This document shows, piece by piece, positions 1 through 64,000 of a stretch of DNA of 64,000 bases (its first letter is position 1; each line of letters starts with the position of its first letter). The notes below the pieces were generated by a model that had not been told where the DNA came from, made no database searches, and was given only the letters and a program-made list of their open reading frames with translations. Where the stretch lies: positions 310,001-374,000 of the forward strand of contig NZ_NWUS01000002.1 in NCBI RefSeq assembly GCF_014048475.1, read 5' to 3'. Origin of the DNA: Bombella favorum (GTDB lineage Bacteria > Pseudomonadota > Alphaproteobacteria > Acetobacterales > Acetobacteraceae). A program made the translations under genes and the position numbers.

Positions 1-737
1 AGCGCAACCGTTCCGGCAGGAGTGCGGACATGCACCTTGCCCCCCAGCACAGCTGTACGAAGGTCAACATCCTGCGTGACACGCAGATTACGACCCTCAC
101 GCTTATAATAAGGGTCTTCAGCCACATGAATCTTCAGCAACACATCACCAGCAGGCCCGGGGCGACCATCCATACCAGGCTGCCCCGGCTGGCCTTTACC
201 CTTCAGCCGAAGGGTTTTGCCATCCTCAATACCGGCCGGAATGGCGACGGCAACCTCACGCCCACCACTAAGGCTGACCTCACGACGAGTTCCAAGGGCA
301 CACTCCTCCATGCTGATGCGCAACTCACCATGCAGGTCCTCACCCCGGCGGGGCCGGGAGGACCGAAAACCACCACCCCCGCCAAAAGCACCGAAAATAT
401 CCCCTAGGTCCTCGGGGTTGAAGCCACCGCCAGAGAATCCCCCAAAGCCGCCAAAACCACCAGCACCGGCACCAGCCCCACCGCCGAAGCCACCACCAAA
501 GGGGCCACGCACCTGACCATCCGCATCGATCTCGCCACGATCAAACTGGCCACGCTTTTCCTCGTCTCCAATAATCTCGTACGCCTTGCCGATCTCCTTG
601 AAGCGTTCCTCGGCCTTGGTATCACCGGGGTTACGATCAGGGTGATACTGCTTGACTAGCCGACGGTAGGCACTGCGGATTTCCTTTTCCGAAGCCGTAT
701 TGCTTACGCCAAGAACCTTATATGGGTCAGTCGCCAT
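1..737 (-). CDS. DnaJ-class co-chaperone, CbpA-like, 3' end cut by the window
   Basis: Translating the minus strand from the ATG at 735-737 gives a J domain (starts MATDPYKVLGV, HPD motif in KQYHPDRNPG), then a long Gly/Phe-rich linker and a DnaJ C-terminal substrate-binding domain that runs off the window start. No CxxCxGxG zinc-finger repeats are present between linker and C-terminal domain, so it is the CbpA/DJB type rather than canonical DnaJ. Family role: stimulates Hsp70 (DnaK) ATPase and delivers unfolded clients in the cytoplasm. The start overlaps the stop of the small upstream gene (TAATG), implying translational coupling. The C-terminus is missing only because the window ends. Confidence 0.9.
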   Translation of the reverse strand, partial: MATDPYKVLGVSNTASEKEIRSAYRRLVKQYHPDRNPGDTKAEERFKEIGKAYEIIGDEEKRGQFDRGEIDADGQVRGPFGGGFGGGAGAGAGGFGGFGGFSGGGFNPEDLGDIFGAFGGGGGFRSSRPRRGEDLHGELRISMEECALGTRREVSLSGGREVAVAIPAGIEDGKTLRLKGKGQPGQPGMDGRPGPAGDVLLKIHVAEDPYYKREGRNLRVTQDVDLRTAVLGGKVHVRTPAGTVA

Positions 738-895
738 TACTGTCCTGCATCCTCCAGATCCGTATCATCCAACAGGTCGATCAGCACGGCCAAAACCCTG
801 CTTTTGGAGTAGCCTTCTGCCTCCGCCTCCTTGATGAGAGTCCGCACCCGGGGGCGCAGAAAATCGGCGGCTGACTGTGCTGGCGTACCTGTCAT
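737..895 (-). CDS. small hypothetical protein coupled to the J-domain gene
   Basis: A 52-residue ORF reads from the ATG at 893-895 to a TAA at 737-739 whose last A is the first base of the downstream J-protein ATG. A GAAAGG Shine-Dalgarno sits 9 bases before the start. The protein is basic at its N-terminal half and ends in an acidic stretch (DLLDDTDLEDAGQ), with an amphipathic helix-like middle. I do not recognise the family. The tight overlap suggests it is made together with the co-chaperone and could modulate it, which is inference only. Alternatively it is a leader ORF that sets translation of the J protein. Confidence 0.65.
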   Translation of the reverse strand: MTGTPAQSAADFLRPRVRTLIKEAEAEGYSKSRVLAVLIDLLDDTDLEDAGQ

Positions 896-1014
896 GGGAA
901 AAACCTTTCTTTTCTAAAGAAGTGGTGTGCCTATAAGGTAAGGTCAATAGAAAACGAGGTTTTGCCTCTGCATTTCCCGCAACTCTACCCAACCTTACCG
1001 GAAGACAGTTCTCC

Positions 1015-1965
1015 ATGCCGCCTACTGACAGTCTCCCCCCTGCCAGAACACCCCGTCGGCTTATCATTACAGGCAGTGACAGCCGCTATTTTCCTCTGCT
1101 TCAAGAGCTCATTGCCTCTATTCGCCGCTTTCCAGCTCTGGAGCGGATAGACATTGCCTGCATTGATGGCGGGCTGACACAGTCGCAAAGTCTTCAGCTA
1201 GAGCAGCAAGGTCTTATTGTCCGCAGCCCGAAAGCCTTCCCCCATGTCTCACGCCGGGCACTCCGCAAACGACCCAATCTAGCCATTGAACTTTCTAAAA
1301 TGTGGCTGGATCAACTCTTCCCAACACACGATACGCTCGTCTGGATTGATGCGGACGCTTGGGTGCAGGACAGTCAGGCCGTAACCTTGCTCTTTCAAGC
1401 TGCTGAACAGACACCATACGCTTTGGCCATCACGCCGGAAATCTTCCTCCACAAGCCGCTCTTCCGGCTACGGTGGCTACCTTGCAACCTCGTACAACTC
1501 CGCTCCATCCTGTACAAAAATGCCCGCTTGGCACGGCTCCCCCGTTCGATCTGCCGCAGTATTGGCGTTCGCCCGACCCTCAATGCCGGTGTATTCGCTC
1601 TCTCCCGCATGGCCCCTCACTGGCCCCGGCTCCAGCACTGGCAAGGAGTGGCCCTGCGTCATGGCAAGATATTCAGCTCCGGCCAGCTTGCCATAGCTCT
1701 GACGAGCTATCATGAAGGCTATACTACTGCCCTAATGCCCGCCGGATGCAACTACCTAGGACCGTGGCAGACTGACCCACATACTGGCCTGCTCTGCGAT
1801 GTTACCTTCCCTCATAACCCTGTCGGGATCGTTCATCTTGCCGGCTATGACGCCATGCGGCTGGACCCGACCGTCACACTGGATGTCCCTGACCGGACGG
1901 GAAAGACACGTGCGCTTAATCTGCGCTTCAGCACGATGCAAGCCAGCCGTTCCGACTTAAACTAG
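1015..1965 (+). CDS. putative GT-A type glycosyltransferase
   Basis: A 316-residue protein. The N-terminal part looks like a Rossmann-type start (RRLIITGSDSRYF), followed around residues 110-115 by WIDADAW, a DxD motif typical of metal- and nucleotide-sugar-binding GT-A glycosyltransferases. No signal peptide or membrane segment is obvious, so it is probably cytoplasmic and acts on a lipid-linked or protein acceptor. A GGAAGA ribosome site lies about 10 bases before the ATG. It ends 15 bases before the convergent efflux lipoprotein gene. I do not recognise a characterised homologue; acceptor and sugar are unknown. Confidence 0.6.
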   Translation: MPPTDSLPPARTPRRLIITGSDSRYFPLLQELIASIRRFPALERIDIACIDGGLTQSQSLQLEQQGLIVRSPKAFPHVSRRALRKRPNLAIELSKMWLDQLFPTHDTLVWIDADAWVQDSQAVTLLFQAAEQTPYALAITPEIFLHKPLFRLRWLPCNLVQLRSILYKNARLARLPRSICRSIGVRPTLNAGVFALSRMAPHWPRLQHWQGVALRHGKIFSSGQLAIALTSYHEGYTTALMPAGCNYLGPWQTDPHTGLLCDVTFPHNPVGIVHLAGYDAMRLDPTVTLDVPDRTGKTRALNLRFSTMQASRSDLN

Positions 1966-1979
1966 AGCATCCCTCTGAC

Positions 1980-3488
1980 TTACCGGCTGAAGGCCCGCAG
2001 AATCATATCTCTGCTTTCATGCTGTTCCACCTTCAAGGTGGTGTTGGAAAGCTCCCGCCCCTGCCAGCCAGCACCAAAGGCAATATAAAGCGAAATGGCA
2101 TCATCCATGCGCTTACCCGTTGCCGACACTGCGGCCACCCGGCGGGACAAGTAGGTCTGCTGGGAGTTCAGAACATCCAGATAGCCCGTCAACCCGGCAG
2201 CATAGAGCTTACGGGCACGGGACAAGGCCAATCCAGCCTGCGTAGCGGCCTCCCGCTCTTCTCGCACAAGCTCATTATCCTGATGCCAGTCATCCAGGCT
2301 ATCTTCTACTTCCCGGAAGGCATTCAAAACAGTCTGGCGATATTGCAGGCGACTGGCCTCTGCCTCGCTTCTAGCTTGGGCAATCTGGGCACTATATTTG
2401 CCCCCGTGCAGGATAGGCAGAGACGCCATCATCATCACATTCCAACTCATCCCCCCAAGTTGAAAGGCCTGATAGGCAGCTGACGCATTGGGATTGAATG
2501 TCAGTGGAATACTGAAATTGGGATAAAGATTGGAAATCGTGATCCCGATGCGGGACACGCTGGCCGCATAACGCCGCTCAGCAGAGCGGATATCTGGCCG
2601 GTTGGTCAACACGGTTGAGGGGAGCATAGCCGGGAACGGCGGCAGGGTCGGAATAGGTTTACGTTCTTCTAGGTCGGGTTGCTCCTTACCGGGCATCTCA
2701 CCCATCAGCACATTAATGGCATGGATGAGCTGTTCCTGCCGTGCCCGCAAGGGGGGAAGGCGGGCCAACTCTGCATGTTCTTCTGTCCGGGATTGGGCAA
2801 TAGCCAAAGTATTACCGACACCGTTGTTGAAGAGCCGCTCCACCAGGTTAGTGCTGTCACGGGCTGTGCGAATGGAGTCCTCCGTCACGCTCATCCGTGT
2901 CTGGATGGTCCGCAGCTCAATATAATCTGTCACTAGCTGGCTTAACAAAGACAGAAGCAGCCCCCGCCGCTCCTCAATGCTAACCTCTACCAGCCTTTTA
3001 CGCTCCTGCACCTGCCGGGAGATATGACCAAAAATATCAATCTCCCAACTCGCCCGAGCACCATAGGTCAGCACAGACGCATGGGGGTGGTTGTTCGGAT
3101 TACCCGGGCGCAAGGGCCAGTTATCAACATTAATGGAGTAACGGCTGTCCCCTCCCCCGGCATTGGCATCTAACTGCGGATACCAATTGGACTGCGCTTG
3201 CCGGCGGATGGACTGCTCAGCCAATACATGCTCGGTTGCGACCTGAAGGTCGTAATTCCCCTTGATGGTCTGTTCGACCAGCCTATCCAGAACCGGGTCA
3301 TGGAACTGCGCCCACCAGTCTCGAAGATTAGCTTCCGTCTCGGCAATTTCTTCCTTCGTTGCCGGGTGGGGCTCACTAGTGAAATGGCCCGGCACCTTCA
3401 TCTTGTCCGGCTTATATTCCGGCCCGACCATGCAAGAGGTCAGGAAAAGGCAACTACTGATAGCAAGGGGAACAAACCGTTTCTTCAT
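1980..3488 (-). CDS. NodT-family RND/MFP efflux outer-membrane lipoprotein
   Basis: A 502-residue outer membrane factor. Residues 1-19 form a lipoprotein signal ending in LTSC (Cys19 lipidated), followed by MVGPEYKPD, the hallmark of the NodT/OprM subfamily. The rest shows the two OEP repeats of the TolC-like barrel and tunnel (for example NRPDIRSAERRYAAS and the C-terminal LNSQQTYLSRR). Function by family: trimeric exit duct spanning outer membrane and periplasm for drugs or aromatic acids. The start follows the stop of the membrane-fusion gene by one base, so it is the last gene of the aaeX-aaeA-OEP operon. Confidence 0.93.
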   Translation of the reverse strand: MKKRFVPLAISSCLFLTSCMVGPEYKPDKMKVPGHFTSEPHPATKEEIAETEANLRDWWAQFHDPVLDRLVEQTIKGNYDLQVATEHVLAEQSIRRQAQSNWYPQLDANAGGGDSRYSINVDNWPLRPGNPNNHPHASVLTYGARASWEIDIFGHISRQVQERKRLVEVSIEERRGLLLSLLSQLVTDYIELRTIQTRMSVTEDSIRTARDSTNLVERLFNNGVGNTLAIAQSRTEEHAELARLPPLRARQEQLIHAINVLMGEMPGKEQPDLEERKPIPTLPPFPAMLPSTVLTNRPDIRSAERRYAASVSRIGITISNLYPNFSIPLTFNPNASAAYQAFQLGGMSWNVMMMASLPILHGGKYSAQIAQARSEAEASRLQYRQTVLNAFREVEDSLDDWHQDNELVREEREAATQAGLALSRARKLYAAGLTGYLDVLNSQQTYLSRRVAAVSATGKRMDDAISLYIAFGAGWQGRELSNTTLKVEQHESRDMILRAFSR

Positions 3489-3489
3489 C

Positions 3490-4401
3490 TTACAGGTGAT
3501 CCTGCAACCATGTCGTTAGCAGGCCCCTGCCTCCGGCTTTTTCCTTCCCTACGGCCACGGTGGCTGTCATGCCAGCGGAAAGAATGACCTCCGGCGGCAT
3601 TTCATCAATCTCGATACGTACAGGAATACGCTGCGCCAGCCGCACCCACGTGAAGATCGGGTTTACGTCCGGCAGGCCAAGCCTATCCGACACACCGTTC
3701 GCATCATTAATACCTCGGCCTATACTGACCACATGCCCCTTGAGGATATGGCGGTAGCCCATCAGCTTGATGCGAGCCTTATCCCCAACATGCACGCCAT
3801 GCATCTTGGTTTCTTCAAAGTAACCATACACCCAATAGCTATTGGCATCGATCACAGCCATGCGGGACTGTCCGGCTGTCACATAGTCGCCAACACGCAG
3901 ATTGAGGTTAGTCACATATCCATCCACGGCAGAATAAACCGTAGAACGCTGAAGGTTCAGCAAGGCCGTATCCAAAGCGGACCGTGCTTCCTCCAGTCGG
4001 GCGCGGCGCACTTCCATCTCGGAGTCAAAGACGTCCTGTTCCTCCCGGGATACAACGCCTCCCAATCCACGCCGCCGCTTCGCATTCAGGACACTCAGCT
4101 TGTAATCTTCCGTAACACCAGCAAGACGGGCTCTAGCCTCATCAATCCTGAGTTTGAAACGCAGCGGATCAATCGTGAAAAGTGGATCACCTTTATGGAC
4201 AAACTGGTTATCCACGACAGGGACAGAAACAACCGTTCCAGACACTTCAGGAGTCGCCGTAACGACATAGACACGTACCCGGCCATCACGTGTCCAAGGG
4301 TCAAGGACATATAGGTCCCATACGACGTATCCCAGCCCAATGGCCAGTGCGATGATGATCAATGTCAGTATTGGGCGTAAGAGACGCCGGAACCAGTTCA
4401 T
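3490..4401 (-). CDS. HlyD-family membrane fusion protein, AaeA-like
   Basis: A 303-residue periplasmic adaptor: short N-terminal tail, one transmembrane anchor (about residues 10-30), a biotinyl-lipoyl-like half motif (VSVPVVDNQFVHKGDPLF), a short coiled-coil hairpin, and the second lipoyl half with NLNLRVGDYVTAGQ, as in AaeA/EmrA. Such adaptors link an inner membrane pump to an outer membrane factor. It sits between an AaeX-like small protein and the NodT lipoprotein in one operon, with a GGTGGAG ribosome site before its ATG. In AaeAB-type systems the pump is a FUSC (AaeB) protein, and none is encoded beside it here. Confidence 0.9.
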   Translation of the reverse strand: MNWFRRLLRPILTLIIIALAIGLGYVVWDLYVLDPWTRDGRVRVYVVTATPEVSGTVVSVPVVDNQFVHKGDPLFTIDPLRFKLRIDEARARLAGVTEDYKLSVLNAKRRRGLGGVVSREEQDVFDSEMEVRRARLEEARSALDTALLNLQRSTVYSAVDGYVTNLNLRVGDYVTAGQSRMAVIDANSYWVYGYFEETKMHGVHVGDKARIKLMGYRHILKGHVVSIGRGINDANGVSDRLGLPDVNPIFTWVRLAQRIPVRIEIDEMPPEVILSAGMTATVAVGKEKAGGRGLLTTWLQDHL

Positions 4402-4415
4402 ACCCCCGCTCCACC

Positions 4416-4613
4416 TCAGACGAAAATAACCAGCAGACAGAGAACACAGACGTATAGGGCGATCTCAAACAAAGCGACATGCCAAAACCAGCCCAGCGCA
4501 CCAAGACGCCAAAGCCCGTAACGCAGAGCCAGTGTCACCAGCACAGCACAAACGGCATAAACAGCTATGGGAGAAACAAACACACCACAGAGGCTGACTT
4601 CCGAAAGCATCAT
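4416..4613 (-). CDS. AaeX-like DUF1656 small membrane protein
   Basis: About 65 residues with two hydrophobic segments; the opening MMLSEVSLCGVFVSPIAVY matches the DUF1656/AaeX pattern (ExSxxGVFxxP). I chose the ATG at 4613 because a GGGGG stretch lies 9 bases upstream and family members start just before this motif; an in-frame ATG at 4643 would add ten unrelated residues. These proteins accompany aromatic-acid efflux pumps in the inner membrane, though their exact role is unclear. It opens the three-gene efflux operon, and the adaptor gene follows after 14 bases. Confidence 0.8.
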   Translation of the reverse strand: MMLSEVSLCGVFVSPIAVYAVCAVLVTLALRYGLWRLGALGWFWHVALFEIALYVCVLCLLVIFV

Positions 4614-4955
4614 ACGCCGCATCCCCCGAAAGACCGGGACCATGCGGGTGATGTATCTGACGCTATGCTCACATTGCTCCCCATCGCACCTGCAAAAGGT
4701 CTGGTGTTCATCCAGACAGGTCGGTTCTTCGTTTTATCGAAGGTACCATACCGGACTTCCACCTGAGAGACAGCACGAAATGCCATCAATCCACCGTCCT
4801 GCTTCCAGCCATAGGGGGAAACAGCCTGCGCTGCTCCGCACCATCACTTACAGGCCCCCAATCCGAGCAGAATCGCACCGAAAAAAACAGCCCATGGCAG
4901 AAGCGGCCCCTGAAGGCCGCTTCTTTTCTCTCATACGTCGATGGAACCGGTAAAA
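4614..4955. other. gap upstream of the efflux operon, no FUSC pump found
   Basis: This 340-base stretch separates the efflux operon from the next minus-strand gene. It should contain the operon promoter and it holds a terminator-like hairpin near 4900-4923. I looked for the pump gene (AaeB/FUSC) or a remnant on both strands and saw none; the only minus-strand ORF is a 58-codon frame without family features. Confidence 0.6.
4900..4927. terminator. hairpin terminator downstream of the holin-like gene
   Basis: Arms GAAGCGGCC (4900-4908) and GGCCGCTTC (4915-4923) enclose a 6-base loop. On the plus strand the stem is followed by TTTT; on the minus strand a T7 run lies about 11 bases beyond. It most likely ends the minus-strand membrane protein gene that stops at 4956. 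Confidence 0.5.
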
Positions 4956-5399
4956 TCACTTTTTCCGGCGTGTAAAAGCCCCTTTAGCAAAACGCCAGGC
5001 ATGCCCACCAAGGGTACGCCCCACCGGCCCACTAGCGAGACCCAGCAGGGATGTCAGAGCGAAATTCTGCTTCAGTTCATGGAGCTTCCTATCCCGCTCC
5101 ATACGAGCGCGCTCCTCCGCAGTGCCAGTATGACCAGCACGCAGTGCCAGAAGCAGGAAGATAACAACAAACAGGATATCAATCCCCAGCACGCAGGTCG
5201 CAGACAGCAGAAGGCCCAAATGACAAACCTGCCGGAAAAACGCCCAGAATACCCAATGGAGCGTGACAGCCGCAAAAGCGAGAAACACGAGTGCTACAAC
5301 AAGAAAGCACAACCGGATTCCATGCCGCTTTGCACATTCCTTGAAAATCTTTCCCTGGGCAGCAAGCACTGCCTGCCCAAGTTCCAGTAGACCATTCAT
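4956..5399 (-). CDS. two-helix membrane protein of unknown function (holin-superfamily-like)
   Basis: A 147-residue protein: an amphipathic N-terminus (MNGLLELGQAVLAAQ), two transmembrane helices (about 28-55 and 58-88), then a basic and acidic helix (EERARMERDRKLHELKQ) and a Gly-rich tail ending in RRKK. This layout resembles the DUF1469/phage-holin-III-like membrane proteins common in bacterial chromosomes, but the match is by shape only. It stands alone between the efflux operon and a divergent gene. No phage genes are nearby, so a real holin role is unlikely; a cell-envelope role is a guess. Confidence 0.6.
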   Translation of the reverse strand: MNGLLELGQAVLAAQGKIFKECAKRHGIRLCFLVVALVFLAFAAVTLHWVFWAFFRQVCHLGLLLSATCVLGIDILFVVIFLLLALRAGHTGTAEERARMERDRKLHELKQNFALTSLLGLASGPVGRTLGGHAWRFAKGAFTRRKK

Positions 5400-5749
5400 G
5401 ATACGACTGCTGCCCTTCCAAATTTACGAAACACTAAGGCTCATGCCGAAAAGAAGACAGAACGCACCCTTTCGCAGGCCATCGCCCCATGTATAGCACC
5501 ACACGAAAAAAAGCCAAAGTACCCCTCTTATATGAAGAAGAGGCCCTCGACCAAAATCAAGCTAATACACCCCTTCTATTGTACCCTCAAAAAAAGGCAT
5601 AAAGATGTCTTATTTCGTTTCTCATCATCATCTGTAACGAAGTTTCAAGAATCACTATGTAATAAGCTCTCGTATCCGCCAGTCTCCTAAACCGACCTTT
5701 CCTTGGTTCACACTGCCACCTCAACAGTCTGTACGGTGCCGCACACGTT
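5400..5749. other. 350-base intergenic region between divergent genes
   Basis: AT-richer than its flanks, with runs of A and T. It must carry promoters for the leftward membrane protein and the rightward binding protein. An inverted repeat (CCTCTT near 5521 with AAGAGG) is present, without a T run that would make it a clear terminator. I see no convincing RNA gene or ORF. Confidence 0.4.
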
Positions 5750-6877
5750 ATGAGAATATCCCGCTCCCGGAACTACCCAAGCCCCTCCTCCGACAGAAAC
5801 CGCCGCCTATTCAACGTTATTATTGCGGCCGTTCACCTAATCGGAACACTCTTTGGAAAAGGTCGTCACTCTATCTGCCACTTATCAGCATACTGCCTGT
5901 TTCTTGCCGCTATGGCGGGTGCTGCCTCCCTTTTAGCCCCCACCGCTACAGCCAACACACAGACAGACTCCCTCCCTCAGGGGAAAACATATTATTGGGC
6001 TATCCCGGAGCAGAAACTCGTTGGCCCAGTCCTACGCAGCTCCAGCTCCCTAGAGCTCAAATTCCTAGGCCGTGAAGATCGAGGACTGGACGAAATAGAG
6101 CAGCAGTCTCTCGCTTACCCGCAAACCATTCAGGCCATCATGCTGGACAGCACGGAGTCGGCCATCGCCTGTGCACGCTCATGGCTACAGCCCCTGCACA
6201 CGCTAGACCGATGCGGCCAACCAGCTGGTTTCTTCCGCAATATCCTCTTCCGGGACACATCCCGCGTCACATCACCACCACACTGGACAACCCTATGGGA
6301 TGTTGCCCGCTATCCTGGCCAGCGGACCTTCTTCCGAGGGCCCCGCATGACACTGGAAATCGCCCTTCTGGCCGATAACGTCCCCCCCAGTAAAATCTAT
6401 GCCGAACTTTCTACCAATGCCGGAATCGACCGTGCCTTCCATAAGCTCAACCAGTTGAGGCCTTATATCGTCTGGTGGCACTCCCCTACCGATGCCCAAC
6501 GCATCCTACAGAGACAGACCGTCCTGATGGGGGTCATCCCCGGTGCCATCATTCTCTCCCCCCAGACGAAAGACACACTTACACGGCCCTATCAACCGGA
6601 CATGAACCATATTCTTTATAGCCCCGCCGTATGGGGCATTCCCGCAACACTCCCACCCGAAAAGACCGATGAGACACGTGCTATTCTTCTGCGCAATCCG
6701 CCTCATCTTCCCTATCTTCCCGATACTTTACCCGCCGAATCACTTGAAATCAGCGACAATTTCTGGGCAACACATGCGCTGCTGCTGAGTGAACGCTTTA
6801 ACGCATGGCTCACTCGCTCCACGCCCCCGTGCCATTCCTCCTCTATGCCATCGATGATGGAGACGCCCCAAAGATGA
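5750..6877 (+). CDS. orphan PotD-like extracellular solute-binding protein
   Basis: A 375-residue exported protein with a long, basic N-terminus and a hydrophobic segment ending in ATANTQ, a probable signal peptide. The segment [11 protein letters not shown]...[18 protein letters not shown] (about residues 180-215) and VWWHS...[10 protein letters not shown] follow the pattern of polyamine-type binding proteins (PotD/PotF, SBP family 1). Such proteins hand substrate to an ABC permease in the inner membrane, but no permease or ATPase gene is adjacent. The start is uncertain, since in-frame ATGs further in would shorten the n-region. Its stop overlaps the next start (ATGA), so the two are co-translated. 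Confidence 0.7.
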
Positions 6878-7368
6878 CAGACCCTCTTCCCTTCTGGCAG
6901 ACTACTTCCTTACAAGACATGACACCCAGCCAGTGGGAATCGCTCTGTGATGGCTGCGGCCGCTGCTGCCTAAACAAACTGCGTGATGAGGATACAGACG
7001 AAATCATCTGGACTGATGTCTCCTGCCGCCTGCTCGACACACAGACCTGCCGCTGCACCAATTATGAACGACGCCAGAGGAAAGTCCCGGACTGCATTTC
7101 CCTCACCCCTGCCATTCTAGAAGAAGTCGACTGGCTCCCACCAAGCTGCGCTTATCGTCTCCTACGGGATGGATTTGACCTGCCAGACTGGCACCCCCTC
7201 CGTACCGGGACAAGCGATAGCGTCATAAAGGCAGGAGCCTCGGCCAGTGGACGCTGCATCAGCGAGCGGCGGGCTGGAATGCTGGAAGACCACATTACCG
7301 ACTGGCCCGGAAGCTGGCCTGAAAATGCGCCCCCCTGCATTGTGCACCATAAGCATGACAATAGCTGA
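6874..7368 (+). CDS. YcgN/YkgJ-family cysteine-cluster protein (UPF0260)
   Basis: A 164-residue protein starting [13 protein letters not shown]. The CDGCGRCC cluster at residues 25-32 and later conserved cysteines ([18 protein letters not shown]) match the UPF0260 family, which probably binds zinc or an Fe-S cluster. The function is unknown. I moved the start from 6805 to 6874 because family members begin just before FWQ and because the ATG overlaps the TGA of the preceding gene. It is followed after six bases by the YgjP-like gene, so the three form one likely operon. Confidence 0.85.
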
Positions 7369-7374
7369 CCCTTC

Positions 7375-8046
7375 ATGCTGAGTCCGCCTGTTCTCTGGCG
7401 TGTATCTTCACGGGCACGGCGAATTATCCTTCGTCTGGATATTCGCAAACGGGCCATCATCGTTACTCTACCTGCCGGAGTAACCCGTCAGCAGGGTATG
7501 CGCTTCCTGCAAAGCCAATCCCAATGGCTGACACAGGCCATGTCAGAGCTGCCTCTCTCTGCCATAGAGCAAGGGCAAATATGGTTAGAGGGACAGTCCA
7601 TCTCCATTCTCCCCACTACTACGCTGGATGGACGCACACGCCTGACAGACAACGGACTACATATCGGCCACCCGCCCGAAGAACACCCTCGTTATCTCTC
7701 CGCCTTCCTGAAGCGTCGGGCAGAAAGAATTTTTCCGTCCCTCTTCCAGCAAGAAAGCCTCAGAATGGGTGCTTCACCGGCAAAGCTCACCCTGCGTGAT
7801 GTCAAAAGCCGCTGGGGGAGCTGCACAAAGCAAGGCCGCATCATGCTCAGCTGGCGGCTCATCATGGCTCCGCCGGACATTTACACTTATGTGATGGTGC
7901 ATGAGCTTGCCCATCTCAGCCATTTCAATCACGGGCCAGATTTCTGGGCTCTTGTGGACCAATATGCCCCGGGCGGACAGCTAGGGCGTAAAAAAGCTGA
8001 AAAATGGCTCTCGCAGAATGGTGCTCATTTATTGGCCATGATATAG
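7375..8046 (+). CDS. YgjP-like (DUF45) zinc metalloprotease
   Basis: A 223-residue protein with the DUF45/YgjP signature: the SRWGSC segment about residue 145, and an HELAH zinc motif near residues 176-180 followed by HFNHGPDFW, whose later His would be the third metal ligand. Members are cytoplasmic SprT/WLM-like gluzincins; E. coli YgjP has been linked to UTP pyrophosphatase activity, so the true substrate is open. The ATG at 7375 lies six bases after the UPF0260 gene. The gene ends 16 bases before a tRNA-Leu. Confidence 0.88.
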   Translation: MLSPPVLWRVSSRARRIILRLDIRKRAIIVTLPAGVTRQQGMRFLQSQSQWLTQAMSELPLSAIEQGQIWLEGQSISILPTTTLDGRTRLTDNGLHIGHPPEEHPRYLSAFLKRRAERIFPSLFQQESLRMGASPAKLTLRDVKSRWGSCTKQGRIMLSWRLIMAPPDIYTYVMVHELAHLSHFNHGPDFWALVDQYAPGGQLGRKKAEKWLSQNGAHLLAMI

Positions 8047-8062
8047 ACACACCATTCCCTGT

Positions 8063-8149
8063 GCGCGCTTGGCGGAATGGTAGACGCACGAGACTTAAAA
8101 TCTCGAGTTCGGTTAGAACGTGCGGGTTCAAGTCCCGCAGCGCGCACCA
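8063..8149 (+). tRNA. tRNA-Leu (anticodon TAA)
   Basis: The acceptor strands GCGCGCT (8063-8069) and AGCGCGC (8139-8145) pair fully, followed by discriminator A and an encoded CCA. The anticodon arm CGAGA-CTTAAAA-TCTCG gives anticodon TAA (leucine UUA/UUG). A long class II variable arm (GTTCGG...AACG) and the T arm GCGGG-TTCAAGT-CCCGC confirm tRNA-Leu. Confidence 0.96.
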
Positions 8150-8296
8150 CGGGCTTCCTTTTCCTAGCCTATACCGTTGCATTTCTGCTCGTCACCACCC
8201 TATCCTCCTGTAAAAGCGTATCTGTCTGGTCCCAGTGCCTGATTGATCTCACAATCTCTTTGCAGACCTGCTCCGTCCAGCAGAGTAAGGAACGTC

Positions 8297-9052
8297 ATGG
8301 TGTTTGCCCGAGTCCGTCGATTTTTCAAACCCTCCCCCCCTCACCAGCAGGAACCTGAACTGCCGGCCAATCTTGCGGAAATCTACCGTCAGGCCCGCAA
8401 TGGCCATGTGCTGGAGCAGGTTCTGTGGGGGAAAGTGTTGCTAGATAGCCAATACGTCCCTCGTGACGTGGACAAAGCACGGGAATGGTTCACCATAGCG
8501 GCCTCTGCCAATTATGGCCCTGCCCACAATATGCTTGGTCGTTGCTCACAATTCGGCTGGGGGTGCCCGCTGGACCTCGCAGAGGCCGTCAGCCATTATC
8601 GCAAAGCAGCTCAACTGGATGATTTATGGGGTACCTACAATCTCGGCATCTGCCATATGCGGGGCATGGGGGTAGAGGCTGACCGGCGAACGGCCTTTCT
8701 TCTATTCCGCCGTGCAGCACTACGGGGCCATGCGAAATCCATGAATCTGCTGGCCCGTTTCATTGAAGAAGGGTGGGAAACCCCGGCCAATCCGATCGCT
8801 GCGCTGGAATGGTATCAACGTTCTGCCGATGGCGGGGATTATCGCGGGCAGCATAACTACGCCACAGCCCTGCTGGGCATGGGGCAGCCGGATGAAGCCC
8901 TCCGCTACTGGCGTATAGCCGTAAAGGACGCCACACCGGACATTCTTCAGGCCATGCAACGAGAGCTGGAACAGCCCGATGCTCCGCAGGACCCAGAGCT
9001 TATGGAGACGCTCCAGCACCGACTACGCACCGTCCTGCCGAAAACCGACTGA
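8297..9052 (+). CDS. Sel1-repeat (TPR-like) protein
   Basis: A 251-residue protein built of Sel1-like repeats: DKAREWFTIAASANYGPAHNMLG, LAEAVSHYRKAAQLDD, RTAFLLFRRAALRGHAKS and AALEWYQRSADGGD recur at about 36-residue spacing from residue 50 to 205. Sel1 arrays are protein-protein interaction scaffolds, often in envelope or stress signalling. No signal peptide is clear; the N-terminus is basic (MVFARVRRFFKP). I prefer the ATG at 8297, preceded by AAGGAA, over one at 8243. It is convergent with ilvE, with 29 bases between stops. The partner is unknown. Confidence 0.85.
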   Translation: MVFARVRRFFKPSPPHQQEPELPANLAEIYRQARNGHVLEQVLWGKVLLDSQYVPRDVDKAREWFTIAASANYGPAHNMLGRCSQFGWGCPLDLAEAVSHYRKAAQLDDLWGTYNLGICHMRGMGVEADRRTAFLLFRRAALRGHAKSMNLLARFIEEGWETPANPIAALEWYQRSADGGDYRGQHNYATALLGMGQPDEALRYWRIAVKDATPDILQAMQRELEQPDAPQDPELMETLQHRLRTVLPKTD

Positions 9053-9081
9053 CGGCTTCCGGCACGGCTCTCACCTTACAT

Positions 9082-10167
9082 TCAGAGAGATACGGAATGG
9101 ACCCAACCAAACGGGTCCGGCTCCTCCCCACGCTGTAGGCCACATAGAGCGGTACGCAGCTTCATGGTGACCGGACCGGCTGTCTTACCATCACCAAAGG
9201 CTACGGAGCCTGCTTCCCGACGGAACTCGCCAATCGGTGAAATAACCGCCGCTGTGCCGCAGGCAAAAGCTTCCGTAATCTCACCAGCTGCCGCAGCTTT
9301 GAACACGTCTTCAATAGCCACAGGCTCCTCAACCATTGTCAGCCCCATTTTACGGCCCAACTTGAGGATGCTGTCCCTCGTGATCCCTCGCAGGATCGTC
9401 CCGCCCAGTGGCGGGGTCACCACACTGCCATCCTTGCGCACAAACATGACATTCATCCCGCCCATTTCATCAATGAAGCGGCGTTCCTTCGCATCAAGAA
9501 ACAGCACCTGACTACAACCATGATCAGCGGCTTCCTGCTGGGGCAGTAGGCTGGCTGCATAATTGCCGCCACATTTGGCCTCACCCGTTCCGCCGGGTGC
9601 TGCACGAGTATAGCTCTCGGACACCCAAACCGGGATGCTGCCATTGCCGCTGAAATAGCCACCAACAGGGCTTGCCAGCACAATGAACAAATATTCATTA
9701 GCCCGCTTCACCCCCAGAAAGACCTCATTGGAGATCATGAAGGGGCGCAGATACAGGCTCTGCTCCGGGTTGGACGGGACCCAGTCATGATCCACCTTCA
9801 GCAGCTCCTTGATAGCACCAAGGAAAAGCTCTTCTGGCAGTTCCGCCATGGAAAGACGGCGGGCAGATGCCGCAAAGCGGGCTGCGTTAGCCTCCGGACG
9901 GAACAGGGTGACAGCCCCACCCTTGCCACGATAGGCTTTCAACCCCTCGAAAATCTCCTGACCATAATGCAGCACGGTAGAAGCCGGATCGATCTGCAAA
10001 GGCTGACGGGGAATAATTTTGGCATCATGCCAGCCTTTTTCATCCGTATAACGAATGACAGCCATATGGTCCGTAAAGACACGCCCGAATTTCGGGTCCG
10101 CCATCAGATCCTGCCGCTGCTCTGCGGATGTTGGCGTGGTTGTCCGTTCGATTCTGAACTCTACCAT
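9082..10167 (-). CDS. ilvE: branched-chain amino acid aminotransferase
   Basis: A 361-residue class IV PLP enzyme of the longer, eukaryote-like BCAT group. Visible signatures: HYGQEIFEGLKAYRG (about residue 70-85), AKCGGNYAASLLPQ with the PLP lysine near residue 198, FLDAKERRFIDEMGGMNVMFV, and FACGTAAVISPIG. It transfers the amino group between glutamate and the keto acids of Val, Leu and Ile in the cytoplasm. The start is set at the ATG at 10167 (MVEFRIERT), which has an AGAAGG site six bases upstream; a longer in-frame start at 10197 lacks one. Monocistronic. Confidence 0.93.
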   Translation of the reverse strand: MVEFRIERTTTPTSAEQRQDLMADPKFGRVFTDHMAVIRYTDEKGWHDAKIIPRQPLQIDPASTVLHYGQEIFEGLKAYRGKGGAVTLFRPEANAARFAASARRLSMAELPEELFLGAIKELLKVDHDWVPSNPEQSLYLRPFMISNEVFLGVKRANEYLFIVLASPVGGYFSGNGSIPVWVSESYTRAAPGGTGEAKCGGNYAASLLPQQEAADHGCSQVLFLDAKERRFIDEMGGMNVMFVRKDGSVVTPPLGGTILRGITRDSILKLGRKMGLTMVEEPVAIEDVFKAAAAGEITEAFACGTAAVISPIGEFRREAGSVAFGDGKTAGPVTMKLRTALCGLQRGEEPDPFGWVHSVSL

Positions 10168-10330
10168 GATACCTTCTGCCTTCCCGATCAGTTCCAAGGG
10201 ATTACATTTCAGAAATTATAGGGTGTGTCGTCAAGGGGGCAGTATATGAAATACTATATCTATTAATAAGATATTTTTTGAAACTTTATTTCACACACAC
10301 CTAAACCCGCACAAATTGAAGACAAGAAAA

Positions 10331-10356
10331 AACCCCCACCCGTGAAGGTGAGGGTT
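10331..10356 (-). terminator. rho-independent terminator of rplM-rpsI
   Basis: Arms AACCCCCACC (10331-10340) and GGTGAGGGTT (10347-10356) pair with one mismatch. Read on the minus strand the stem is followed by a run of T, 40 bases after the rpsI stop. Confidence 0.85.
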
Positions 10357-10395
10357 TTCCCCGGCGTTGGCCAGTTTTCCGTAAGGCTGAAAAGA

Positions 10396-10899
10396 TCAGC
10401 GCTTGGAGAACTGGAAGGAACGGCGAGCCTTAGCCTTACCGTACTTCTTACGCTCAACAACACGGCTATCACGTGTCAGGAAGCCGGCCATCTTCAGCAC
10501 GCCACGCAGCTCCGGCTCGTAGTGAGTCAGGGCACGGGAGATACCATGACGGACCGCACCAGCCTGACCGGAAAGACCACCGCCAGTGACCGTGCAATAC
10601 ACGTCAAACTGGTTGTAGCGATCTGTCAGCAGGAAGGGCTGTGTGATCAGCATACGCAGCACAGGGCGTGCGAAATAGTTCGTGACAGGGCGGCCGTTAA
10701 CGGTGATCTCACCTTTACCCGGCTTGATCCATACACGAGCCACAGCGTCCTTACGACGACCCGTTGCATAGGAACGGCCCTGCGCATCGCGCTTGGCTTC
10801 ATAAACAGGAGCTGCATTAGCAACAGCAGGAGCCGCATTGGCCAGGTCCTGCAAAGTGCCGGTAAGCTCGGCGGCGGGGCGCTCTTGAGTTTCTGACAT
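10396..10899 (-). CDS. rpsI: 30S ribosomal protein S9
   Basis: A 167-residue S9. The conserved block [18 protein letters not shown] (about 45-62) and the C-terminal [23 protein letters not shown] are diagnostic; the last Lys-Arg tail reaches the ribosomal P site. The N-terminal 40 residues form an Ala/Pro/Glu-rich extension usual in alphaproteobacteria. It follows rplM by 11 bases and is closed by a hairpin terminator, so the pair forms the standard rplM-rpsI operon. Confidence 0.98.
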
Positions 10900-10910
10900 A
10901 ATGGCAGGCC

Positions 10911-11381
10911 TTACTGACGTTTCAGGGTATTCTTGCGGTTCAGGGAAGCAACATCCAGCTTGACGGGCTTCTGCCCCTCATGCGGGTGCTCCGTACCAGC
11001 GTAGACATACAGGTGCTTCATCTGAGCGCGCTGCAGCGGACCACGAGTGATCATACGCTCAACAGCCTTCTCCACGACCTGACCAGGGTTCTTACCCTCA
11101 AGACGCTGCGTGATGGTGCGCTCTTTGATCCCACCCGGATGGCCGGTGTGATAATGGAAGAGCTTCTGACCGACCTTGTTGCCTGTCAGGGCGATCTTCT
11201 CAGCGTTGATGACAACAACCGCATCACCGCAATCAACATGCGGTGTGTACTGCGGCTTATGCTTGCCGCGCAGACGGTTGGCAATGATGGTGGCGAGACG
11301 GCCCAGAACCAGCCCTTCGGCATCGATCAGGATCCAGTTTCTCGTCACCTCCGCGGGTTTCAGCGAAAGTGTGGTCTTCAT
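10911..11381 (-). CDS. rplM: 50S ribosomal protein L13
   Basis: A 156-residue L13, with the signatures [35 protein letters not shown] and [14 protein letters not shown]13 is an early assembly protein of the large subunit. First gene of the rplM-rpsI operon; its promoter must lie in the 350-base region upstream shared with a divergent gene. Confidence 0.98.
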
Positions 11382-11735
11382 GACGTATCATTTCCAGTTT
11401 GAGATGCCACAACAATAGCGGCATCAGGAAAAAGACTATCCCCGACCAGTGCCTACCTTAATAATCGAGACAGACACCCTGAAAGCCGGAAACAGATTCA
11501 GGATGTGGGCCTTATTGCGGGAGTGAAGGAAAAGGTCAAGCCCTTTATTTTAGAACATATCTCCATAGATGGCAGAAAACAGCCACTTTCTAAGTGTGGT
11601 AACTTAATACCGTAAAATAATATGCCTTTTATCCCCTCTCCTACTCCAGATAGCCCTCTCCCCCATTTGCTCATGCCCCTGCCAAAGGGTATTGTGCCGG
11701 TTCATATAAGACTGCCCAAGTGAGGTATGTTCAAC
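11382..11735. other. divergent intergenic region of rplM and an unknown gene
   Basis: About 350 bases, noticeably AT-richer around 11540-11630. It should contain the ribosomal protein promoter (leftward) and the promoter of the gene at 11736. I did not find an RNA gene. A GAGGT ribosome site at 11722-11726 belongs to the rightward gene. Confidence 0.4.
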
Positions 11736-13400
11736 ATGCAACGGTTACGGCTTCCCCTCTGTCTGGCCTTTCTCATCCTGATTCTGGGTGGGCTGGGTGT
11801 CTACCGTGAGGCAGGAATCCGTCTCTCCCACGCTCTGGACCGCTTTAGAGCCGCTCTGCCCGCTGGGGCGAACTTCCATTATACAAAAGTACGACCTGCC
11901 TTCTTGCTGGGCGGGGTGACGCTGTATGATGTCTCTTTCCATTATAAAGATACGGATTTCCACGCTCGGAGGGTCCGTTTCGGCTATCCCAAGCTGCTTT
12001 CCAGCGGGACGCTAAGACTGGCCAGCCTGCTGCTGGACTCCCCAAGCTATACCGACCATACCCACCAGATTACGGCCACAGAGGCCTCCTTCCATCACCT
12101 CCACATCCCTTCATCTGCTGAAACGCTTCATGAAGGGCATGGCGAGGCGGACAGTATGCACTCCCTAGCGGCCATTATGTCTTTTGAACCAGAAGACGTT
12201 ACGGCACTGCGCTTTGAGCATATGCAGCTCACACACCTTCATGTCACGCAAGTGGATAATCCCTCTTCAGCAGCACCAACTGTAGAGAACGTGGCGTCAT
12301 CACGCCCTTTCACGATACGGACCCTCTCGGCTGAGAGTCTTGTTGTGGAAGGTTATGGCCAGGGTCTGCGTGTTCATACGCTCATGAATGGCCTTTCCAT
12401 GTCCGTTTCCCTACCAAGCGGTAAGGAAAGCATCGTCCCCCCTGTATTGCGGCAGATTCTCCTCCCCAATAATACCGGGGCTCCTGTCCAGATGGATGCG
12501 CCCATGGAGATGAATCTGGCACTTCAGCATCTGGAAGCCCGGGAAGGCTATATCCAATGGCTAAAGCGGCCTTTCCAGCACTCTGGCAATCCATCGGAAG
12601 CCTTCTGGCAGGACCCTGCCGCTACCCTATGGGAAAAGCCAGGTAAGCTGGAAATTGACGGCCTGTCCCTTCTGTTCAACCAACATGATCTACGCCGCAC
12701 CCTTATTCTGAACCATCTGGCAGGGGAAAGACGGGCTGGGGAAAATAATGACCTCCGTACGGAAGGAGAATTGCGAGGGCTGACAACCCGTCTTTCGCCA
12801 CCTCCCTCGCTACAGGCCGCTCCCATCAGCCTACCGACGGATTATCACATCGTTTCTACCTCTCAGAAAAAGATGAGCGAATGGCAGGAGACTCTTCAGC
12901 TCCGCACCCTCTTCGGCAAAGACAGTCCCAGCCTGATGACTGTGGAATTCAATCTGCCCGACATCAATCCGCTCCATCTGGGTGATAACAGCGTGTCCCG
13001 TTTTCTGCAGGCGGGGCAATGTCTGGGAACAGAACTGACCATACAAGGGCTCGATATCTTCGCCTATTACGGCATCCTCACCCATCAGTCTGATACTCCG
13101 CCCGATTCCGCCAAACCGGCAGACAAGCCAGAGGCAGCAAAACCCGTTCTGGATGCTCCAAAGGGCTCCATGATGGCTGAACAGGGCTATATGGTTACGC
13201 CCCGCTTTAATGCGCTGGCCCTTCAGAAACCTATTCTGGCCCCCGTGCTGGACTTCCTACTGGCACCTGAACGCCGAACCATTACCTTTAAAACCGGCCC
13301 GCTGTCCCTTGAGGAACTATCCCGCATCTCCAGCGACAGCAACGACACGGCACGGTTCGACCGGCTGCATGTGATCGGCGTCACGACACAAGACCAATAA
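11736..13400 (+). CDS. membrane-anchored periplasmic protein of unknown function
   Basis: About 554 residues with one N-terminal hydrophobic anchor (residues 5-22), then a long soluble part. The opening (ALDRFRAALPAGANFHYTKVRPAFLLGGVTLYDVSFHYKDTDF) resembles the first strands of AsmA/DUF945-type envelope proteins, which share this anchor plus beta-rich body layout, but the match is weak. The anchor and absence of a clear cleavage site suggest an inner membrane protein facing the periplasm. The ATG at 11736 is preferred over 11727 because GAGGT is correctly spaced only for the former. It stands alone before tRNA-His. Confidence 0.6.
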   Translation: MQRLRLPLCLAFLILILGGLGVYREAGIRLSHALDRFRAALPAGANFHYTKVRPAFLLGGVTLYDVSFHYKDTDFHARRVRFGYPKLLSSGTLRLASLLLDSPSYTDHTHQITATEASFHHLHIPSSAETLHEGHGEADSMHSLAAIMSFEPEDVTALRFEHMQLTHLHVTQVDNPSSAAPTVENVASSRPFTIRTLSAESLVVEGYGQGLRVHTLMNGLSMSVSLPSGKESIVPPVLRQILLPNNTGAPVQMDAPMEMNLALQHLEAREGYIQWLKRPFQHSGNPSEAFWQDPAATLWEKPGKLEIDGLSLLFNQHDLRRTLILNHLAGERRAGENNDLRTEGELRGLTTRLSPPPSLQAAPISLPTDYHIVSTSQKKMSEWQETLQLRTLFGKDSPSLMTVEFNLPDINPLHLGDNSVSRFLQAGQCLGTELTIQGLDIFAYYGILTHQSDTPPDSAKPADKPEAAKPVLDAPKGSMMAEQGYMVTPRFNALALQKPILAPVLDFLLAPERRTITFKTGPLSLEELSRISSDSNDTARFDRLHVIGVTTQDQ

Positions 13401-13453
13401 ACGCACCGCAGAAGAAACCTGCGCTAGTCACTCAATTTTTTAAGGGGAAGGGC

Positions 13454-13530
13454 TGGGGCGAATGACGGGATTCGAACCCGCGACCACCGGTACCACAAAC
13501 CGGCGCTCTACCAACTGAGCTACATCCGCC
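13454..13530 (-). tRNA. tRNA-His (anticodon GTG) with encoded G-1
   Basis: On the minus strand the acceptor GCGGATG pairs with CATTCGC, preceded by an encoded G at position -1 that faces C73, and CCA is encoded. The anticodon arm CCGGT-TTGTGGT-ACCGG reads GTG (histidine). The T arm GCGGG-TTCGAAT-CCCGT is standard. The G-1:C73 pair is the classic HisRS identity element. Confidence 0.96.
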
Positions 13531-13809
13531 ACACAGCGACACGACATCTATTAAATCCTGCTTGCTCCGTCCAGCCCTCAAAAGCATTTTTGTCATATTT
13601 TTTTTAAAAAATGGACTTTCCTTCCCCTCATCGCTCCACAGAACGCACGAGGCTTTCCGTACTTTCCGGCCACAATGCTTCACAGCTTTTCTCGTGGAGC
13701 CTATAGTCACAGCATCATTGGCCGTACCGGGCCTGACAGTACGGTAGCACTTCCAGCAGGGCTGCCCCTACATCTTCATCCGTAACAGAGAGAAGGACCC
13801 GCCGCATTT

Positions 13810-15264
13810 ATGGCCACTGATTCCTACATCCAACAATGGACCCAGCGACCGGTCAAAGAGATTTTAGCAGGCATGGTAGGGACGTTTGCCCTCATCCCGG
13901 AGGTCATCGCCTTCTCTTATATTGCTGGTGTGTCCCCTGCTGTTTCACTTTTTGCCTCCTTCGTCATTTCCGTCTCCATCGCTATTTTTGGTGGCAGGCC
14001 GGGAATGATCTCCGGTGCTGCCGGATCAGTCGCCCTTGTGCTAGCACCGCTCGTCCATACTCATGGCGTGCAATATATGCTGCTGGCAACGCTGATGGCG
14101 GGGGGACTACAAGTCATCTTCGGCCTGATGCGCCTTCATTCCCTCATGCGGTTTGTTTCCAGCGAGGTCCGTACCGGCTTTGTCAATGCGCTGGCCATCC
14201 TCATTTTCTCCGCACAAGTACCACAGATGCTAGGGGTGAGCTGGCAGACGCATCTGCTCATCATCATTGGGCTGGTCATCATCTATCTTCTGCCCCGGCT
14301 CTCCAAGGCCATTCCTTCACCGCTCATCTGCATCATCGTGTTGACGGCCATCACCGCCATTCACCCAATGCCAGTCCGTACCATTGCGGACCTCGGGCCG
14401 CTGCCGACTGGTCTGCCACAATTCACTCTGCCTCAGCTCCCCCTGAATGCAGAGACCCTCGCCACCATCTTCCCCTATGCACTGGCGGTGGCGGCTGTCG
14501 GGCTGCTGGAATCCCTGATGACGGCAAGCGTAGTTGATGAGCTGACAGACACACACGGTTCACCGCAAAGAGAGTGTACCGGTCTGGGTATTTCCAACAT
14601 CTTTGTTGGCCTGTTCGGCGGGATTGCCGGATGTGGCATGATTGGCCAGACGGTCGGCAATCTACGCTATGGCGGGCGGGGGCGTCTCTCTACCTTTACA
14701 GCCGGGGCCTTCCTCCTGCTGCTGATGGTCGTGCTGCATCCGTGGGTTGCCCGTGTGCCGGTTGCCGCTCTTGTCGCCATCATGATCATGGTCTCCATCA
14801 GCACCTTTGCGTGGGGTAGCCTGAAAGACCTATTCCATCATCCCAAACTCACCAGCCTTATCATGCTCGTTACCGTTGGCGTGGTTGTCCTTACCCACAA
14901 TCTAGCGGCGGGCGTGCTAGTCGGCGTGCTGCTCTCTGGCCTGTTCTTTGCATGGCATACGGCTCGGCTGGTACAAGTCCGCTCCACAGAGGAGCATGAC
15001 ATACTGACCTATCACATACAGGGGCAGATTTTCTTCGCTTCGGCAGACCTTATGGCCGAGGCCATGACCTACACCACCCATGCCCACCGTGTCACGCTGG
15101 ACCTCTCCCATGCTCGGTTCTGGGACATCACAGCCGTGCAAACTCTGGAAAAGATCGTCAGCAAATTCCGCAAACACGGCAAGGAGGTCACAGTCTGCGG
15201 GCTAGACAACGCCCAACATGGCATCCTTACAGAACAATCCGATGAAGAAGCCTTCACCATCTGA
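13810..15264 (+). CDS. SulP-family anion transporter with STAS domain
   Basis: A 484-residue inner membrane protein. About 10-14 hydrophobic helices fill residues 15-385, including the SulP core (LAGMVGTFALIPEVIAFSYIAGVSP and GGRPGMISGAAGSVALV). The C-terminal STAS domain (about 395-484) contains VTLDLSHARFWDITAVQTLEKIV, where regulators or partners bind. SulP members carry sulfate, bicarbonate or dicarboxylates; substrate cannot be told from sequence. No carbonic anhydrase or cys genes are adjacent. An inverted repeat (CCGTAC 13722, GTACGG 13739) lies in the leader. A shared terminator follows. Confidence 0.9.
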   Translation: MATDSYIQQWTQRPVKEILAGMVGTFALIPEVIAFSYIAGVSPAVSLFASFVISVSIAIFGGRPGMISGAAGSVALVLAPLVHTHGVQYMLLATLMAGGLQVIFGLMRLHSLMRFVSSEVRTGFVNALAILIFSAQVPQMLGVSWQTHLLIIIGLVIIYLLPRLSKAIPSPLICIIVLTAITAIHPMPVRTIADLGPLPTGLPQFTLPQLPLNAETLATIFPYALAVAAVGLLESLMTASVVDELTDTHGSPQRECTGLGISNIFVGLFGGIAGCGMIGQTVGNLRYGGRGRLSTFTAGAFLLLLMVVLHPWVARVPVAALVAIMIMVSISTFAWGSLKDLFHHPKLTSLIMLVTVGVVVLTHNLAAGVLVGVLLSGLFFAWHTARLVQVRSTEEHDILTYHIQGQIFFASADLMAEAMTYTTHAHRVTLDLSHARFWDITAVQTLEKIVSKFRKHGKEVTVCGLDNAQHGILTEQSDEEAFTI

Positions 15265-15288
15265 AAAGCCTTAGCACTCTGACATGAA

Positions 15289-15322
15289 AAAGGCCTCCGG
15301 CACGACTGTCCCGGAGGCCTTT
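15289..15322. terminator. bidirectional terminator between sulP-like gene and hflX
   Basis: A perfect 12-base stem, AAAGGCCTCCGG (15289-15300) with CCGGAGGCCTTT (15311-15322), with a 10-base loop and T/A tracts on both sides. It lies between convergent stops at 15264 and 15341. Confidence 0.92.
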
Positions 15323-15340
15323 CTTTATGGGCAGGGCTTA

Positions 15341-16663
15341 TCAGTCTGCCCGCTGTGGCGTGAGAGGGAGAGCTGGAAACTGCCGCATAAAACGCTGCTG
15401 ATCCGCTGGGAACAGACGAACCTGAAGATGCAGCATCTCCTCATCATCCAGCCGTTCCATCACCTCGCCATGTTCATACAACCAAGCCAATGCGGCACCA
15501 TCCGTGACGGAAAGACTCACAGCAAAATGCTTCATAGACCGTGTCATGAAAGCATCTATGGCCTCCATGAGGTCCGGCAGGCCTTCCCCTGTCAGGGCGG
15601 AGACAGCCACACTCCCCTCACGCCGGGGCACGGCGTCTGTTCCCCCTAGAAGGTCCGCCTTGTTGAGAACCTCAATCGTTCGTTCCGACCATGCTTCATC
15701 CAGCATGTCATCCGCTGTCATGTCACGCAGAACAGACAGCACGTCTTCCCGCTGGGACGCACTATCTGGATGGGCTGCATCACGCACATGCAGGATAATG
15801 TCCGCCTCGGCCACTTCTTCCAACGTTGCCCGGAAGGCGGCAATCAATTCGGTTGGCAGGTCGCTAATAAAGCCCACCGTATCGGAGAGGATCACCCGGC
15901 GGCCAGAAGGCAGGGTCAAGTTCCGCATCGTTGGGTCCAACGTGGCGAAGAGCTGATCCTGAGCGTGGACACCCGCCCCGGTAATGCGGTTAAATAAAGT
16001 GGATTTCCCCGCATTGGTATAACCAACCAAAGCCACAACCGGAAATGGCACCTTACGGCGAGCATGACGGTGCAGACCACGGGTCCGACGGACCTGTTCC
16101 AACTCCTTACGTAATTTGACAAGACGCTCATCCAGCATCCGTCTATCCGCTTCGATCTGCGTTTCACCCGGCCCACCGAGGAAGCCAAAGCCACCACGTT
16201 GCCGCTCAAGGTGCGTCCAGAGCCGGACAAGGCGGGATCGCTGATATTCCAGATGTGCCAGTTCGACCTGAAGCACACCCTCCCGCGTGGCGGCTCTTGC
16301 TCCGAAAATATCCAAAATCAGGCCGGTACGATCGACCACCTTGCAGCCCATCTCTTTTTCCAGATTGCGCTGCTGAGCAGGCGAAAGGCGGGCATCCACC
16401 ACCACCACACCAACGGACTCCGCCTTGACGATCTCTGTCAGCTCTTCCAGCTGCCCCACCCCTAGCAAAGTAGCCGGCCGCTTTGCCCGCAGGGGATAGA
16501 TGGCTGTATGGACAATCTCCAACCCGATGGATGCTGCCAGCCCTACTGCTTCCTCCAGCCGGGCTTCTGCTGCACGACCCTCCAGAAAATCCTGTTTCCC
16601 AGCGGGGAGAACAACGGCGGCGAGCGTGGGTTTACGGGCGGTTTCCTGGGGCTGACGTCTCAA
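15341..16663 (-). CDS. hflX: GTPase HflX
   Basis: A 440-residue HflX: N-terminal HflX domain with LLGVGQLEEL and VVDARLSPAQQRNLE, the FLGGPGETQIEADRR segment, a coiled coil, then the G domain with G1 GYTNAGKST (about residue 212), G3 DTVGF, and G4 NKAD. HflX binds the 50S subunit and rescues or splits stalled ribosomes after stress. The indicated start is TTG at 16663; no in-frame ATG is near and the N-terminus is otherwise weakly conserved, so the exact start is uncertain. It is the last gene of the dusB-ntr-hfq-hflX block. Confidence 0.95.
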   Translation of the reverse strand: MRRQPQETARKPTLAAVVLPAGKQDFLEGRAAEARLEEAVGLAASIGLEIVHTAIYPLRAKRPATLLGVGQLEELTEIVKAESVGVVVVDARLSPAQQRNLEKEMGCKVVDRTGLILDIFGARAATREGVLQVELAHLEYQRSRLVRLWTHLERQRGGFGFLGGPGETQIEADRRMLDERLVKLRKELEQVRRTRGLHRHARRKVPFPVVALVGYTNAGKSTLFNRITGAGVHAQDQLFATLDPTMRNLTLPSGRRVILSDTVGFISDLPTELIAAFRATLEEVAEADIILHVRDAAHPDSASQREDVLSVLRDMTADDMLDEAWSERTIEVLNKADLLGGTDAVPRREGSVAVSALTGEGLPDLMEAIDAFMTRSMKHFAVSLSVTDGAALAWLYEHGEVMERLDDEEMLHLQVRLFPADQQRFMRQFPALPLTPQRAD

Positions 16664-16769
16664 ATCCGGAATATCCTGTCTTCAAAATCCTGTATCTGCC
16701 TTCATGCAGGCCTGCTTCATATGGGAGGCAGCCGTGCCGGGGACAAGAACCCCCTCAGCGGGGGTAGGA

Positions 16770-16997
16770 TCAGGGCAGGTCTGAAAGAGCTGCCACAGGC
16801 ATGATGGTACTGACCGCATGTTTGTAAACAAGCTGCACATGCCCATCTCGGCGGAGCAGCACGCTCTGGGTATCAAACCGTGTAATGACCCCCTGCAACT
16901 TGACGCCATTGACCAGAAACACCGTCACCGGCTCTTCCCGCTGCTGCACATGAGCCAGAAACTGCTCTTGCACGTCACCTTTTGTCTGTTCTGACAT
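16770..16997 (-). CDS. hfq: RNA chaperone Hfq
   Basis: A 75-residue Hfq. Sm1 ([33 protein letters not shown]) and Sm2 ([14 protein letters not shown], with the YKHA signature of the U-binding pocket) are intact. The hexamer pairs small RNAs with target mRNAs. The start is placed at the ATG at 16997 because AAGGA lies five bases before it; in-frame ATGs slightly upstream exist. It overlaps or abuts the end of ntrX (stop 17009) and is followed by a GC hairpin at 16750-16764 before hflX. Confidence 0.97.
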
Positions 16998-17008
16998 GGA
17001 TTCCTTCA

Positions 17009-18436
17009 TCATTTCCCATCCTGCCCGTCACGTTCCGATGATGCGGCAGACCGGTCTTCCTGTGTTACGCCAAGCTGCTTGAGCTTACGGTGCAGGGCGC
17101 TCCGCTCCATGCAAACAAAATTGGCTGTCCGGCTGATATTACCACCAAACCGCATCAGCTGGACCTGTAAATATTGTGTCTCGAACTGGTCTCGTGCTTC
17201 CCGCAAAGGCAGGCTCATTACATCAGCATCCGCCGTCAGACAGGTCATAGACGGGGCACCCTCCCGCACGACCTCCGGCAACATGTCCGCCCGGATGACA
17301 TTCTGCGCCTCGCCATCCCCGCTGGGGGCCAGAATAAGCATCCGCTCCATCAGGTTCCGCAACTCACGGATATTGCCCGGCCATTCATAAGTCTGAAGGC
17401 AAGCCAACGCATCCACAGCGAGCGTCCGAAGCGGCAAACCGGAGGAACGGGCGCAACTTTCCAAAAAATGCTGTGCCATGACCGGAATATCCTCCGGCCT
17501 CTCCGAAAGGGCTGGAACCTGCAACGGCACAACGGCCAACCGATAATACAGGTCCTCCCGAAAGCGGCGATGGGCAATTTCAGCCTGAAGGTCCCGGCTG
17601 GTAGTAGCCAGTACCCGAACATCCACCTTCACGCTATGACTGCCCCCGAGACGCTCGAACGTATTGACCTGCAAGGCCCGCACGATCTTACCCTGCGTCT
17701 CCAGCGGCATATCCGCCACTTCATCCAGAAGCAAAGTCCCCTTATGGGCACGCTCCAGAAGACCCGGACGCCCCGGACGGTCACCTCCTCCCTCAACACC
17801 GAAGAGTTCCTCTTCCAGATGTTCCGGGGCCAGAGCGGCGCAGTTCAACACCACAAACGGGCCTTCTGCCCTTTTGGATTCGGCATGAATCAACCGCGCT
17901 ACCACTTCCTTACCCACACCCGCTGGCCCGCTGATCAGCACACGGGAATTAGTGGGTGCTACCCGGCTAATCTGCCCTCGCAGCGCATTAACCAGTGCAC
18001 TGCTGCCCATGAGCGTGTTCTGCTCACCAGCCCGCAGACGCAGCTCGGCATTCTCTTTACGCAATCGGGCGGCCTCTAGCGCACGCCGGACAATGACCAG
18101 AAGACGATCCGACTGGAAGGGCTTCTCCAAAAAATCATAAGCCCCTTGGTGCAGGCTGGAGACGGCTGTCTCGATCGTTCCATGACCGGAGATCATGATG
18201 ATGGGAATATCAGGCCGCTCCTCCCGGAACAGGCTTAGCAGAGCCATGCCATCAAGACGGGAATTCTGAAGCCAGATATCCAATATCACCAACGAAGGTC
18301 GATTCTCACGAAACGCCCGTATGGCCGCATCCGCATCCGCAGCACCACAGGTGACATAACCATCATCCTCCAGAATCCCGGCCAGCAGGAGACGGATATC
18401 CGGCTCGTCATCAACGATCAGAATTTCATGCTCCAT
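17009..18436 (-). CDS. ntrX: nitrogen-related response regulator NtrX
   Basis: A 475-residue regulator: receiver domain with D9/D10, phospho-acceptor D53 (VILDIW) and the LEKPF lysine; AAA+ domain with Walker A GPAGVGKE and Walker [13 protein letters not shown]; and a Fis-type helix-turn-helix at the C-terminus ([24 protein letters not shown]). Between ELFGVEG and LLERAHKG the GAFTGA loop that contacts sigma-54 is absent, as in several alphaproteobacterial NtrX proteins, which fits sigma-70 rather than sigma-54 control. It follows ntrY by nine bases, with GAAGG upstream. Its kinase is NtrY. Confidence 0.95.
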
Positions 18437-18445
18437 GGGATACCT

Positions 18446-20806
18446 TCATGCTCCGCTTGCGCCCTCTGCTGCAAGCTCCTTCTCCGCCAGCGGGAAACTC
18501 AGTGCCACCAGGGTACCAGCTGTTCCCACCTCGCCAGTACCGGCGAGTGCCTGACGCTCCTCCTCCGTCAGGGACCGCAGATGCAGCCGCCCCTTATGAG
18601 CCTCCATCGCCCGATGTACGATAGCCAGCCCAAGCCCAGTCCCCTTCTCCTTATGGGTAACATAAGGCTCGGTCAGACGTTGATGCTCCCCAGCAGGTAG
18701 GCCAGCACCATTATCAGCAACGCCAATGATTGCCGCTCCATCCTCAAGCGTCAAGCTAAGGACAATCCAACCCAATATTGACCGCCCCTCTCCGATACGC
18801 CGTTCTGTCATCAAGATGGCGTCCGCTGCATTCTGTAGCAGATTGATAAGGGACTGACCAATCAGGCGATGATCACACCGCACCATAACCGGCCCGCCAG
18901 CGGGAACGTCCAACCGATAAGCAATCTCTGGATGGGCATTCTGCTGGAGGAACATGGCATCCCGGCATAGGCGAACAAGGTCATACTCGGCCATTTCCGG
19001 CCGTGGCATACGGGCAAAAGATGAAAACTCATCCACCATACGCCCAATATCACCCACCTGCCGAACGATCGTGCTGATAAGCTGGTCGTAAATTTCCGGG
19101 TCGCTCACAATTTCCTTATGGAACCGCCGCCGCAGCCGCTCCGCAGCCAGCTGGATAGGCGTCAGCGGATTCTTGATCTCATGGGCAATACGGCGGGCCA
19201 CATCCGCCCATGCGGCCTTACGCTGGGCAACCTGCAACAGGGTAATATCATCAAACGTGACAACATAACCCGCCGTGTCCTCATGTCCGTTCTGGTCCGA
19301 CACAGCACATACAGACAAAGTACGCCCAGCCCCAGCACCGCCACCACCACCCGGACCGCCCGGCGCACGGGCACTGTCGGTGTCGATCTGAATTTCAGCG
19401 CAATGCTCTCGGCCGGGATAATCCCGAACAGCCTGAAGCAGCTCAGCAAATTCCGGCACACAGTCTACAAGCGGACGGCCCTTAGCGGCCTCTAGGTCCC
19501 GCTGAAGAATGAAAGAAGCGGCCCGATTGGGAAGCTCGAGATTCTGGTCATGATCTAGCCCGATCACACCGGCCGAAACACCCGCTAGAACGGTCTCCGT
19601 AAAACGGCGGCGTTCATCAATCTGATCATAAGCCAGCATTAGCTCCGAGCGTTGGCTGGCAAGCTGGCTGGCCATCAGGTTGAAGGCACGGGACAGGGTC
19701 ACCAGTTCATCCTCCCGGCTCCCCCGGCCCTCCACCGGGACACGGGCTGTCAGGTCCCCTTTAGAAATACGACGTGCCGCCCAGATCAACAGACTGAGCG
19801 GGCGGGTAATCCTATTGGCCTGCGACAAACCGCTGAGCATCCCCACCGCCAACACTAATAGGCCCATCAAAGCCAGAATAACGACAAGCGTTAGCTGGGT
19901 CTTGCCACGATTATTGAGCATCCGCTGGTAGTCCTGCACCAGCGTGTTTGTCCGTGTCATGTGATGAAGAATATCCGGGTCCACCGGCCGGGTTATGACC
20001 AGCATCAGGCCCGAATTACCCCCTAGCGAGACCACACCCCGCACAAGTTGGGCCTCTGGCTGGTCCAGCAGCACGACCTCACCCGTCCGGGCCATAGCAG
20101 CTACGGAACGGGGGGGGAGTTCTTTTTCCGGGTCGCCCGCCCGGATGGCCATCAGCCCCCCCGTAGCGATAATCTTGTAAGTGATCGGGTTAAAGATGAT
20201 GGCATCATTCAACCCTCGTTCCGTCACCTCATCTTCCAAAAGAGCCTGAAGGCGGGGCTGGTCATGGAATAAGTCCGTTCCATGAGCGAACATCTCATCG
20301 TTCTGAACCGTCAGAAGCGTATTCGCCAATGCGAAGGCTTCCGTTCTCGTATTCTCGTTATGCTCCCGCAGATACCCCGCCGCTACAGACCGGGCCTCGC
20401 TCAAAGCCGTATTGACCCGGTTTGAAAACCAGATTTCCACACCATAATGGAAGAATAGGGCGGACAGTGCCCCTACCATCAGCGCCGGGGCTACAGCCAC
20501 CACACCAAAAAGCATAACAAGCTGACTATGCAGCCGCGCCCCTGCCTGCCCCATGCGCCGCTCGGCGAGCATACGGCCAATCTGCCGTACCCCAGCAGCC
20601 GCAATGAGCAGAAGCGTGATGAAATCCAGCAGAAAAAGAAGAGCCTGTGCCCTCGGCACCCGGGCCAGAGACACCCCTCCCGCAAGGACGATAAACGTCA
20701 CGAAGGTAAGAACCAACGCTATGACTGTCAGCACCACCACACCATCGGGGCTGGTCAACCGCCCGATGGAGGCCCGTATCTTGCCGGCAAGACGTCTGAT
20801 CGTCAC
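18446..20806 (-). CDS. ntrY: sensor histidine kinase NtrY
   Basis: About 786 residues: several N-terminal transmembrane helices with a periplasmic or membrane sensor region, a HAMP linker (NRITRPLSLLIWAARRISKGDLTARVP), a PAS-like segment, then HisKA with RIAHEIKNPLTPIQLAAERL (phospho-His about 541) and HATPase_c motifs NLLQNAADAI, VADNGAGLP and GTGLGLAIVHR. It phosphorylates NtrX. I placed the start at GTG 20806, which has an AAGGGAAGAG site; a TTG at 20824 is in frame but poorly spaced. The gene follows the shortened ntrC almost without gap. A Gly/Ala-rich insert sits between PAS and HisKA. Confidence 0.94.
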   Translation of the reverse strand: MTIRRLAGKIRASIGRLTSPDGVVVLTVIALVLTFVTFIVLAGGVSLARVPRAQALLFLLDFITLLLIAAAGVRQIGRMLAERRMGQAGARLHSQLVMLFGVVAVAPALMVGALSALFFHYGVEIWFSNRVNTALSEARSVAAGYLREHNENTRTEAFALANTLLTVQNDEMFAHGTDLFHDQPRLQALLEDEVTERGLNDAIIFNPITYKIIATGGLMAIRAGDPEKELPPRSVAAMARTGEVVLLDQPEAQLVRGVVSLGGNSGLMLVITRPVDPDILHHMTRTNTLVQDYQRMLNNRGKTQLTLVVILALMGLLVLAVGMLSGLSQANRITRPLSLLIWAARRISKGDLTARVPVEGRGSREDELVTLSRAFNLMASQLASQRSELMLAYDQIDERRRFTETVLAGVSAGVIGLDHDQNLELPNRAASFILQRDLEAAKGRPLVDCVPEFAELLQAVRDYPGREHCAEIQIDTDSARAPGGPGGGGGAGAGRTLSVCAVSDQNGHEDTAGYVVTFDDITLLQVAQRKAAWADVARRIAHEIKNPLTPIQLAAERLRRRFHKEIVSDPEIYDQLISTIVRQVGDIGRMVDEFSSFARMPRPEMAEYDLVRLCRDAMFLQQNAHPEIAYRLDVPAGGPVMVRCDHRLIGQSLINLLQNAADAILMTERRIGEGRSILGWIVLSLTLEDGAAIIGVADNGAGLPAGEHQRLTEPYVTHKEKGTGLGLAIVHRAMEAHKGRLHLRSLTEEERQALAGTGEVGTAGTLVALSFPLAEKELAAEGASGA

Positions 20807-20820
20807 GATCTCTTCCCTTC

Positions 20821-21561
20821 TCAACGCTCCCCGGACCGTGATCCGGAGCGGGGGACGATAATGTGAAGTTCCTTGATGCGTTTACGCAACGTATTGCGGT
20901 TCAACCCCAGAAGGGAAGCTGCCCGAAGCTGATTCCCACCCGTATGATGCAGTGCCATAGTGATAAGCGGCCTTTCTACCGCTCCCACCACGCTGCCATG
21001 CAGATTGCAGCTGCCCGCTTCCAGACCAGCCCGCACATAACTGCGCATGACAGGTTCGAACATCGCAGCCAGACCTCCGTTCCGATCACTGGAAAGAGCC
21101 CGCACAGCCCGCAGGCGGTCCGGCCCGAGGCACTGCGCCACGGGGAGAGAGGCTAGCCAGTGTTTCAGACCATCCTCCAACCCACCGTGCCGCAGCAGCG
21201 TGGCCTGATCATGGCGGCTCGCCACCACAATACGCACGGCCTCCTCCCGCTTGACCTGCGGCCTATGTGCCAAAAAGGCAGCAAAACGCTTTTGCAGTTC
21301 CGGGCATAGGCAATCCAGCTCATCCAGCAGCAGCGTGCCACCACGGGCCTGCTCCAGCCACCCATTGCCCGCCGTGCCAAATAACCGCTCTTCCCGCAGG
21401 GCGCGGGGTACGGCTGTCAGCCCCGCAACAACAAAGGCTCCTTCTGAGCAAGGACTATGGGCGTGAATCCGCTGGGCTACATCCAGCCGCTCCTGCGAGC
21501 TGGCACCATACAGAAACAGAGGCCGCATCGCCCGGACCTCACGGGCCGTTTGCTCGCCCAT
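20821..21561 (-). CDS. severely shortened NtrC-like protein (no receiver, degenerate AAA+)
   Basis: Only 246 residues against about 480 for NtrC. The receiver domain is absent. The AAA+ part begins mid-domain: the Walker A is replaced by LYGASSQERLDV without the catalytic lysine, GAFTGA is lost (ERLFGTAGNGWLEQARGG), yet Walker B-like GTLLLDELDC remains. The C-terminal Fis-type helix-turn-helix is intact (ALHHTGGNQLRAASLLGLNRNTLRKRIKEL). It sits exactly where ntrC belongs, between dusB and ntrY, and its ATG overlaps the dusB stop (TGATG). It could still bind DNA, perhaps as a passive repressor or via Fis-like action; phosphorylation and sigma-54 activation look impossible. Confidence 0.85.
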   Translation of the reverse strand: MGEQTAREVRAMRPLFLYGASSQERLDVAQRIHAHSPCSEGAFVVAGLTAVPRALREERLFGTAGNGWLEQARGGTLLLDELDCLCPELQKRFAAFLAHRPQVKREEAVRIVVASRHDQATLLRHGGLEDGLKHWLASLPVAQCLGPDRLRAVRALSSDRNGGLAAMFEPVMRSYVRAGLEAGSCNLHGSVVGAVERPLITMALHHTGGNQLRAASLLGLNRNTLRKRIKELHIIVPRSGSRSGER

Positions 21562-22610
21562 CACGCTGCGTGCCGGGCTAGGGCACCTTCTCGGTCACGC
21601 ACGATGCCAGCGGCAATAGCTTCATCATAAAACTGCTCGAGCAAAGCGATGACAGCCGGGGCTGTATCCAACCGGTTCACCTCCGCCCGGAAAGCCGCAG
21701 ACCCCGGAAGCCCGGCGGAATACCACGAGACATGTTTACGAGCGAGGCGCAGGCCGGGCCGCTCACCGAAATAATCCATCATCATGTGATAATGCTTCAG
21801 GACGATTTCTTTTTCCGTTGCGAGATCAGGGTCTGGCACATCCACACCACTCCGCAAGGACTGGACCAACTGGGCCGGGAACCAAGGCCGCCCGTAGCAG
21901 CCACGCCCCACCATCACCCCATCTGCCCCTGATTCTGCCAGTGCCTGACGGGCCGTAGCCATGCTGACAATATCACCATTAACAATCACTGGCAGCTTTA
22001 CGGCATCCTTGACCTTACGGACGAACTTCCAATCCGCATGGCCGTTGTAGAACATCTGACGAGTGCGCCCATGTACCGTAATCAGGCGGATACCCACATC
22101 CTCGGCAATACGGGCTAAAGTGGGAGCATTGAGATGTTCATGGTCCCAGCCCATCCGCATTTTCAGGGTGACGGGCACATCTACAGCCTTAACGGTGGCC
22201 TCTAGCAAACGGGCAGCCAGCCTCTCATCCTTCATAAGGGACGAACCGGCCATCTGACCAATAGCCACCTTTTTGACCGGACAGCCAAAATTGATGTCTA
22301 CAACATCTGCTCCACCAGCCACGGCAATCTTTGCTGCCTCACCCATAGCCTGCGGGTCGCACCCGGCCAATTGAACGGCATTAACGCCACCAGCCCCCGC
22401 ACTGCGGGCCATGCTCAGGGTTCTCTCATTCTCCCGCACCATCGCCCAAGAGGCAATCATCTCCGACACGACAAGCCCCGCCCCCAGCTCTCTGGTCAGT
22501 CGGCGGAACGGCAGATCCGTAACACCGGACATAGGTGCGAGGATGACGGGGTCATCAATCACGCAGCCCGGCCCCAGAGTGATGGGCGGCAGAGGAATCG
22601 GCATTGGCAT
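21561..22610 (-). CDS. dusB: tRNA-dihydrouridine synthase DusB (NifR3)
   Basis: A 349-residue TIM-barrel flavoenzyme that reduces uridine to dihydrouridine in the tRNA D-loop using NADPH. Motifs: [12 protein letters not shown] at the FMN-binding start, [22 protein letters not shown] with the catalytic Cys near residue 111, [24 protein letters not shown] and [10 protein letters not shown]. In alphaproteobacteria it is nifR3, the first gene before ntrBC. Here its TGA overlaps the start of the short ntrC, and ntrB is missing. Confidence 0.96.
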
Positions 22611-22697
22611 GGATATCGGATACCTGTCAGGTTTTCATGGAGTAAATTGAAGCGAGATTTTACCGTTACCCCCGGCAAAGCGCAAACAACACTCCCG

Positions 22698-22976
22698 TTA
22701 CCCCCATCGGCGGCGGGCCCGCCTCATAGAAAGGATCTCCCGGTCATGACGCTGCACACCAGCCGGGGTGACCTCAAAGCGTCCATCCTCCCGCTGCCGA
22801 GCCAGCCCCATACCCGCCAGCCGCAACAGGCAGGACCTGTCCTTAAGGGGGGCTCGGAAGTCGGGCATACGGCCCTCCGGCGGCGGACCGACCGGGCGGC
22901 CTGTCTCACCACTCAATACCAGCCTGTGTAGGGCCGAGCGGCAGCAGGTTTCCAGATACAGTTCGTCCCAGCTCAT
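22698..22976 (-). CDS. small conserved-looking hypothetical protein
   Basis: A 92-residue protein with an AGGAGGACAGGA ribosome site directly upstream of its ATG, good support for translation. It has a DELYLETCCRSALHRLVLSG helical start and a winged-helix-like end (LLRLAGMGLARQREDGRFEVTPAGVQRHDREIL), which resembles a small helix-turn-helix fold, but I do not recognise a family. It precedes dusB (88 bases) on the same strand and may be co-transcribed. Confidence 0.6.
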   Translation of the reverse strand: MSWDELYLETCCRSALHRLVLSGETGRPVGPPPEGRMPDFRAPLKDRSCLLRLAGMGLARQREDGRFEVTPAGVQRHDREILSMRRARRRWG

Positions 22977-23306
22977 GATATCCTGTCCTCCTCATGGGTG
23001 CTGACCATGTAATTAACGCATCTTTGACATTCCGTAATGCCAGCACCTGAAATCTGGTCCAATCGGGTTCTAATCTAGACACTCTCTGACAATGATGCCC
23101 GCTACGTCTACGATGAAGGAGACTCCCGCAAATATGTCTACAGGGCTTCTTTTGCCGCCATGCTAGTCATTCATGGTAAGGGTATGGACTGGCCCACGGT
23201 CTGCTCAATATGGCCCGGACCATACAGGACAGCTGACAGGAAATCCCTTGACAAGACCGGTCATGCGTTCTGAAAGGTTTTCTAACCGTCAGTGAGGGAA
23301 GAGTGA
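22977..23306. other. intergenic region upstream of pyrD
   Basis: 330 bases between divergent genes. It contains an interrupted plus-strand reading frame (see the pseudogene entry) and a GAGGGAAGAG ribosome site for pyrD. I see no riboswitch or RNA gene. Confidence 0.4.
23037..23273 (+). pseudogene. possible broken small gene upstream of pyrD
   Basis: From the ATG at 23037 a frame runs 13 codons to a TAG at 23076, then stays open in the same frame for 64 codons to a TGA at 23271. The second part reads like a protein (ARYVYDEGDSRKYVYRASFAAM, then HGKGMDWPTVCSIW), with balanced composition. No in-frame start follows the TAG before the conserved-looking part. It may be a decayed small gene, or chance. 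I know no matching family. Confidence 0.25.
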
Positions 23307-24365
23307 ATGCTTGATATCGGAAAAACAGCCACATGGCTTCTACGCCGCCTCAACCCTGAAACTGCACATGAGCTTGCTATTCATAGCATTGCCCATGGGC
23401 TCGCTGGTCGTGGCAAGCCCGATCATTCAGCCCTCCGGACAGAAGCACTGGGGCTTTCCTTCCCTAATCCGATCGGTCTGGCAGCAGGATTCGACAAGAA
23501 CGCCCGTGCCGTAAGAGGCCTGACCAAACTTGGCTTTGGCTTTGTGGAGACTGGAACGGTTACACCCCGCCCCCAGCCGGGCAATCCCCGCCCTCGCCTC
23601 TTCCGACTGGTCGAAGACAGAGCCATCATCAACCGCATGGGCTTCAATAGTTGCGGGATTGATCAGTTCTGCCAGAATCTGGCGTCGCTCTTCCGACCGA
23701 ACAGGCACGGTCAGGTAGGGCCCGCCGATGCACCGCTGGGTATCAATCTAGGCATCAACAAAACAGGCGCCGACCCGCTGGTGGACTATCCCGCTCTCGT
23801 AGGGCGGACAAAATCTTATGCCGATTATCTGACCATCAATCTCTCCTCCCCCAATACCCCCGGGCTGCGGGACCTTCAGGCGGCCGATATGCTGGCCCGC
23901 CTACTAGAGGCCATCCAGACTGCCCATCCGGACCGTCCCCCGCTACTGGTAAAGCTGGCACCTGACCTTGAGGATGAGGCCTATGCTCCTATTCTTCAGG
24001 CGGTGATTGACGGTGGGGCCGATGGTCTCATTCTCACCAACACCACTCTTGCCCGCCCAACATCCCTAAAAGACCCACACCGTGACGAAACGGGCGGTCT
24101 CTCCGGTGCGCCGCTGGCAGACCGAGCACGCCATGTGCTCCAGCTTGTAAGCGAGCTGAACAAAGGCCGCCTCTGCCTTGTTTCCTCCGGTGGTATCGAA
24201 ACCGGACGGGATATTCTCGAACGCCTGAAGATGGGGGCAAACCTCGTGCAGATCTATACAGCCTTCATCTACGAAGGCCCCGCTGTGTTGACACGGCTAA
24301 AGCAGGAACTGCTGCACGAAATGAGCCGTTCTGGCATTCGCAGCCTTGCCGCTCTTCAACGCTGA
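23307..24365 (+). CDS. pyrD: dihydroorotate dehydrogenase (quinone), class 2
   Basis: A 352-residue FMN enzyme that oxidises dihydroorotate to orotate in pyrimidine synthesis, feeding electrons to ubiquinone. An N-terminal helical extension (ATWLLRRLNPETAHELAI) marks membrane-associated class 2. Core motifs: NPIGLAAGFDKNA, GFGFVETGTVTPRPQPGNP, the catalytic-serine region NLSSPNTPGLRDLQ, and IETGRDILERLKMGANLVQIYTAFIYEGP. A GAGGGAAGAG site precedes the ATG. A glycosyltransferase gene follows after 30 bases but is functionally unrelated. Confidence 0.97.
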   Translation: MLDIGKTATWLLRRLNPETAHELAIHSIAHGLAGRGKPDHSALRTEALGLSFPNPIGLAAGFDKNARAVRGLTKLGFGFVETGTVTPRPQPGNPRPRLFRLVEDRAIINRMGFNSCGIDQFCQNLASLFRPNRHGQVGPADAPLGINLGINKTGADPLVDYPALVGRTKSYADYLTINLSSPNTPGLRDLQAADMLARLLEAIQTAHPDRPPLLVKLAPDLEDEAYAPILQAVIDGGADGLILTNTTLARPTSLKDPHRDETGGLSGAPLADRARHVLQLVSELNKGRLCLVSSGGIETGRDILERLKMGANLVQIYTAFIYEGPAVLTRLKQELLHEMSRSGIRSLAALQR

Positions 24366-24395
24366 ACCACTGTAACGCAGGACCTATATTGCACC

Positions 24396-25916
24396 ATGAA
24401 AACGGCTCTGGTCGGCATTGTAAAAAACGAAGAACATGACATCCTGTACTGGTTGGCTTGGCATGCCCTCCTTGGTGTGGATAGTTTCATTCTCTTTGAT
24501 GATGATTCTGATGATGGCACGAGAGATCTCATCGCCGCCGCTAGCGTACATTGGGATATACGGCTCTTCCATATTCGTGAGCACAGCCTCGACCTAACCA
24601 ATCAAGGCTTTGTGGACCGCCAGAAGCAAGTCTATCTGGATGCCCTCACCGCTATGAGCGGGCAACATTTTGACTGGGTCGGTTTTCTGGATACGGACGA
24701 ATATGTCAGGCTGGACAACCATGCCAGCCTACCGGAATTCCTCGGTTCATTACCTGATGATGCCGGGGCCGTGGCATTGCACTGGCAGGTTTACGGCCAT
24801 AATGATCTCATCTCGACCCCTAGCCTGCCCCCTTCTCATAGCTTCAGCCGCCATAGCACGGCTGAGGAACCCATAAACCGGCATGTTAAAAGTTTCATCC
24901 GCCCGGCCTGCTGGGACAAAGGTAAATGGGTCAATGTCCATTATTTTGAACTGAAAAAAGGCCGCTACGTCACCGCATCCGGTGCGCCTGTCACTTGGTC
25001 GCCTACACCCGGCATCACGGCGGAGCCACCGGACTGGTCTATTGCCTACCTGATGCATTTCCAGCGCCGCAGCCTGGAACAGTTCGTAAAACGTGCCCTC
25101 ATCAGAAAGGACCTTCAACTCTCATTGGGTGACCACCGGCTTACCCAGTGGAATGAGATTGAAGACCCCTCCCCCCGGGAAAAAACGGCTGATGTCCTCC
25201 GTTGGGTAAAACCCATCATCATGACAGGGGCCATGACTGCGCTTGAGGGAATACGCCGCCAGCATCCGCCTGTCTCTGGCCTGACACCTCCCCCATCCCG
25301 ACAGAAGCCAACCGGCTTCCGCATCTTTTCTCTGCATCCAAAAGATGCCCGCCATCTCGGTGTCAGCGGGGGTATACTCCATGACACGGGGCAGGCTGAC
25401 CAGCAGAGCCATGATTTCCAGCTCTTCCTTCTCCAGAGCTTAAAGCATCGGGAGGCAGCCTTTCTCTTTGGTCTGGATGGATCAGATCGGATTCAAGACT
25501 TTTTCATCCTACGTGATGGCCGCCTCACCGGCTTGCCACGCTATGATATCCTGCCCGTTGTCGAGCAGTCTGCCATTGCATTAAGGCAGCGAGGCGGTCA
25601 GGGGCATTTTCTATGCTCACCCCCAAAAGAACCGCTGACACCTGACAGGCTAAAGGCTGGCCTTTGGGAATGCTTCCTTAGCATCCCTCAGGAAACTACA
25701 CCCTCCGGGGGCTCGTGGCTGAATGTACCCGCCCTGAACATGCTGGAAATGGCTCTAACGCCATCTTCTTTCACACTGGGAAACATCACCGCTCTAACAG
25801 CCATCGACCGGGAAGCCACAGTATGGCTGCTTCCTTTTCTGGCACTCCACCTGGAAACGCTTCAATACAAAGAGCTACGTAGCCATCTGGGTGCTCTGGC
25901 ACCGTTCATTCTGTAA
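24396..25916 (+). CDS. glycosyltransferase, GT2-like (Glyco_tranf_2_4/GT92 type)
   Basis: A 506-residue protein. The N-terminus, ALVGIVKNEEHDILYWLAWH with FDDDSDDGT, and FLDTDEYVRL near residue 97 match the Glyco_tranf_2_4/GT92-like group, a GT-A fold with a DTDE metal motif. The C-terminal 200 residues have no recognisable domain. No membrane segment is visible, so it acts in the cytoplasm, probably on a surface-glycan precursor. It follows pyrD and ends in a strong bidirectional terminator. Confidence 0.8.
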   Translation: MKTALVGIVKNEEHDILYWLAWHALLGVDSFILFDDDSDDGTRDLIAAASVHWDIRLFHIREHSLDLTNQGFVDRQKQVYLDALTAMSGQHFDWVGFLDTDEYVRLDNHASLPEFLGSLPDDAGAVALHWQVYGHNDLISTPSLPPSHSFSRHSTAEEPINRHVKSFIRPACWDKGKWVNVHYFELKKGRYVTASGAPVTWSPTPGITAEPPDWSIAYLMHFQRRSLEQFVKRALIRKDLQLSLGDHRLTQWNEIEDPSPREKTADVLRWVKPIIMTGAMTALEGIRRQHPPVSGLTPPPSRQKPTGFRIFSLHPKDARHLGVSGGILHDTGQADQQSHDFQLFLLQSLKHREAAFLFGLDGSDRIQDFFILRDGRLTGLPRYDILPVVEQSAIALRQRGGQGHFLCSPPKEPLTPDRLKAGLWECFLSIPQETTPSGGSWLNVPALNMLEMALTPSSFTLGNITALTAIDREATVWLLPFLALHLETLQYKELRSHLGALAPFIL

Positions 25917-25952
25917 GGCTGCGATCCTTTTACGGACTTTACTCTCCGCAAT

Positions 25953-25988
25953 AAAAAAGGCTCACCATTTAGATGGTGAGCCTTTTTT
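25953..25988. terminator. bidirectional terminator
   Basis: A perfect 16-base stem (25953-25968 with 25973-25988, AAAAAAGGCTCACCAT and its complement) and a TTAG loop, flanked by T and A tracts. It separates convergent stops at 25916 and 26012. Confidence 0.95.
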
Positions 25989-26011
25989 GTGCCTTCCAGC
26001 CTGATAGTGTT

Positions 26012-27439
26012 TCAGCGTCCTAGCTTGCGTAGCTTCACTCCGCTCATCAGGCGTTCCTCAATCTTTGCGAGGGACATGCCCTTTGTCTCCGGCACGTACA
26101 GGTAGGTCATGCCGATAAAGATGAAGTTCAGCACAGCCAGCAGCCAGAATGTGCCAGAAGCACCAAAAGCCTCCATCAGCGGCAGAAAGCTGACACTCAC
26201 GCCCATATTAGCCAGCCAGTTCGTCAATGTGGAAACAGACATGCCAAAGTCACGCCCCTGAATAGGCTGAATCTCCGCACACAGCACCCACATCAGCGGT
26301 CCGGCTGACATAGCGTGCCCCGCACAGAAAATCATCAGCACAAACACAGCAATCATCTGAGAGGCCTGTTCAGCCATTCCCTCATGCAGCAGACCGGCCA
26401 GCACCCCCATCGCCAGAGCCATGACAGAGAACCCAACGTAAAGGATAGGCTTACGCCCCCAGCGATCCACCAGACCAATTGCCACGAATGTGGCGAGCAT
26501 ATTCACCAGGCCAATAATGGCCGTACACCACATCTGTGCATGTGAATCAAAATGCGCTGCCTGGAGAATCTTAGGCGCATAGAACATGACGATATTAATG
26601 CCCGCAAGCTGCTGCATAGCCTGAAGGGCAACCCCCAGAAGCACAGAGCGACGGAAGTTGCTATTCCGCCTCAGCAAGGACCAGCCTTCCTGTTTGGTCT
26701 CCAACTGCTGACGGATGGCCTGAATCTCCTTAGCGGCTTCCAGCGGGTCATTACGCAGGTCCATGAGAATCCTGCGGGCCTCCTTATGCCGCCCTTTCAT
26801 GACCAGCCAATGCGGGCTGTAAGGCAGAAACAACACCCCGATAAAGAACAGTGCTGCCGGACACGCCGCAAAACCGAACATGCCCCGCCAACTACCACGG
26901 TAGGAAAAATAGGTATCCGCCAGAAAGGCTACGAAAATCCCAATCGTCAGCATCAGCTGATACGTGGAAATCATAGCCCCACGGGATTCCTCGCTGGCAA
27001 TCTCGGAAAGGTAAAGCGGAGCCGTAAAAGCGGACAATCCTACAGCATAGCCCATCACCACACGAAACGAGATCATGGAGGGAATAGACCAGCTTAGTGA
27101 GCAACCAAGAGCCCCCACCACGAACACGCCTGCCCCACAGATGAGCGCACGCTTCCGGCCAACTTTCTGGGCAAGTTTACTCGCACTGACAGAGCCCAAA
27201 GCAGCCCCTGCCATCATGGCACTAACAACCCATGAAAGGGCAATCGTGGATGGATGAAACTCCCGTGAAAACAGGTCCAGCGCACCAGAAACCACACCGA
27301 TATCAATACCGGACATCAACCCGCCCAGCGCAGCTACAATACCGATGACAAGGATCTTGAATTTCGTAGGGTCGAAAAATGACGCATCATCATCACCCGT
27401 TCCGGATGATACGGAATGGGAATCAACTTCATCTACCAT
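26012..27439 (-). CDS. MFS sugar/H+ symporter (sugar porter family), copy 1
   Basis: A 475-residue twelve-helix major facilitator. Sugar porter motifs: GGLMSGIDIGVVSGAL in helix 1, KVGRKRALICG, a PYSPHWLVMKGR variant of PESPRWL, GINIVMFYAPKIL in helix 7, DRWGRKPIL and VPETKG near the end. Substrates of such GalP/XylE-like proteins are hexoses or pentoses taken up with protons. It is a tandem paralogue of the gene upstream, with the same C-terminal ERLMSGVKLRxLGR. An AGGGTAGG site precedes the ATG. The specific sugar is not determinable. Confidence 0.93.
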   Translation of the reverse strand: MVDEVDSHSVSSGTGDDDASFFDPTKFKILVIGIVAALGGLMSGIDIGVVSGALDLFSREFHPSTIALSWVVSAMMAGAALGSVSASKLAQKVGRKRALICGAGVFVVGALGCSLSWSIPSMISFRVVMGYAVGLSAFTAPLYLSEIASEESRGAMISTYQLMLTIGIFVAFLADTYFSYRGSWRGMFGFAACPAALFFIGVLFLPYSPHWLVMKGRHKEARRILMDLRNDPLEAAKEIQAIRQQLETKQEGWSLLRRNSNFRRSVLLGVALQAMQQLAGINIVMFYAPKILQAAHFDSHAQMWCTAIIGLVNMLATFVAIGLVDRWGRKPILYVGFSVMALAMGVLAGLLHEGMAEQASQMIAVFVLMIFCAGHAMSAGPLMWVLCAEIQPIQGRDFGMSVSTLTNWLANMGVSVSFLPLMEAFGASGTFWLLAVLNFIFIGMTYLYVPETKGMSLAKIEERLMSGVKLRKLGR

Positions 27440-27545
27440 GCAAAGAGCCTACCCTCTCTGTAACAGATCACCCCCATATGAAACCGGGCAGAAAAGACGA
27501 ACCGTCCTCCCTGCCCGGCAACAAATGAACAGAGCTAATCTTTAA

Positions 27546-28946
27546 TCAACGACCAAGATCACGCAGCTTTACACCACTCATGAGGCGTTCCTCAATGGTT
27601 TCCAAAGAAACATCCTTTGTTTCCGGAACAAAGAGGTAAAGTAACACGATACCAATGGCGTTGAATGCAGCGAACAGCCAGAAAGTATTTGGGCCACCGA
27701 CCAGCTCCAGCACACTAAGGAACGTTGTGCCGATCAACAGGTTACTTAGCATGTTGGTACCCGTGGAAATGGAGATGCCAAGGCTGCGGCCTGCAGCAGG
27801 CTGAATCTCCGAGCAGATCACCCACATAAGCGGCCCAGCGGACATGGCGAACCCACCTACGAAGATAATGATCATACCCAGTGCCAAAAGCTGGAGCGAC
27901 AAACTTGTCGTACCGTACCAGAGCAGGAAGGCCAGAATGGCCATACTCGCTGCCATGCTGACATACCCAGCATACAGGATAGGCTTACGCCCCCAGCGGT
28001 CCGAATAACCAACAGCAACGAATGTCATCAGCACGTTCACAAGGCCGATCAGAGCCGTGCACCACATCTGTGCCTCGAGACTGAAATGGGCTGTCTCCAA
28101 AATACGGGGAGCATAATACATGATGATGTTGATGCCAGCGAACTGCTGCATGATCTGAAGCAGCATACCAAGCCCAAGAGAGCGGCGGTAATTGCTGTTG
28201 GTCCGCAGCAGTTTCCAACCCTCTTCTTTGGTCTGCAACTGCTCACCAATCGCCTGAAGCTCCCTATGGGCCTGCGCTGGGGCATCACGAAGACGGGTCA
28301 TCGTCTGGAGGGCTTCTTCCTTACGTCCCTTGATCATCAGCCAACGTGGGCTCTGCGGCAGGAAGAGGAAAATCACCAGAAACACGATAGCTGGCACGGC
28401 TTCCACCATCAGCATGGAACGCCATGCACCAGAGGATGCAAACCAGCTATTGGAGAAGAATGCCAGAAAGATACCGATCGTCTTGAGCAACTGATACAGC
28501 GAGACCATGGCACCACGCTGCTCCTTCCTCGCTACCTCGGAGAGATAAAGCGGGGTGGAGAAGTCAGAAAGCCCCATGCCCATGCCCACCAGCACACGGC
28601 AGATGATCATCATGGCGATGGACTGCGACGCCGCACAGCCAAAAGCACCGATAGAGAAAAAAGCTGCTGCTGTCGTCAGCGTGTACTTGCGCCCCAGACG
28701 CTGGGTAAGCTGGCCGCCTGTCAGAGCGCCGATCGTCGCACCGACCAACATACCCCCGACAATCCACTCCAGAGCAACTGTAGAGGCATGGAACTCCATA
28801 CCAAATGGACGCAGCACACCGGAGATGACACCAATATCCATACCGCACATCAGCCCTGCCAGAGAGGCAAGAATGCAGATGAAAAGCACTCTCCGTCTGG
28901 CAGCGGGATCAACAACATGCTGTGGAGATTCAGCTGTCCTGTTCAT
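27546..28946 (-). CDS. MFS sugar/H+ symporter (sugar porter family), copy 2
   Basis: About 466 residues, twelve helices, with CGMDIGVISGVL, RLGRKYTL, PQSPRWLMIKGRKEEA, AGINIIMYYAPRIL, DRWGRKPIL and VPETKDVSLETIEERL. It has the same ERLMSGVKLRDLGR tail as the downstream copy, so a tandem duplication with divergence is likely. I prefer the ATG at 28946 because AAAGGT lies upstream; an ATG at 28997 is in frame but has no ribosome site. The two genes are 106 bases apart and may be co-transcribed or separately regulated. Confidence 0.93.
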   Translation of the reverse strand: MNRTAESPQHVVDPAARRRVLFICILASLAGLMCGMDIGVISGVLRPFGMEFHASTVALEWIVGGMLVGATIGALTGGQLTQRLGRKYTLTTAAAFFSIGAFGCAASQSIAMMIICRVLVGMGMGLSDFSTPLYLSEVARKEQRGAMVSLYQLLKTIGIFLAFFSNSWFASSGAWRSMLMVEAVPAIVFLVIFLFLPQSPRWLMIKGRKEEALQTMTRLRDAPAQAHRELQAIGEQLQTKEEGWKLLRTNSNYRRSLGLGMLLQIMQQFAGINIIMYYAPRILETAHFSLEAQMWCTALIGLVNVLMTFVAVGYSDRWGRKPILYAGYVSMAASMAILAFLLWYGTTSLSLQLLALGMIIIFVGGFAMSAGPLMWVICSEIQPAAGRSLGISISTGTNMLSNLLIGTTFLSVLELVGGPNTFWLFAAFNAIGIVLLYLFVPETKDVSLETIEERLMSGVKLRDLGR

Positions 28947-29134
28947 AACATCGGACCTTTTTAGTGGAGGGAAGACTCCCTGAATGGAATCATCCATATC
29001 ATAAAAAACAGTTTAACCTATGAGCTACATTTTCTTGCCAGATCACAGTTATGAGAGGTAAGGTAACATACTGATTTTTAGTCATTTTTTCAAAAATCGG
29101 TAAGCCCTTTCCGGCCTAAAAAACAGCTCTATTC

Positions 29135-29686
29135 CTAACTTTTCCTTACCGGCGATGCCTCGGCACAGCGGGCGCAGACTCCCTCAATCTCCACCGTTGC
29201 AGCCTCGGCACGAAACCCTTGCCCTCGGGCAGACTGCAACAGGACAGCCGCCACAACATCCTGCTCCAGCTCCTGCACCTGACCACAACCACGACAGATG
29301 AGAAACTGAGCCCGGTGAACACCCCAAGCCTTATGGGATGTGCAACAGTCTTCACAATCCAACCGATGGCGGCACCCCACAAAGGCACTAAGCCGCTCAA
29401 TGCGATGGATCAGCCCCTGTTCCAACAGGAAATCCAAAGCCCGATAAACCGTAGGCGGCACGGCTCGTGGCTGATAAACACGTAGCAGGGAGAGAATATC
29501 ATAAGCACCCAGCGGTTTTGTTTCGGACAGGACCAACCCCAACACCAGGCGGCGGACAGGCGTCAACTTCTGCCCGTGATGCTGGCACCAGTGGGCAACC
29601 TCTTCCAACCGGGTTGCCACCTCTACACTGAACTCTGCTCCCCCAACCTCTTTGGTGGTTCCTGCCGCTTCGTTCCCTGCCTTCAT
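29135..29686 (-). CDS. zur: Fur-family regulator, probably Zur
   Basis: A 183-residue Fur-family protein: a winged helix (GQKLTPVRRLVLGLVLSETKPLGAYDILSLLR, then PPTVYRALDFLLEQGLIHRIE), a dimer domain with metal sites (HRLDCEDCCTSHKAWGVHRAQFLICRGCGQV), and a structural zinc site at CARCAEA. The residues and the spacing CRGCG/CARC suit Zur, which represses zinc uptake when zinc-loaded; Fur and PerR are less likely. Its start overlaps the stop of rapZ (ATGA), so both are co-translated. No zinc ABC genes are adjacent here. Confidence 0.85.
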   Translation of the reverse strand: MKAGNEAAGTTKEVGGAEFSVEVATRLEEVAHWCQHHGQKLTPVRRLVLGLVLSETKPLGAYDILSLLRVYQPRAVPPTVYRALDFLLEQGLIHRIERLSAFVGCRHRLDCEDCCTSHKAWGVHRAQFLICRGCGQVQELEQDVVAAVLLQSARGQGFRAEAATVEIEGVCARCAEASPVRKS

Positions 29687-30621
29687 GCTCTATCACCCAG
29701 CGGGGGTGCGGCCCAGCGACATGCGGCTAGCCCATTACGGGCAAGCTCCCGATGCAAAACCATCACCGGGGCACGCAGCTCACCAATCATCGGGTCTGCA
29801 ACAATATCCTGCGCCAAGGCTTCTACAACCGTAACGGAACGATGCCGCCCCCCACTACACCCAACAGCAATAGTGACGTATTTCTTTCCTTCCTGTGCAA
29901 AGCGGGGCAGCACAGTCCGCACCAAACCCAACACATGATCATAAAAGGACTGAAAGAACGGATCCGCCTTCACATAATCCGCTACATCGGCATCCAACCC
30001 CGTGTGGGGGCGTAGACCCTCATCATAATGAGGGTTCCGGAGGAACCGGGCATCCAGCACGATATCCGCCTCCCGTGGCAGGCCAGCCGGATAGGCAAAA
30101 GACATCAGAGCCACGGACAACATGGTCCCCACCCCGGCACTGAAGCGAGCCTCAATCATTTGACGCAAGGCAGGCAGGGGCAGATCGCTTGTATCAATCA
30201 CAAAATCAGCAACAGCCCGTAGCGGCTCCAGCAATCCCGCTTCCTGCTCCAACGCAGGGCGGAGGCCACCCTCCCCAGCCAGCGGATGCCGCCGCCTTGT
30301 CGCCGTGAACCGGCGCAGCAGGATATCATAATCAGCCGTAGCAAAAATCAGCTGAGTTACGCAGTCCGGCTCCCGACGAGCCTGCATCAGAAAATCCACA
30401 ATCCGATGGGCCTCAAAGCCACGGCTGCGCACATCCACCCCAATGGCCAGACGAGGGCCAGAACGGGTAACAAGGGCCTCGAACAGATCAAGCGGCGGGT
30501 TGTCTACAACCTCATGGTCAAGGTCTTCCAACATACGCAGGATGGAAGCTTTCCCAGCACCGGAAAGCCCCGTCACCAGCACAATACTTCCTGAAGACCG
30601 GCCCTGTGTCCTCATGCCCAT
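29683..30621 (-). CDS. rapZ: RNase adapter protein RapZ (UPF0042 nucleotide-binding)
   Basis: About 312 residues. The N-terminal Walker A reads VTGLSGAGKASILRML (family usual: GxSGxGKS), followed by DVRSRGF and the ARREPD region; the C-terminal domain has AVGCSGGRHRSVTVVE, diagnostic for RapZ. In enterics RapZ guides small RNAs to RNase E; the alphaproteobacterial role is less clear. Start chosen at ATG 30621, with AGGGAAACAGGG upstream; an in-frame start at 30672 is weaker. It follows chvG by about 110 bases, where hprK usually sits. Confidence 0.93.
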   Translation of the reverse strand: MGMRTQGRSSGSIVLVTGLSGAGKASILRMLEDLDHEVVDNPPLDLFEALVTRSGPRLAIGVDVRSRGFEAHRIVDFLMQARREPDCVTQLIFATADYDILLRRFTATRRRHPLAGEGGLRPALEQEAGLLEPLRAVADFVIDTSDLPLPALRQMIEARFSAGVGTMLSVALMSFAYPAGLPREADIVLDARFLRNPHYDEGLRPHTGLDADVADYVKADPFFQSFYDHVLGLVRTVLPRFAQEGKKYVTIAVGCSGGRHRSVTVVEALAQDIVADPMIGELRAPVMVLHRELARNGLAACRWAAPPLGDRA

Positions 30622-30732
30622 GCCCTGTTTCCCTGCACCACACTGGCGGAACTGCCACGATGCCGCCAGCATAACACAGTCTCCGACCTATAAGAAACAG
30701 GCCTTCCATCCACCTGCCCCATACAGCCTACC

Positions 30733-32475
30733 CTATGGAGAGGGCACAACACTAACAGAGATGAGGCGAGGAAGACGAATGACAAAACGGGCACCACAGA
30801 CACGGCTCTGCTTCGTCAGCGGGTCTATGTCCTCCCGGTTCTCGGCATGAATAGTGCCATCAAACGCCAAGATGATTTGCCGGCTTATGGCTAGCCCCAG
30901 ACCAGAATGTTGGCCGAAATTCTCCCCGGCAGGTCGTTCTGAATAGAAACGGTCGAAGATGCTATCCAGCTTCGCTGGCGGGATACCGGGGCCTTCATCC
31001 TCCACAGCAATCTCGACAGTCGGGCCACCGGGGATGATCGTGCCATCTTCCGCTAGTCTGGGCGGGCCCTTCCTAACCCGGACAACAAGCCGAACGACAC
31101 TATTAGGTGGCGAAAAAGACTTCGCATTGCCGATGAGATTATGCAGAACCTGAACAAGTCCATCCCGCCCGACCAAAACGTGGAGGGCTTCCTCCCCTTC
31201 AGGCACAGCTAGCATCAGCCGAACAGAATTCGGCTTGCTTGTGGCACGATTCACTTCCACGAACAGCCCCAGAAGCTCGATAACATCCACCGCCACCCGT
31301 GCACCCCGCTGGAGCTCTCCCTCCACCCGGCTAGCAAAGGAAATATCGGTAATCAGCCGCTCCAACCGCTGAACATCCCCCCCCAGAATACTGAGCAACC
31401 TATCACGTGCCTGCACATCCGCAATGCGCGGCAAAGTATCCAGAGCGGAACGGATGGAAGAAAGCGGGTTTTTTAGCTCATGGCTGACCTCCGCGGCAAA
31501 ACGCTCCACATCATCCATTCTGGCCCACAGGGCCAAAGCACTTTCACGCAAGGCCCGAGCGAGTTCGCCAATCTCATCACGCCTGCTAAGCAGTGTATAA
31601 GGCAGACCATCCACCCGCCCTTTTCCAGGTTCCCGCATCTCCCTCGACCGGGCGACAAGGCAACGCAAAGGGCGAGCCAACGTCAGAGCAAAATACCATG
31701 AGAGCAGCACGGCGGCCCCCATGCTCAACAGTAGTACGATGACGATAAGCCAGCGTACTCCCATAATAGCCCGGTCGATATCTGTATTATACCGAGTAAG
31801 CTGAAGAACACCGACAGTCTCCCCCTGCACGATGACAGGTTCTACAACCGTCATGACCAATTCGTGCTGAGCGGTCATCCGAATGTAAGGTGGTAGCTCC
31901 TCCTGTGCGCTAAGATGGACATCCTCATCTGTATCTTGTCCAAAATTCTGCGATGTTGTGGAGTTATCTAGCGGGACCTCCCCCTCCCGGGTGCTGAGGG
32001 GAATCAACGACAACACCCAGTCGTAAACACGATCAGCCAGACTAACATTGGGCTGCCAGCGGGCCCCACTGATTGCGCGATCGCCTTGGCTACTTTCTGT
32101 CAAAACAGACCCGTTAGGCGCATAAAGCCTGACCTGCGCATTACGGCTGAAGCGGATCATATTATCCAAAAAGAAATGCGCTTTGTCTTTATCAAGACTG
32201 ACCTCGTCACCATCCTCCCCGGTCCGTTGAGCCTGCTGAAGAACAGAAGCGTAAATGCGCGCCTGCTCCCGCAAGGCCTCTACGCTGTCATTCAGCAGGG
32301 TATTCCGCAGCGCATTGATGGAGAGCAACATCCCCCCCATAAAGAGCAGGGGCAGGAAGTTGACCAGCATCAGGCGGTTTGTCAGCGGTGATACCCACTG
32401 CCTGAACCTCACCGCCCGAAAGCGAAGCCATATGCGCCGCAGAGTACCAATCGGCTCTTCGCTACCAGCTACCAT
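30733..32475 (-). CDS. chvG: sensor histidine kinase ChvG (ExoS-like)
   Basis: A 580-residue kinase: first transmembrane helix around residues 33-52, a periplasmic stimulus-sensing region with a charged loop, a second helix near 230-252, HAMP (ARPLRCLVARSREMREPGK), HisKA with VSHELKNPLSSIRSAL (phospho-His about 332), and HATPase_c motifs NLIGNAKSF, VEDEGPGIPP and HSGLGLAISRQII. ChvG/ChvI responds to acid or envelope stress and cell-wall state in alphaproteobacteria. It follows chvI by 60 bases in one operon. Confidence 0.93.
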   Translation of the reverse strand: MVAGSEEPIGTLRRIWLRFRAVRFRQWVSPLTNRLMLVNFLPLLFMGGMLLSINALRNTLLNDSVEALREQARIYASVLQQAQRTGEDGDEVSLDKDKAHFFLDNMIRFSRNAQVRLYAPNGSVLTESSQGDRAISGARWQPNVSLADRVYDWVLSLIPLSTREGEVPLDNSTTSQNFGQDTDEDVHLSAQEELPPYIRMTAQHELVMTVVEPVIVQGETVGVLQLTRYNTDIDRAIMGVRWLIVIVLLLSMGAAVLLSWYFALTLARPLRCLVARSREMREPGKGRVDGLPYTLLSRRDEIGELARALRESALALWARMDDVERFAAEVSHELKNPLSSIRSALDTLPRIADVQARDRLLSILGGDVQRLERLITDISFASRVEGELQRGARVAVDVIELLGLFVEVNRATSKPNSVRLMLAVPEGEEALHVLVGRDGLVQVLHNLIGNAKSFSPPNSVVRLVVRVRKGPPRLAEDGTIIPGGPTVEIAVEDEGPGIPPAKLDSIFDRFYSERPAGENFGQHSGLGLAISRQIILAFDGTIHAENREDIDPLTKQSRVCGARFVIRLPRLISVSVVPSP

Positions 32476-32535
32476 GCCAGTGCCTCACCGACGTAGGAGA
32501 AGAGTGACTTTACAGGGCACGCCATAATGATCACC

Positions 32536-33312
32536 TCACTCCCGGTACCGGTATCCGACTCCATAAAGAGTCTCGATATGATTGAAACACTCATCCACCC
32601 GGCGAAACTTCTTGCGAACCCGCTTAATGTGACTATCGATCGTACGATCATCCACATAAATGCTATCCCCATAGGCAGCATCAATGAGCTGATCACGAGA
32701 TTTCACTAGCCCTGGGCGTACTACCAATGCTTTAACGAGCAGAAATTCAGTAACCGTTAAGGCTACTTCCTGCCCATTCCAGAGGCACTGATGCCGGGCT
32801 TCATCCAAGGCTAATGCGCCCCGAACAAGGATACTGCTACTTGCTCCTGCCTCCCCCGTGATCTCCGCCTGACTGACCTCATGCCGCCGTAGCAGGGCCC
32901 GAATCCGCTCCACCAGAAGACGAACAGAGAACGGCTTGGTGATATAATCATCCGCTCCCAGACGCAGCCCCATGAGCTGATCCATCTCCTCATCTTTGGA
33001 GGTTAGGAAAATGACCGGCAGGCTGCTCGACCGCATACGCAGCCGCCGCAGCAGCTCCATCCCATCCATACGGGGCATCTTCACATCCAGCACTGCCAGA
33101 GAGGTCGAACGCGACAAAATGCCCTGCAAGGCACTCTCCCCATCCGTGTAGACATGAACCGTGAAACCCTCAGCCTCTAGTGTCATCTGAACAGAAGTCA
33201 GGATGTTCCGATCGTCATCTACAAGAGCAATAACCGGAACCTGCTGCGTTTTTGAACCATGTTTCTCTTCCGTGTGAGACGGAACCACGGAAGGGAAAGG
33301 GGGCTTCTTCAT
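32536..33312 (-). CDS. chvI: response regulator ChvI (OmpR family)
   Basis: About 258 residues: receiver with acidic D32-D34, phospho-acceptor near D76 ([13 protein letters not shown]) and ITKPF lysine; winged-helix DNA-binding domain with [25 protein letters not shown] and [16 protein letters not shown]. The ATG at 33312 has a strong AGGAG site; the frame is open upstream but lacks one. The N-terminal 25 residues ([19 protein letters not shown]) are an unusual extension, partly low complexity. The kinase is ChvG. Confidence 0.95.
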
Positions 33313-33681
33313 GCAAACTCCTGTGCCTTGGCAACGTAACAAGCAATAAAAAATCTCAACACAAAGTTAAGATAATCTACGACAAATATTAACAGGAAGA
33401 ATACTGCCAACATATGCCACTATTCTGACAACATTATACATTGTTTTTCGGTAATTCCGCTAGCACATTATGTAAATATGATTTTTTACGCTTGAAACTG
33501 GTATCGATGTCACATTCTCCCCGACACTCCCCTCCCCCTTGCTTTTGCAGCATACAGCACTATCTCCTATAGGCACGAAGGGGGACTTCCCCATACCGCC
33601 ACGGCCATGAAAACCCGAGGGGATATAGTGAGTCGAGGAGGTGCAAAAAGTCACCCATGAAGACGAGAACAGGGTCACGAT
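33313..33681. other. divergent intergenic region of chvI and grpE
   Basis: About 370 bases, AT-rich in its first half, holding the chvI promoter on the minus strand and a possible heat-shock promoter for grpE (see separate entry). An AGGGT ribosome site lies just before the grpE ATG. I see no RNA gene; a 164-codon minus-strand ORF overlapping grpE is judged a shadow. Confidence 0.4.
33491..33518 (+). promoter_or_regulatory. possible sigma-32 (RpoH) promoter for grpE
   Basis: CTTGAAA (33491-33497), 13 bases, then CACATTCT (33511-33518) is close to the RpoH pattern CTTGAAA and CCCATnT. It lies about 160 bases upstream of grpE, a classic heat-shock gene. The -10 is imperfect. Confidence 0.45.
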
Positions 33682-34317
33682 ATGACAGAGCAGACTTCGC
33701 ATACCGAAACACCACAGACCGACGCCACACAGCACACAGCCCAGCCGCATGATGCAGCATCTCAGGCTGAACATCACGAAGGCCACGCCGAGGGCGAGCA
33801 GGCCGAAGCGAGCGGTGCCGAAGAGCGTATCGCTGCCCTTGAAGAAAAACTGAGCGAGATGGAAGACCGCTGGAAGCGGTCCGAGGCAGACAACCAGAAT
33901 CTCCGGACACGCCACAAGCGGGAAGTCGAAGATACCCGCCATTACGCTGTTCAAAAATTTGCCCGTGATGTCGTTGAAGCTGCCGATAATCTCCGCCGTG
34001 GCCTGGCCGCCCTGCCGCCTTATAAGGAAGGCGAAGACGCTCTAATTACCGAAATGCGCAAGGGCTTTGAGGGAACAGAACGCTCCTTCCTCTCCATTTT
34101 GGAACGCCACGGCATCACCCGGCTGGACCCAACGCATAAACCGTTTGATGCCAACCTACATCAGGCCATGCAGGAACAGGAAGTCGACCACCTCCCACCA
34201 AATCACATCGTTCAGGCATGGTCGCCGACATGGATGCTGAAGGACCGCCTGCTTAAGCCGGCCATGGTCGTTGTCTCCAACGCCTCCTCCACAGGGCAGC
34301 CTCCTAAGGAGGACTGA
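33682..34317 (+). CDS. grpE: nucleotide exchange factor GrpE
   Basis: A 211-residue GrpE. The N-terminal 50 residues are disordered and rich in His, Gln, Glu and Thr, then comes the long dimer coiled coil (ERIAALEEKLSEMEDRWKRSEADNQNLRTR), and the beta domain with EVDHLPPNHIVQ and LLKPAMVVVS. It releases ADP from DnaK. hrcA, usually upstream, is not here. The gene is followed 30 bases later by a GT9 gene, probably an unrelated neighbour. The ATG at 33682 has AGGGT upstream. Confidence 0.96.
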   Translation: MTEQTSHTETPQTDATQHTAQPHDAASQAEHHEGHAEGEQAEASGAEERIAALEEKLSEMEDRWKRSEADNQNLRTRHKREVEDTRHYAVQKFARDVVEAADNLRRGLAALPPYKEGEDALITEMRKGFEGTERSFLSILERHGITRLDPTHKPFDANLHQAMQEQEVDHLPPNHIVQAWSPTWMLKDRLLKPAMVVVSNASSTGQPPKED

Positions 34318-34346
34318 TCCCTCTGGTACGGTCCGCCCAAAGCCTC

Positions 34347-35306
34347 ATGCCGCATAAAATACTCATTATCCGTCATGGGGCTTTGGGAGACCTCTTTCAG
34401 GCGTTTGAGGCCTTCGCCTCCATTCGCCACGCTTTCCCCCACGCCCATATCACCCTCCTGACGGCCAGTCCCTACCATGAGCTGGCGTCATGCTGCCCGT
34501 GGTTCGATGCCATCGCCACGGATGACCGCCCCCCCATCACCAATCTACGACACTGGTTAAGAATCCGCCGTCTCCTACGAGAGATGGATATGGTGTTCGA
34601 CCTACAAAACTCTGGTCGCACAGCCCGTTATTTCCGCCTTATACGCCCAGGCACTGCATGGTCTGGCCAGAACCGACGAGCCAGCCTACCACACCGCAAC
34701 CCACAAGCCCGCCAGATGCACACGCTCATGCGGCAAGCCGACCAGCTTCGGGCTGCCGGTGTGCCTTTGCAGCCCCGCACTGTTCCGGATTTCCTGACAG
34801 GCCAAGGGCCACGACTGCCCTCACCCTATATCGTGCTAGTGCCCGGTGCTGCCCCGCATCGACCGGCCAAACGCTGGCCCGCCCCCTATTTTGCGACACT
34901 CGCCCAGACCATCACAACATGGGGGTATCAACCCGTCATCATTGGCAGCACCATGGACCGCCCACTAGCAGAGACCATCCATGCACAAACCCCGCAGACT
35001 CTGGACCTAACAGGCCGGACAAGTCTACCTGCTCTAGCGGGCCTACTCCATCGGGCTACATTCTGCATCGGCAACGATACCGGGCCACTCCACATAGCCG
35101 CTGCGATGGACTGCCCCACCCTGACACTCTTCTCCGCCACCAGTAACCCAAGACGCTGCGCCCCTCTTGGCATCACACCGGGACGTAGCCGAGTGCTGGC
35201 ATGCCCCGATCTGCCCGCCCTAGCACCGGAACGTGTCATAAAGCTGTTGGAGAGCTGGGGGCACCCGCTCATGCAGGCTCGTACAATGCTTCACAACAAA
35301 GATTAA
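34347..35306 (+). CDS. GT9-family glycosyltransferase (ADP-heptose:LPS heptosyltransferase-like)
   Basis: A 319-residue GT-B enzyme. The N-terminus KILIIRHGALGDLFQAFEAF is the GT9 signature, and the second Rossmann part has the nucleotide region VLVPGAAPHRPAKRWPAPYFATLAQ and IGNDTGPLHIAAAMDCPTLTLF, where Asp and Thr are usual for heptosyltransferases. It probably transfers a heptose or related sugar to lipopolysaccharide core at the inner face of the membrane. It follows grpE closely but is functionally unrelated. Confidence 0.88.
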   Translation: MPHKILIIRHGALGDLFQAFEAFASIRHAFPHAHITLLTASPYHELASCCPWFDAIATDDRPPITNLRHWLRIRRLLREMDMVFDLQNSGRTARYFRLIRPGTAWSGQNRRASLPHRNPQARQMHTLMRQADQLRAAGVPLQPRTVPDFLTGQGPRLPSPYIVLVPGAAPHRPAKRWPAPYFATLAQTITTWGYQPVIIGSTMDRPLAETIHAQTPQTLDLTGRTSLPALAGLLHRATFCIGNDTGPLHIAAAMDCPTLTLFSATSNPRRCAPLGITPGRSRVLACPDLPALAPERVIKLLESWGHPLMQARTMLHNKD

Positions 35307-35442
35307 CTGAAGAAACATACGCCCCTATTTCATAGGGCAAACCGGGTATAACTGACAAAAAAACCACTCTTCCCCCTCTGACTTCATATTAGGGCTTGCA
35401 GGACAGAGCCATAAAAGGCCATTTTTGCCCCCATCTCTATCT

Positions 35443-35471
35443 GCTGCCCTATCCCCAAACAGGAGGGCAGC
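35443..35471 (+). promoter_or_regulatory. leader hairpin before thrS
   Basis: GCTGCCCT (35443-35450) pairs with AGGGCAGC (35464-35471), 33 bases before the thrS ATG at 35505, with AAGGAG after it (35492-35497). It could modulate thrS translation as in autoregulated thrS mRNAs, or be incidental. No tRNA-like T-box features are visible. Confidence 0.35.
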
Positions 35472-35504
35472 ATCCTTTCTGCTCAATGACCAAGGAGTTC
35501 CTCC

Positions 35505-37451
35505 ATGCCCGCCATTACCCTGCCCGATGGAAGCATTCGCACCTTCGATGGGGCAGTGACCGGGACAACCATCGCCGAGGCCATCGGGCCGGGACTTGCT
35601 CGTGCCGCCATGGCCATGGAAGTGGATGGAAAAGCCGTAGACCTCGGCTTTACAATCAATGAGGACAGCACCGTCCGCTTCATCACACGCAAAGATGATG
35701 ATGTGCTGGAGATGATCCGTCACGATGCCGCCCATGTCATGGCCGAGGCCGTGCAAGAACTCTGGCCGGGTACACAGGTCACCATTGGCCCGAGCATTAA
35801 AGACGGTTTCTATTACGATTTCTTCCGGGATAAACCTTTCACACCGGCAGACTTCGAAGCCATTGAAGCCAAAATGGCCGAGATCATCGCACGGGGTGAT
35901 GCCTTCACCCGTGAGGTCTGGGACCGTGACGAAGCCATCGCCTTCTTTGAGAAGCGTGGTGAAAAGTTCAAAGCTGAGCTGATCCGAGACCTACCAGAAA
36001 GTGAAGACATCTCCATCTACCGTCAGGGTGAATGGTTGGACCTCTGCCGTGGGCCGCATCTCCGCAGCACGGCGGATGTGGGCAATGCCTTCAAGCTGAT
36101 GCGTGTGGCCGGGGCCTACTGGCGTGGCGACCACCGCAACCCCATGCTGACCCGCATCTACGGCACAGCATGGCGGGACAAAAAAGAGCTGAAAGCCTAT
36201 CTTCTGCGGCTAGAAGAGGCCGAGAAGCGGGATCATCGCCGCATTGGCCGGGATATGGACCTCTTCCATATTCAGGAAGAAGCAGTCGGGCAGATTTTCT
36301 GGCACCAGAAAGGCTGGCGTCTCTACACCGCCGTGCAGGATTACATGCGCCGTGCCCAGAACCGGAACGACTATCAGGAAGTTCGCACCCCGCAGCTCGT
36401 GGACCGGACCCTCTGGGAAGCCTCCGGCCACTGGGATAAATACCGGGAACATATGTTCATCGCCACAGTAGAGGATGAGGACAAGACCCTCGCCCTCAAA
36501 CCGATGAACTGCCCCTGCCATGTGCAAATTTTCCGTCATGGCCTGCGCTCCTATCGTGAGCTCCCCCTGCGTATGGCAGAATTCGGAGCCTGCCACCGGT
36601 ATGAGCCGTCTGGCTCCCTACATGGCATCATGCGGGTGCGTGGCTTCACGCAGGATGACGCCCACATCTTCTGCACGGATGACCAGATCGCCGAAGAAAC
36701 AGCCCGTTTCGTCACCATGCTGGGCGAGGTCTATAAAGACTTCGGCTTCGAAAGCTTCCGTGTGAAATTCTCCGACCGCCCCGAAACCCGTGCCGGGTCT
36801 GACGAGGTGTGGGACCGGGCCGAAGGTGCCCTCAAGCGGGCCTGCGAGATGGTCGGTGTGGATTATGAGCTGAATCCCGGTGAAGGGGCCTTCTATGGTC
36901 CGAAGCTGGAGTTCGTCCTAACCGATGCCATCGGGCGTGACTGGCAGTGCGGTACGCTCCAGGTGGACTATGTTCTGCCAGAGCGGCTGGATGCCTCCTA
37001 CATTGGCGAGGACAGTGCTCGCCACCGCCCTGTCATGCTGCATCGTGCCATCCTTGGCAGTTTCGAGCGATTCCTTGGTATCTTGATCGAGCAGTATGCA
37101 GGCAAGTTCCCGCTCTGGCTGGCCCCAACACAGGTTGTGGTGGCCAGCATCGTGACGGATGCCGCCGACTATGCGCTGGAGGTCACCGAACGTCTGCGCA
37201 AGGCTGGTCTCCACGCCGAGGCAGACATCCGCAATGAGAAGATCAACGCCAAAGTGCGTGAGCACAGCTTGGCCCGTGTGCCGGTCATGCTCGTGGTCGG
37301 CCGCCGTGAAGCTGAGGAAGGTACAGTGAGCGTCCGCCGCCTTGGTGAACAGGCGCAGAACGTCATCGCTACCGATGAGATTATCGCCGCACTGGCCGCA
37401 GAAGCCACACCGCCGGATATCCTACGGGCAGCCTCTACAAAAACGGTCTGA
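35505..37451 (+). CDS. thrS: threonyl-tRNA synthetase
   Basis: A 648-residue class II synthetase: N-terminal TGS domain ([24 protein letters not shown]), editing domain with [17 protein letters not shown], catalytic core with [10 protein letters not shown] (zinc Cys), [34 protein letters not shown], and [27 protein letters not shown], and a C-terminal anticodon domain. It charges tRNA-Thr. An AAGGAG site precedes the ATG. It lies upstream of infC, the usual order. Confidence 0.98.
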
Positions 37452-37466
37452 TCGCCACTGTCTCTG

Positions 37467-37494
37467 CCCCCTTGCACCATACCGGTGCGGGGGG
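37467..37494 (+). promoter_or_regulatory. hairpin in the thrS-infC spacer
   Basis: CCCCC plus GCACC (37467-37478) pair with GGTGC plus GGGGG (37484-37494) around an ATACC loop. There is no T run, so it is not a clear terminator; it may be a processing or translational control element of infC. Confidence 0.35.
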
Positions 37495-37565
37495 TATGAA
37501 TCTGAACAGGTAGTTTGAGTCCCGTTGCTTCTGCCGTTGTGACGGGCCCGTAGTATCAACAGGAG

Positions 37566-38126
37566 ATGACCATAGCTAGACCGCCGTTTCACGCCGCCCC
37601 GAACCGCGATGGGCCGCGTGTCAATGAAGAGATCCGGGTGCCGCAGGTACGTGTTATTGACGCCGAAGGTGAGATGATCGGCATCATGCCGACGCGTGAG
37701 GCCCTTTCCCGCGCTTTTTCTGAAGGGATGGACCTTCTGGAAATCAGCCCAACGGCGGAGCCTCCGGTTGCGAAGATCCTCGATTACGGCAAGTTCAAAT
37801 ACGAACAGCAGAAAAAGCGTAACGAAGCCCGTAAAAAGCAGAAGGTCATTGAGATCAAGGAAGTGAAAGTTCGTCCCGGTACCGGGGAACACGACTTCCA
37901 GACCAAGGCTAAGGCTGTGCGCTCCTTCCTGGAGGAAGGCGACAAGGTCAAGGTTTCACTGCGCTTTAAAGGGCGTGAAGTGGCCCATCAGGACCTCGGC
38001 GCCAAAATGATGCACCGTATCCGTGAATCGGTGGATGACATCGCCAAAGCTGAACAGATGCCCCGGCTTGAGAATCGCCAGATGATCATGATTCTGGCCC
38101 CCAACAAGCAGCGGGACAGCAAGTGA
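37566..38126 (+). CDS. infC: translation initiation factor IF-3
   Basis: About 184-186 residues. Motifs: GPRVNEEIRVPQVRVIDAEGEMIGIM, KILDYGKFKYEQQKKRNEARKKQ, and LRFKGREVAHQDLGAKMM. IF-3 keeps subunits apart and checks the start codon. The given start is the first ATG, but AGGAG (37561-37565) touches it directly; the in-frame ATA at 37572 sits six bases after AGGAG, the ideal spacing. A rare start would match the known autoregulation of infC, which uses AUU in E. coli. rpmI-rplT do not follow. Confidence 0.95.
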   Translation: MTIARPPFHAAPNRDGPRVNEEIRVPQVRVIDAEGEMIGIMPTREALSRAFSEGMDLLEISPTAEPPVAKILDYGKFKYEQQKKRNEARKKQKVIEIKEVKVRPGTGEHDFQTKAKAVRSFLEEGDKVKVSLRFKGREVAHQDLGAKMMHRIRESVDDIAKAEQMPRLENRQMIMILAPNKQRDSK

Positions 38127-38168
38127 GTTTCTACGCTATCCTGTCCTGAAGACGGCGGAAGAACACAT

Positions 38169-38210
38169 AAAAAAGACCCCGGCCCTGTAGACGGAGCCGG
38201 GGTCTTTTTT
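38169..38210. terminator. bidirectional terminator between infC and metF
   Basis: A 15-base stem, AAAAAAGACCCCGGC (38169-38183) with GCCGGGGTCTTTTTT (38196-38210), loop of 12 bases. It serves infC on the plus strand and metF on the minus strand. Confidence 0.95.
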
Positions 38211-38272
38211 ATCCTCACTTTTATTGTACGCCCCTTCCATAAAAGAGAGGCGTACGGGCCTTCATGGTCCCT

Positions 38273-39154
38273 TCAAGCTGCATGGTTCTCCACCAGCGCA
38301 TGGGACCGCTGCCGCCCCAGCAACGTGCAGAGCGTTGAGGTCGGCGCACTCTGGTTCAACGTATAGAAGTGGAAATGCTCCACCCCTTCTGCCTTCAGAC
38401 GCTGGCAGATGCGGTCTACCACCACGGCACTCAGGCGAGAGCGGATCGGGGGCAGATCATCTACCCCCTCAAAAAGGGCTTTCAACTCATCCGGGACAGA
38501 GGCACCGCACATTTTTGCAAAACGCCATGCCTGTGACGCCCGACCAATCGGCAAGATACCCGGCACGATCGGTTTGGTGATCCCCGCTTTCACCGCCCGG
38601 TCCCGAAACCGCAGAAATTTTTCCGGGTCGAAAAAGAACTGAGTAATAGCCCGATCCGCCCCAGCATCGAACTTCTCTTTCAGATGATCGATATCAGAAC
38701 TAGCCGATTCTGCTTCTGGGTGAGTTTCGGGGTAAGCCGCTACGGAAATCTCAAACGGGGCAATTTTCTTCAAGCCCGCTACGAGATTCGCCGCATAGTG
38801 ATACCCTTCTGAATGTGGAGCGTAGGGAACAGGCGGAGCACCTTTCACAGCTGGCGGGTCGCCCCGCAGAGCCACAATATGCTTTACCCCGATATCCCAA
38901 TATGCTCTGGCCACATCATCAACATCCCCACGGGAGGCATTCACACAGGTAAGATGCCCCGCCAATGGTGTGGCTACCTTTCCTGACATCTGCCGCAAGG
39001 TCTCAAGAGTGCGGTCCCGGGAAGAACCGCCAGCCCCATAGGTGACGGACATGAAGCGAGGCTCATAGGCCGTAAGCCGCTGAGCAACCCGCAGGAGAGA
39101 AGCGGCTTTTTCGTCCGTCTTCGCCGGGAAAAATTCAAATGAGACCTCAGGCAT
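38273..39154 (-). CDS. metF: 5,10-methylenetetrahydrofolate reductase
   Basis: A 293-residue FAD-dependent TIM barrel. Motifs: VSFEFFPAKTDEKA, FMSVTYGAGGSSRDRT, HLTCVNASRGDV, IVALRGDPP, FDAGADRAITQFFFDPEKF and GILPIG. It makes methyl-THF for methionine synthesis. It lies 26 bases downstream of an ArsR-methyltransferase regulator gene, on the same strand, and near metE, which runs the other way, forming a methionine cluster. Confidence 0.97.
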   Translation of the reverse strand: MPEVSFEFFPAKTDEKAASLLRVAQRLTAYEPRFMSVTYGAGGSSRDRTLETLRQMSGKVATPLAGHLTCVNASRGDVDDVARAYWDIGVKHIVALRGDPPAVKGAPPVPYAPHSEGYHYAANLVAGLKKIAPFEISVAAYPETHPEAESASSDIDHLKEKFDAGADRAITQFFFDPEKFLRFRDRAVKAGITKPIVPGILPIGRASQAWRFAKMCGASVPDELKALFEGVDDLPPIRSRLSAVVVDRICQRLKAEGVEHFHFYTLNQSAPTSTLCTLLGRQRSHALVENHAA

Positions 39155-39180
39155 GATGCCAGTTCCTTTTACATACGGTT

Positions 39181-40149
39181 CTATGTAACCCTTGATTGCT
39201 GATCCAACGGTAAGCGGCCCATCCAGAGCTTCACCGTCAATTCTCCATCGAGAGAGACAGGGGGGTCTGCTTCCAGCCCTGCCGCCTCAAACCATTGCTG
39301 CATGCGTTCATCACTAAAGCCGAGATACATGTGGGCATCCCGTGTGCGGAGTTCCTCACGGTCATGCAGGGCGAAGTCCACCACCAGCAGGCGCCCGCCG
39401 GGGCTAAGAATCCGAGCCGACTCGGCAATGACGGCAGCCGGGTGCTGCGCATAACGCAACGCCTGATGCAGGATGGTTAGATCAGCCGAGCCAGCAGCCA
39501 ACGGCAGAGCATAAAAATTCCCCTGCCTCAGCTTGATCTCTTCACCATCTGCCGTCCGATTCTCTTCCAGCTTGACCCGGGCCAGCCTCAACATGGAGGG
39601 GCTACGGTCAAACCCGATGGCACTTTCACACTGCGGGGCCAGAAGCTCGAGCATACGCCCTGTTCCTGTCCCAATATCCACAACACGCCCAAGCGGCCCA
39701 TCGCCCACCAGTTTTATGATGGCCGATTCGACAGACTGTTCCGAAACATGCAGGGAGCGAATCGCATCCCACTCCGCTGCATGGACCTCAAACCAATCCT
39801 CAGCCTCCCCCATGCGGACATTCCGCACGGCTTGAAGGCGCTGCCGGTCCGCCCGGCCCATCTCATCATCATCCTCTTCGTGATAACGCCGCCAATGGTC
39901 CAACGCCGCAAAGATAGGTTCCAGATCATTCTCATCCCCAAGGGCGAGAAAAACCCAACTTCCTTCCTTGCGCCGTTCTACCAATTCAGCCTCGGCCAGC
40001 ACTTTTACATGCCGGGAGACCCGCGGCTGGCTTTGGCCCAAAACTTGGGCCAACTCGCCAACTGACAACTCCATTTCACGCAGTAAGCGCAAAATTCTCA
40101 AACGCGTAGGCTCAGCAAGAGCCTGAAAGATTATAAGAGCACGATCCAT
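39181..40149 (-). CDS. ArsR-type regulator fused to a SAM-dependent methyltransferase
   Basis: About 322 residues. The N-terminal ArsR winged helix (ALAEPTRLRILRLLREMELSVGELAQVLGQSQPRVSRHVKVL) has no CxC metal site, then a SAM-binding methyltransferase domain with VVDIGTGTGRMLELLAP, FDRSPSML and LTILHQALRYAQHP (about 175-290). Such fusions are found beside metF in alphaproteobacteria and are thought to sense SAM or SAH and to repress methionine genes. I chose ATG 40149 since upstream starts fall in the promoter and operator. metF follows after 26 bases. Confidence 0.85.
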   Translation of the reverse strand: MDRALIIFQALAEPTRLRILRLLREMELSVGELAQVLGQSQPRVSRHVKVLAEAELVERRKEGSWVFLALGDENDLEPIFAALDHWRRYHEEDDDEMGRADRQRLQAVRNVRMGEAEDWFEVHAAEWDAIRSLHVSEQSVESAIIKLVGDGPLGRVVDIGTGTGRMLELLAPQCESAIGFDRSPSMLRLARVKLEENRTADGEEIKLRQGNFYALPLAAGSADLTILHQALRYAQHPAAVIAESARILSPGGRLLVVDFALHDREELRTRDAHMYLGFSDERMQQWFEAAGLEADPPVSLDGELTVKLWMGRLPLDQQSRVT

Positions 40150-40156
40150 GCGAGAT

Positions 40157-40180
40157 ATATATAATGACTTCATTATATAT
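40157..40180. promoter_or_regulatory. perfect palindromic operator in the ArsR-methyltransferase promoter
   Basis: Two 11-base arms, ATATATAATGA (40157-40167) and TCATTATATAT (40170-40180), are exact inverse complements around CT. A TATAAT -10 on the minus strand (40172-40177) lies inside, and the regulator ATG begins 8 bases away. This is a likely autorepressor site for the regulator and metF. It sits about 240 bases upstream of metE, so it might also affect metE. Confidence 0.7.
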
Positions 40181-40422
40181 GCAATATGTGTTGACACTTT
40201 TAAAAAGCCCTGCCACTTCTGGTTCTCACAACGCATCCCGGTTCGCTTTTTCATCTTTCATGAAAGGTGAGCAGGACGCTTCTCCAGCTGCTTCTCCCGA
40301 GGCAGTCTTGATCTATCGGTGGGGCATAGACCGCCCGTTTGCCTTTCTCCCCCCAGCGGCTTTCCTCTGCAGGGTGGTGGAAGGCAAATGGACCGGCCCC
40401 ACCAAACGCCAGGAGGCATGTC

Positions 40423-42750
40423 ATGACCGTACGCGTCGCAACATTGGGCTTTCCCCGTATCGGTGGCCGCCGCGAACTAAAAAAAGCTCTGGAAAGTTTC
40501 TGGGCCGGTAACAGCAGCGAAGCCGAACTGCTTCAGACTTCCGCCAGCCTCCGTAAGGAGAACTGGACCCGCCAGAAGGAGCAGGGAGCGGACATCATCC
40601 CCTCCAACGATTTCTCCCTCTATGACCATGTGCTGGATACCAGCGCCCTAGTCGGTGCCGTGCCGGAGATCTATGGCCATAAGGGCGGTAAAGTGGACCT
40701 CACCACTTATTTCGCTATCGCTCGTGGCCGTCAGGTTGCCGGTGGTGAGGTTGCCGAGGGCCATGCAAACTGTTCCTGCCATCACCATGAAGCCACCGAT
40801 GTTCCCGCTGCGGAAATGACGAAATGGTTCGACACGAACTATCATTACCTCGTGCCGGAATTCAAAGAAGGCCAGAGCTTCAGCCTCTCCTCCACCAAAA
40901 TTATCGATGAGTATAAAGAAGCCAAGGCTCTGGGTATTGAGACACGCCCTGTCCTGCTGGGGCCGGTAAGCTTCCTGCTGCTGGGTAAGGCCCATGGCAA
41001 GGCTTTCAACAAGCTGGACCTGCTGCCGGGGCTGCTCGCCGTCTATACCGAGGTACTGCGTGAGCTGCGTCAGGCTGGTGCTGAATGGGTTCAGATTGAC
41101 GAGCCGACTCTGGTGCTGGACCTTGATGATGCTGCCCGTAAGGCTTTTGCCTTTGCTTACCAGGGCCTCACAAGTGCCGTTCCGGACATCAAACTGCTGC
41201 TGACAACCTATTTTGGTGGTCTGGGCGACAATCTGGATACAGCACTCTCTCTGCCGGTCCACGGCCTGCATGTTGACCTCGTCCGTGCACCGCAGCAGCT
41301 GGAAGAGGTTGTCGCCAAGGCACGCCCGGACCTGCTGCTCTCCCTCGGTGTGATTGATGGCCGGAACATCTGGAAGGCTGATCTTTCCAAGATTCTGAAG
41401 CACATTGCTCCGATTGCTGCCAAGCGTGACATCATCGTAGCTCCGTCCTGTTCCCTGCTACACACGCCGATTGATCTGGAGCGTGAAACGCAGCTGGATG
41501 CCGAGATAAAAAACTGGCTGGCCTTTGCCGTGCAGAAAATTGCCGAACTCGCCACCATCGCCAAGGCCCTCAATGAAGGCCATGAGAGCGTAAAGGCCGT
41601 TCTGGAAGCCTCCGATGCTGCTGCCGAAAGCCGCCGCACTTCCACACGCATCCATAATCAGGATGTGAAGAAGCGTGCCGCCCAGAAGGATGCCAAGCTG
41701 ACACAGCGTCAGTCTGCTTTCCCTGTCCGCCAGAAGGCGCAGGAAGAGGCCCTGAAGCTGCCGCTCTTCCCTACCACGACCATCGGTTCCTTCCCGCAGA
41801 CGAAGGAAGTGCGCCAGGCCCGTGCCCGCCACGCCAAGAAGGAACTTTCCACGCAGGATTATGTGGCCTTCCTGCAGAAGGAAACGGAATCTGCCATCAA
41901 ATGGCAGGAAGAAGTTGGTCTGGACGTACTCGTGCATGGTGAGTTCGAGCGTAACGACATGGTGCAGTATTTTGGTGAGAAGCTTTCAGGCTTCGTCTTC
42001 ACCAAACATGCTTGGGTGCAGTCCTACGGCTCCCGCTATGTCCGCCCGCCCATCATCTTTGGTGATGTCTCCCGCCCAGCAGCCATGACGCTCGACTGGT
42101 GGCAGTATGCACAGTCCTGCTCCCAAAAACCGGTCAAGGGCATGCTGACAGGCCCGGTCACAATCCTGAACTGGTCCTTCGTCCGTGACGATCAGCCACG
42201 CTCCGAGACATGCCGTCAGATCGCCTTCGCCATCCGTGACGAAGTGCAGGACCTGGAGAAGGCTGGCTGCCCCGTCATCCAGATTGACGAAGCCGCCCTG
42301 CGTGAAGGTCTCCCCCTACGCCGCAAAGACTGGCAGCATTATCTGGATTGGGCTGTAGAAAGCTTCCGTGTCACGGCCAGCGGTGTGCAGGACAAGACAC
42401 AGATCCACACCCATATGTGCTACTCTGAGTTCAACGACATCATCCAGGCCATCGCCGACATGGATGCTGACGTAATCTCCATCGAGACGGCACGCTCCAA
42501 AATGGAACTGCTGGAAGCCTTCACCGATCACAAATACCCCGCCGAGATCGGCCCGGGCGTGTATGATATTCACTCCCCCCGTGTCCCGTCTGTCGAGGAA
42601 ATGGTCGAGCTGCTGCGTGCCGCTGAGAAGAAGGTGCCTCGCCGCCAGCTGTGGGTGAACCCGGATTGCGGCCTGAAGACCCGTAACTGGAAAGAAGTCC
42701 GCCCGGCCATCGCCAACATGGTCAAGGCTGCTGAAATCCTGCGTGGCTGA
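40423..42750 (+). CDS. metE: cobalamin-independent methionine synthase
   Basis: A 775-residue MetE. The start MTVRVATLGFPRIGGRRELKKALE follows a perfect AGGAGG (40411-40416). Zinc ligands are in HTHMCYSEF and PDCGLKTRNW; substrate regions are MLTGPVTILNW and IQIDEAALREG. It transfers the methyl group from methyl-THF-glutamate to homocysteine. An unusual His/Cys-rich insert (GHANCSCHHHEAT, about residues 106-126) interrupts the usual RGR...EMTKWFDTN loop. It lies divergent from the ArsR-methyltransferase gene. Confidence 0.97.
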   Translation: MTVRVATLGFPRIGGRRELKKALESFWAGNSSEAELLQTSASLRKENWTRQKEQGADIIPSNDFSLYDHVLDTSALVGAVPEIYGHKGGKVDLTTYFAIARGRQVAGGEVAEGHANCSCHHHEATDVPAAEMTKWFDTNYHYLVPEFKEGQSFSLSSTKIIDEYKEAKALGIETRPVLLGPVSFLLLGKAHGKAFNKLDLLPGLLAVYTEVLRELRQAGAEWVQIDEPTLVLDLDDAARKAFAFAYQGLTSAVPDIKLLLTTYFGGLGDNLDTALSLPVHGLHVDLVRAPQQLEEVVAKARPDLLLSLGVIDGRNIWKADLSKILKHIAPIAAKRDIIVAPSCSLLHTPIDLERETQLDAEIKNWLAFAVQKIAELATIAKALNEGHESVKAVLEASDAAAESRRTSTRIHNQDVKKRAAQKDAKLTQRQSAFPVRQKAQEEALKLPLFPTTTIGSFPQTKEVRQARARHAKKELSTQDYVAFLQKETESAIKWQEEVGLDVLVHGEFERNDMVQYFGEKLSGFVFTKHAWVQSYGSRYVRPPIIFGDVSRPAAMTLDWWQYAQSCSQKPVKGMLTGPVTILNWSFVRDDQPRSETCRQIAFAIRDEVQDLEKAGCPVIQIDEAALREGLPLRRKDWQHYLDWAVESFRVTASGVQDKTQIHTHMCYSEFNDIIQAIADMDADVISIETARSKMELLEAFTDHKYPAEIGPGVYDIHSPRVPSVEEMVELLRAAEKKVPRRQLWVNPDCGLKTRNWKEVRPAIANMVKAAEILRG

Positions 42751-42764
42751 AGGTTGAAAGAGAT

Positions 42765-42815
42765 GGAACCCGGCTTCGTTACCTAGCACGATCCATCCAA
42801 ATGAAGCCGGGTTCC
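42765..42815 (+). repeat. 12-base inverted repeat after metE
   Basis: GGAACCCGGCTT (42765-42776) pairs with AAGCCGGGTTCC (42804-42815) around a 27-base loop, directly after the metE stop and ahead of a second, T-tailed terminator. It could stabilise the metE mRNA end or be an extra termination aid. Confidence 0.5.
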
Positions 42816-42847
42816 GGGGGGCGATTTAGAACAGTCTCCCCCACATG

Positions 42848-42877
42848 AAAAGGGCTCCCTCACTGGGGAGCCCTTTT
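42848..42877 (+). terminator. terminator downstream of metE
   Basis: AAAAGGGCTCCC (42848-42859) pairs with GGGAGCCCTTTT (42866-42877) with a six-base loop, 12 pairs in all. It is almost perfect on both strands and also lies downstream of the minus-strand zinc-ribbon gene, so it may serve both. Confidence 0.93.
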
Positions 42878-42900
42878 CTATAGGAACGTAATACTAATAT

Positions 42901-43182
42901 TTATTTTTTCTTGGTTATTCTATCCACACGCGAATTCACAATATCCTTAATTGCTTTCTTCATTACCTCTCCAGCCTCGCCTGAGCATGAAAGGCAAACC
43001 TCATTAAAGAAATCATCTGCTACTGTGTAATTACGACATCCAGGCACCCTACATACCAAAATATTTCCATTACACACTGAGCAGACACATACATCTCTAG
43101 TAAAATTACACTTTTTTACAACTATACCTCTAACTTTATTGTGACAATGAGGACATACCCCAAAAGGTTTTAACTGGACCAT
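42901..43182 (-). CDS. AT-rich zinc-ribbon protein of unknown function
   Basis: A 93-residue protein with four cysteine knuckles: CPHC, CVCSVC, CRVPGC and CLSC, enough for two zinc sites. The C-terminal 30 residues are a basic helix (VMKKAIKDIVNSRVDRITKKK). The codon use and base composition are far more AT-rich than any neighbour, suggesting recent gain. The ATG at 43182 has AGGGGG seven bases upstream; an in-frame start at 43221 lacks one. The family is unknown to me; DNA, RNA or protein binding are all possible. Confidence 0.7.
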   Translation of the reverse strand: MVQLKPFGVCPHCHNKVRGIVVKKCNFTRDVCVCSVCNGNILVCRVPGCRNYTVADDFFNEVCLSCSGEAGEVMKKAIKDIVNSRVDRITKKK

Positions 43183-43269
43183 CCCATTTCCCCCTATAAT
43201 CTTTACTGCGACAATATACACTCAATATGTAGTAAAAACTATTCATCACCTCTTACCTACTGTTCCTCA

Positions 43270-43806
43270 TCAATGAGCCACAGATGCCCCAGCAGTAGGC
43301 ACAACATGGCAGGCAAAGGACACGCCTTCTTTGTCCTCCCGAGCGAACGTGACCTCATCGCCTTTAGCCCACCAGCTATAGCGATCTCCCACATATTTAG
43401 CCCCATCACCCGCCACAACATTGGCAAAAACCATCACCCGACCATCCACGGGCAGGACGGCCAGAGCCATAATATCCGCACTCAGATAGGTAACAGTAAA
43501 GCGACCCGCAGGCAGGGAGGTCCGCAGGGACCGAACATCATCGCCCGCCTTTTTCTCGTCCAGACTACATGTGTAATCAACATCCTGCCGCCCTACGATC
43601 TCATCAGCCGGAAGGGGAATCAGGAGATGATTACCCGTTTTATGTGTCGGCGCAGCCTTCTTACGAGGGGATGTAGGCTGGGCGGGCGTAGCCTGCTGGG
43701 GGTGGTTAGCGGCACTCTCCTCTGCCTGTGCCTTTTCTCCACGAGAGCAGGCCACCGCCAATAGCAGCCCACACATAAAAACAACTCTCAGCCGATCAGA
43801 TACCAT
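43270..43806 (-). CDS. MliC-like lysozyme-inhibitor lipoprotein
   Basis: About 178 residues with a lipoprotein-like signal (VFMCGLLLAVACS, Cys near 20), a Pro/Ala/Lys-rich linker, then a domain with YTCSLDEKK, VTYLSADIMALAVLP, RYSWWAKGDEVTF and a final FACHVV, matching the MliC/PliC pattern (YxC, VxY, RYxxxxxxWxxKGDEA, C). MliC-type proteins sit in the outer membrane and inhibit c-type lysozymes. ATG 43806 follows GGGGAG. It overlaps the stop of the upstream membrane-protein gene by a few bases. Confidence 0.65.
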   Translation of the reverse strand: MVSDRLRVVFMCGLLLAVACSRGEKAQAEESAANHPQQATPAQPTSPRKKAAPTHKTGNHLLIPLPADEIVGRQDVDYTCSLDEKKAGDDVRSLRTSLPAGRFTVTYLSADIMALAVLPVDGRVMVFANVVAGDGAKYVGDRYSWWAKGDEVTFAREDKEGVSFACHVVPTAGASVAH

Positions 43807-44326
43807 CAGTCGCAACTCCCCTCAGTTCAGCAAGACGCTTCTCAGCCCTGCGCTCTTCTCTCGGTGGGCGAGGCTGGCAGGCCATGAAATATAGCCCCGT
43901 TACAAAAGCCAGCTGCGAAAGCAGGCCCAAACGGTTCCAAAGCCATGTGGTGGGAGAAGAAGGAGCGATAAAAACAGATATGGTTTCGTAAATAAGAAAA
44001 GCCAGACAAATCAGCCGCAAACTGCGCATCAACGGGCGAAGAGGGTTGAGCGTATTGGACTGCACCAAGGGGCGGAACCGCTGGAAGCCGATGAACAATA
44101 CAATACTGCACAGAAGCACCAGAACAGATTGCACACTCTCGCTGATGGAGGCTCCATAAATCAGCAATGGCGCAAAAAGACAGGCAACCTGTAGGATGAC
44201 GGAACCAAGTTCAAAATTGATGCCAATGCTCCAAGCCGATATGGGTTCAGGCATACGGTCTGCAATGGGCTGGAACAGCCTGTCCAGAATGAAATCATCC
44301 AGTGCCTGAAGAAACCCCTCCTTCAT
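43796..44326 (-). CDS. four-helix membrane protein of unknown function
   Basis: A 176-residue protein with four hydrophobic helices (about 34-57, 65-85, 100-120, 132-150) and a charged Arg/Glu-rich tail (PREERRAEKRLAELRG). No known family recognised. Its stop overlaps the MliC-like lipoprotein start, implying co-translation and a shared envelope role. It is divergent from the M16 protease gene. Confidence 0.6.
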   Translation of the reverse strand: MKEGFLQALDDFILDRLFQPIADRMPEPISAWSIGINFELGSVILQVACLFAPLLIYGASISESVQSVLVLLCSIVLFIGFQRFRPLVQSNTLNPLRPLMRSLRLICLAFLIYETISVFIAPSSPTTWLWNRLGLLSQLAFVTGLYFMACQPRPPREERRAEKRLAELRGVATDGI

Positions 44327-44475
44327 CCTGTCTCCTTTTCTCTGGTATCATGCCCATCTGGCACAATCTGCCCTGACCAGGACTATAACAGAACACGCCC
44401 CCTTGACGATATGTCACCGGCACACTGAAAACAGACGACAGACACCTTCCTCTGCTGAAAGGATGCGCAGCCCTC

Positions 44476-47232
44476 ATGGCTTTACCCGCTTCACTGTTCC
44501 GTCCAGCCCTGCTTGCGGTCACTCTTCTGACCACTAGCCTCACGGCTCTGCCCGCTCTGGCTGACACGGCTACCCAGCCTGCTACGCCCAGCCCTGCGGC
44601 TCCCGCTCCATCTGCCACGGCTCCCGCCATGCTCAGCACAGCCGATGAGGAAGGCGTCACCCGGGCCACACTGAAAAACGGCCTACGTGTCATCATCGTC
44701 CAGAATCACTTGGCCCCGGTCGTACAGACGATGATGAATTACGAGGTCGGGTCTGTCGATGCGCCCAAGGGTTTCCCCGGCACGGCCCATGCTCTTGAAC
44801 ATATGATGTTCAATGGTTCCAAAACCCTCAGCCGGGACCAGCTAGCCACGCTCAGCGCACGGTTGGGTAATAACGACAATGCCGATACCACGGCAGATGT
44901 CACACAATATTACTTCACGGCCCCTGCCAGCGATCTCGATATTCTTCTGCGTATTGAAGCGGGCCGGATGGAAGGTCTGACCCTCAGCAAGGACGAATGG
45001 GCTCATGAGCGTGGTGCCATCGAGCAGGAAGTCTCCCGGGACCTTTCCAGCCCGATCTACCGTTATCTCTCGCAGGTGCGGGGTCTACTTTATAAGGGTA
45101 CACCTTACGAAGCCGATGCTCTGGGGAGTCGCCCCACCTTCGATGCCACGACAGTCGACCAGCTCCGTCAGTTCTATGAAAGCTGGTATGCCCCTAATAA
45201 TGCCGTGCTGGTCATCACCGGGGATGTAGACCCGACCGAAACACTGAAGAAGGTTGAAGCCGCCTTCGGTGCCCTACCCTCTCGCCCTCTTCCAGCTCGC
45301 CCAGAGGTCACACCCAAACCCGTCGCTCATCGGGACCTCTCCCTGCCAACGGACCTACCAGCTGGACTAGTCACGCTGGCGTGGCAGATGCCTGGACAGC
45401 GTGATCCCCGCTATGCAGCTGCAACCCTCCTGGCTGATGTGCTCGCCAGCCAGCGGGCTGATCTATTTGCCCTCGTACCACAGGGCAAAGCACTGGAAAC
45501 CGGCTTCATGTATGCGCCAGAGGCGCAAGGCGGTATTGCCACAGCCTATGCCGTGTTCCCGCAGGGCGGCAATCCAACCCCTGTCCGGGTCAATATGGCA
45601 GCCATTCTGGAACATTACCGTTCATCTGGCCTCCCGGCAGACCTCATCGAGGCCGCCCGGCGCAGAGAAATTGCTGCTCTGGAGTTCAATGCCAACAGCA
45701 TCAGCGGGCAGGCAGAAAGCTGGTCTCAGGCTGTCGCCATCCAGCATCTGAACAACCCTCGTGACATAATCCGCGCCTTCCAAAAGGTCACCAAAGCGGA
45801 TGTCGATACCCTGGCACGGGAATGGCTAGACCCCAGCCACGCCATCAGTGCAACACTAACGCCCAGCAACTCGGGCAAGCCGCTAGCTGATAAGGGCTTT
45901 GGTGGTGCAGAATCCTTCACCAACCCACCAAAGGAGCATGTCACTCTGCCAGACTGGGCAGAACAGGCCCTTGCCCGCCTGACTCTACCAGCAGCCTCAC
46001 CCCAGCCTTATGCAACGACACTCCCCAATGGCCTGCGGCTTATCGTCCAGCCCGAACATGTAAGCCACACAATCGAACTATACGGCACCATCCGCCAGAA
46101 CCCTGCGCTGGAACAACCCTTAGGGAAGGAAGGCGTTGCCTCTCTAACGGACCGGCTCTTCCTCTATGGCAGCACCAAACATGACCGACTGGCCCTAGCC
46201 CGGGCTCTTGATGATATTTCCGCCGAGGAGGAAGCCGGCAGCAGCTTCAGCCTCAGCACCCTAACGGAGTCCTTCGGCACTGGCCTGTCCCTTTTGGCAG
46301 AACATGAGCTGCACCCCGCATTCCCCTCTAGCGCCTTCGCCATCACACGGGAGCAGGAAGCTCGCAGCCAGAAAGGCACGCTCCAGTCTCCAGCCTATCA
46401 TTTTGGCCGAGCCATCAAGAAGGCTCTTGTCCCGGCAAAGGACCCCACCCTGCGTGAAGCAACGCCAGAGAGCATCCGTGCCCTTACACTCAACGATGTG
46501 AATGCCTATTACCGGAATACCTACCGGCCAGACCTGACGACCATCGTCATCATAGGCGATATCACACCGGAGGAAGCCACCCAGAAAATCACAGCCGCCT
46601 TCGGGGGCTGGCAGGCCACAGGCCCTACGCCACAGGTTGATCTTGCACCAATTCCGCCCAGCCGGGCTAGTAAGGCTGTCATTGCCGACCCAGGACGCTC
46701 TCAGGACAAAGTGACCCTCACAGAAACACTAAACCTAACCATTACCAACCCAGACCGTCACGCTCTGGCGGTAGGTAATACCATTCTGGGAGATGGCTTC
46801 TCCTCCCTTCTGATGCAGGACCTCCGTGTTCGCACGGGGTATGTCTATGGGGTTGGTAGCAGCCTGAATTACAGCCGCACACGCAGCAGCTTCTCCATTA
46901 CCTTTGGGGCAGACCCCGCTAAGGTGCCCGCTGCGCAAGCCCTTGCTATAAAGGACCTAAACCGGCTGAGAACAAAGCCTGTTTCTGCCGAGACGCTAGA
47001 CCTCGCCAAAGCCACCCTGCTCCGCAGTTTCCCGATGAGCCGGGCCAGCTTTGACTCCCTTGCAGAACTCTGGCTCTCCCTCATTGACCTAGACCTGCCC
47101 CTGGATAACCCAGACAGAGCTGCAAAGGCTGTTTATGACATGACGGCTACAAACGTGCAGAAGGCCTTTGCCCAATGGATCCGCCCGGCGGACATGGCCC
47201 GCATCATCATGGGTCCAGCCCCTGCAAAATAA
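44476..47232 (+). CDS. M16 family zinc peptidase, double-domain
   Basis: A 918-residue protein: signal peptide ([21 protein letters not shown], cut about residue 30), first M16 domain with the inverted zinc motif HALEH (near residues 105-109) and the downstream E of the metal site, a second inactive-type M16 domain from about 520, containing [11 protein letters not shown] and [12 protein letters not shown]. Such periplasmic proteases (PqqL-like) degrade small peptides. It follows a divergent membrane protein gene and stands alone, closed by terminators. Confidence 0.93.
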
Positions 47233-47286
47233 ACTTTATTCCCTGCCGTGCAGAGATGGCAGGGAATAAAACCGCCTGAAACAAAA

Positions 47287-47310
47287 AGGGCACCCTAACA
47301 AGGGTGCCCT
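47287..47310 (+). terminator. terminator of the M16 peptidase gene
   Basis: AGGGCACCCT pairs with AGGGTGCCCT around AACA (47287-47310), with a T-rich end. A second hairpin TTCCCTGCC...GGCAGGGAA lies just upstream at about 47240-47269, without T run. It lies 50 bases before the convergent gene, so it may serve both. Confidence 0.9.
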
Positions 47311-47356
47311 TCTTTCCATCCACCATAAAACGGATGGTACTGTCACAACGGCTCTA

Positions 47357-48385
47357 TCAGAGCAGCTTTTCTTCCATCAGATAATCTACAGCCTGTGCAA
47401 TACGGTTGCCGTACAGATGCTCCCGCATGGTCCGTTCCTGCGCCTTTTTAGCCATCTCAAAACGCAGATCATCATCCCGGAGATAACGATTCACGATCTG
47501 CTCAAAGTCATCACGGTTGGAGAAGATCGGAATCTCATCCGCGCTATAGTACCGCCGCAATTCATGAGTTTCTTCATGAAAGACCTGAAACGCCCCAGCT
47601 GCAGCAGCCTCAAACGTACGTGGCCCCGGTGTGGAAGGGGAGATCATGAAGCGTTTATTTTCAAAATGCAGGGACCGCCCCAAATTCAGCACAATACGTG
47701 AACGGCTATACAGTTCGATGAGCTGCTGCTTTTCAATCCGAGCATCGGAGAAACCCACACCCATCTCGCCCCAGCCCGGCCCGATGATGCGGATATTAAG
47801 CTGCTGAAGCACCGGCATGAGGTTGCGCACAACTTCCTTACGGGAACTGAAAGCCACACCGCAGAAAAGCACATCAATGGTTTTTTCTACCTGCTGGTCG
47901 ATCGGCACATAATGCTGCTTCGGGCAGGCCCCCAGCGGCAGATGGAAGACCCGATCCCGCTGATAGAAATTATGCCCCCAGCGATCGCAGGAGAAGATCA
48001 CATCAAAGTCATTGGCGATCTGGTAATGCGCATCCTGCTCATAAGGGTCTTCCGTAGCCCAGAAGGTCGTCACAGCACCGACCTTCTTCGCAGCCCGCGA
48101 TACCTCACCAAAATAAGTGCTCTCTGGCAGATAGGACCCTGAGGCAAAAACGAGGGCCGGACGCAACGTCTGGATAGCAGAGGCTGCTGCCGTCACATGG
48201 ACGGAAATCACATTCCCTTTGCCAAAGCAGTTTTCCAACCCCTCCACGATGGTTGCGCGCACCTGAGCATTGGCATGGCTCTCGTAACGGCCACCACTGC
48301 ACAGTAGAACCTTCTGTTCTTTTCTGCTCACTTTGTTTTTTTTCCGATTGTTCTTCACGGCGGTCTGCCCTTCACCTGCGCTCAT
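47357..48385 (-). CDS. CgeB-type (DUF3880) glycosyltransferase
   Basis: A 342-residue GT-B-type enzyme. N-terminus with a basic tail then LLCSGGRYESHANAQVRATIVEGLENCFG, ATEDPYEQD, and the C-terminal nucleotide region with STPGPRTFEAAAAGAFQVFH, as in CgeB-like Glyco_trans_1_2 proteins. It is the last of three same-strand genes; the 1006-residue glycosyltransferase ends 33 bases upstream. A GGGGAG site precedes the ATG. Sugar and acceptor unknown; a surface polysaccharide or protein glycan is likely. Confidence 0.82.
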   Translation of the reverse strand: MSAGEGQTAVKNNRKKNKVSRKEQKVLLCSGGRYESHANAQVRATIVEGLENCFGKGNVISVHVTAAASAIQTLRPALVFASGSYLPESTYFGEVSRAAKKVGAVTTFWATEDPYEQDAHYQIANDFDVIFSCDRWGHNFYQRDRVFHLPLGACPKQHYVPIDQQVEKTIDVLFCGVAFSSRKEVVRNLMPVLQQLNIRIIGPGWGEMGVGFSDARIEKQQLIELYSRSRIVLNLGRSLHFENKRFMISPSTPGPRTFEAAAAGAFQVFHEETHELRRYYSADEIPIFSNRDDFEQIVNRYLRDDDLRFEMAKKAQERTMREHLYGNRIAQAVDYLMEEKLL

Positions 48386-48417
48386 CTGTCACTCCCCCCA
48401 CAACGCCTTGCCCCATG

Positions 48418-51400
48418 TCAGTTCAGGGAGGCATCCACAATCTGTTTCAATTTGCGTCTGAAATCCTCTAGGTCGGTATCCCGCTTTACAGCCTCCAGGG
48501 CAGACTGGCGGATACTCTGCCAGAGTGTTTCATCGCCATACAGCTGCTCCACAGCTGCGGCAAAACCTGCCGGGTCGGCTCCGGATGCGCTCAACAGGCT
48601 TTCCCCAGCCTGCCAGCCTACCTCCTCCCGGAGCAGGTCTGTTACGACCATGGGCAGCCCCCGAGCAGCGGCCTCGTGGACCTTAAATGGCAACCCACCA
48701 GCGAAACGTGTCGGTGCCACAAACACCCGATACTGGTCAAACAGGGCATCCAGATCATCCACCGGCCCCAGAATCTCAACACGATCATGCTGCCCTAGCG
48801 GGGTCATATCTACCGCTGGGTGAACATAGCCTGCAATATGCAGGCACACACCCTCCGGTAGAGCCTTGATGAGGGGTAATACCTCCTCAACAAACCACTT
48901 CATACTATCATAATTGGGAGATGCCTCACTATGGAAAGCTCCCAGGAAAAGAATGTCTCGCCGCTCCCCATAAGGCCGGGGGGTCGGTCTAACCGCCATC
49001 CCATGGCCTAGAACCATCACATTAGGATAGCCTGCCTGACGAATCAGATCGGCATCATGCTCGGTCACAGCCACGATCTGCTGGCAGTAATGGGCGCAGC
49101 GCAATTCCTCCGCTAGCAATTTTTCCTGCTCCGCTGCCCATTCCTGCTCTGTTAGTTCTGGTGCCGGGCTACCATCGGCCATAAGACCCGTCACACGCTG
49201 CTGGAGAAGGGTTCTTGGGGCTGCCACGACCTCCGTATCCAGAACGGACCCGCAATGCGGTAGGAAGCGACTTGCCTCATTCAGCAAGGGCAAGAGACGA
49301 GCCATGTTATGAGTCCGCCCCACCCAGAGCAGGTCATAATACCCGGCCCGTTCCTCCAGAAATGCCGGCAGTGTGGACATATCTTGATTGAAAACCAGCT
49401 CCACTTCCTCCGGGAAGTCCCGGTAAAGCAGGAAGGGCGGCGTTTGTTCCCGCATAACGGGGAAGACCGTCACATGATAATCCAGCGCCACAAGTGCACG
49501 GACAATATCATTGGACCGCACATAACCAGACCCCAAACCCCGTAAGGGAATCCGGTCCTCAATCAACAAGACACGCTGACGCTCCGGTCGGCGTCGCTCA
49601 CGACCCAGCAGAGCATTGCGGATATGCTGAGGCTGCTGCTGCCGGAGAAACTCCTGATGCTGCTGGGCGAAGACCTTCCAGTGCCGCTGGATAAGCTGAT
49701 GAGACCCGCTCTGCCCAGAACTGCCGAACTCTAGATGCTCGACCATTGCCAGAGGTTCATAAACGATCCGTGCCCCGATCTTCTGAAGCCGGACACACAG
49801 GTCCGTATCCTCGAAATAGGCAGGCCAATAGCGGGTGTCATACCCGCCCAGCCGCCGTAGAAGCCCCGTCCTAACCAACAGAAAAGCCGCCGATCCGTAA
49901 TCGACCTCCCTGCTGAAACTAGCCTCCGGAATATTGGGGTCATCCTGCCGCCGGTACCCGTAAGTTGCCCCGTCCCGCCAGATGATGGACCCTGCCTCCT
50001 GAAGGTACAGATTAGTCCGTACCAACCGGGCAGCTACCGCACCGGTTGTATCAAGGCGATACAGACGCTTCAAAGCATGATGCAGAGCATCAGGGTAAAG
50101 CCGTACATCGTTGTTTAGATAGAGGACGACCGGCGCCGTAACATGGGCCAATGCCTCGTTACAGCCCAGCAGATAACCGATATTCACCTTGTGCCGAAGG
50201 ATGATCGCTCCCTCGACAAGCTGCTCCAGCCCGGATGTCTCATCACGGGAGCCTGAATCCACAAGGATCAGCTGGATCGCCCCATCATACCCAGCCCGCA
50301 GAGATGCCAGAGCCTGAAGGGTCAGGTCGATCTGGTCATGCACGACCATAATGACGCTGACCTCCGCCATGCCACGCACACGGAAATCCAGCTTCCGACG
50401 TGCCAGAGCGGGAAGATACAGAGCTGCATCATCCCGAAAAAGCTGGCGTGTCTCCTCCTCATCAGGCAATGGCTCTTCATGCTCCACTGGCACAGCCTGA
50501 CCATGCTTTTCCGCTACCAGACGAGCGAAGGGACTATCGTACACCCCCCCCTCACAATCCGACCAGACAAGCGGATGCCGCTTGTAAGAGGCTAGATCAA
50601 TCCCTTCTGCGGGGGAGCGACCCTCATGCGCACCGAATAGAACGAAATGTTCATACCCATTCCGCAATCCCGTACCCCCTACGGAGGGCAGAATGTCCGG
50701 TGATGTCCTACGGTAATAGGCTTCATCAAACCAAGCAGACGGACTGAACGCATCCGGTGTCGGATTGGTCAGATAATGATGCAATGCGTTGCCGTACTCG
50801 CCGGCATCAATAGCCTCCTGCACCTGCGGATATGTCTTCAGATACCACGCAGCATCAAAATACCACGAGATTGGTTCAGCATCCACGATATGAGACGGCA
50901 GAGCCAACCACGAGGCTAGTAGCCCCTCCGAGCCAAACCATTCCTCGTAGCGCTCTGCCATTTTCTGAAGCAGGACAACATCAACAAAAGGCCCAGCCCG
51001 GAAACCATGCATCTCGCCATAGGAGAGATAATGATCATACCCATTACGGAAGCCACGTTCTGCTAAATACCGGTCTGTGAGCTCCATATACCGGCGGCGA
51101 TAAGCCACCTCATCAAACAGCCAGTGCGGTGACAGACGGTGATACCCTTCCGCACAATAATGCTCGAAGCCAGACTTCCAGCGTTTTTCCAGCAGGCCAC
51201 GCCGGACCTCCGGATAAGCCTGCCTGTACCAGATTTCATCGAAATACCGGTTGGGCGAATGCCCCCTATGGCAGCCTATATCTTCGTAGAAACGCTGCGG
51301 ATCATCATAACCATGCTGAAACATCAGCTCCTGCGCATCGGGATAGCGCAGTAAGTACCATTGCGGTTGAAACTCCAGCCACCGGGGGGATAAATCCCCC

Positions 51401-51438
51401 GACGAACCAGCTTTCATCTCCGTCATGTCGGAACTCAT
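48418..51438 (-). CDS. multi-domain glycosyltransferase (repeats + GT2 + GT4)
   Basis: A 1006-residue protein. Residues 15-300 hold four or five repeats of a module with FDExxYRxxxPxV and HYxxxGxxxG(R/L)SP, known from other polysaccharide enzymes. Next a GT2 domain (about 355-600): VSVIMVVHDQ, VDSGSRDET, LNNDV and YFEDTDLCVRL. Then a GT4-type domain (about 640-1000): LFLGAFHSEASPNYDS, VEILGPVDDLDALF and APTRFAGGLPFKVHEAAARGLPMV. Two sugars could thus be added by one protein. Its ATG overlaps the preceding stop (ATGA). Confidence 0.88.
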   Translation of the reverse strand: MSSDMTEMKAGSSGDLSPRWLEFQPQWYLLRYPDAQELMFQHGYDDPQRFYEDIGCHRGHSPNRYFDEIWYRQAYPEVRRGLLEKRWKSGFEHYCAEGYHRLSPHWLFDEVAYRRRYMELTDRYLAERGFRNGYDHYLSYGEMHGFRAGPFVDVVLLQKMAERYEEWFGSEGLLASWLALPSHIVDAEPISWYFDAAWYLKTYPQVQEAIDAGEYGNALHHYLTNPTPDAFSPSAWFDEAYYRRTSPDILPSVGGTGLRNGYEHFVLFGAHEGRSPAEGIDLASYKRHPLVWSDCEGGVYDSPFARLVAEKHGQAVPVEHEEPLPDEEETRQLFRDDAALYLPALARRKLDFRVRGMAEVSVIMVVHDQIDLTLQALASLRAGYDGAIQLILVDSGSRDETSGLEQLVEGAIILRHKVNIGYLLGCNEALAHVTAPVVLYLNNDVRLYPDALHHALKRLYRLDTTGAVAARLVRTNLYLQEAGSIIWRDGATYGYRRQDDPNIPEASFSREVDYGSAAFLLVRTGLLRRLGGYDTRYWPAYFEDTDLCVRLQKIGARIVYEPLAMVEHLEFGSSGQSGSHQLIQRHWKVFAQQHQEFLRQQQPQHIRNALLGRERRRPERQRVLLIEDRIPLRGLGSGYVRSNDIVRALVALDYHVTVFPVMREQTPPFLLYRDFPEEVELVFNQDMSTLPAFLEERAGYYDLLWVGRTHNMARLLPLLNEASRFLPHCGSVLDTEVVAAPRTLLQQRVTGLMADGSPAPELTEQEWAAEQEKLLAEELRCAHYCQQIVAVTEHDADLIRQAGYPNVMVLGHGMAVRPTPRPYGERRDILFLGAFHSEASPNYDSMKWFVEEVLPLIKALPEGVCLHIAGYVHPAVDMTPLGQHDRVEILGPVDDLDALFDQYRVFVAPTRFAGGLPFKVHEAAARGLPMVVTDLLREEVGWQAGESLLSASGADPAGFAAAVEQLYGDETLWQSIRQSALEAVKRDTDLEDFRRKLKQIVDASLN

Positions 51439-54400
51439 TGCCTGGATTGACGGTGAGATAGATCTAGCACCAACCGCCGGATACGCTCCTGCTGCTCGTC
51501 TTTTGGCATTTCACGATACAGCGTCCGACAGCGTCCGCCTTCCATCTCCATGCAGACATCCGTCACGACCGTGCCGAACAACTCCCCGACGATGTTCACC
51601 AAGGCCAGATGCCAGACACCAGACATTGGGCGGACCCGCCCCTTCCACGGTCTCAACATCCCCTCAAACCCAGAGCAAAGCGGCGCATCATTATGGGCTG
51701 TCCGCACGTCATCCCGTGCGAAGCGGGACATAGCAAACAAGACGATCTCATCCGTCTCTGCCCCAACGAGGGCCACATAAGCCGTACCAGAACGGCCCTG
51801 CCCCGCCATGAAGCTCCAGCCCCGAACGGCAACACCGCCTACTTCTTCCGGTGAGATACCCTGATCTTTACTCTCATCGGCTGTCAGCAATTCCAGACGG
51901 TCGAAGAAGTAGAACTGCGTTCCATGCTCCTGCGCAAACAGGCGCCCCCTTGGGAAGCGAGTCAACGGCACACCACGCAGCACGTTGTCATTATTCACAA
52001 CCCGGTAGAAGTCGCTCAGGATCGTATCATTACTCGGCTTGAACGACCGGATGCTCCTGACCTTGCTACCTTCGACCTCCAGGCCGTAGGAAAGAAGCTG
52101 GAACGCCCCACGGCCATTGATGGAGTTGACGATACCGATCCGGTACCAGCCCTCACACCATTTACCACGCAGAGCCGCCTTGACCGAGAAGCCCGAACGC
52201 CGTGGCACATCGGCACCAAACAGCTCGCAAATATCTCCGCGGCTCTCCCGCTCGCTCTTCAGGAAGATCAACGGATTCTGCTCATCCTCGCTGATCAGCA
52301 CAACATGCAGCTGCCCCGCTGTCGTGATGCTGGGGAGGAACAACCAACCACGAAGATGAAACTCATCAGCCGGTTTGAATGTCTTCTCTGCACCCTCGAC
52401 AAGAACATGATGGCAGATATCATCCAAGTAGCAATTAGCACCCTGAATGGCGAACCAGTCGTTGATATGTGTCGGTAGGCTAATGGCCACATCCCGCACC
52501 AACGGCGGATCGAAAATATGCCGGGGCGGAGCCTGATTCTTCCAAGAGGCTATGGGCAGAATACCAAGCTGCCCAGCATCCAACATAAGATCGGACACGC
52601 CAAGCAGACGCTTCGGTGCCAAGCTCTGATACAGCTTGAACAACCCCGCAGCATATTCACCTTCATGCGTCCAGAGGTCAGGTGTAATGGCCTTCATCAT
52701 CTTCTGGCGGATATCTTCGGAAGACCGCAGGAGCTCCAGCCGCTCCAGCACGACATCTGGCCGACCAACCGGTACTTTGAAGCCGTTGACGCTATCCGTC
52801 ACCCGGTCATCCAGTGCGCCAATTGCCGTGACGATAGGCACAAGCCCATACTGCCATGCCTCGGACAAGGAGATGCAGTAGGTCTCGGGCCATATGGACA
52901 AGAACAGAGCTACATCAGCCTGTTTCATGACATCCGTATTACCAATGTCATACCGCCCATGAACCGTCACATTCGGGCGGTTCAGGTTGTTTAGCACTGG
53001 CTGATAGTCTGGATGGACATAACCCAGGATATGGAAATGGAAGTGATCCGGATGGGCTGCCTCGATTAGGGAGAGAATGGTATCTGCTCCCTTAGTCCGG
53101 GCAAAATTGCCAACAATGGCCACACCCAACGGACGTTCCCCGAGAGGCTCATACGTATTGGGGATAACCGGCACCGTTACATCAGGGCTTGGGATCCCAT
53201 TAACCAGACTGACCTTCCTATCCAGGACAGGGTAAATTTGATGCATGAAGTCCCGGGAATGAGCCGTACCAAACATGATGGCATCAACATGATGCAGCAT
53301 CCGGTCGATGAAGGCACGGCGTGTCTGTTCCCCGCCATACTCAACCCCCTCGGCCTGCTTCAGCATGATATCCATGGCGAGAACAGATTTAAACTGATCC
53401 TCCACATGCCGCATTTCCTGATTCAGCAGGTTATAACGGGACGATACCAGCCAGAAATCATGCGCCGAGAACAGCACGCCCACCCCACTTGCCTTAGCAA
53501 TGAGTGGCAATGACAGGGCGTGGTGCCCGAGGTGCTGGAAGTGGACAATGTCGATATTGTACTGGCCCAGCACGCTGGAGAATACTGTTTCTTCCTGCGC
53601 ATCGCAGACAACATCATCCCAGCTACGTTCAGCAACGTCGAAACGCTCCAACTCGTGCCCGTTGGCAGAGAGGAGGCGGCAGCTTGTCCCCCGCCGCAGC
53701 CAGAAGAAGAACTCCACATCCCGGCCAAGGAAGGAGCAAAGCTCCCGCTGGTAAACCTCGACCCCACCCCAGACCTGCTCATGAATGGTGGAGTGAGTGC
53801 ACATCAACACCCGCAGGCGGTCACGCCGTGGGGTTGGCACCACATTGGCCGGCGCATGGCATTTGAACTCCGCCTGCGTAATCTTACGGATGACCTGCAA
53901 ACGATGGGCATAAAGATGCCGCCCGATAACCGACTTCTGCGCCGCGCGGGCAGAATCCTGCCGCAGCTTGCGGTCGTTCAGCAAGCGGGCAATATGCTCC
54001 ACCACTTCATCGTCATCATAAGCCAGATGGACGCCATCTACACTTTTAAAGTGTTCGACATCCATACCCGGAGCGACTTCAACAACCTGTGCTGTTCCCG
54101 CCAAACCGAGCTCAAAATAGCGTGGGCCCGGTGCTGTGGCCTGGCTGACATCGCCGTGGCTGGCATAGTCCCGGAACATTGTCAGCGTTACGGCACTGAC
54201 ATTTGCAAAATCAATAAAGGCCTCATGGCTGACAGGCCTCTGAAGGGCCAGTGCAGCAATATCATCCGGTAGAGGCGGCAGATACTCATTCCCCGGGCAG
54301 ACAAGCTTCAGTCGCACATCGGGGAAGCTGGCCAGCACACGCCGCAGGGTGCGCACCCGGTTGGGCCACATCGTGCCAGCAAAAAACAAATCATACTCAC

Positions 54401-54812
54401 AATCCGCAGCATTCAGCACAGGCCGTTCATGCAGGCTCGGGCTTGCGGCTAGTGGCAAATAATGCCCCTTACCTTGGTAAACCGGTACAGAAGCAGGATC
54501 GTTAGTGAAAATATAATCGAACAGCGGGGCGAGCTGGGCGTTTACCTCCTGCATGAAGGGGTCTTCAAACGTCCAGAGAATCACAGTCTTAAAAGCAGGC
54601 CGTACACGGCGGATCAGGGCCTGATTAATGCGCTGCCCATCAATACAAAGCAGGGTATCGTGCTGCCCGGAGGCCGCAGCACTTGCCAAACTCAGATTAT
54701 CAGCAACAAGGATGTTCTCTTTCCCGAACAGCTCTTCCGCTGCACGCTGTATTGCCAATGTCAGGTAGGCATTCGGGTTATGGGTATAATTTGTGTTGTA
54801 AATGATCGCCAT
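51435..54812 (-). CDS. CgeB-GT4 fusion glycosyltransferase with tandem C-terminal domains
   Basis: About 1125 residues. First a CgeB-like domain (1-310; WTFEDPFMQEVN, FAGTMWPNRVRTL, TAPGPRYFELGLAGTAQV), then a GT4 domain (about 330-700; WGGVEVYQREL, HFQHLGHHAL, GNFARTKGADTI, WPETYCISLSEAWQYGLVP). The C-terminal part has two copies of a 95-residue beta-type domain, each with RGWxF, a SRxxRxD segment, SGF and a G-W-HLAxVN end. I prefer the ATG at 54812 with AGGG upstream; an ATG at 54872 is in frame. It starts the three-gene operon. Confidence 0.85.
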   Translation of the reverse strand: MAIIYNTNYTHNPNAYLTLAIQRAAEELFGKENILVADNLSLASAAASGQHDTLLCIDGQRINQALIRRVRPAFKTVILWTFEDPFMQEVNAQLAPLFDYIFTNDPASVPVYQGKGHYLPLAASPSLHERPVLNAADCEYDLFFAGTMWPNRVRTLRRVLASFPDVRLKLVCPGNEYLPPLPDDIAALALQRPVSHEAFIDFANVSAVTLTMFRDYASHGDVSQATAPGPRYFELGLAGTAQVVEVAPGMDVEHFKSVDGVHLAYDDDEVVEHIARLLNDRKLRQDSARAAQKSVIGRHLYAHRLQVIRKITQAEFKCHAPANVVPTPRRDRLRVLMCTHSTIHEQVWGGVEVYQRELCSFLGRDVEFFFWLRRGTSCRLLSANGHELERFDVAERSWDDVVCDAQEETVFSSVLGQYNIDIVHFQHLGHHALSLPLIAKASGVGVLFSAHDFWLVSSRYNLLNQEMRHVEDQFKSVLAMDIMLKQAEGVEYGGEQTRRAFIDRMLHHVDAIMFGTAHSRDFMHQIYPVLDRKVSLVNGIPSPDVTVPVIPNTYEPLGERPLGVAIVGNFARTKGADTILSLIEAAHPDHFHFHILGYVHPDYQPVLNNLNRPNVTVHGRYDIGNTDVMKQADVALFLSIWPETYCISLSEAWQYGLVPIVTAIGALDDRVTDSVNGFKVPVGRPDVVLERLELLRSSEDIRQKMMKAITPDLWTHEGEYAAGLFKLYQSLAPKRLLGVSDLMLDAGQLGILPIASWKNQAPPRHIFDPPLVRDVAISLPTHINDWFAIQGANCYLDDICHHVLVEGAEKTFKPADEFHLRGWLFLPSITTAGQLHVVLISEDEQNPLIFLKSERESRGDICELFGADVPRRSGFSVKAALRGKWCEGWYRIGIVNSINGRGAFQLLSYGLEVEGSKVRSIRSFKPSNDTILSDFYRVVNNDNVLRGVPLTRFPRGRLFAQEHGTQFYFFDRLELLTADESKDQGISPEEVGGVAVRGWSFMAGQGRSGTAYVALVGAETDEIVLFAMSRFARDDVRTAHNDAPLCSGFEGMLRPWKGRVRPMSGVWHLALVNIVGELFGTVVTDVCMEMEGGRCRTLYREMPKDEQQERIRRLVLDLSHRQSRQ

Positions 54813-54952
54813 TGCTAGCCCTAAATCTTTTAGAGAGAACCCATCTTGCAGCCGATTGCGCAGACGGGCCATGATAACAACTTACTTACAAAAAACGAAC
54901 CCATTCGGAACACAACCCCAACAAAATGTTAAGGCCGCCCTTATAAAACGAT

Positions 54953-54980
54953 AAAAGGGCGACCAGCTGGCCGCCCTTTT
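54953..54980 (-). terminator. terminator of rpsA
   Basis: AAAAGGGCG (54953-54961) pairs with CGCCCTTTT (54972-54980) around a partly paired GACCAGCTGG region. It lies 58 bases after the rpsA stop and upstream of the glycosyltransferase operon. Confidence 0.85.
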
Positions 54981-55038
54981 ACCACCCTAAATCATAAAGA
55001 AAACATTAAAATTTTCCCCATAATCTAGGTTATACCTC

Positions 55039-56748
55039 TCAATCTTCGGAAGTGCGACGACGAATAGCCGCACCCAGAATATCACCAAGAGAAGCACCAG
55101 AGTCGGAAGAACCGTACTCGCTGATCGCCTGCTTGTCTTCCTCGACCTCACGGCCACGAATCGTCAGGGACAGCTTACGGGAAGAACGATCCAGACCAAC
55201 AACCTTGGCATCGACCTTCTCACCAACAGCGAAGCGTTCCGGACGCTGCTCGCTCTTGTCACGGGCCAACTCACCACGGCGGATGAAGCCTGTCAGGACA
55301 TCATCAACCTTGACCTCAATCCCGTTGCTCTGAACAGCCGTCACAACGCAGGTGACAACATCACCCTTGTTGATGCGGTCCAGCACATCGGCAGCCGGGT
55401 CTTCCTGAAGCTGCTTGATACCCAGAGAGATACGTTCTTTCTCGGCATCCACGTCGAGAACCTTGGCCTGAACAACCTGGCCCTTCTCGTAGCGCTTCAT
55501 GACCTCTTCGCCGGCCTCATCCCAAGACAGGTCAGACATGTGAACCATGCCATCGATGTCAGCGGACAGACCAATGAACAGACCGAACTCAGTGATGTTG
55601 CGGATCTCGCCTTCGATGACAGAGCCAACCTTGTGCTCTTCAGCGAACTGCTCCCACGGATTGCGCTGAACCTGCTTCAGGCCCAGAGAAATACGGCGCT
55701 TTGCGCTGTCCACATCCAGCACCATGACTTCGACTTCCTGAGACGTAGCCACGATCTTGCCCGGATGGACGTTCTTCTTCGTCCAGGACATTTCGGAAAC
55801 GTGGACCAGACCTTCAACGCCCGGCTCCAGCTCAACGAATGCACCGTAATCCGTGATGTTGGTCACGCGGCCCGTAAAGCGGGCATTGACCGGATACTTA
55901 ACGGCCACGTTCTCCCACGGATCAGCCTCAAGCTGCTTCATGCCCAGGGAGATACGCTGTGTATCGGAGTTGAAGCGGATCACCTGCACGCGGACAGGCT
56001 GGCCGATCTGAAGAGCTTCAGACGGATGGTTGATGCGCTTCCAAGCGATGTCGGTGACATGCAGAAGACCATCAACGCCGCCGAGGTCAACGAACGCACC
56101 GTAATCGGTGATGTTCTTGACGACGCCATCAAGGATCATGCCTTCCTTCAGGCCCTGGATCAGCTCAGAACGCTGCTCAGCACGGGTCTCTTCCAGAACG
56201 GCACGACGGGACACAACGATGTTGCCACGGGCACGGTCCATCTTCAGGATCTGGAACGGCTGCGGCTGGCCCATCAGCGGCCCAACGTCACGCACGGGGC
56301 GGATATCAACCTGGCTGCCCGGCAGGAAGGCCATGGCGCCACCCAGATCAACCGTGAAGCCACCCTTCACACGACCATAAATCGTGCCGTTGACACGCTG
56401 GTTGTGTGCAAAGGCGCTCTCCAGAGCGGTCCATGCCTCTTCACGACGGGCCTTCTCGCGAGACAGCACGATGGAACCGTCACGGTCCTCGTAACGCTCG
56501 ATGAACAGTTCAAACACATCACCCGGCTTCACATCCGGGGTTGTGCCCGCAGGACCGAACTCACGCAGAGCCACGCGGCCCTCGCTCTTCAGGCCAACGT
56601 CGACAATAGCGTGATCGTCCGTCAGGCGGATGACACGACCGCGGACAACGGTACCGTCAAACGCACTGTCGCTACCCAGTGTTTCATCCAGCAGGGCAGC
56701 AAAATCTTCTTTACCGTGTTCCGGTGTATTCTGAGTGGCAGAAGCCAT
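55039..56748 (-). CDS. rpsA: 30S ribosomal protein S1
   Basis: A 569-residue S1 with six S1 (OB-fold) repeats; examples: GTVVRGRVIRLTDDHAIVDVGLKSEGRV, ILDGVVKNITDYGAFVDLGGVDGLLHVTDIAW, FTGRVTNITDYGAFVELEPGVEGLVHVSEMSW and VIEGEIRNITEFGLFIGL. It helps load mRNA on the small subunit. The start is set at ATG 56748 (MASATQNTPEHGKEDF), with GGAA upstream; longer frames to 56820 are unsupported. cmk lies upstream, about 260 bases away. Confidence 0.98.
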   Translation of the reverse strand: MASATQNTPEHGKEDFAALLDETLGSDSAFDGTVVRGRVIRLTDDHAIVDVGLKSEGRVALREFGPAGTTPDVKPGDVFELFIERYEDRDGSIVLSREKARREEAWTALESAFAHNQRVNGTIYGRVKGGFTVDLGGAMAFLPGSQVDIRPVRDVGPLMGQPQPFQILKMDRARGNIVVSRRAVLEETRAEQRSELIQGLKEGMILDGVVKNITDYGAFVDLGGVDGLLHVTDIAWKRINHPSEALQIGQPVRVQVIRFNSDTQRISLGMKQLEADPWENVAVKYPVNARFTGRVTNITDYGAFVELEPGVEGLVHVSEMSWTKKNVHPGKIVATSQEVEVMVLDVDSAKRRISLGLKQVQRNPWEQFAEEHKVGSVIEGEIRNITEFGLFIGLSADIDGMVHMSDLSWDEAGEEVMKRYEKGQVVQAKVLDVDAEKERISLGIKQLQEDPAADVLDRINKGDVVTCVVTAVQSNGIEVKVDDVLTGFIRRGELARDKSEQRPERFAVGEKVDAKVVGLDRSSRKLSLTIRGREVEEDKQAISEYGSSDSGASLGDILGAAIRRRTSED

Positions 56749-57007
56749 GTATTTCCAGCATTCCAGAGTGCCGCAGCCTATAGACCCGACACCCAGCCAT
56801 GCGCCACTTTTCAAGCCCACAACCTCTAGGGTGGATCAACAAAAAGTGCCGTCTCCTCCCAGCCCCACAGCCCGAAGCGGAAGTCATCATAAATCGTATA
56901 TCCCCTACCCTATGGCAGGGAATTCGTAATGCCGTGGGCTGTACGACATCACGCTTCCCTCACCAACACGCATAAAGGGGGAACTGTCAACAGCGAAGAT
57001 ATGAAAA

Positions 57008-57661
57008 TCAACGCCGGATGATGCCCTTTTCCTGTAGAATCTGGCAGACATGGTCCAGCACACCAGCCGCATCAAGATCGTCCGTAACGACCATCACGGC
57101 ATCCTCGGCAGGCCGCAGCGGCGCAGCCGCACGGGCAGCGTCCTGTTCATCCCGTGTATTGATGGCGGCAATCTCCTCGGCCAATCTGGCCGGATCTGTG
57201 CATGGCTGCCCATGACGCTGCTCATACCGCCGCTGCGCCCGAACCTCCGGTGAGGCCGTGATGAAGAACTTAGCCGGCGCATCCGGGAACACGACTGTGC
57301 CAATGTCACGACCATCTACTACCGCCCCACGGGCACGCCCGAAATGACGCTGCCGCTCCAGCAGGGCCGCCCGGACCTCGGGATGACGGGCCACAATGGA
57401 CGCCGCCTGATCTACCTCCGGCTCCCGCAAATCATTCCGGCGCATATCTTCCGGCACAAGCTGGCGGGCTTGTTCTGGCCCATCATGAGCTGGGTCCCCC
57501 CCCTGATCCAACACCCGACGGGCAACGGCCCGATAAAGAAGCCCCGTATCCAGATAGGGAAGCTCCAGCACCTCTGCCAACTGGCGGGCTAACGTGCCCT
57601 TCCCTGCGGCAGCGGGGCCATCAATAGCGATGACTGGATATTTTGCGCTCCGCTTGCTCAT
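57008..57661 (-). CDS. cmk: cytidylate kinase
   Basis: A 217-residue enzyme phosphorylating CMP and dCMP. Walker A AIDGPAAAGKGTLARQLAE, YLDTGLLYRAVA, VDGRDIGTVVFPDA and a lid RAQRRYEQRHG are diagnostic. Its start overlaps the aroA stop (ATGA), so the pair is co-translated. Confidence 0.97.
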   Translation of the reverse strand: MSKRSAKYPVIAIDGPAAAGKGTLARQLAEVLELPYLDTGLLYRAVARRVLDQGGDPAHDGPEQARQLVPEDMRRNDLREPEVDQAASIVARHPEVRAALLERQRHFGRARGAVVDGRDIGTVVFPDAPAKFFITASPEVRAQRRYEQRHGQPCTDPARLAEEIAAINTRDEQDAARAAAPLRPAEDAVMVVTDDLDAAGVLDHVCQILQEKGIIRR

Positions 57662-58986
57662 GGCTTCAGCCCCGCTCCGAGCGTATTCATCAGCGATACG
57701 AATCCGGGGAAGCTGGTCTCGATAAACGCTGTATCGTCAATATGAACAGGCCGTTCAGCCGCAAGCCCCAGCACGGTAGCACTCATGGCTAGACGGTGAT
57801 CCATATGGGTTTGGACCTTCCCACCACCGGGCAGGCTCGTCTGCCCTTCAATAATCAGGTCATCCCCTTCGACATGCACTTTGGCGCCATTGGCCTCCAG
57901 CAACGCTACAGTAGAGGCCAGACGGTCACTCTCCTTCACCCGCAACTCGGCAAGACCACGCAGGCGGGATGTTCCTTCCGCAAAAGCACAGGCAACGGCC
58001 AAAACCGGATATTCATCGATCATGGAAGGCACACGCACAGCGGGCACGTCCACAGCCTTAAGCCGTCCCGCACGGACATGCAGGTCTCCGATAACCTCGC
58101 CGCCCTCGGTCCGCTCATCACGAAGCTCAAGGGAGGCCCCCATTTCCTTCAATGTCTTGAAAAGACCCGTCCGCAATGGATTCTGCCCCACAGCCTCTAC
58201 AACAATCTCCGAACCCGGCACGAGCAGAGCCGCCACAACTGGGAAAGCCGCTGATGATGGATCCCCTGGTACCAGCACATCCTGCGCCACAAGACGGGCC
58301 GGGCCTTTCAGCGTGATGCGACGCCCAGCCTCGGGCAGCTCTTCAACCTTCACCTCTGTACCGAAATGGCGCAGCATATTTTCAGTATGATCACGGGTTG
58401 GGGCAGGTTCTTCTACCACCGTTTCGCCTTCACAATTCAGGCCAGCCAGCAGAATAGCCGACTTAACCTGTGCTGACGCCACCGGAAGACAATAATGCAA
58501 CGGCTTACCCTTACCCGTGCCCTCTACGGCCATAGGCAGTTTATGTCCTGCACGTGTAACGAATCGTGCCCCTGTCTTGCTCAGCGGTACACTGACCCGC
58601 CCCATCGGACGACCACGCAGAGAGGCATCCCCCGTCATGATGCTCATAAAAGGATGAGTCGCCAGAACACCGCTCAGCAAACGGGCTGCCGTGCCGGAAT
58701 TACCCATATCCAGCACATCAGCAGGCTCTTGCAGCCCATTTACACCGCAGCCATCCACAATCCAGCGGCCATCCTTCTGCACGACCTTCGCCCCAAGGGC
58801 ACGCATGGCCTCTGCCGTACGCAGAACATCCTCACCTTCTAGCAGGCCGGAAATATGAGTCCGCCCCTCTGCAAGGGCAGCAAACATCAACGCACGATGG
58901 CTTATGGATTTATCTCCGGGAACACGGATCCGCCCGGCCAGCCCAGCTGGGGCGGAGGAGACGGTCAAAGGACGCTGTGCTGTCAT
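57658..58986 (-). CDS. aroA: 3-phosphoshikimate 1-carboxyvinyltransferase (EPSP synthase)
   Basis: A 442-residue enzyme. Motifs: RVPGDKSISHRALMFAALAEG, DMGNSGTAARLLSG, GDASLRGRPMGRV, VPGDPSSAAFPVVAAL and RVKESDRLA. It joins PEP to shikimate-3-phosphate in the chorismate route. It heads the aroA-cmk(-rpsA) cluster and is divergent from the FYDLN gene, the usual alphaproteobacterial order. Confidence 0.97.
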   Translation of the reverse strand: MTAQRPLTVSSAPAGLAGRIRVPGDKSISHRALMFAALAEGRTHISGLLEGEDVLRTAEAMRALGAKVVQKDGRWIVDGCGVNGLQEPADVLDMGNSGTAARLLSGVLATHPFMSIMTGDASLRGRPMGRVSVPLSKTGARFVTRAGHKLPMAVEGTGKGKPLHYCLPVASAQVKSAILLAGLNCEGETVVEEPAPTRDHTENMLRHFGTEVKVEELPEAGRRITLKGPARLVAQDVLVPGDPSSAAFPVVAALLVPGSEIVVEAVGQNPLRTGLFKTLKEMGASLELRDERTEGGEVIGDLHVRAGRLKAVDVPAVRVPSMIDEYPVLAVACAFAEGTSRLRGLAELRVKESDRLASTVALLEANGAKVHVEGDDLIIEGQTSLPGGGKVQTHMDHRLAMSATVLGLAAERPVHIDDTAFIETSFPGFVSLMNTLGAGLKP

Positions 58987-59209
58987 AATCCTGCTTCACA
59001 TCATCAAGGGTAAGATCATACAATTAGGCCAGACTACTCCATTCATCTGGAAAAGTCTGTCCCCTTCATGTCGCAATTCTGCCGATAGGAACGCGCCATG
59101 CAGAGGGGCTTCCCCCCGCTACCACCACACAGAGAAATATTTGACAGCGGGGCATTTCAGTGGCATGGCCCAGACACTTCTATTCTGTGGCAATATGGGC
59201 TCCAACATT

Positions 59210-59527
59210 ATGGCAAAACCAGAACTCGGTCTGAAACGGACATGCGTTGACTGTAATGCACGCTTCTATGATCTCAACCGCGTACCGGCTGTCTGCCCGA
59301 AATGTGGGACAACCCAGCCAACCAATCTTTCCCGTCTGAAGAAAGAAGACGAGCTCGCTGACGAGAAAGACAAGAATCTCGCTCAGGAAGAGCATGAGGA
59401 TGATATGGACATTGATACCGGTGATGACGATGATGTCATCTCCGATGACAATGATCTGGATGATGATGACGATATCAGTCAGGACATCGAAGTCTCGACC
59501 GACAAAGATGACCGGGACGATTCATAA
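59210..59527 (+). CDS. FYDLN-type acidic zinc-ribbon protein (TIGR02300 family)
   Basis: A 105-residue protein: the N-terminus MAKPELGLKRTCVDCNARFYDLNRVPAVCPKCG is the FYDLN_acid signature, with a zinc ribbon CVDC...CPKC, and a C-terminal tail almost entirely Asp/Glu (residues 55-105). The function is unknown. It is next to aroA, as usual in alphaproteobacteria. ATG 59210 is weakly supported by a ribosome site; an ATG at 59195 is in frame. A terminator follows at 59587. Confidence 0.92.
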   Translation: MAKPELGLKRTCVDCNARFYDLNRVPAVCPKCGTTQPTNLSRLKKEDELADEKDKNLAQEEHEDDMDIDTGDDDDVISDDNDLDDDDDISQDIEVSTDKDDRDDS

Positions 59528-59586
59528 GGGCCGTCCCCCTTTGTATGGAGTGACCCGCTTTCGGCAGGGCTCCTCCCCTCGCAGGA

Positions 59587-59614
59587 GCCGCATCCTTCCC
59601 TGGATGCGGCTTTT
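59587..59614 (+). terminator. terminator after the FYDLN gene, overlapping the next start
   Basis: GCCGCATCC (59587-59595) pairs with GGATGCGGC (59602-59610), six-base loop, followed by TTTT. The ATG of the next exported protein (59604) lies within the second arm. Confidence 0.85.
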
Positions 59615-60224
59615 CTGTATGACGGGCCTTTTACTAGCCAGCACAACAGCGCAAGCCCACAGCGGGCAGGCTAGCCCTCACGACATCACACCCCGCCCCT
59701 CCACACCGGCAGCCCTTGCTCATGAGCTAGGGCAGCGGGACAGTGCTACCGCCGCCCTACAGCAGCATTGCTCCCTCCCCATCACGGCCAGCCTGCTCGA
59801 CAAACATGCATCACCTGCCCTGCAACGAGATGCCCAACAGGCCTTACAGGTGCCTCCCACGGCACGACTGGAATCCCGGCACGTTCAGCTCCTTTGCGGC
59901 CCACAAATACGATCGGAAGCATGGAACCTATACCTGCCCGATCGTCTGACACCACAAGCCCGCCACCTATTGGCCAGCACGCACGTACCGTTCGGAAAGG
60001 CCATTGGAGAGACAAATTTCATCCGCCAGCGGCTAGGTAGCCATTTCACCGATCTACCCCCCGGCATTGGCCTAGAAAATCGGGCCATCCTCCGCCGCAG
60101 GACAGATAAACAAGGTTTTGCCTATCTGATTGAGCGTTATACGGCTGCCGCTCTGGATGTTAGGAAGCCGCAGGCGACCAGTTCAAATGCTGACCACCGT
60201 CAGGAGCCAGCATCTGGCCCGTAA
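59604..60224 (+). CDS. exported protein with chorismate-lyase-like region
   Basis: About 206 residues. A short signal peptide (MRLFCMTGLLLASTTAQA) is followed by a region with RHVQLLCGPQIRSEAWNLYLP, HVPFGKAI and RRRTDKQGFAYLIERYTAAAL, resembling the UbiC/chorismate-lyase fold (RxVxLxxxG, RRS, ExFLPA). The catalytic residues are not clearly the same and export would be odd for UbiC, so function is open. The start is uncertain: 59604 lies in the terminator stem; GTG 59550 is an alternative. The 3' end overlaps the convergent SDR by 65 bases. Confidence 0.5.
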   Translation: MRLFCMTGLLLASTTAQAHSGQASPHDITPRPSTPAALAHELGQRDSATAALQQHCSLPITASLLDKHASPALQRDAQQALQVPPTARLESRHVQLLCGPQIRSEAWNLYLPDRLTPQARHLLASTHVPFGKAIGETNFIRQRLGSHFTDLPPGIGLENRAILRRRTDKQGFAYLIERYTAAALDVRKPQATSSNADHRQEPASGP

Positions 60225-60912
60225 TAGAAGGCAGCATCAGAAACATGCGGGCAATGGCAGCAATCTCATCCGGGGAAGCTCCCCGTTGAAGAGGCGTACT
60301 GCGGCACATACTCTCGAAATGCTCCAAAGACTGCCCCTCTGCAGGCAAGACCGGCCCCGGCCCAATGGCATTAACCCTAATGCGCGGTGCCATCCCCAAC
60401 GCCATGCTACGGGTCAGGCTCCATAAAGCGGAACGGGAGACGGTATAGCTGACGAAATGGGGCGTCAGATTCCAGACACGCTGGTCCAACATATTGATGA
60501 TCAGCCCCTCAGCACCTTCTGGCAGAGATTTGGCCACGGCCTGAGAGAGAACGAACGGGGCCCGGAGGTTTGGCTCCATATGCGCATCCCAGCTTTGGCG
60601 GGTCACGCCGCCCAGCTCGTCCCGTTCAAAAACAGATGCGTTATTAATGAGAACACCGACCGGCCCCAGCTGCGCCTCAACCTCGGCCAGCATGGGCAGC
60701 AGAGCCGTTTCCTCGGCCAGATCAGCCTGCACGACACAGCCACGGCCCCCAATATGCTTCAACAAAGCCTCGGCTTCATCACGGCTACGGCGGCAATGGA
60801 TAGCAACGGCAAACCCTTCACGGGCCAACATCTCCACCATAGCACGGCCAAGACGACGTGCCCCGCCTGTCACCAACGCAACACGGGGCATATGAGGCGA
60901 CAGACCAACCAT
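60160..60912 (-). CDS. short-chain dehydrogenase/reductase with altered catalytic Lys
   Basis: A 250-residue SDR: TGGARRLG at the NAD(P) site (the TGxxxRLG form of pteridine reductase-like/FolM SDRs), NNAS, and C-terminal GPGPVLP and FLMLPSITGQML. The catalytic tetrad should be YxxxK, but the sequence is YTVSR (Tyr156, Arg160; codon CGT), so the lysine is replaced. It may be inactive, altered, or tolerate Arg. It follows recR with stop and ATG two bases apart. Pterin reduction is a guess. Confidence 0.85.
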   Translation of the reverse strand: MVGLSPHMPRVALVTGGARRLGRAMVEMLAREGFAVAIHCRRSRDEAEALLKHIGGRGCVVQADLAEETALLPMLAEVEAQLGPVGVLINNASVFERDELGGVTRQSWDAHMEPNLRAPFVLSQAVAKSLPEGAEGLIINMLDQRVWNLTPHFVSYTVSRSALWSLTRSMALGMAPRIRVNAIGPGPVLPAEGQSLEHFESMCRSTPLQRGASPDEIAAIARMFLMLPSITGQMLAPDGGQHLNWSPAAS

Positions 60913-60914
60913 GC

Positions 60915-61511
60915 TTACAGAACCTTTCTGGACGAGAGGGCCGCCGCCAATGTGCCTTCATCTAGCACATCCAGCGCACCCCCCATCGGGACACCATGCC
61001 CCAGACGGCTTACTGCTACCCCATATGGGGCCAGCTTTTCCTGTAGCCAATGGGCTGTGGTCGCACCCTCTACCGTGGCACCAAGAGCAAGAATGACTTC
61101 CTCTACTCCACCGGCCTGAATACGCTCCATAAGACCCGTCAGATTGAGATCATCCGGCCCACAACCAGAAAGAGCGGACAAGACACCGCCTAACACTTGA
61201 TACCGCCCCCGGTGCATCCCGGCCCGCTCCAACGCCCAAAGATCACCCACGCTCTCCACCACACAAATGACAGAGGAATCACGCTGGGGGTCTGCACAAA
61301 GGGAACAAGGTGTGCAGCTATCCAAATTGCCGCACTGCGGGCAGGTATGGATCGCCCTTGCTGCCTCCTGCATGGCGTTTATCAGAGGCTGAAGGCGTGT
61401 TTCTGGGGCCTGCAACAGAGCCAGAGCCGCCCGGCGGGCCGAGCGAGGACCAAGACCGGGCAGGCGGGCCAGACGAGACATCAGGGCTTCAATTTCAGGG
61501 CTTATGCGCAC
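60915..61511 (-). CDS. recR: recombination protein RecR
   Basis: A 198-residue RecR: LPGLGPRSARRAALALL (helix-hairpin-helix), zinc finger CPQCGNLDSCTPCSLCADP, and TOPRIM domain ICVVESVGDLWALERAG with GRYQVLGGVLS. It acts with RecFO at gaps. It is in the usual dnaX-ybaB-recR order, 26 bases after ybaB. Confidence 0.97.
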   Translation of the reverse strand: MRISPEIEALMSRLARLPGLGPRSARRAALALLQAPETRLQPLINAMQEAARAIHTCPQCGNLDSCTPCSLCADPQRDSSVICVVESVGDLWALERAGMHRGRYQVLGGVLSALSGCGPDDLNLTGLMERIQAGGVEEVILALGATVEGATTAHWLQEKLAPYGVAVSRLGHGVPMGGALDVLDEGTLAAALSSRKVL

Positions 61512-61537
61512 GTCGGACCCCTATCTCCTTGTCCTCT

Positions 61538-61861
61538 TCAGAAAGGCATATCCATGCCCGGCGGCAACTGTAGGCCACCAGTGACTTTCTTCATCTCTTC
61601 CTTACTAATCGCTTCTGTCTTTTTGCGGGCATCCGCAAAGGCAGCCAGAATCAAATCCTGCAAAGTTTCCATATCCTCTGGATCGGCCAACTTAGGATCA
61701 ATGGTGATACCGGTCAGCACGCCCTTGCCTGTCAGTGTCAGCCGTACAAGCCCGTTGCCAGCTTCGCCATCAACCTTCATGGATTCCAGCGCAGCCTGAG
61801 CCTCTTTCATGCGGGCCTGCATCTGTGTGGCCTGCTTCATCATACCGGCAAGATTCTTCAT
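61538..61861 (-). CDS. YbaB/EbfC nucleoid-associated protein
   Basis: A 107-residue protein with [26 protein letters not shown] coiled-coil start, [18 protein letters not shown] and a Met/Pro-rich C-terminus. It binds DNA as a homodimer. It lies between dnaX and recR (55 and 26 bases), the standard arrangement. Confidence 0.95.
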
Positions 61862-61915
61862 TGTGTCACTCCTTAGTTACAGGGCTAAACTAGGGCCGTA
61901 GTCAGCCTCTGGGGG

Positions 61916-63961
61916 TCAGTAAAAATCATCCTCATCAGGATAATCAGCATCCAACGGGGCAAATTCCAAATAAGCGGGAACATCCTCGCCCAGCGGGACG
62001 ACGGTTTCCGGCGGGAGGCCGTAATCATCCAGTGTATGATCCCTCACCTCACCAATCTGCGCCTTTGGGAAATGCCGCATGATGGCTTGAACGAGAGGAT
62101 GCTGCTTGGCCTTATCCTTATATAAGGCAACAACCTCCGCCCCTTGCTCATCCAACGTGGGTTCCCCCTGCTCATCGGAGGCAATAACCTGCCAGCAACC
62201 GGGATACAGCCCATCCAGCAGGTCTGTAAGAGACCGGAAGGTCTGCCGCTTCTGCTCCTCATCCGCCTCGGCAATCCGCAGTACAAGCCTCGGTGGGGCA
62301 AACTCCACGAGGTGCCCCAAATGCCGCAAGGTCCCATGCAGGCGGGCCGCTTTCTGCTGCCGCACGAGAGCAACCAGCTCCCGCCAGCTACGAGGGATAG
62401 GCGGGATCGTATCATTCTGCTCGTCAGACTTCTGCGCAACAGGCGTCCCATTCTCTGTAGCCAGACGAAGAGGGCTAGGCGGAGGGGTTTCCTGAACCGG
62501 CTCCGGCTGGGATTTCAGAACCGTGCTACCTTGCCTGACCGGCCCACTCCCCTGTGGGGACACCGAAGCTGATGGCCCAGCCCCCGGGCCAGTACCGCCG
62601 GAAGGGGCCGATACGGTTCGGGACGATACAGAAGCCGTCTTTTCTGAGCCTCCCACTATAGGTGCCTGTGAAGACGGACCTCCAAGAGCTGGGCCGCCCC
62701 CGGTAGTAGAGATATCCCCACCAGATGGAGCCTCTTGAAGTTGGCGAATCAACTTATCTGGCGTCGGCAACATACTGGCATGACAAAGACGGATCAGCAC
62801 CATCTCAGCAGCTTGACGCCTGTCTGGGGCCATTTCCACCTCGGCCACCCCTTTCAGAAGCAGCTGCCATGCCCGCCCCAGAACCGTAACACCAACATGG
62901 TCTACAATCGCCCCGCCACGGACACGCTCCATTTCTGGCAGCTCCCCCCCGTCCCGCAACTCAGGCAAAGCCTTAATGCGGGAGAGGAGATGAAGCACGT
63001 CCATCAGGTCCATCAGCAGCTCGCCTAGGTCCGCACCACGAGCATAAGCCTGCCCGGCTATCTTCAACACATCAGCAACCTGCCCATGGAGGGCCGCCTC
63101 CAACAAGTCGAACACCATGCCACGATCCGCCAGCCCTAGCATGTCTGCTACGCTGGCCGTATCGGAAGCACCTTGTGCAATAGCTTGATCCAGCAGAGAC
63201 AATCCATCACGCACGGACCCATCCGCCGCCCGAGCGATAAGAGCCAGTGCCCCCTCTTCCAGCTCGGCCCCTTCTTTACGGGCAATACGGGCAAAATGCT
63301 CGGCCAGCATAGTCTGCGGCACACGCCGGAGGTCGAAACGCTGGCAGCGGGACAGCACCGTGACAGGGACCTTCCGCAGTTCAGTCGTGGCAAAGATAAA
63401 AGTGACCTGTGCAGGTGGCTCTTCCAGAGTTTTCAGCAACGCATTGAAGGCATTGCGGGACAGCATATGCACTTCGTCAATCACGAAGACTTTCATGCGG
63501 GCCTGCATAGGCCGGAAACGGGATGCCTCGATGATCTCCCGGACGTCATCCACACCAGTACGGGAGGCGGCATCCATCTCCAGCACGTCGGGATGGCGGT
63601 CTGCCAGAATCGCCGTACAGTTAGGGCAGACGCCGCATGGATCGGCTGTTGGGCCCCCTTTGCCATCAACCCCGGTACAATTCAGAGCTCGGGCAATAAT
63701 GCGAGCTGTGGTGGTCTTTCCTACACCCCGTACACCTGTCAGCATAAAGGCATGAGCCACACGCCCCACAGCAAAGGCACGGCGAAGGATACGGACCAGC
63801 CCTTCTTGCCCGATCAGATCATCAAATGTTCGAGGACGATATTTACGAGCAAGAACGCAGTAAGGTGTTCCACTCTTTGAAGGCTCTACCTCTGCCGGGG
63901 GTTCGTCAGAGAAAAAACCGGCTCCGCCTTCAGGAGGGAGGGGAATATCTTCTTCACTCAC
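61916..63961 (-). CDS. dnaX: DNA polymerase III subunits gamma/tau
   Basis: A 681-residue clamp-loader ATPase: Walker A GVRGVGKTTTARI, zinc module CGVCPNC, Walker B VFVIDEVHMLS, sensor FIFATTELRKVPVTVLSRCQRFDLRR, then a Pro/Gly/Ser-rich linker (about 395-490) and a tau-type C-terminal domain (VALVRQQKAARLHGTLRHLGHLV). GTG start at 63961; a GGGAGG site lies upstream. It heads dnaX-ybaB-recR. I saw no clear slippery frameshift site. Confidence 0.97.
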   Translation of the reverse strand: MSEEDIPLPPEGGAGFFSDEPPAEVEPSKSGTPYCVLARKYRPRTFDDLIGQEGLVRILRRAFAVGRVAHAFMLTGVRGVGKTTTARIIARALNCTGVDGKGGPTADPCGVCPNCTAILADRHPDVLEMDAASRTGVDDVREIIEASRFRPMQARMKVFVIDEVHMLSRNAFNALLKTLEEPPAQVTFIFATTELRKVPVTVLSRCQRFDLRRVPQTMLAEHFARIARKEGAELEEGALALIARAADGSVRDGLSLLDQAIAQGASDTASVADMLGLADRGMVFDLLEAALHGQVADVLKIAGQAYARGADLGELLMDLMDVLHLLSRIKALPELRDGGELPEMERVRGGAIVDHVGVTVLGRAWQLLLKGVAEVEMAPDRRQAAEMVLIRLCHASMLPTPDKLIRQLQEAPSGGDISTTGGGPALGGPSSQAPIVGGSEKTASVSSRTVSAPSGGTGPGAGPSASVSPQGSGPVRQGSTVLKSQPEPVQETPPPSPLRLATENGTPVAQKSDEQNDTIPPIPRSWRELVALVRQQKAARLHGTLRHLGHLVEFAPPRLVLRIAEADEEQKRQTFRSLTDLLDGLYPGCWQVIASDEQGEPTLDEQGAEVVALYKDKAKQHPLVQAIMRHFPKAQIGEVRDHTLDDYGLPPETVVPLGEDVPAYLEFAPLDADYPDEDDFY

Positions 63962-64000
63962 GGCTGCAACGTGCCTCCCACAGCTTTCATTGTCTGGAAA

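Follow-up and report, generated by a model that had tools for sequence, protein, structure and literature searches.

What has become of NtrC in Bombella favorum? The usual alphaproteobacterial gene order is dusB-ntrB-ntrC-ntrY-ntrX. In the window, the whole 64,000-nucleotide stretch that we analysed from this genome (G000; 1.97 Mb, 7 contigs, 100% complete), dusB, a short ntrC-like gene, ntrY and ntrX are tightly packed, all on the minus strand. The dusB (nifR3) gene for tRNA dihydrouridine synthase B (21561..22610) scores 379.7 bits against TIGR00737, with a cut-off of 293.3. The short gene (20821..21561) is followed by ntrY (18446..20824), a sensor kinase with PF19312 NtrY_N, HAMP, HisKA and HATPase domains, and by ntrX (stop-to-stop frame 17009..18445), whose product is 72% identical to a reference NtrX. 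The short frame is open from 20821 to 21564 on the minus strand, and its 246 codons are counted from the ATG of a TGATG stop/start overlap with dusB. This overlap, to which an earlier note on this DNA had drawn attention, recurs in all ten Bombella-group loci, as TGATG in six and TAATG in four. The ntrY start in turn overlaps the ntrC stop. An alternative ntrY start is the GTG at 20806, which has a purine-rich run upstream. The product of the short gene is 99% identical to its Bombella intestini counterpart. Because the same gene recurs in 9 other records, from Bombella, Parasaccharibacter and another member of the Acetobacteraceae, and in Gluconobacter morbifer, its reduced form is beyond chance.

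The reduced protein is recognisably a piece of NtrC. Its Pfam domains are HTH_8 (E 2.3e-13) and, as a weak match, the sigma-54 activator family (E 8.6e-11, 42.2 bits). Among NCBIfam models ntrC scores highest, with 92.5 bits, far under the cut-off of 558.6. A receiver with a phospho-acceptor aspartate is absent by both Pfam and alignment. Alignment with the full-length NtrC of relatives shows that the GAFTGA loop is deleted, that sensor II and the lid are gone and that the Walker A lysine is lost; the degenerate P-loop reads GASSQERL (21484..21507, minus strand), versus GESGTGKE in full-length NtrC. A Walker-B-like GGTLLLDEL is kept (21316..21342, minus strand). The Fis unit of dimerisation helices and helix-turn-helix (HTH_8; 20860..21075, minus strand; residues 164-235 in 247-residue numbering) is intact, with GNQLRAASLLGLNRNTLRKRI in Bombella and GNQIKAAAMLGLNRNTLRKKI in full-length NtrC. 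These results bear out the absences listed in the earlier note and its Fis-type helix-turn-helix. Its description of NtrC as cut down to the DNA-binding end goes too far, as about 130 conserved residues of the AAA+ (sigma-54 activator) core persist (21145..21534, minus strand; PF00158 at residues 11-140, 42.2 bits). AlphaFold modelled the complete protein poorly (pLDDT 56), so the case for a folded AAA+ remnant comes from conservation only. This N-terminal remnant is constrained and probably without ATPase activity.

The proteins with which NtrC normally works did not turn up elsewhere in the genome. As had been noted, ntrB is absent from the dusB-ntrY locus of G000, and an NtrB query against the whole genome returned other kinases only, at 27-32% identity. 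The rpoN gene (PF04552), present in 122 of 150 family genomes, was found neither in G000 nor in the 2 other Bombella genomes of the search. PF00158 has six matches in G000: NtrX (184.4 bits), the ntrC remnant (42.5 bits) and four others, none above 40.2 bits, for which AAA_2 or AAA models give higher scores. GAFTGA is missing from NtrX here, and a motif alignment shows the same for the reference NtrX and for 7 more NtrX proteins of the Acetobacteraceae. A full-length ntrB or ntrC, or an rpoN, elsewhere in G000 was thus sought by genome searches and not found, and the inventory of PF00158 proteins agrees with the sigma-54 independence that had been proposed. The genome has a single PII gene, followed by amtB (PF00909, 414.9 bits).

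Selection on the reduced gene is strong. Among ten Bombella-group sequences, pooled dN/dS (Nei-Gojobori counts, Jukes-Cantor correction) is 0.081 for the whole ntrC frame, 0.032 for the Fis unit and 0.069 for the AAA+ remnant (residues 14-142), rising to 0.155 in the linker and 0.222 in the last 12 residues. The neighbours give 0.039 (dusB), 0.082 (ntrY) and 0.053 (ntrX); the ntrC and ntrY frames were taken from stop to stop, and their whole-gene values take in some upstream codons. Although the values are rough, as synonymous differences between G000 and L013 reach 0.74-0.80, where the correction fails, they exclude neutral drift. The gene is therefore no pseudogene. A check suggested earlier, for purifying selection on the helix-turn-helix only, gave a different answer, with the AAA+ remnant under constraint too.

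How the reduced form arose can be read across the family. We found dusB in 144 of 150 Acetobacteraceae genomes and examined what lies downstream of it in 60, comprising the 40 best dusB matches and 20 picked by hand. In 39 of these, ntrB follows dusB, and in relatives NtrYX adjoins full-length NtrBC. In eight loci ntrB is missing and NtrC has no receiver (G079, G037, G022, G008, G149, G046, G126 and G085), the frames being 324-356 residues long in seven and 463 in G085, where the frame runs back into dusB. A short form in frames of 249-293 residues occupies nine loci (G000, G118, G032, G101, G070, G061, G136, G054 and G131) as well as the ten named loci, among which L008 and L010 are the contigs of G118 and G032. 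One genome, G025, has a helix-turn-helix-only protein of 95 residues, and in three (G029, G116 and G066) the ntrC gene is gone and dusB lies directly before ntrY. Throughout, from full-length NtrC to the shortest form, the helix-turn-helix sequence is near-invariant in alignment.

In a FastTree phylogeny of linked dusB, ntrY and ntrX from 64 taxa, all 21 genomes with a reduced or lost gene form one clade (support 0.98). Its sister is G048 (1.00), which keeps ntrB and the receiver and is missing GAFTGA. Some inner nodes of this tree are weak (0.01, 0.42 and 0.56), its genes are themselves linked to the ntrC locus, and the tree omits four cut loci (L117, L141, L133 and L118) as well as L008 and L010, which are the same contigs as G118 and G032. 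Since G025 is nested among receiver-less genomes, its helix-turn-helix-only form arose from an NtrC remnant. As G066 stands apart from G029 and G116, two losses of the gene are probable. The helix-turn-helix-only form is known from G025 alone, and among the 397 genomes of a wider search the genus of G025 has no second member. Among individual assemblies, ntrY of G126 (L119) appears split in two overlapping frames and is whole in its congener G046, by frameshift or sequencing error, and ntrC of G093 (L133), whose assembly is fragmentary and 79% complete, is likewise broken into two frames that overlap. In the 1.7 Mb genome of G210, 99% complete, there are two PII genes, but at E 1e-9 nothing matches the NtrC DNA-binding unit; ntrC may have been lost independently here, outside the Bombella clade.

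The state of GAFTGA is associated with that of rpoN. Among the 55 genomes with a readable NtrC at the locus (the 60 loci less G093, with its broken frames, G014, whose contig ends before ntrC, and the gene-less G029, G116 and G066), GAFTGA is intact in 28, of which 26 have rpoN and 2 do not, and changed in 27, of which 8 have rpoN and 19 do not (Fisher p 1e-6, kinship ignored). The rpoN-negative state of eight genomes (G117, G122, G126, G131, G135, G136, G142 and G148) was deduced by elimination. Three groups (G030/G117, G073/G142 and G013/G040/G122), with 7 rpoN-negative genomes between them, have a full-length NtrC with changed GAFTGA. The exceptions are G135 and G114, where GAFTGA is intact and rpoN was not found (the assembly of G114 has 580 contigs and is 87% complete, whereas that of G135 is not fragmentary), and G060, with GAFSGA and rpoN present, and G048.

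Six reduced genomes that retain rpoN (G085, G149, G025, G079, G008 and G037) encode one other receiver-less activator with intact GAFTGA; such a match is absent from the seven rpoN-negative reduced genomes searched (G000, G022, G046, G101, G061, G054 and G070). Sigma-54 can thus outlast the departure of NtrC from it, persisting for another activator. This PspF-like activator may be the last client of sigma-54 in those genomes. The extra activators (L182-L188) also keep Walker A in the six genomes read, and G048 (L186) has a match of the same size, whose motifs were not read by the script. RpoN itself scores clearly lower in G037, G048, G079, G025, G085, G149 and G009 (E 6e-50 to 2e-57) than most other RpoN matches (1e-61 or better), and RpoN of G008 is split, which suggests relaxed constraint on sigma-54.

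The part of NtrC that has been kept resembles Fis. The best sequence match of the Bombella protein in the PDB is Fis (E 1.5e-8), and a model of residues 160-246 has four helices (pLDDT 83.7) in the Fis four-helix dimer/HTH fold. In a Foldseek search with the Fis-unit model, the top 24 rows are all Fis, at TM about 0.5-0.7 and with E. coli Fis as the best matches, the lowest E being 0.0097 and none reaching 0.001. The protein scores 46.7 bits against the NCBIfam Fis model, under the cut-off of 99. Fis of E. coli shares with it the four-helix dimer/HTH unit and the place after dusB, as the E. coli K-12 order is dusB then fis. The Bombella protein differs in having about 160 extra N-terminal residues and in descending from the local ntrC. 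At 246 residues it is also far from the size of stand-alone Fis, about 98 residues, which is approached only in G025 (95 residues). There the Fis unit stands alone about 100 bases past dusB, with an ATGA overlap between its gene and the likely ntrY start. The best PDB match of the G025 protein is Fis (E 5.5e-12), an NtrC domain following further down (E 1.5e-4), and the protein is identical to the NtrC remnant of G022 at 54 of 91 positions and to E. coli Fis at 30 of 87. That G025 acquired a true fis horizontally is not favoured, given the position of the gene between dusB and ntrY and its closest likeness, which is to a neighbouring NtrC remnant. The proposal of a sigma-54-independent, Fis-like regulator thus gains from the PDB match, the purifying selection and the failure to find rpoN.

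Where might such a regulator act? Each of the 29 reduced genomes has a [C/T]GT-N12-ACG stretch before its PII gene; the stretch ends in TGGCACG in 26 and TGATACG in 3, and CTTGC stands 6 bases before it in 23. As the anchor was picked by eye and with a regular expression, the letter invariance of this block is partly built in. Of these genomes, 18 were read at the dusB locus, and the other 11 (8 Bombella, 2 of genus g101 and 1 of g54) were called reduced by genus and a match to the DNA-binding unit. The strict dyad CGT-N12-ACG occurs within 150 bases in 27 of the 29 (G136 and G250 have TGT) and in 1 of 24 other PII-gene upstreams, with a chance expectation of 0.016 per upstream. These 24 come from 12 genomes and mixed PII types, one (G132a) being only 75 bases long, and the contrast is confounded with phylogeny because the reduced genomes form one clade. 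No dyad lies upstream of the PII gene of G048, whose full-length NtrC is without GAFTGA, or before the divergent PII gene of G029 and G116, which keep NtrX and have lost the NtrC gene.

The PII-gene upstreams were also compared in pairs. The best 32-base windows beat 1000 of 1000 shuffles for G000 against G025, G022, G149, G061 and G054, and for G025 against G054. The pair value was reached by 1 shuffle in 1000 for G000-G037 and G025-G101, by 3 for G000-G101 and by 5 for G000-G079; the G000-G046 pair did not rise above its shuffles (204 of 1000). For eight pairs with non-reduced upstreams, 14 to 964 shuffles in 1000 reached the value, the lowest pair (G025-G048) matching outside the block. The best window of G000 against G025 falls in or near the divergent gene when 330 bases are compared, and in the block when 150 are. 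Across the G000 genome the exact site has one match, so a wider regulon is not visible; with up to 3 mismatches there were 145 hits, versus 225 for a reversed control, and a genome-wide dyad regulon was discarded.

The block may carry a trace of an older promoter. A -24/-12-like element, TGGCAYG-N4-TTG, precedes one PII copy in each of six relatives (G123, G042, G001, G056, G132 and G071) that have rpoN and an intact GAFTGA, and this copy ends in TGxxAL as in Bombella; two further TGxxAL-ending copies (G042 and G123) are without the element. It occurs in none of the 29 reduced genomes. Since these keep only the -24-like part, the -24 half seems to have been kept and the -12 half to have gone. 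TGGCACG now forms part of a conserved dyad, and a -35-like TTGC hexamer precedes it by 18 bases. The strict Fis core is G-N13-C. The dyad is G-N14-C, and the strict core is not present. Together these patterns make glnK-amtB a likely target of reduced NtrC.

We also considered a strict co-loss of PII and NtrC. At E 1e-20, 27 of 30 genomes showed a PII match, and those without one were the three that have no ntrC. This pattern was weakened by the divergent PII of G029 and G116 (about 56 bits) and by G210, with two normal PII genes and no NtrC match; in G066 a PII gene was not found. The divergent PII proteins of G116 and G029 (L250 and L251) compare with about 100-120 bits in others, and in G029 an apparent amtB start, judged by eye, follows the divergent PII gene.

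We consider it reasonably probable that NtrC left sigma-54 and was pared down in place to a Fis-like regulator that acts at glnK-amtB with sigma-70. Loss of the GAFTGA loop would have come first, so that sigma-54 polymerase was no longer driven, and loss of ntrB and the receiver would then have ended phosphorylation control. The AAA+ motor would have eroded next, losing P-loop, lid and sensor II in Bombella and the whole domain in G025, with the Fis unit retained under strong purifying selection. The domain losses, the selection in the Bombella group, the clade with its graded states and the conserved promoter block are computed results, as is the failure to find rpoN; DNA binding, the target, the use of sigma-70 and the sign of regulation we infer. 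The Bombella product would be a constitutively competent dimeric DNA binder, with the CGT-N12-ACG dyad of the glnK-amtB promoter as its candidate site alongside sigma-70 RNA polymerase. The old -24 element TGGCACG may have been reused as an extended -10 (TGG-CACGAT), 18 bp past the -35-like TTGC hexamer. In this register the protein would repress, and transcription is predicted to start about 7 bases after TGGCACGAT. Alternatively, it would activate, should the -10 be situated some 10 bp past the dyad. Control could be exerted through the level of the protein or through contact of the AAA+ remnant with PII or a nucleotide. The remnant is dispensable for keeping the site, as G025 has the block without it.

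Other explanations would assign the gene a different fate. It could be a relic in slow decay after the loss of rpoN, open only through dusB-ntrY translational coupling, while NtrYX runs nitrogen control, and the earlier note had raised both decay and a takeover by NtrYX. In its favour, three sampled members of the clade (G029, G116 and G066) no longer have the gene at all, and the stop/start overlap with dusB could keep the frame open. Against this stand the low dN/dS values of the frame (0.08) and of the Fis unit (0.03), which come close to that of dusB, together with a helix-turn-helix near-invariant across the forms of NtrC. Where the gene has been lost, dusB and ntrY are still neighbours, and coupling therefore does not require it. 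We regard decay as very improbable. The takeover gains no direct support, as NtrYX is present beside full-length NtrBC in relatives and the glnK-amtB block tracks reduced NtrC and not NtrX, in a contrast confounded with phylogeny.

An unlikely but more serious alternative casts the protein as a general architectural factor of the nucleoid, Fis-like and with many weak sites, instead of a nitrogen regulator. Fold and sequence similarity to Fis, the position of fis after dusB in E. coli and the stand-alone 95-residue version in G025 would all suit such a role. This reading does not account for the block upstream of the PII gene that tracks the reduced gene, nor for the constrained N-terminal remnant in Bombella, which Fis lacks. 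We give a somewhat smaller chance, and thus a low one, to the idea that NtrX or another factor binds the glnK-amtB block and that reduced NtrC modulates NtrY/NtrX or PII through contacts of its AAA+ remnant. Such a function is suggested by ntrY and ntrX directly after the gene, and by a remnant that stays constrained despite the lost P-loop lysine. However, G029 and G116 keep NtrX without a block before their divergent PII gene, G025 has the block but no AAA+ remnant, and the block is missing in relatives with NtrX and full NtrC.

Among known systems, NtrC (NR-I) of the NtrBC pair shares with the reduced protein its descent, the dusB-[ntrBC]-ntrYX locus and a homologous AAA+ remnant and DNA-binding unit. 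It differs in that Bombella is without receiver, P-loop lysine, GAFTGA, lid and locus ntrB, and rpoN was not found. TyrR, DhaR, HupR and VpsR-type homologues retain the central AAA+ domain. The dusB-ntrC neighbourhood reportedly has a role in an argument on the origin of Fis made by Morett and Bork. According to PMC10274813, Caulobacter NtrC has no GAFTGA, is reported to act at sigma-70 promoters, directly activates glnBA and has a DNA motif related to that of Fis; R. capsulatus NtrC is likewise missing GAFTGA, with sigma-70 use reported. Like the Bombella protein, both are freed from sigma-54, but the same paper has them using a phospho-acceptor aspartate and an ATP-binding AAA+ domain, whereas Bombella lost the receiver and the P-loop lysine (PMC10274813). 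Loss of GAFTGA with sigma-70 use is described for TyrR, DhaR and HupR in PMC3162934, and altered or lost GAFTGA with sigma-70 action for these and VpsR-type bEBP homologues in the available parts of PMC3162934 and PMC10274813, which do not describe stepwise domain loss in place for them. A descent of Fis from NtrC was proposed by Morett and Bork (1998), as cited in PMC7166090 and PMC7482072.

An in-place graded series that ends Fis-sized beside dusB, with a paired change of promoter, appears to be new; it is unreported in the accessible literature on rpoN and ntrC of acetic acid bacteria, on nitrogen regulation in Bombella, on NtrC of Gluconobacter, and on Fis, NtrC and dusB, within which subscription journals are little covered. 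One could envision, somewhat short of an even chance, that acetic acid bacteria independently repeated the proposed origin of Fis, through living intermediates in Bombella, Gluconobacter and their relatives to the stand-alone protein of G025, and that the target promoter switched sigma factor in parallel, reusing its -24 element. Because one family holds full-length, receiver-less, motor-eroded, helix-turn-helix-only and lost versions at the same address, the proposal that Fis came from NtrC becomes directly testable with living proteins. The family also offers a natural series in which to follow the passage of a sigma-54 activator, along with its promoter, to sigma-70. For Bombella and its kin, our reading predicts how bee symbionts would regulate ammonium uptake without NtrBC or sigma-54.
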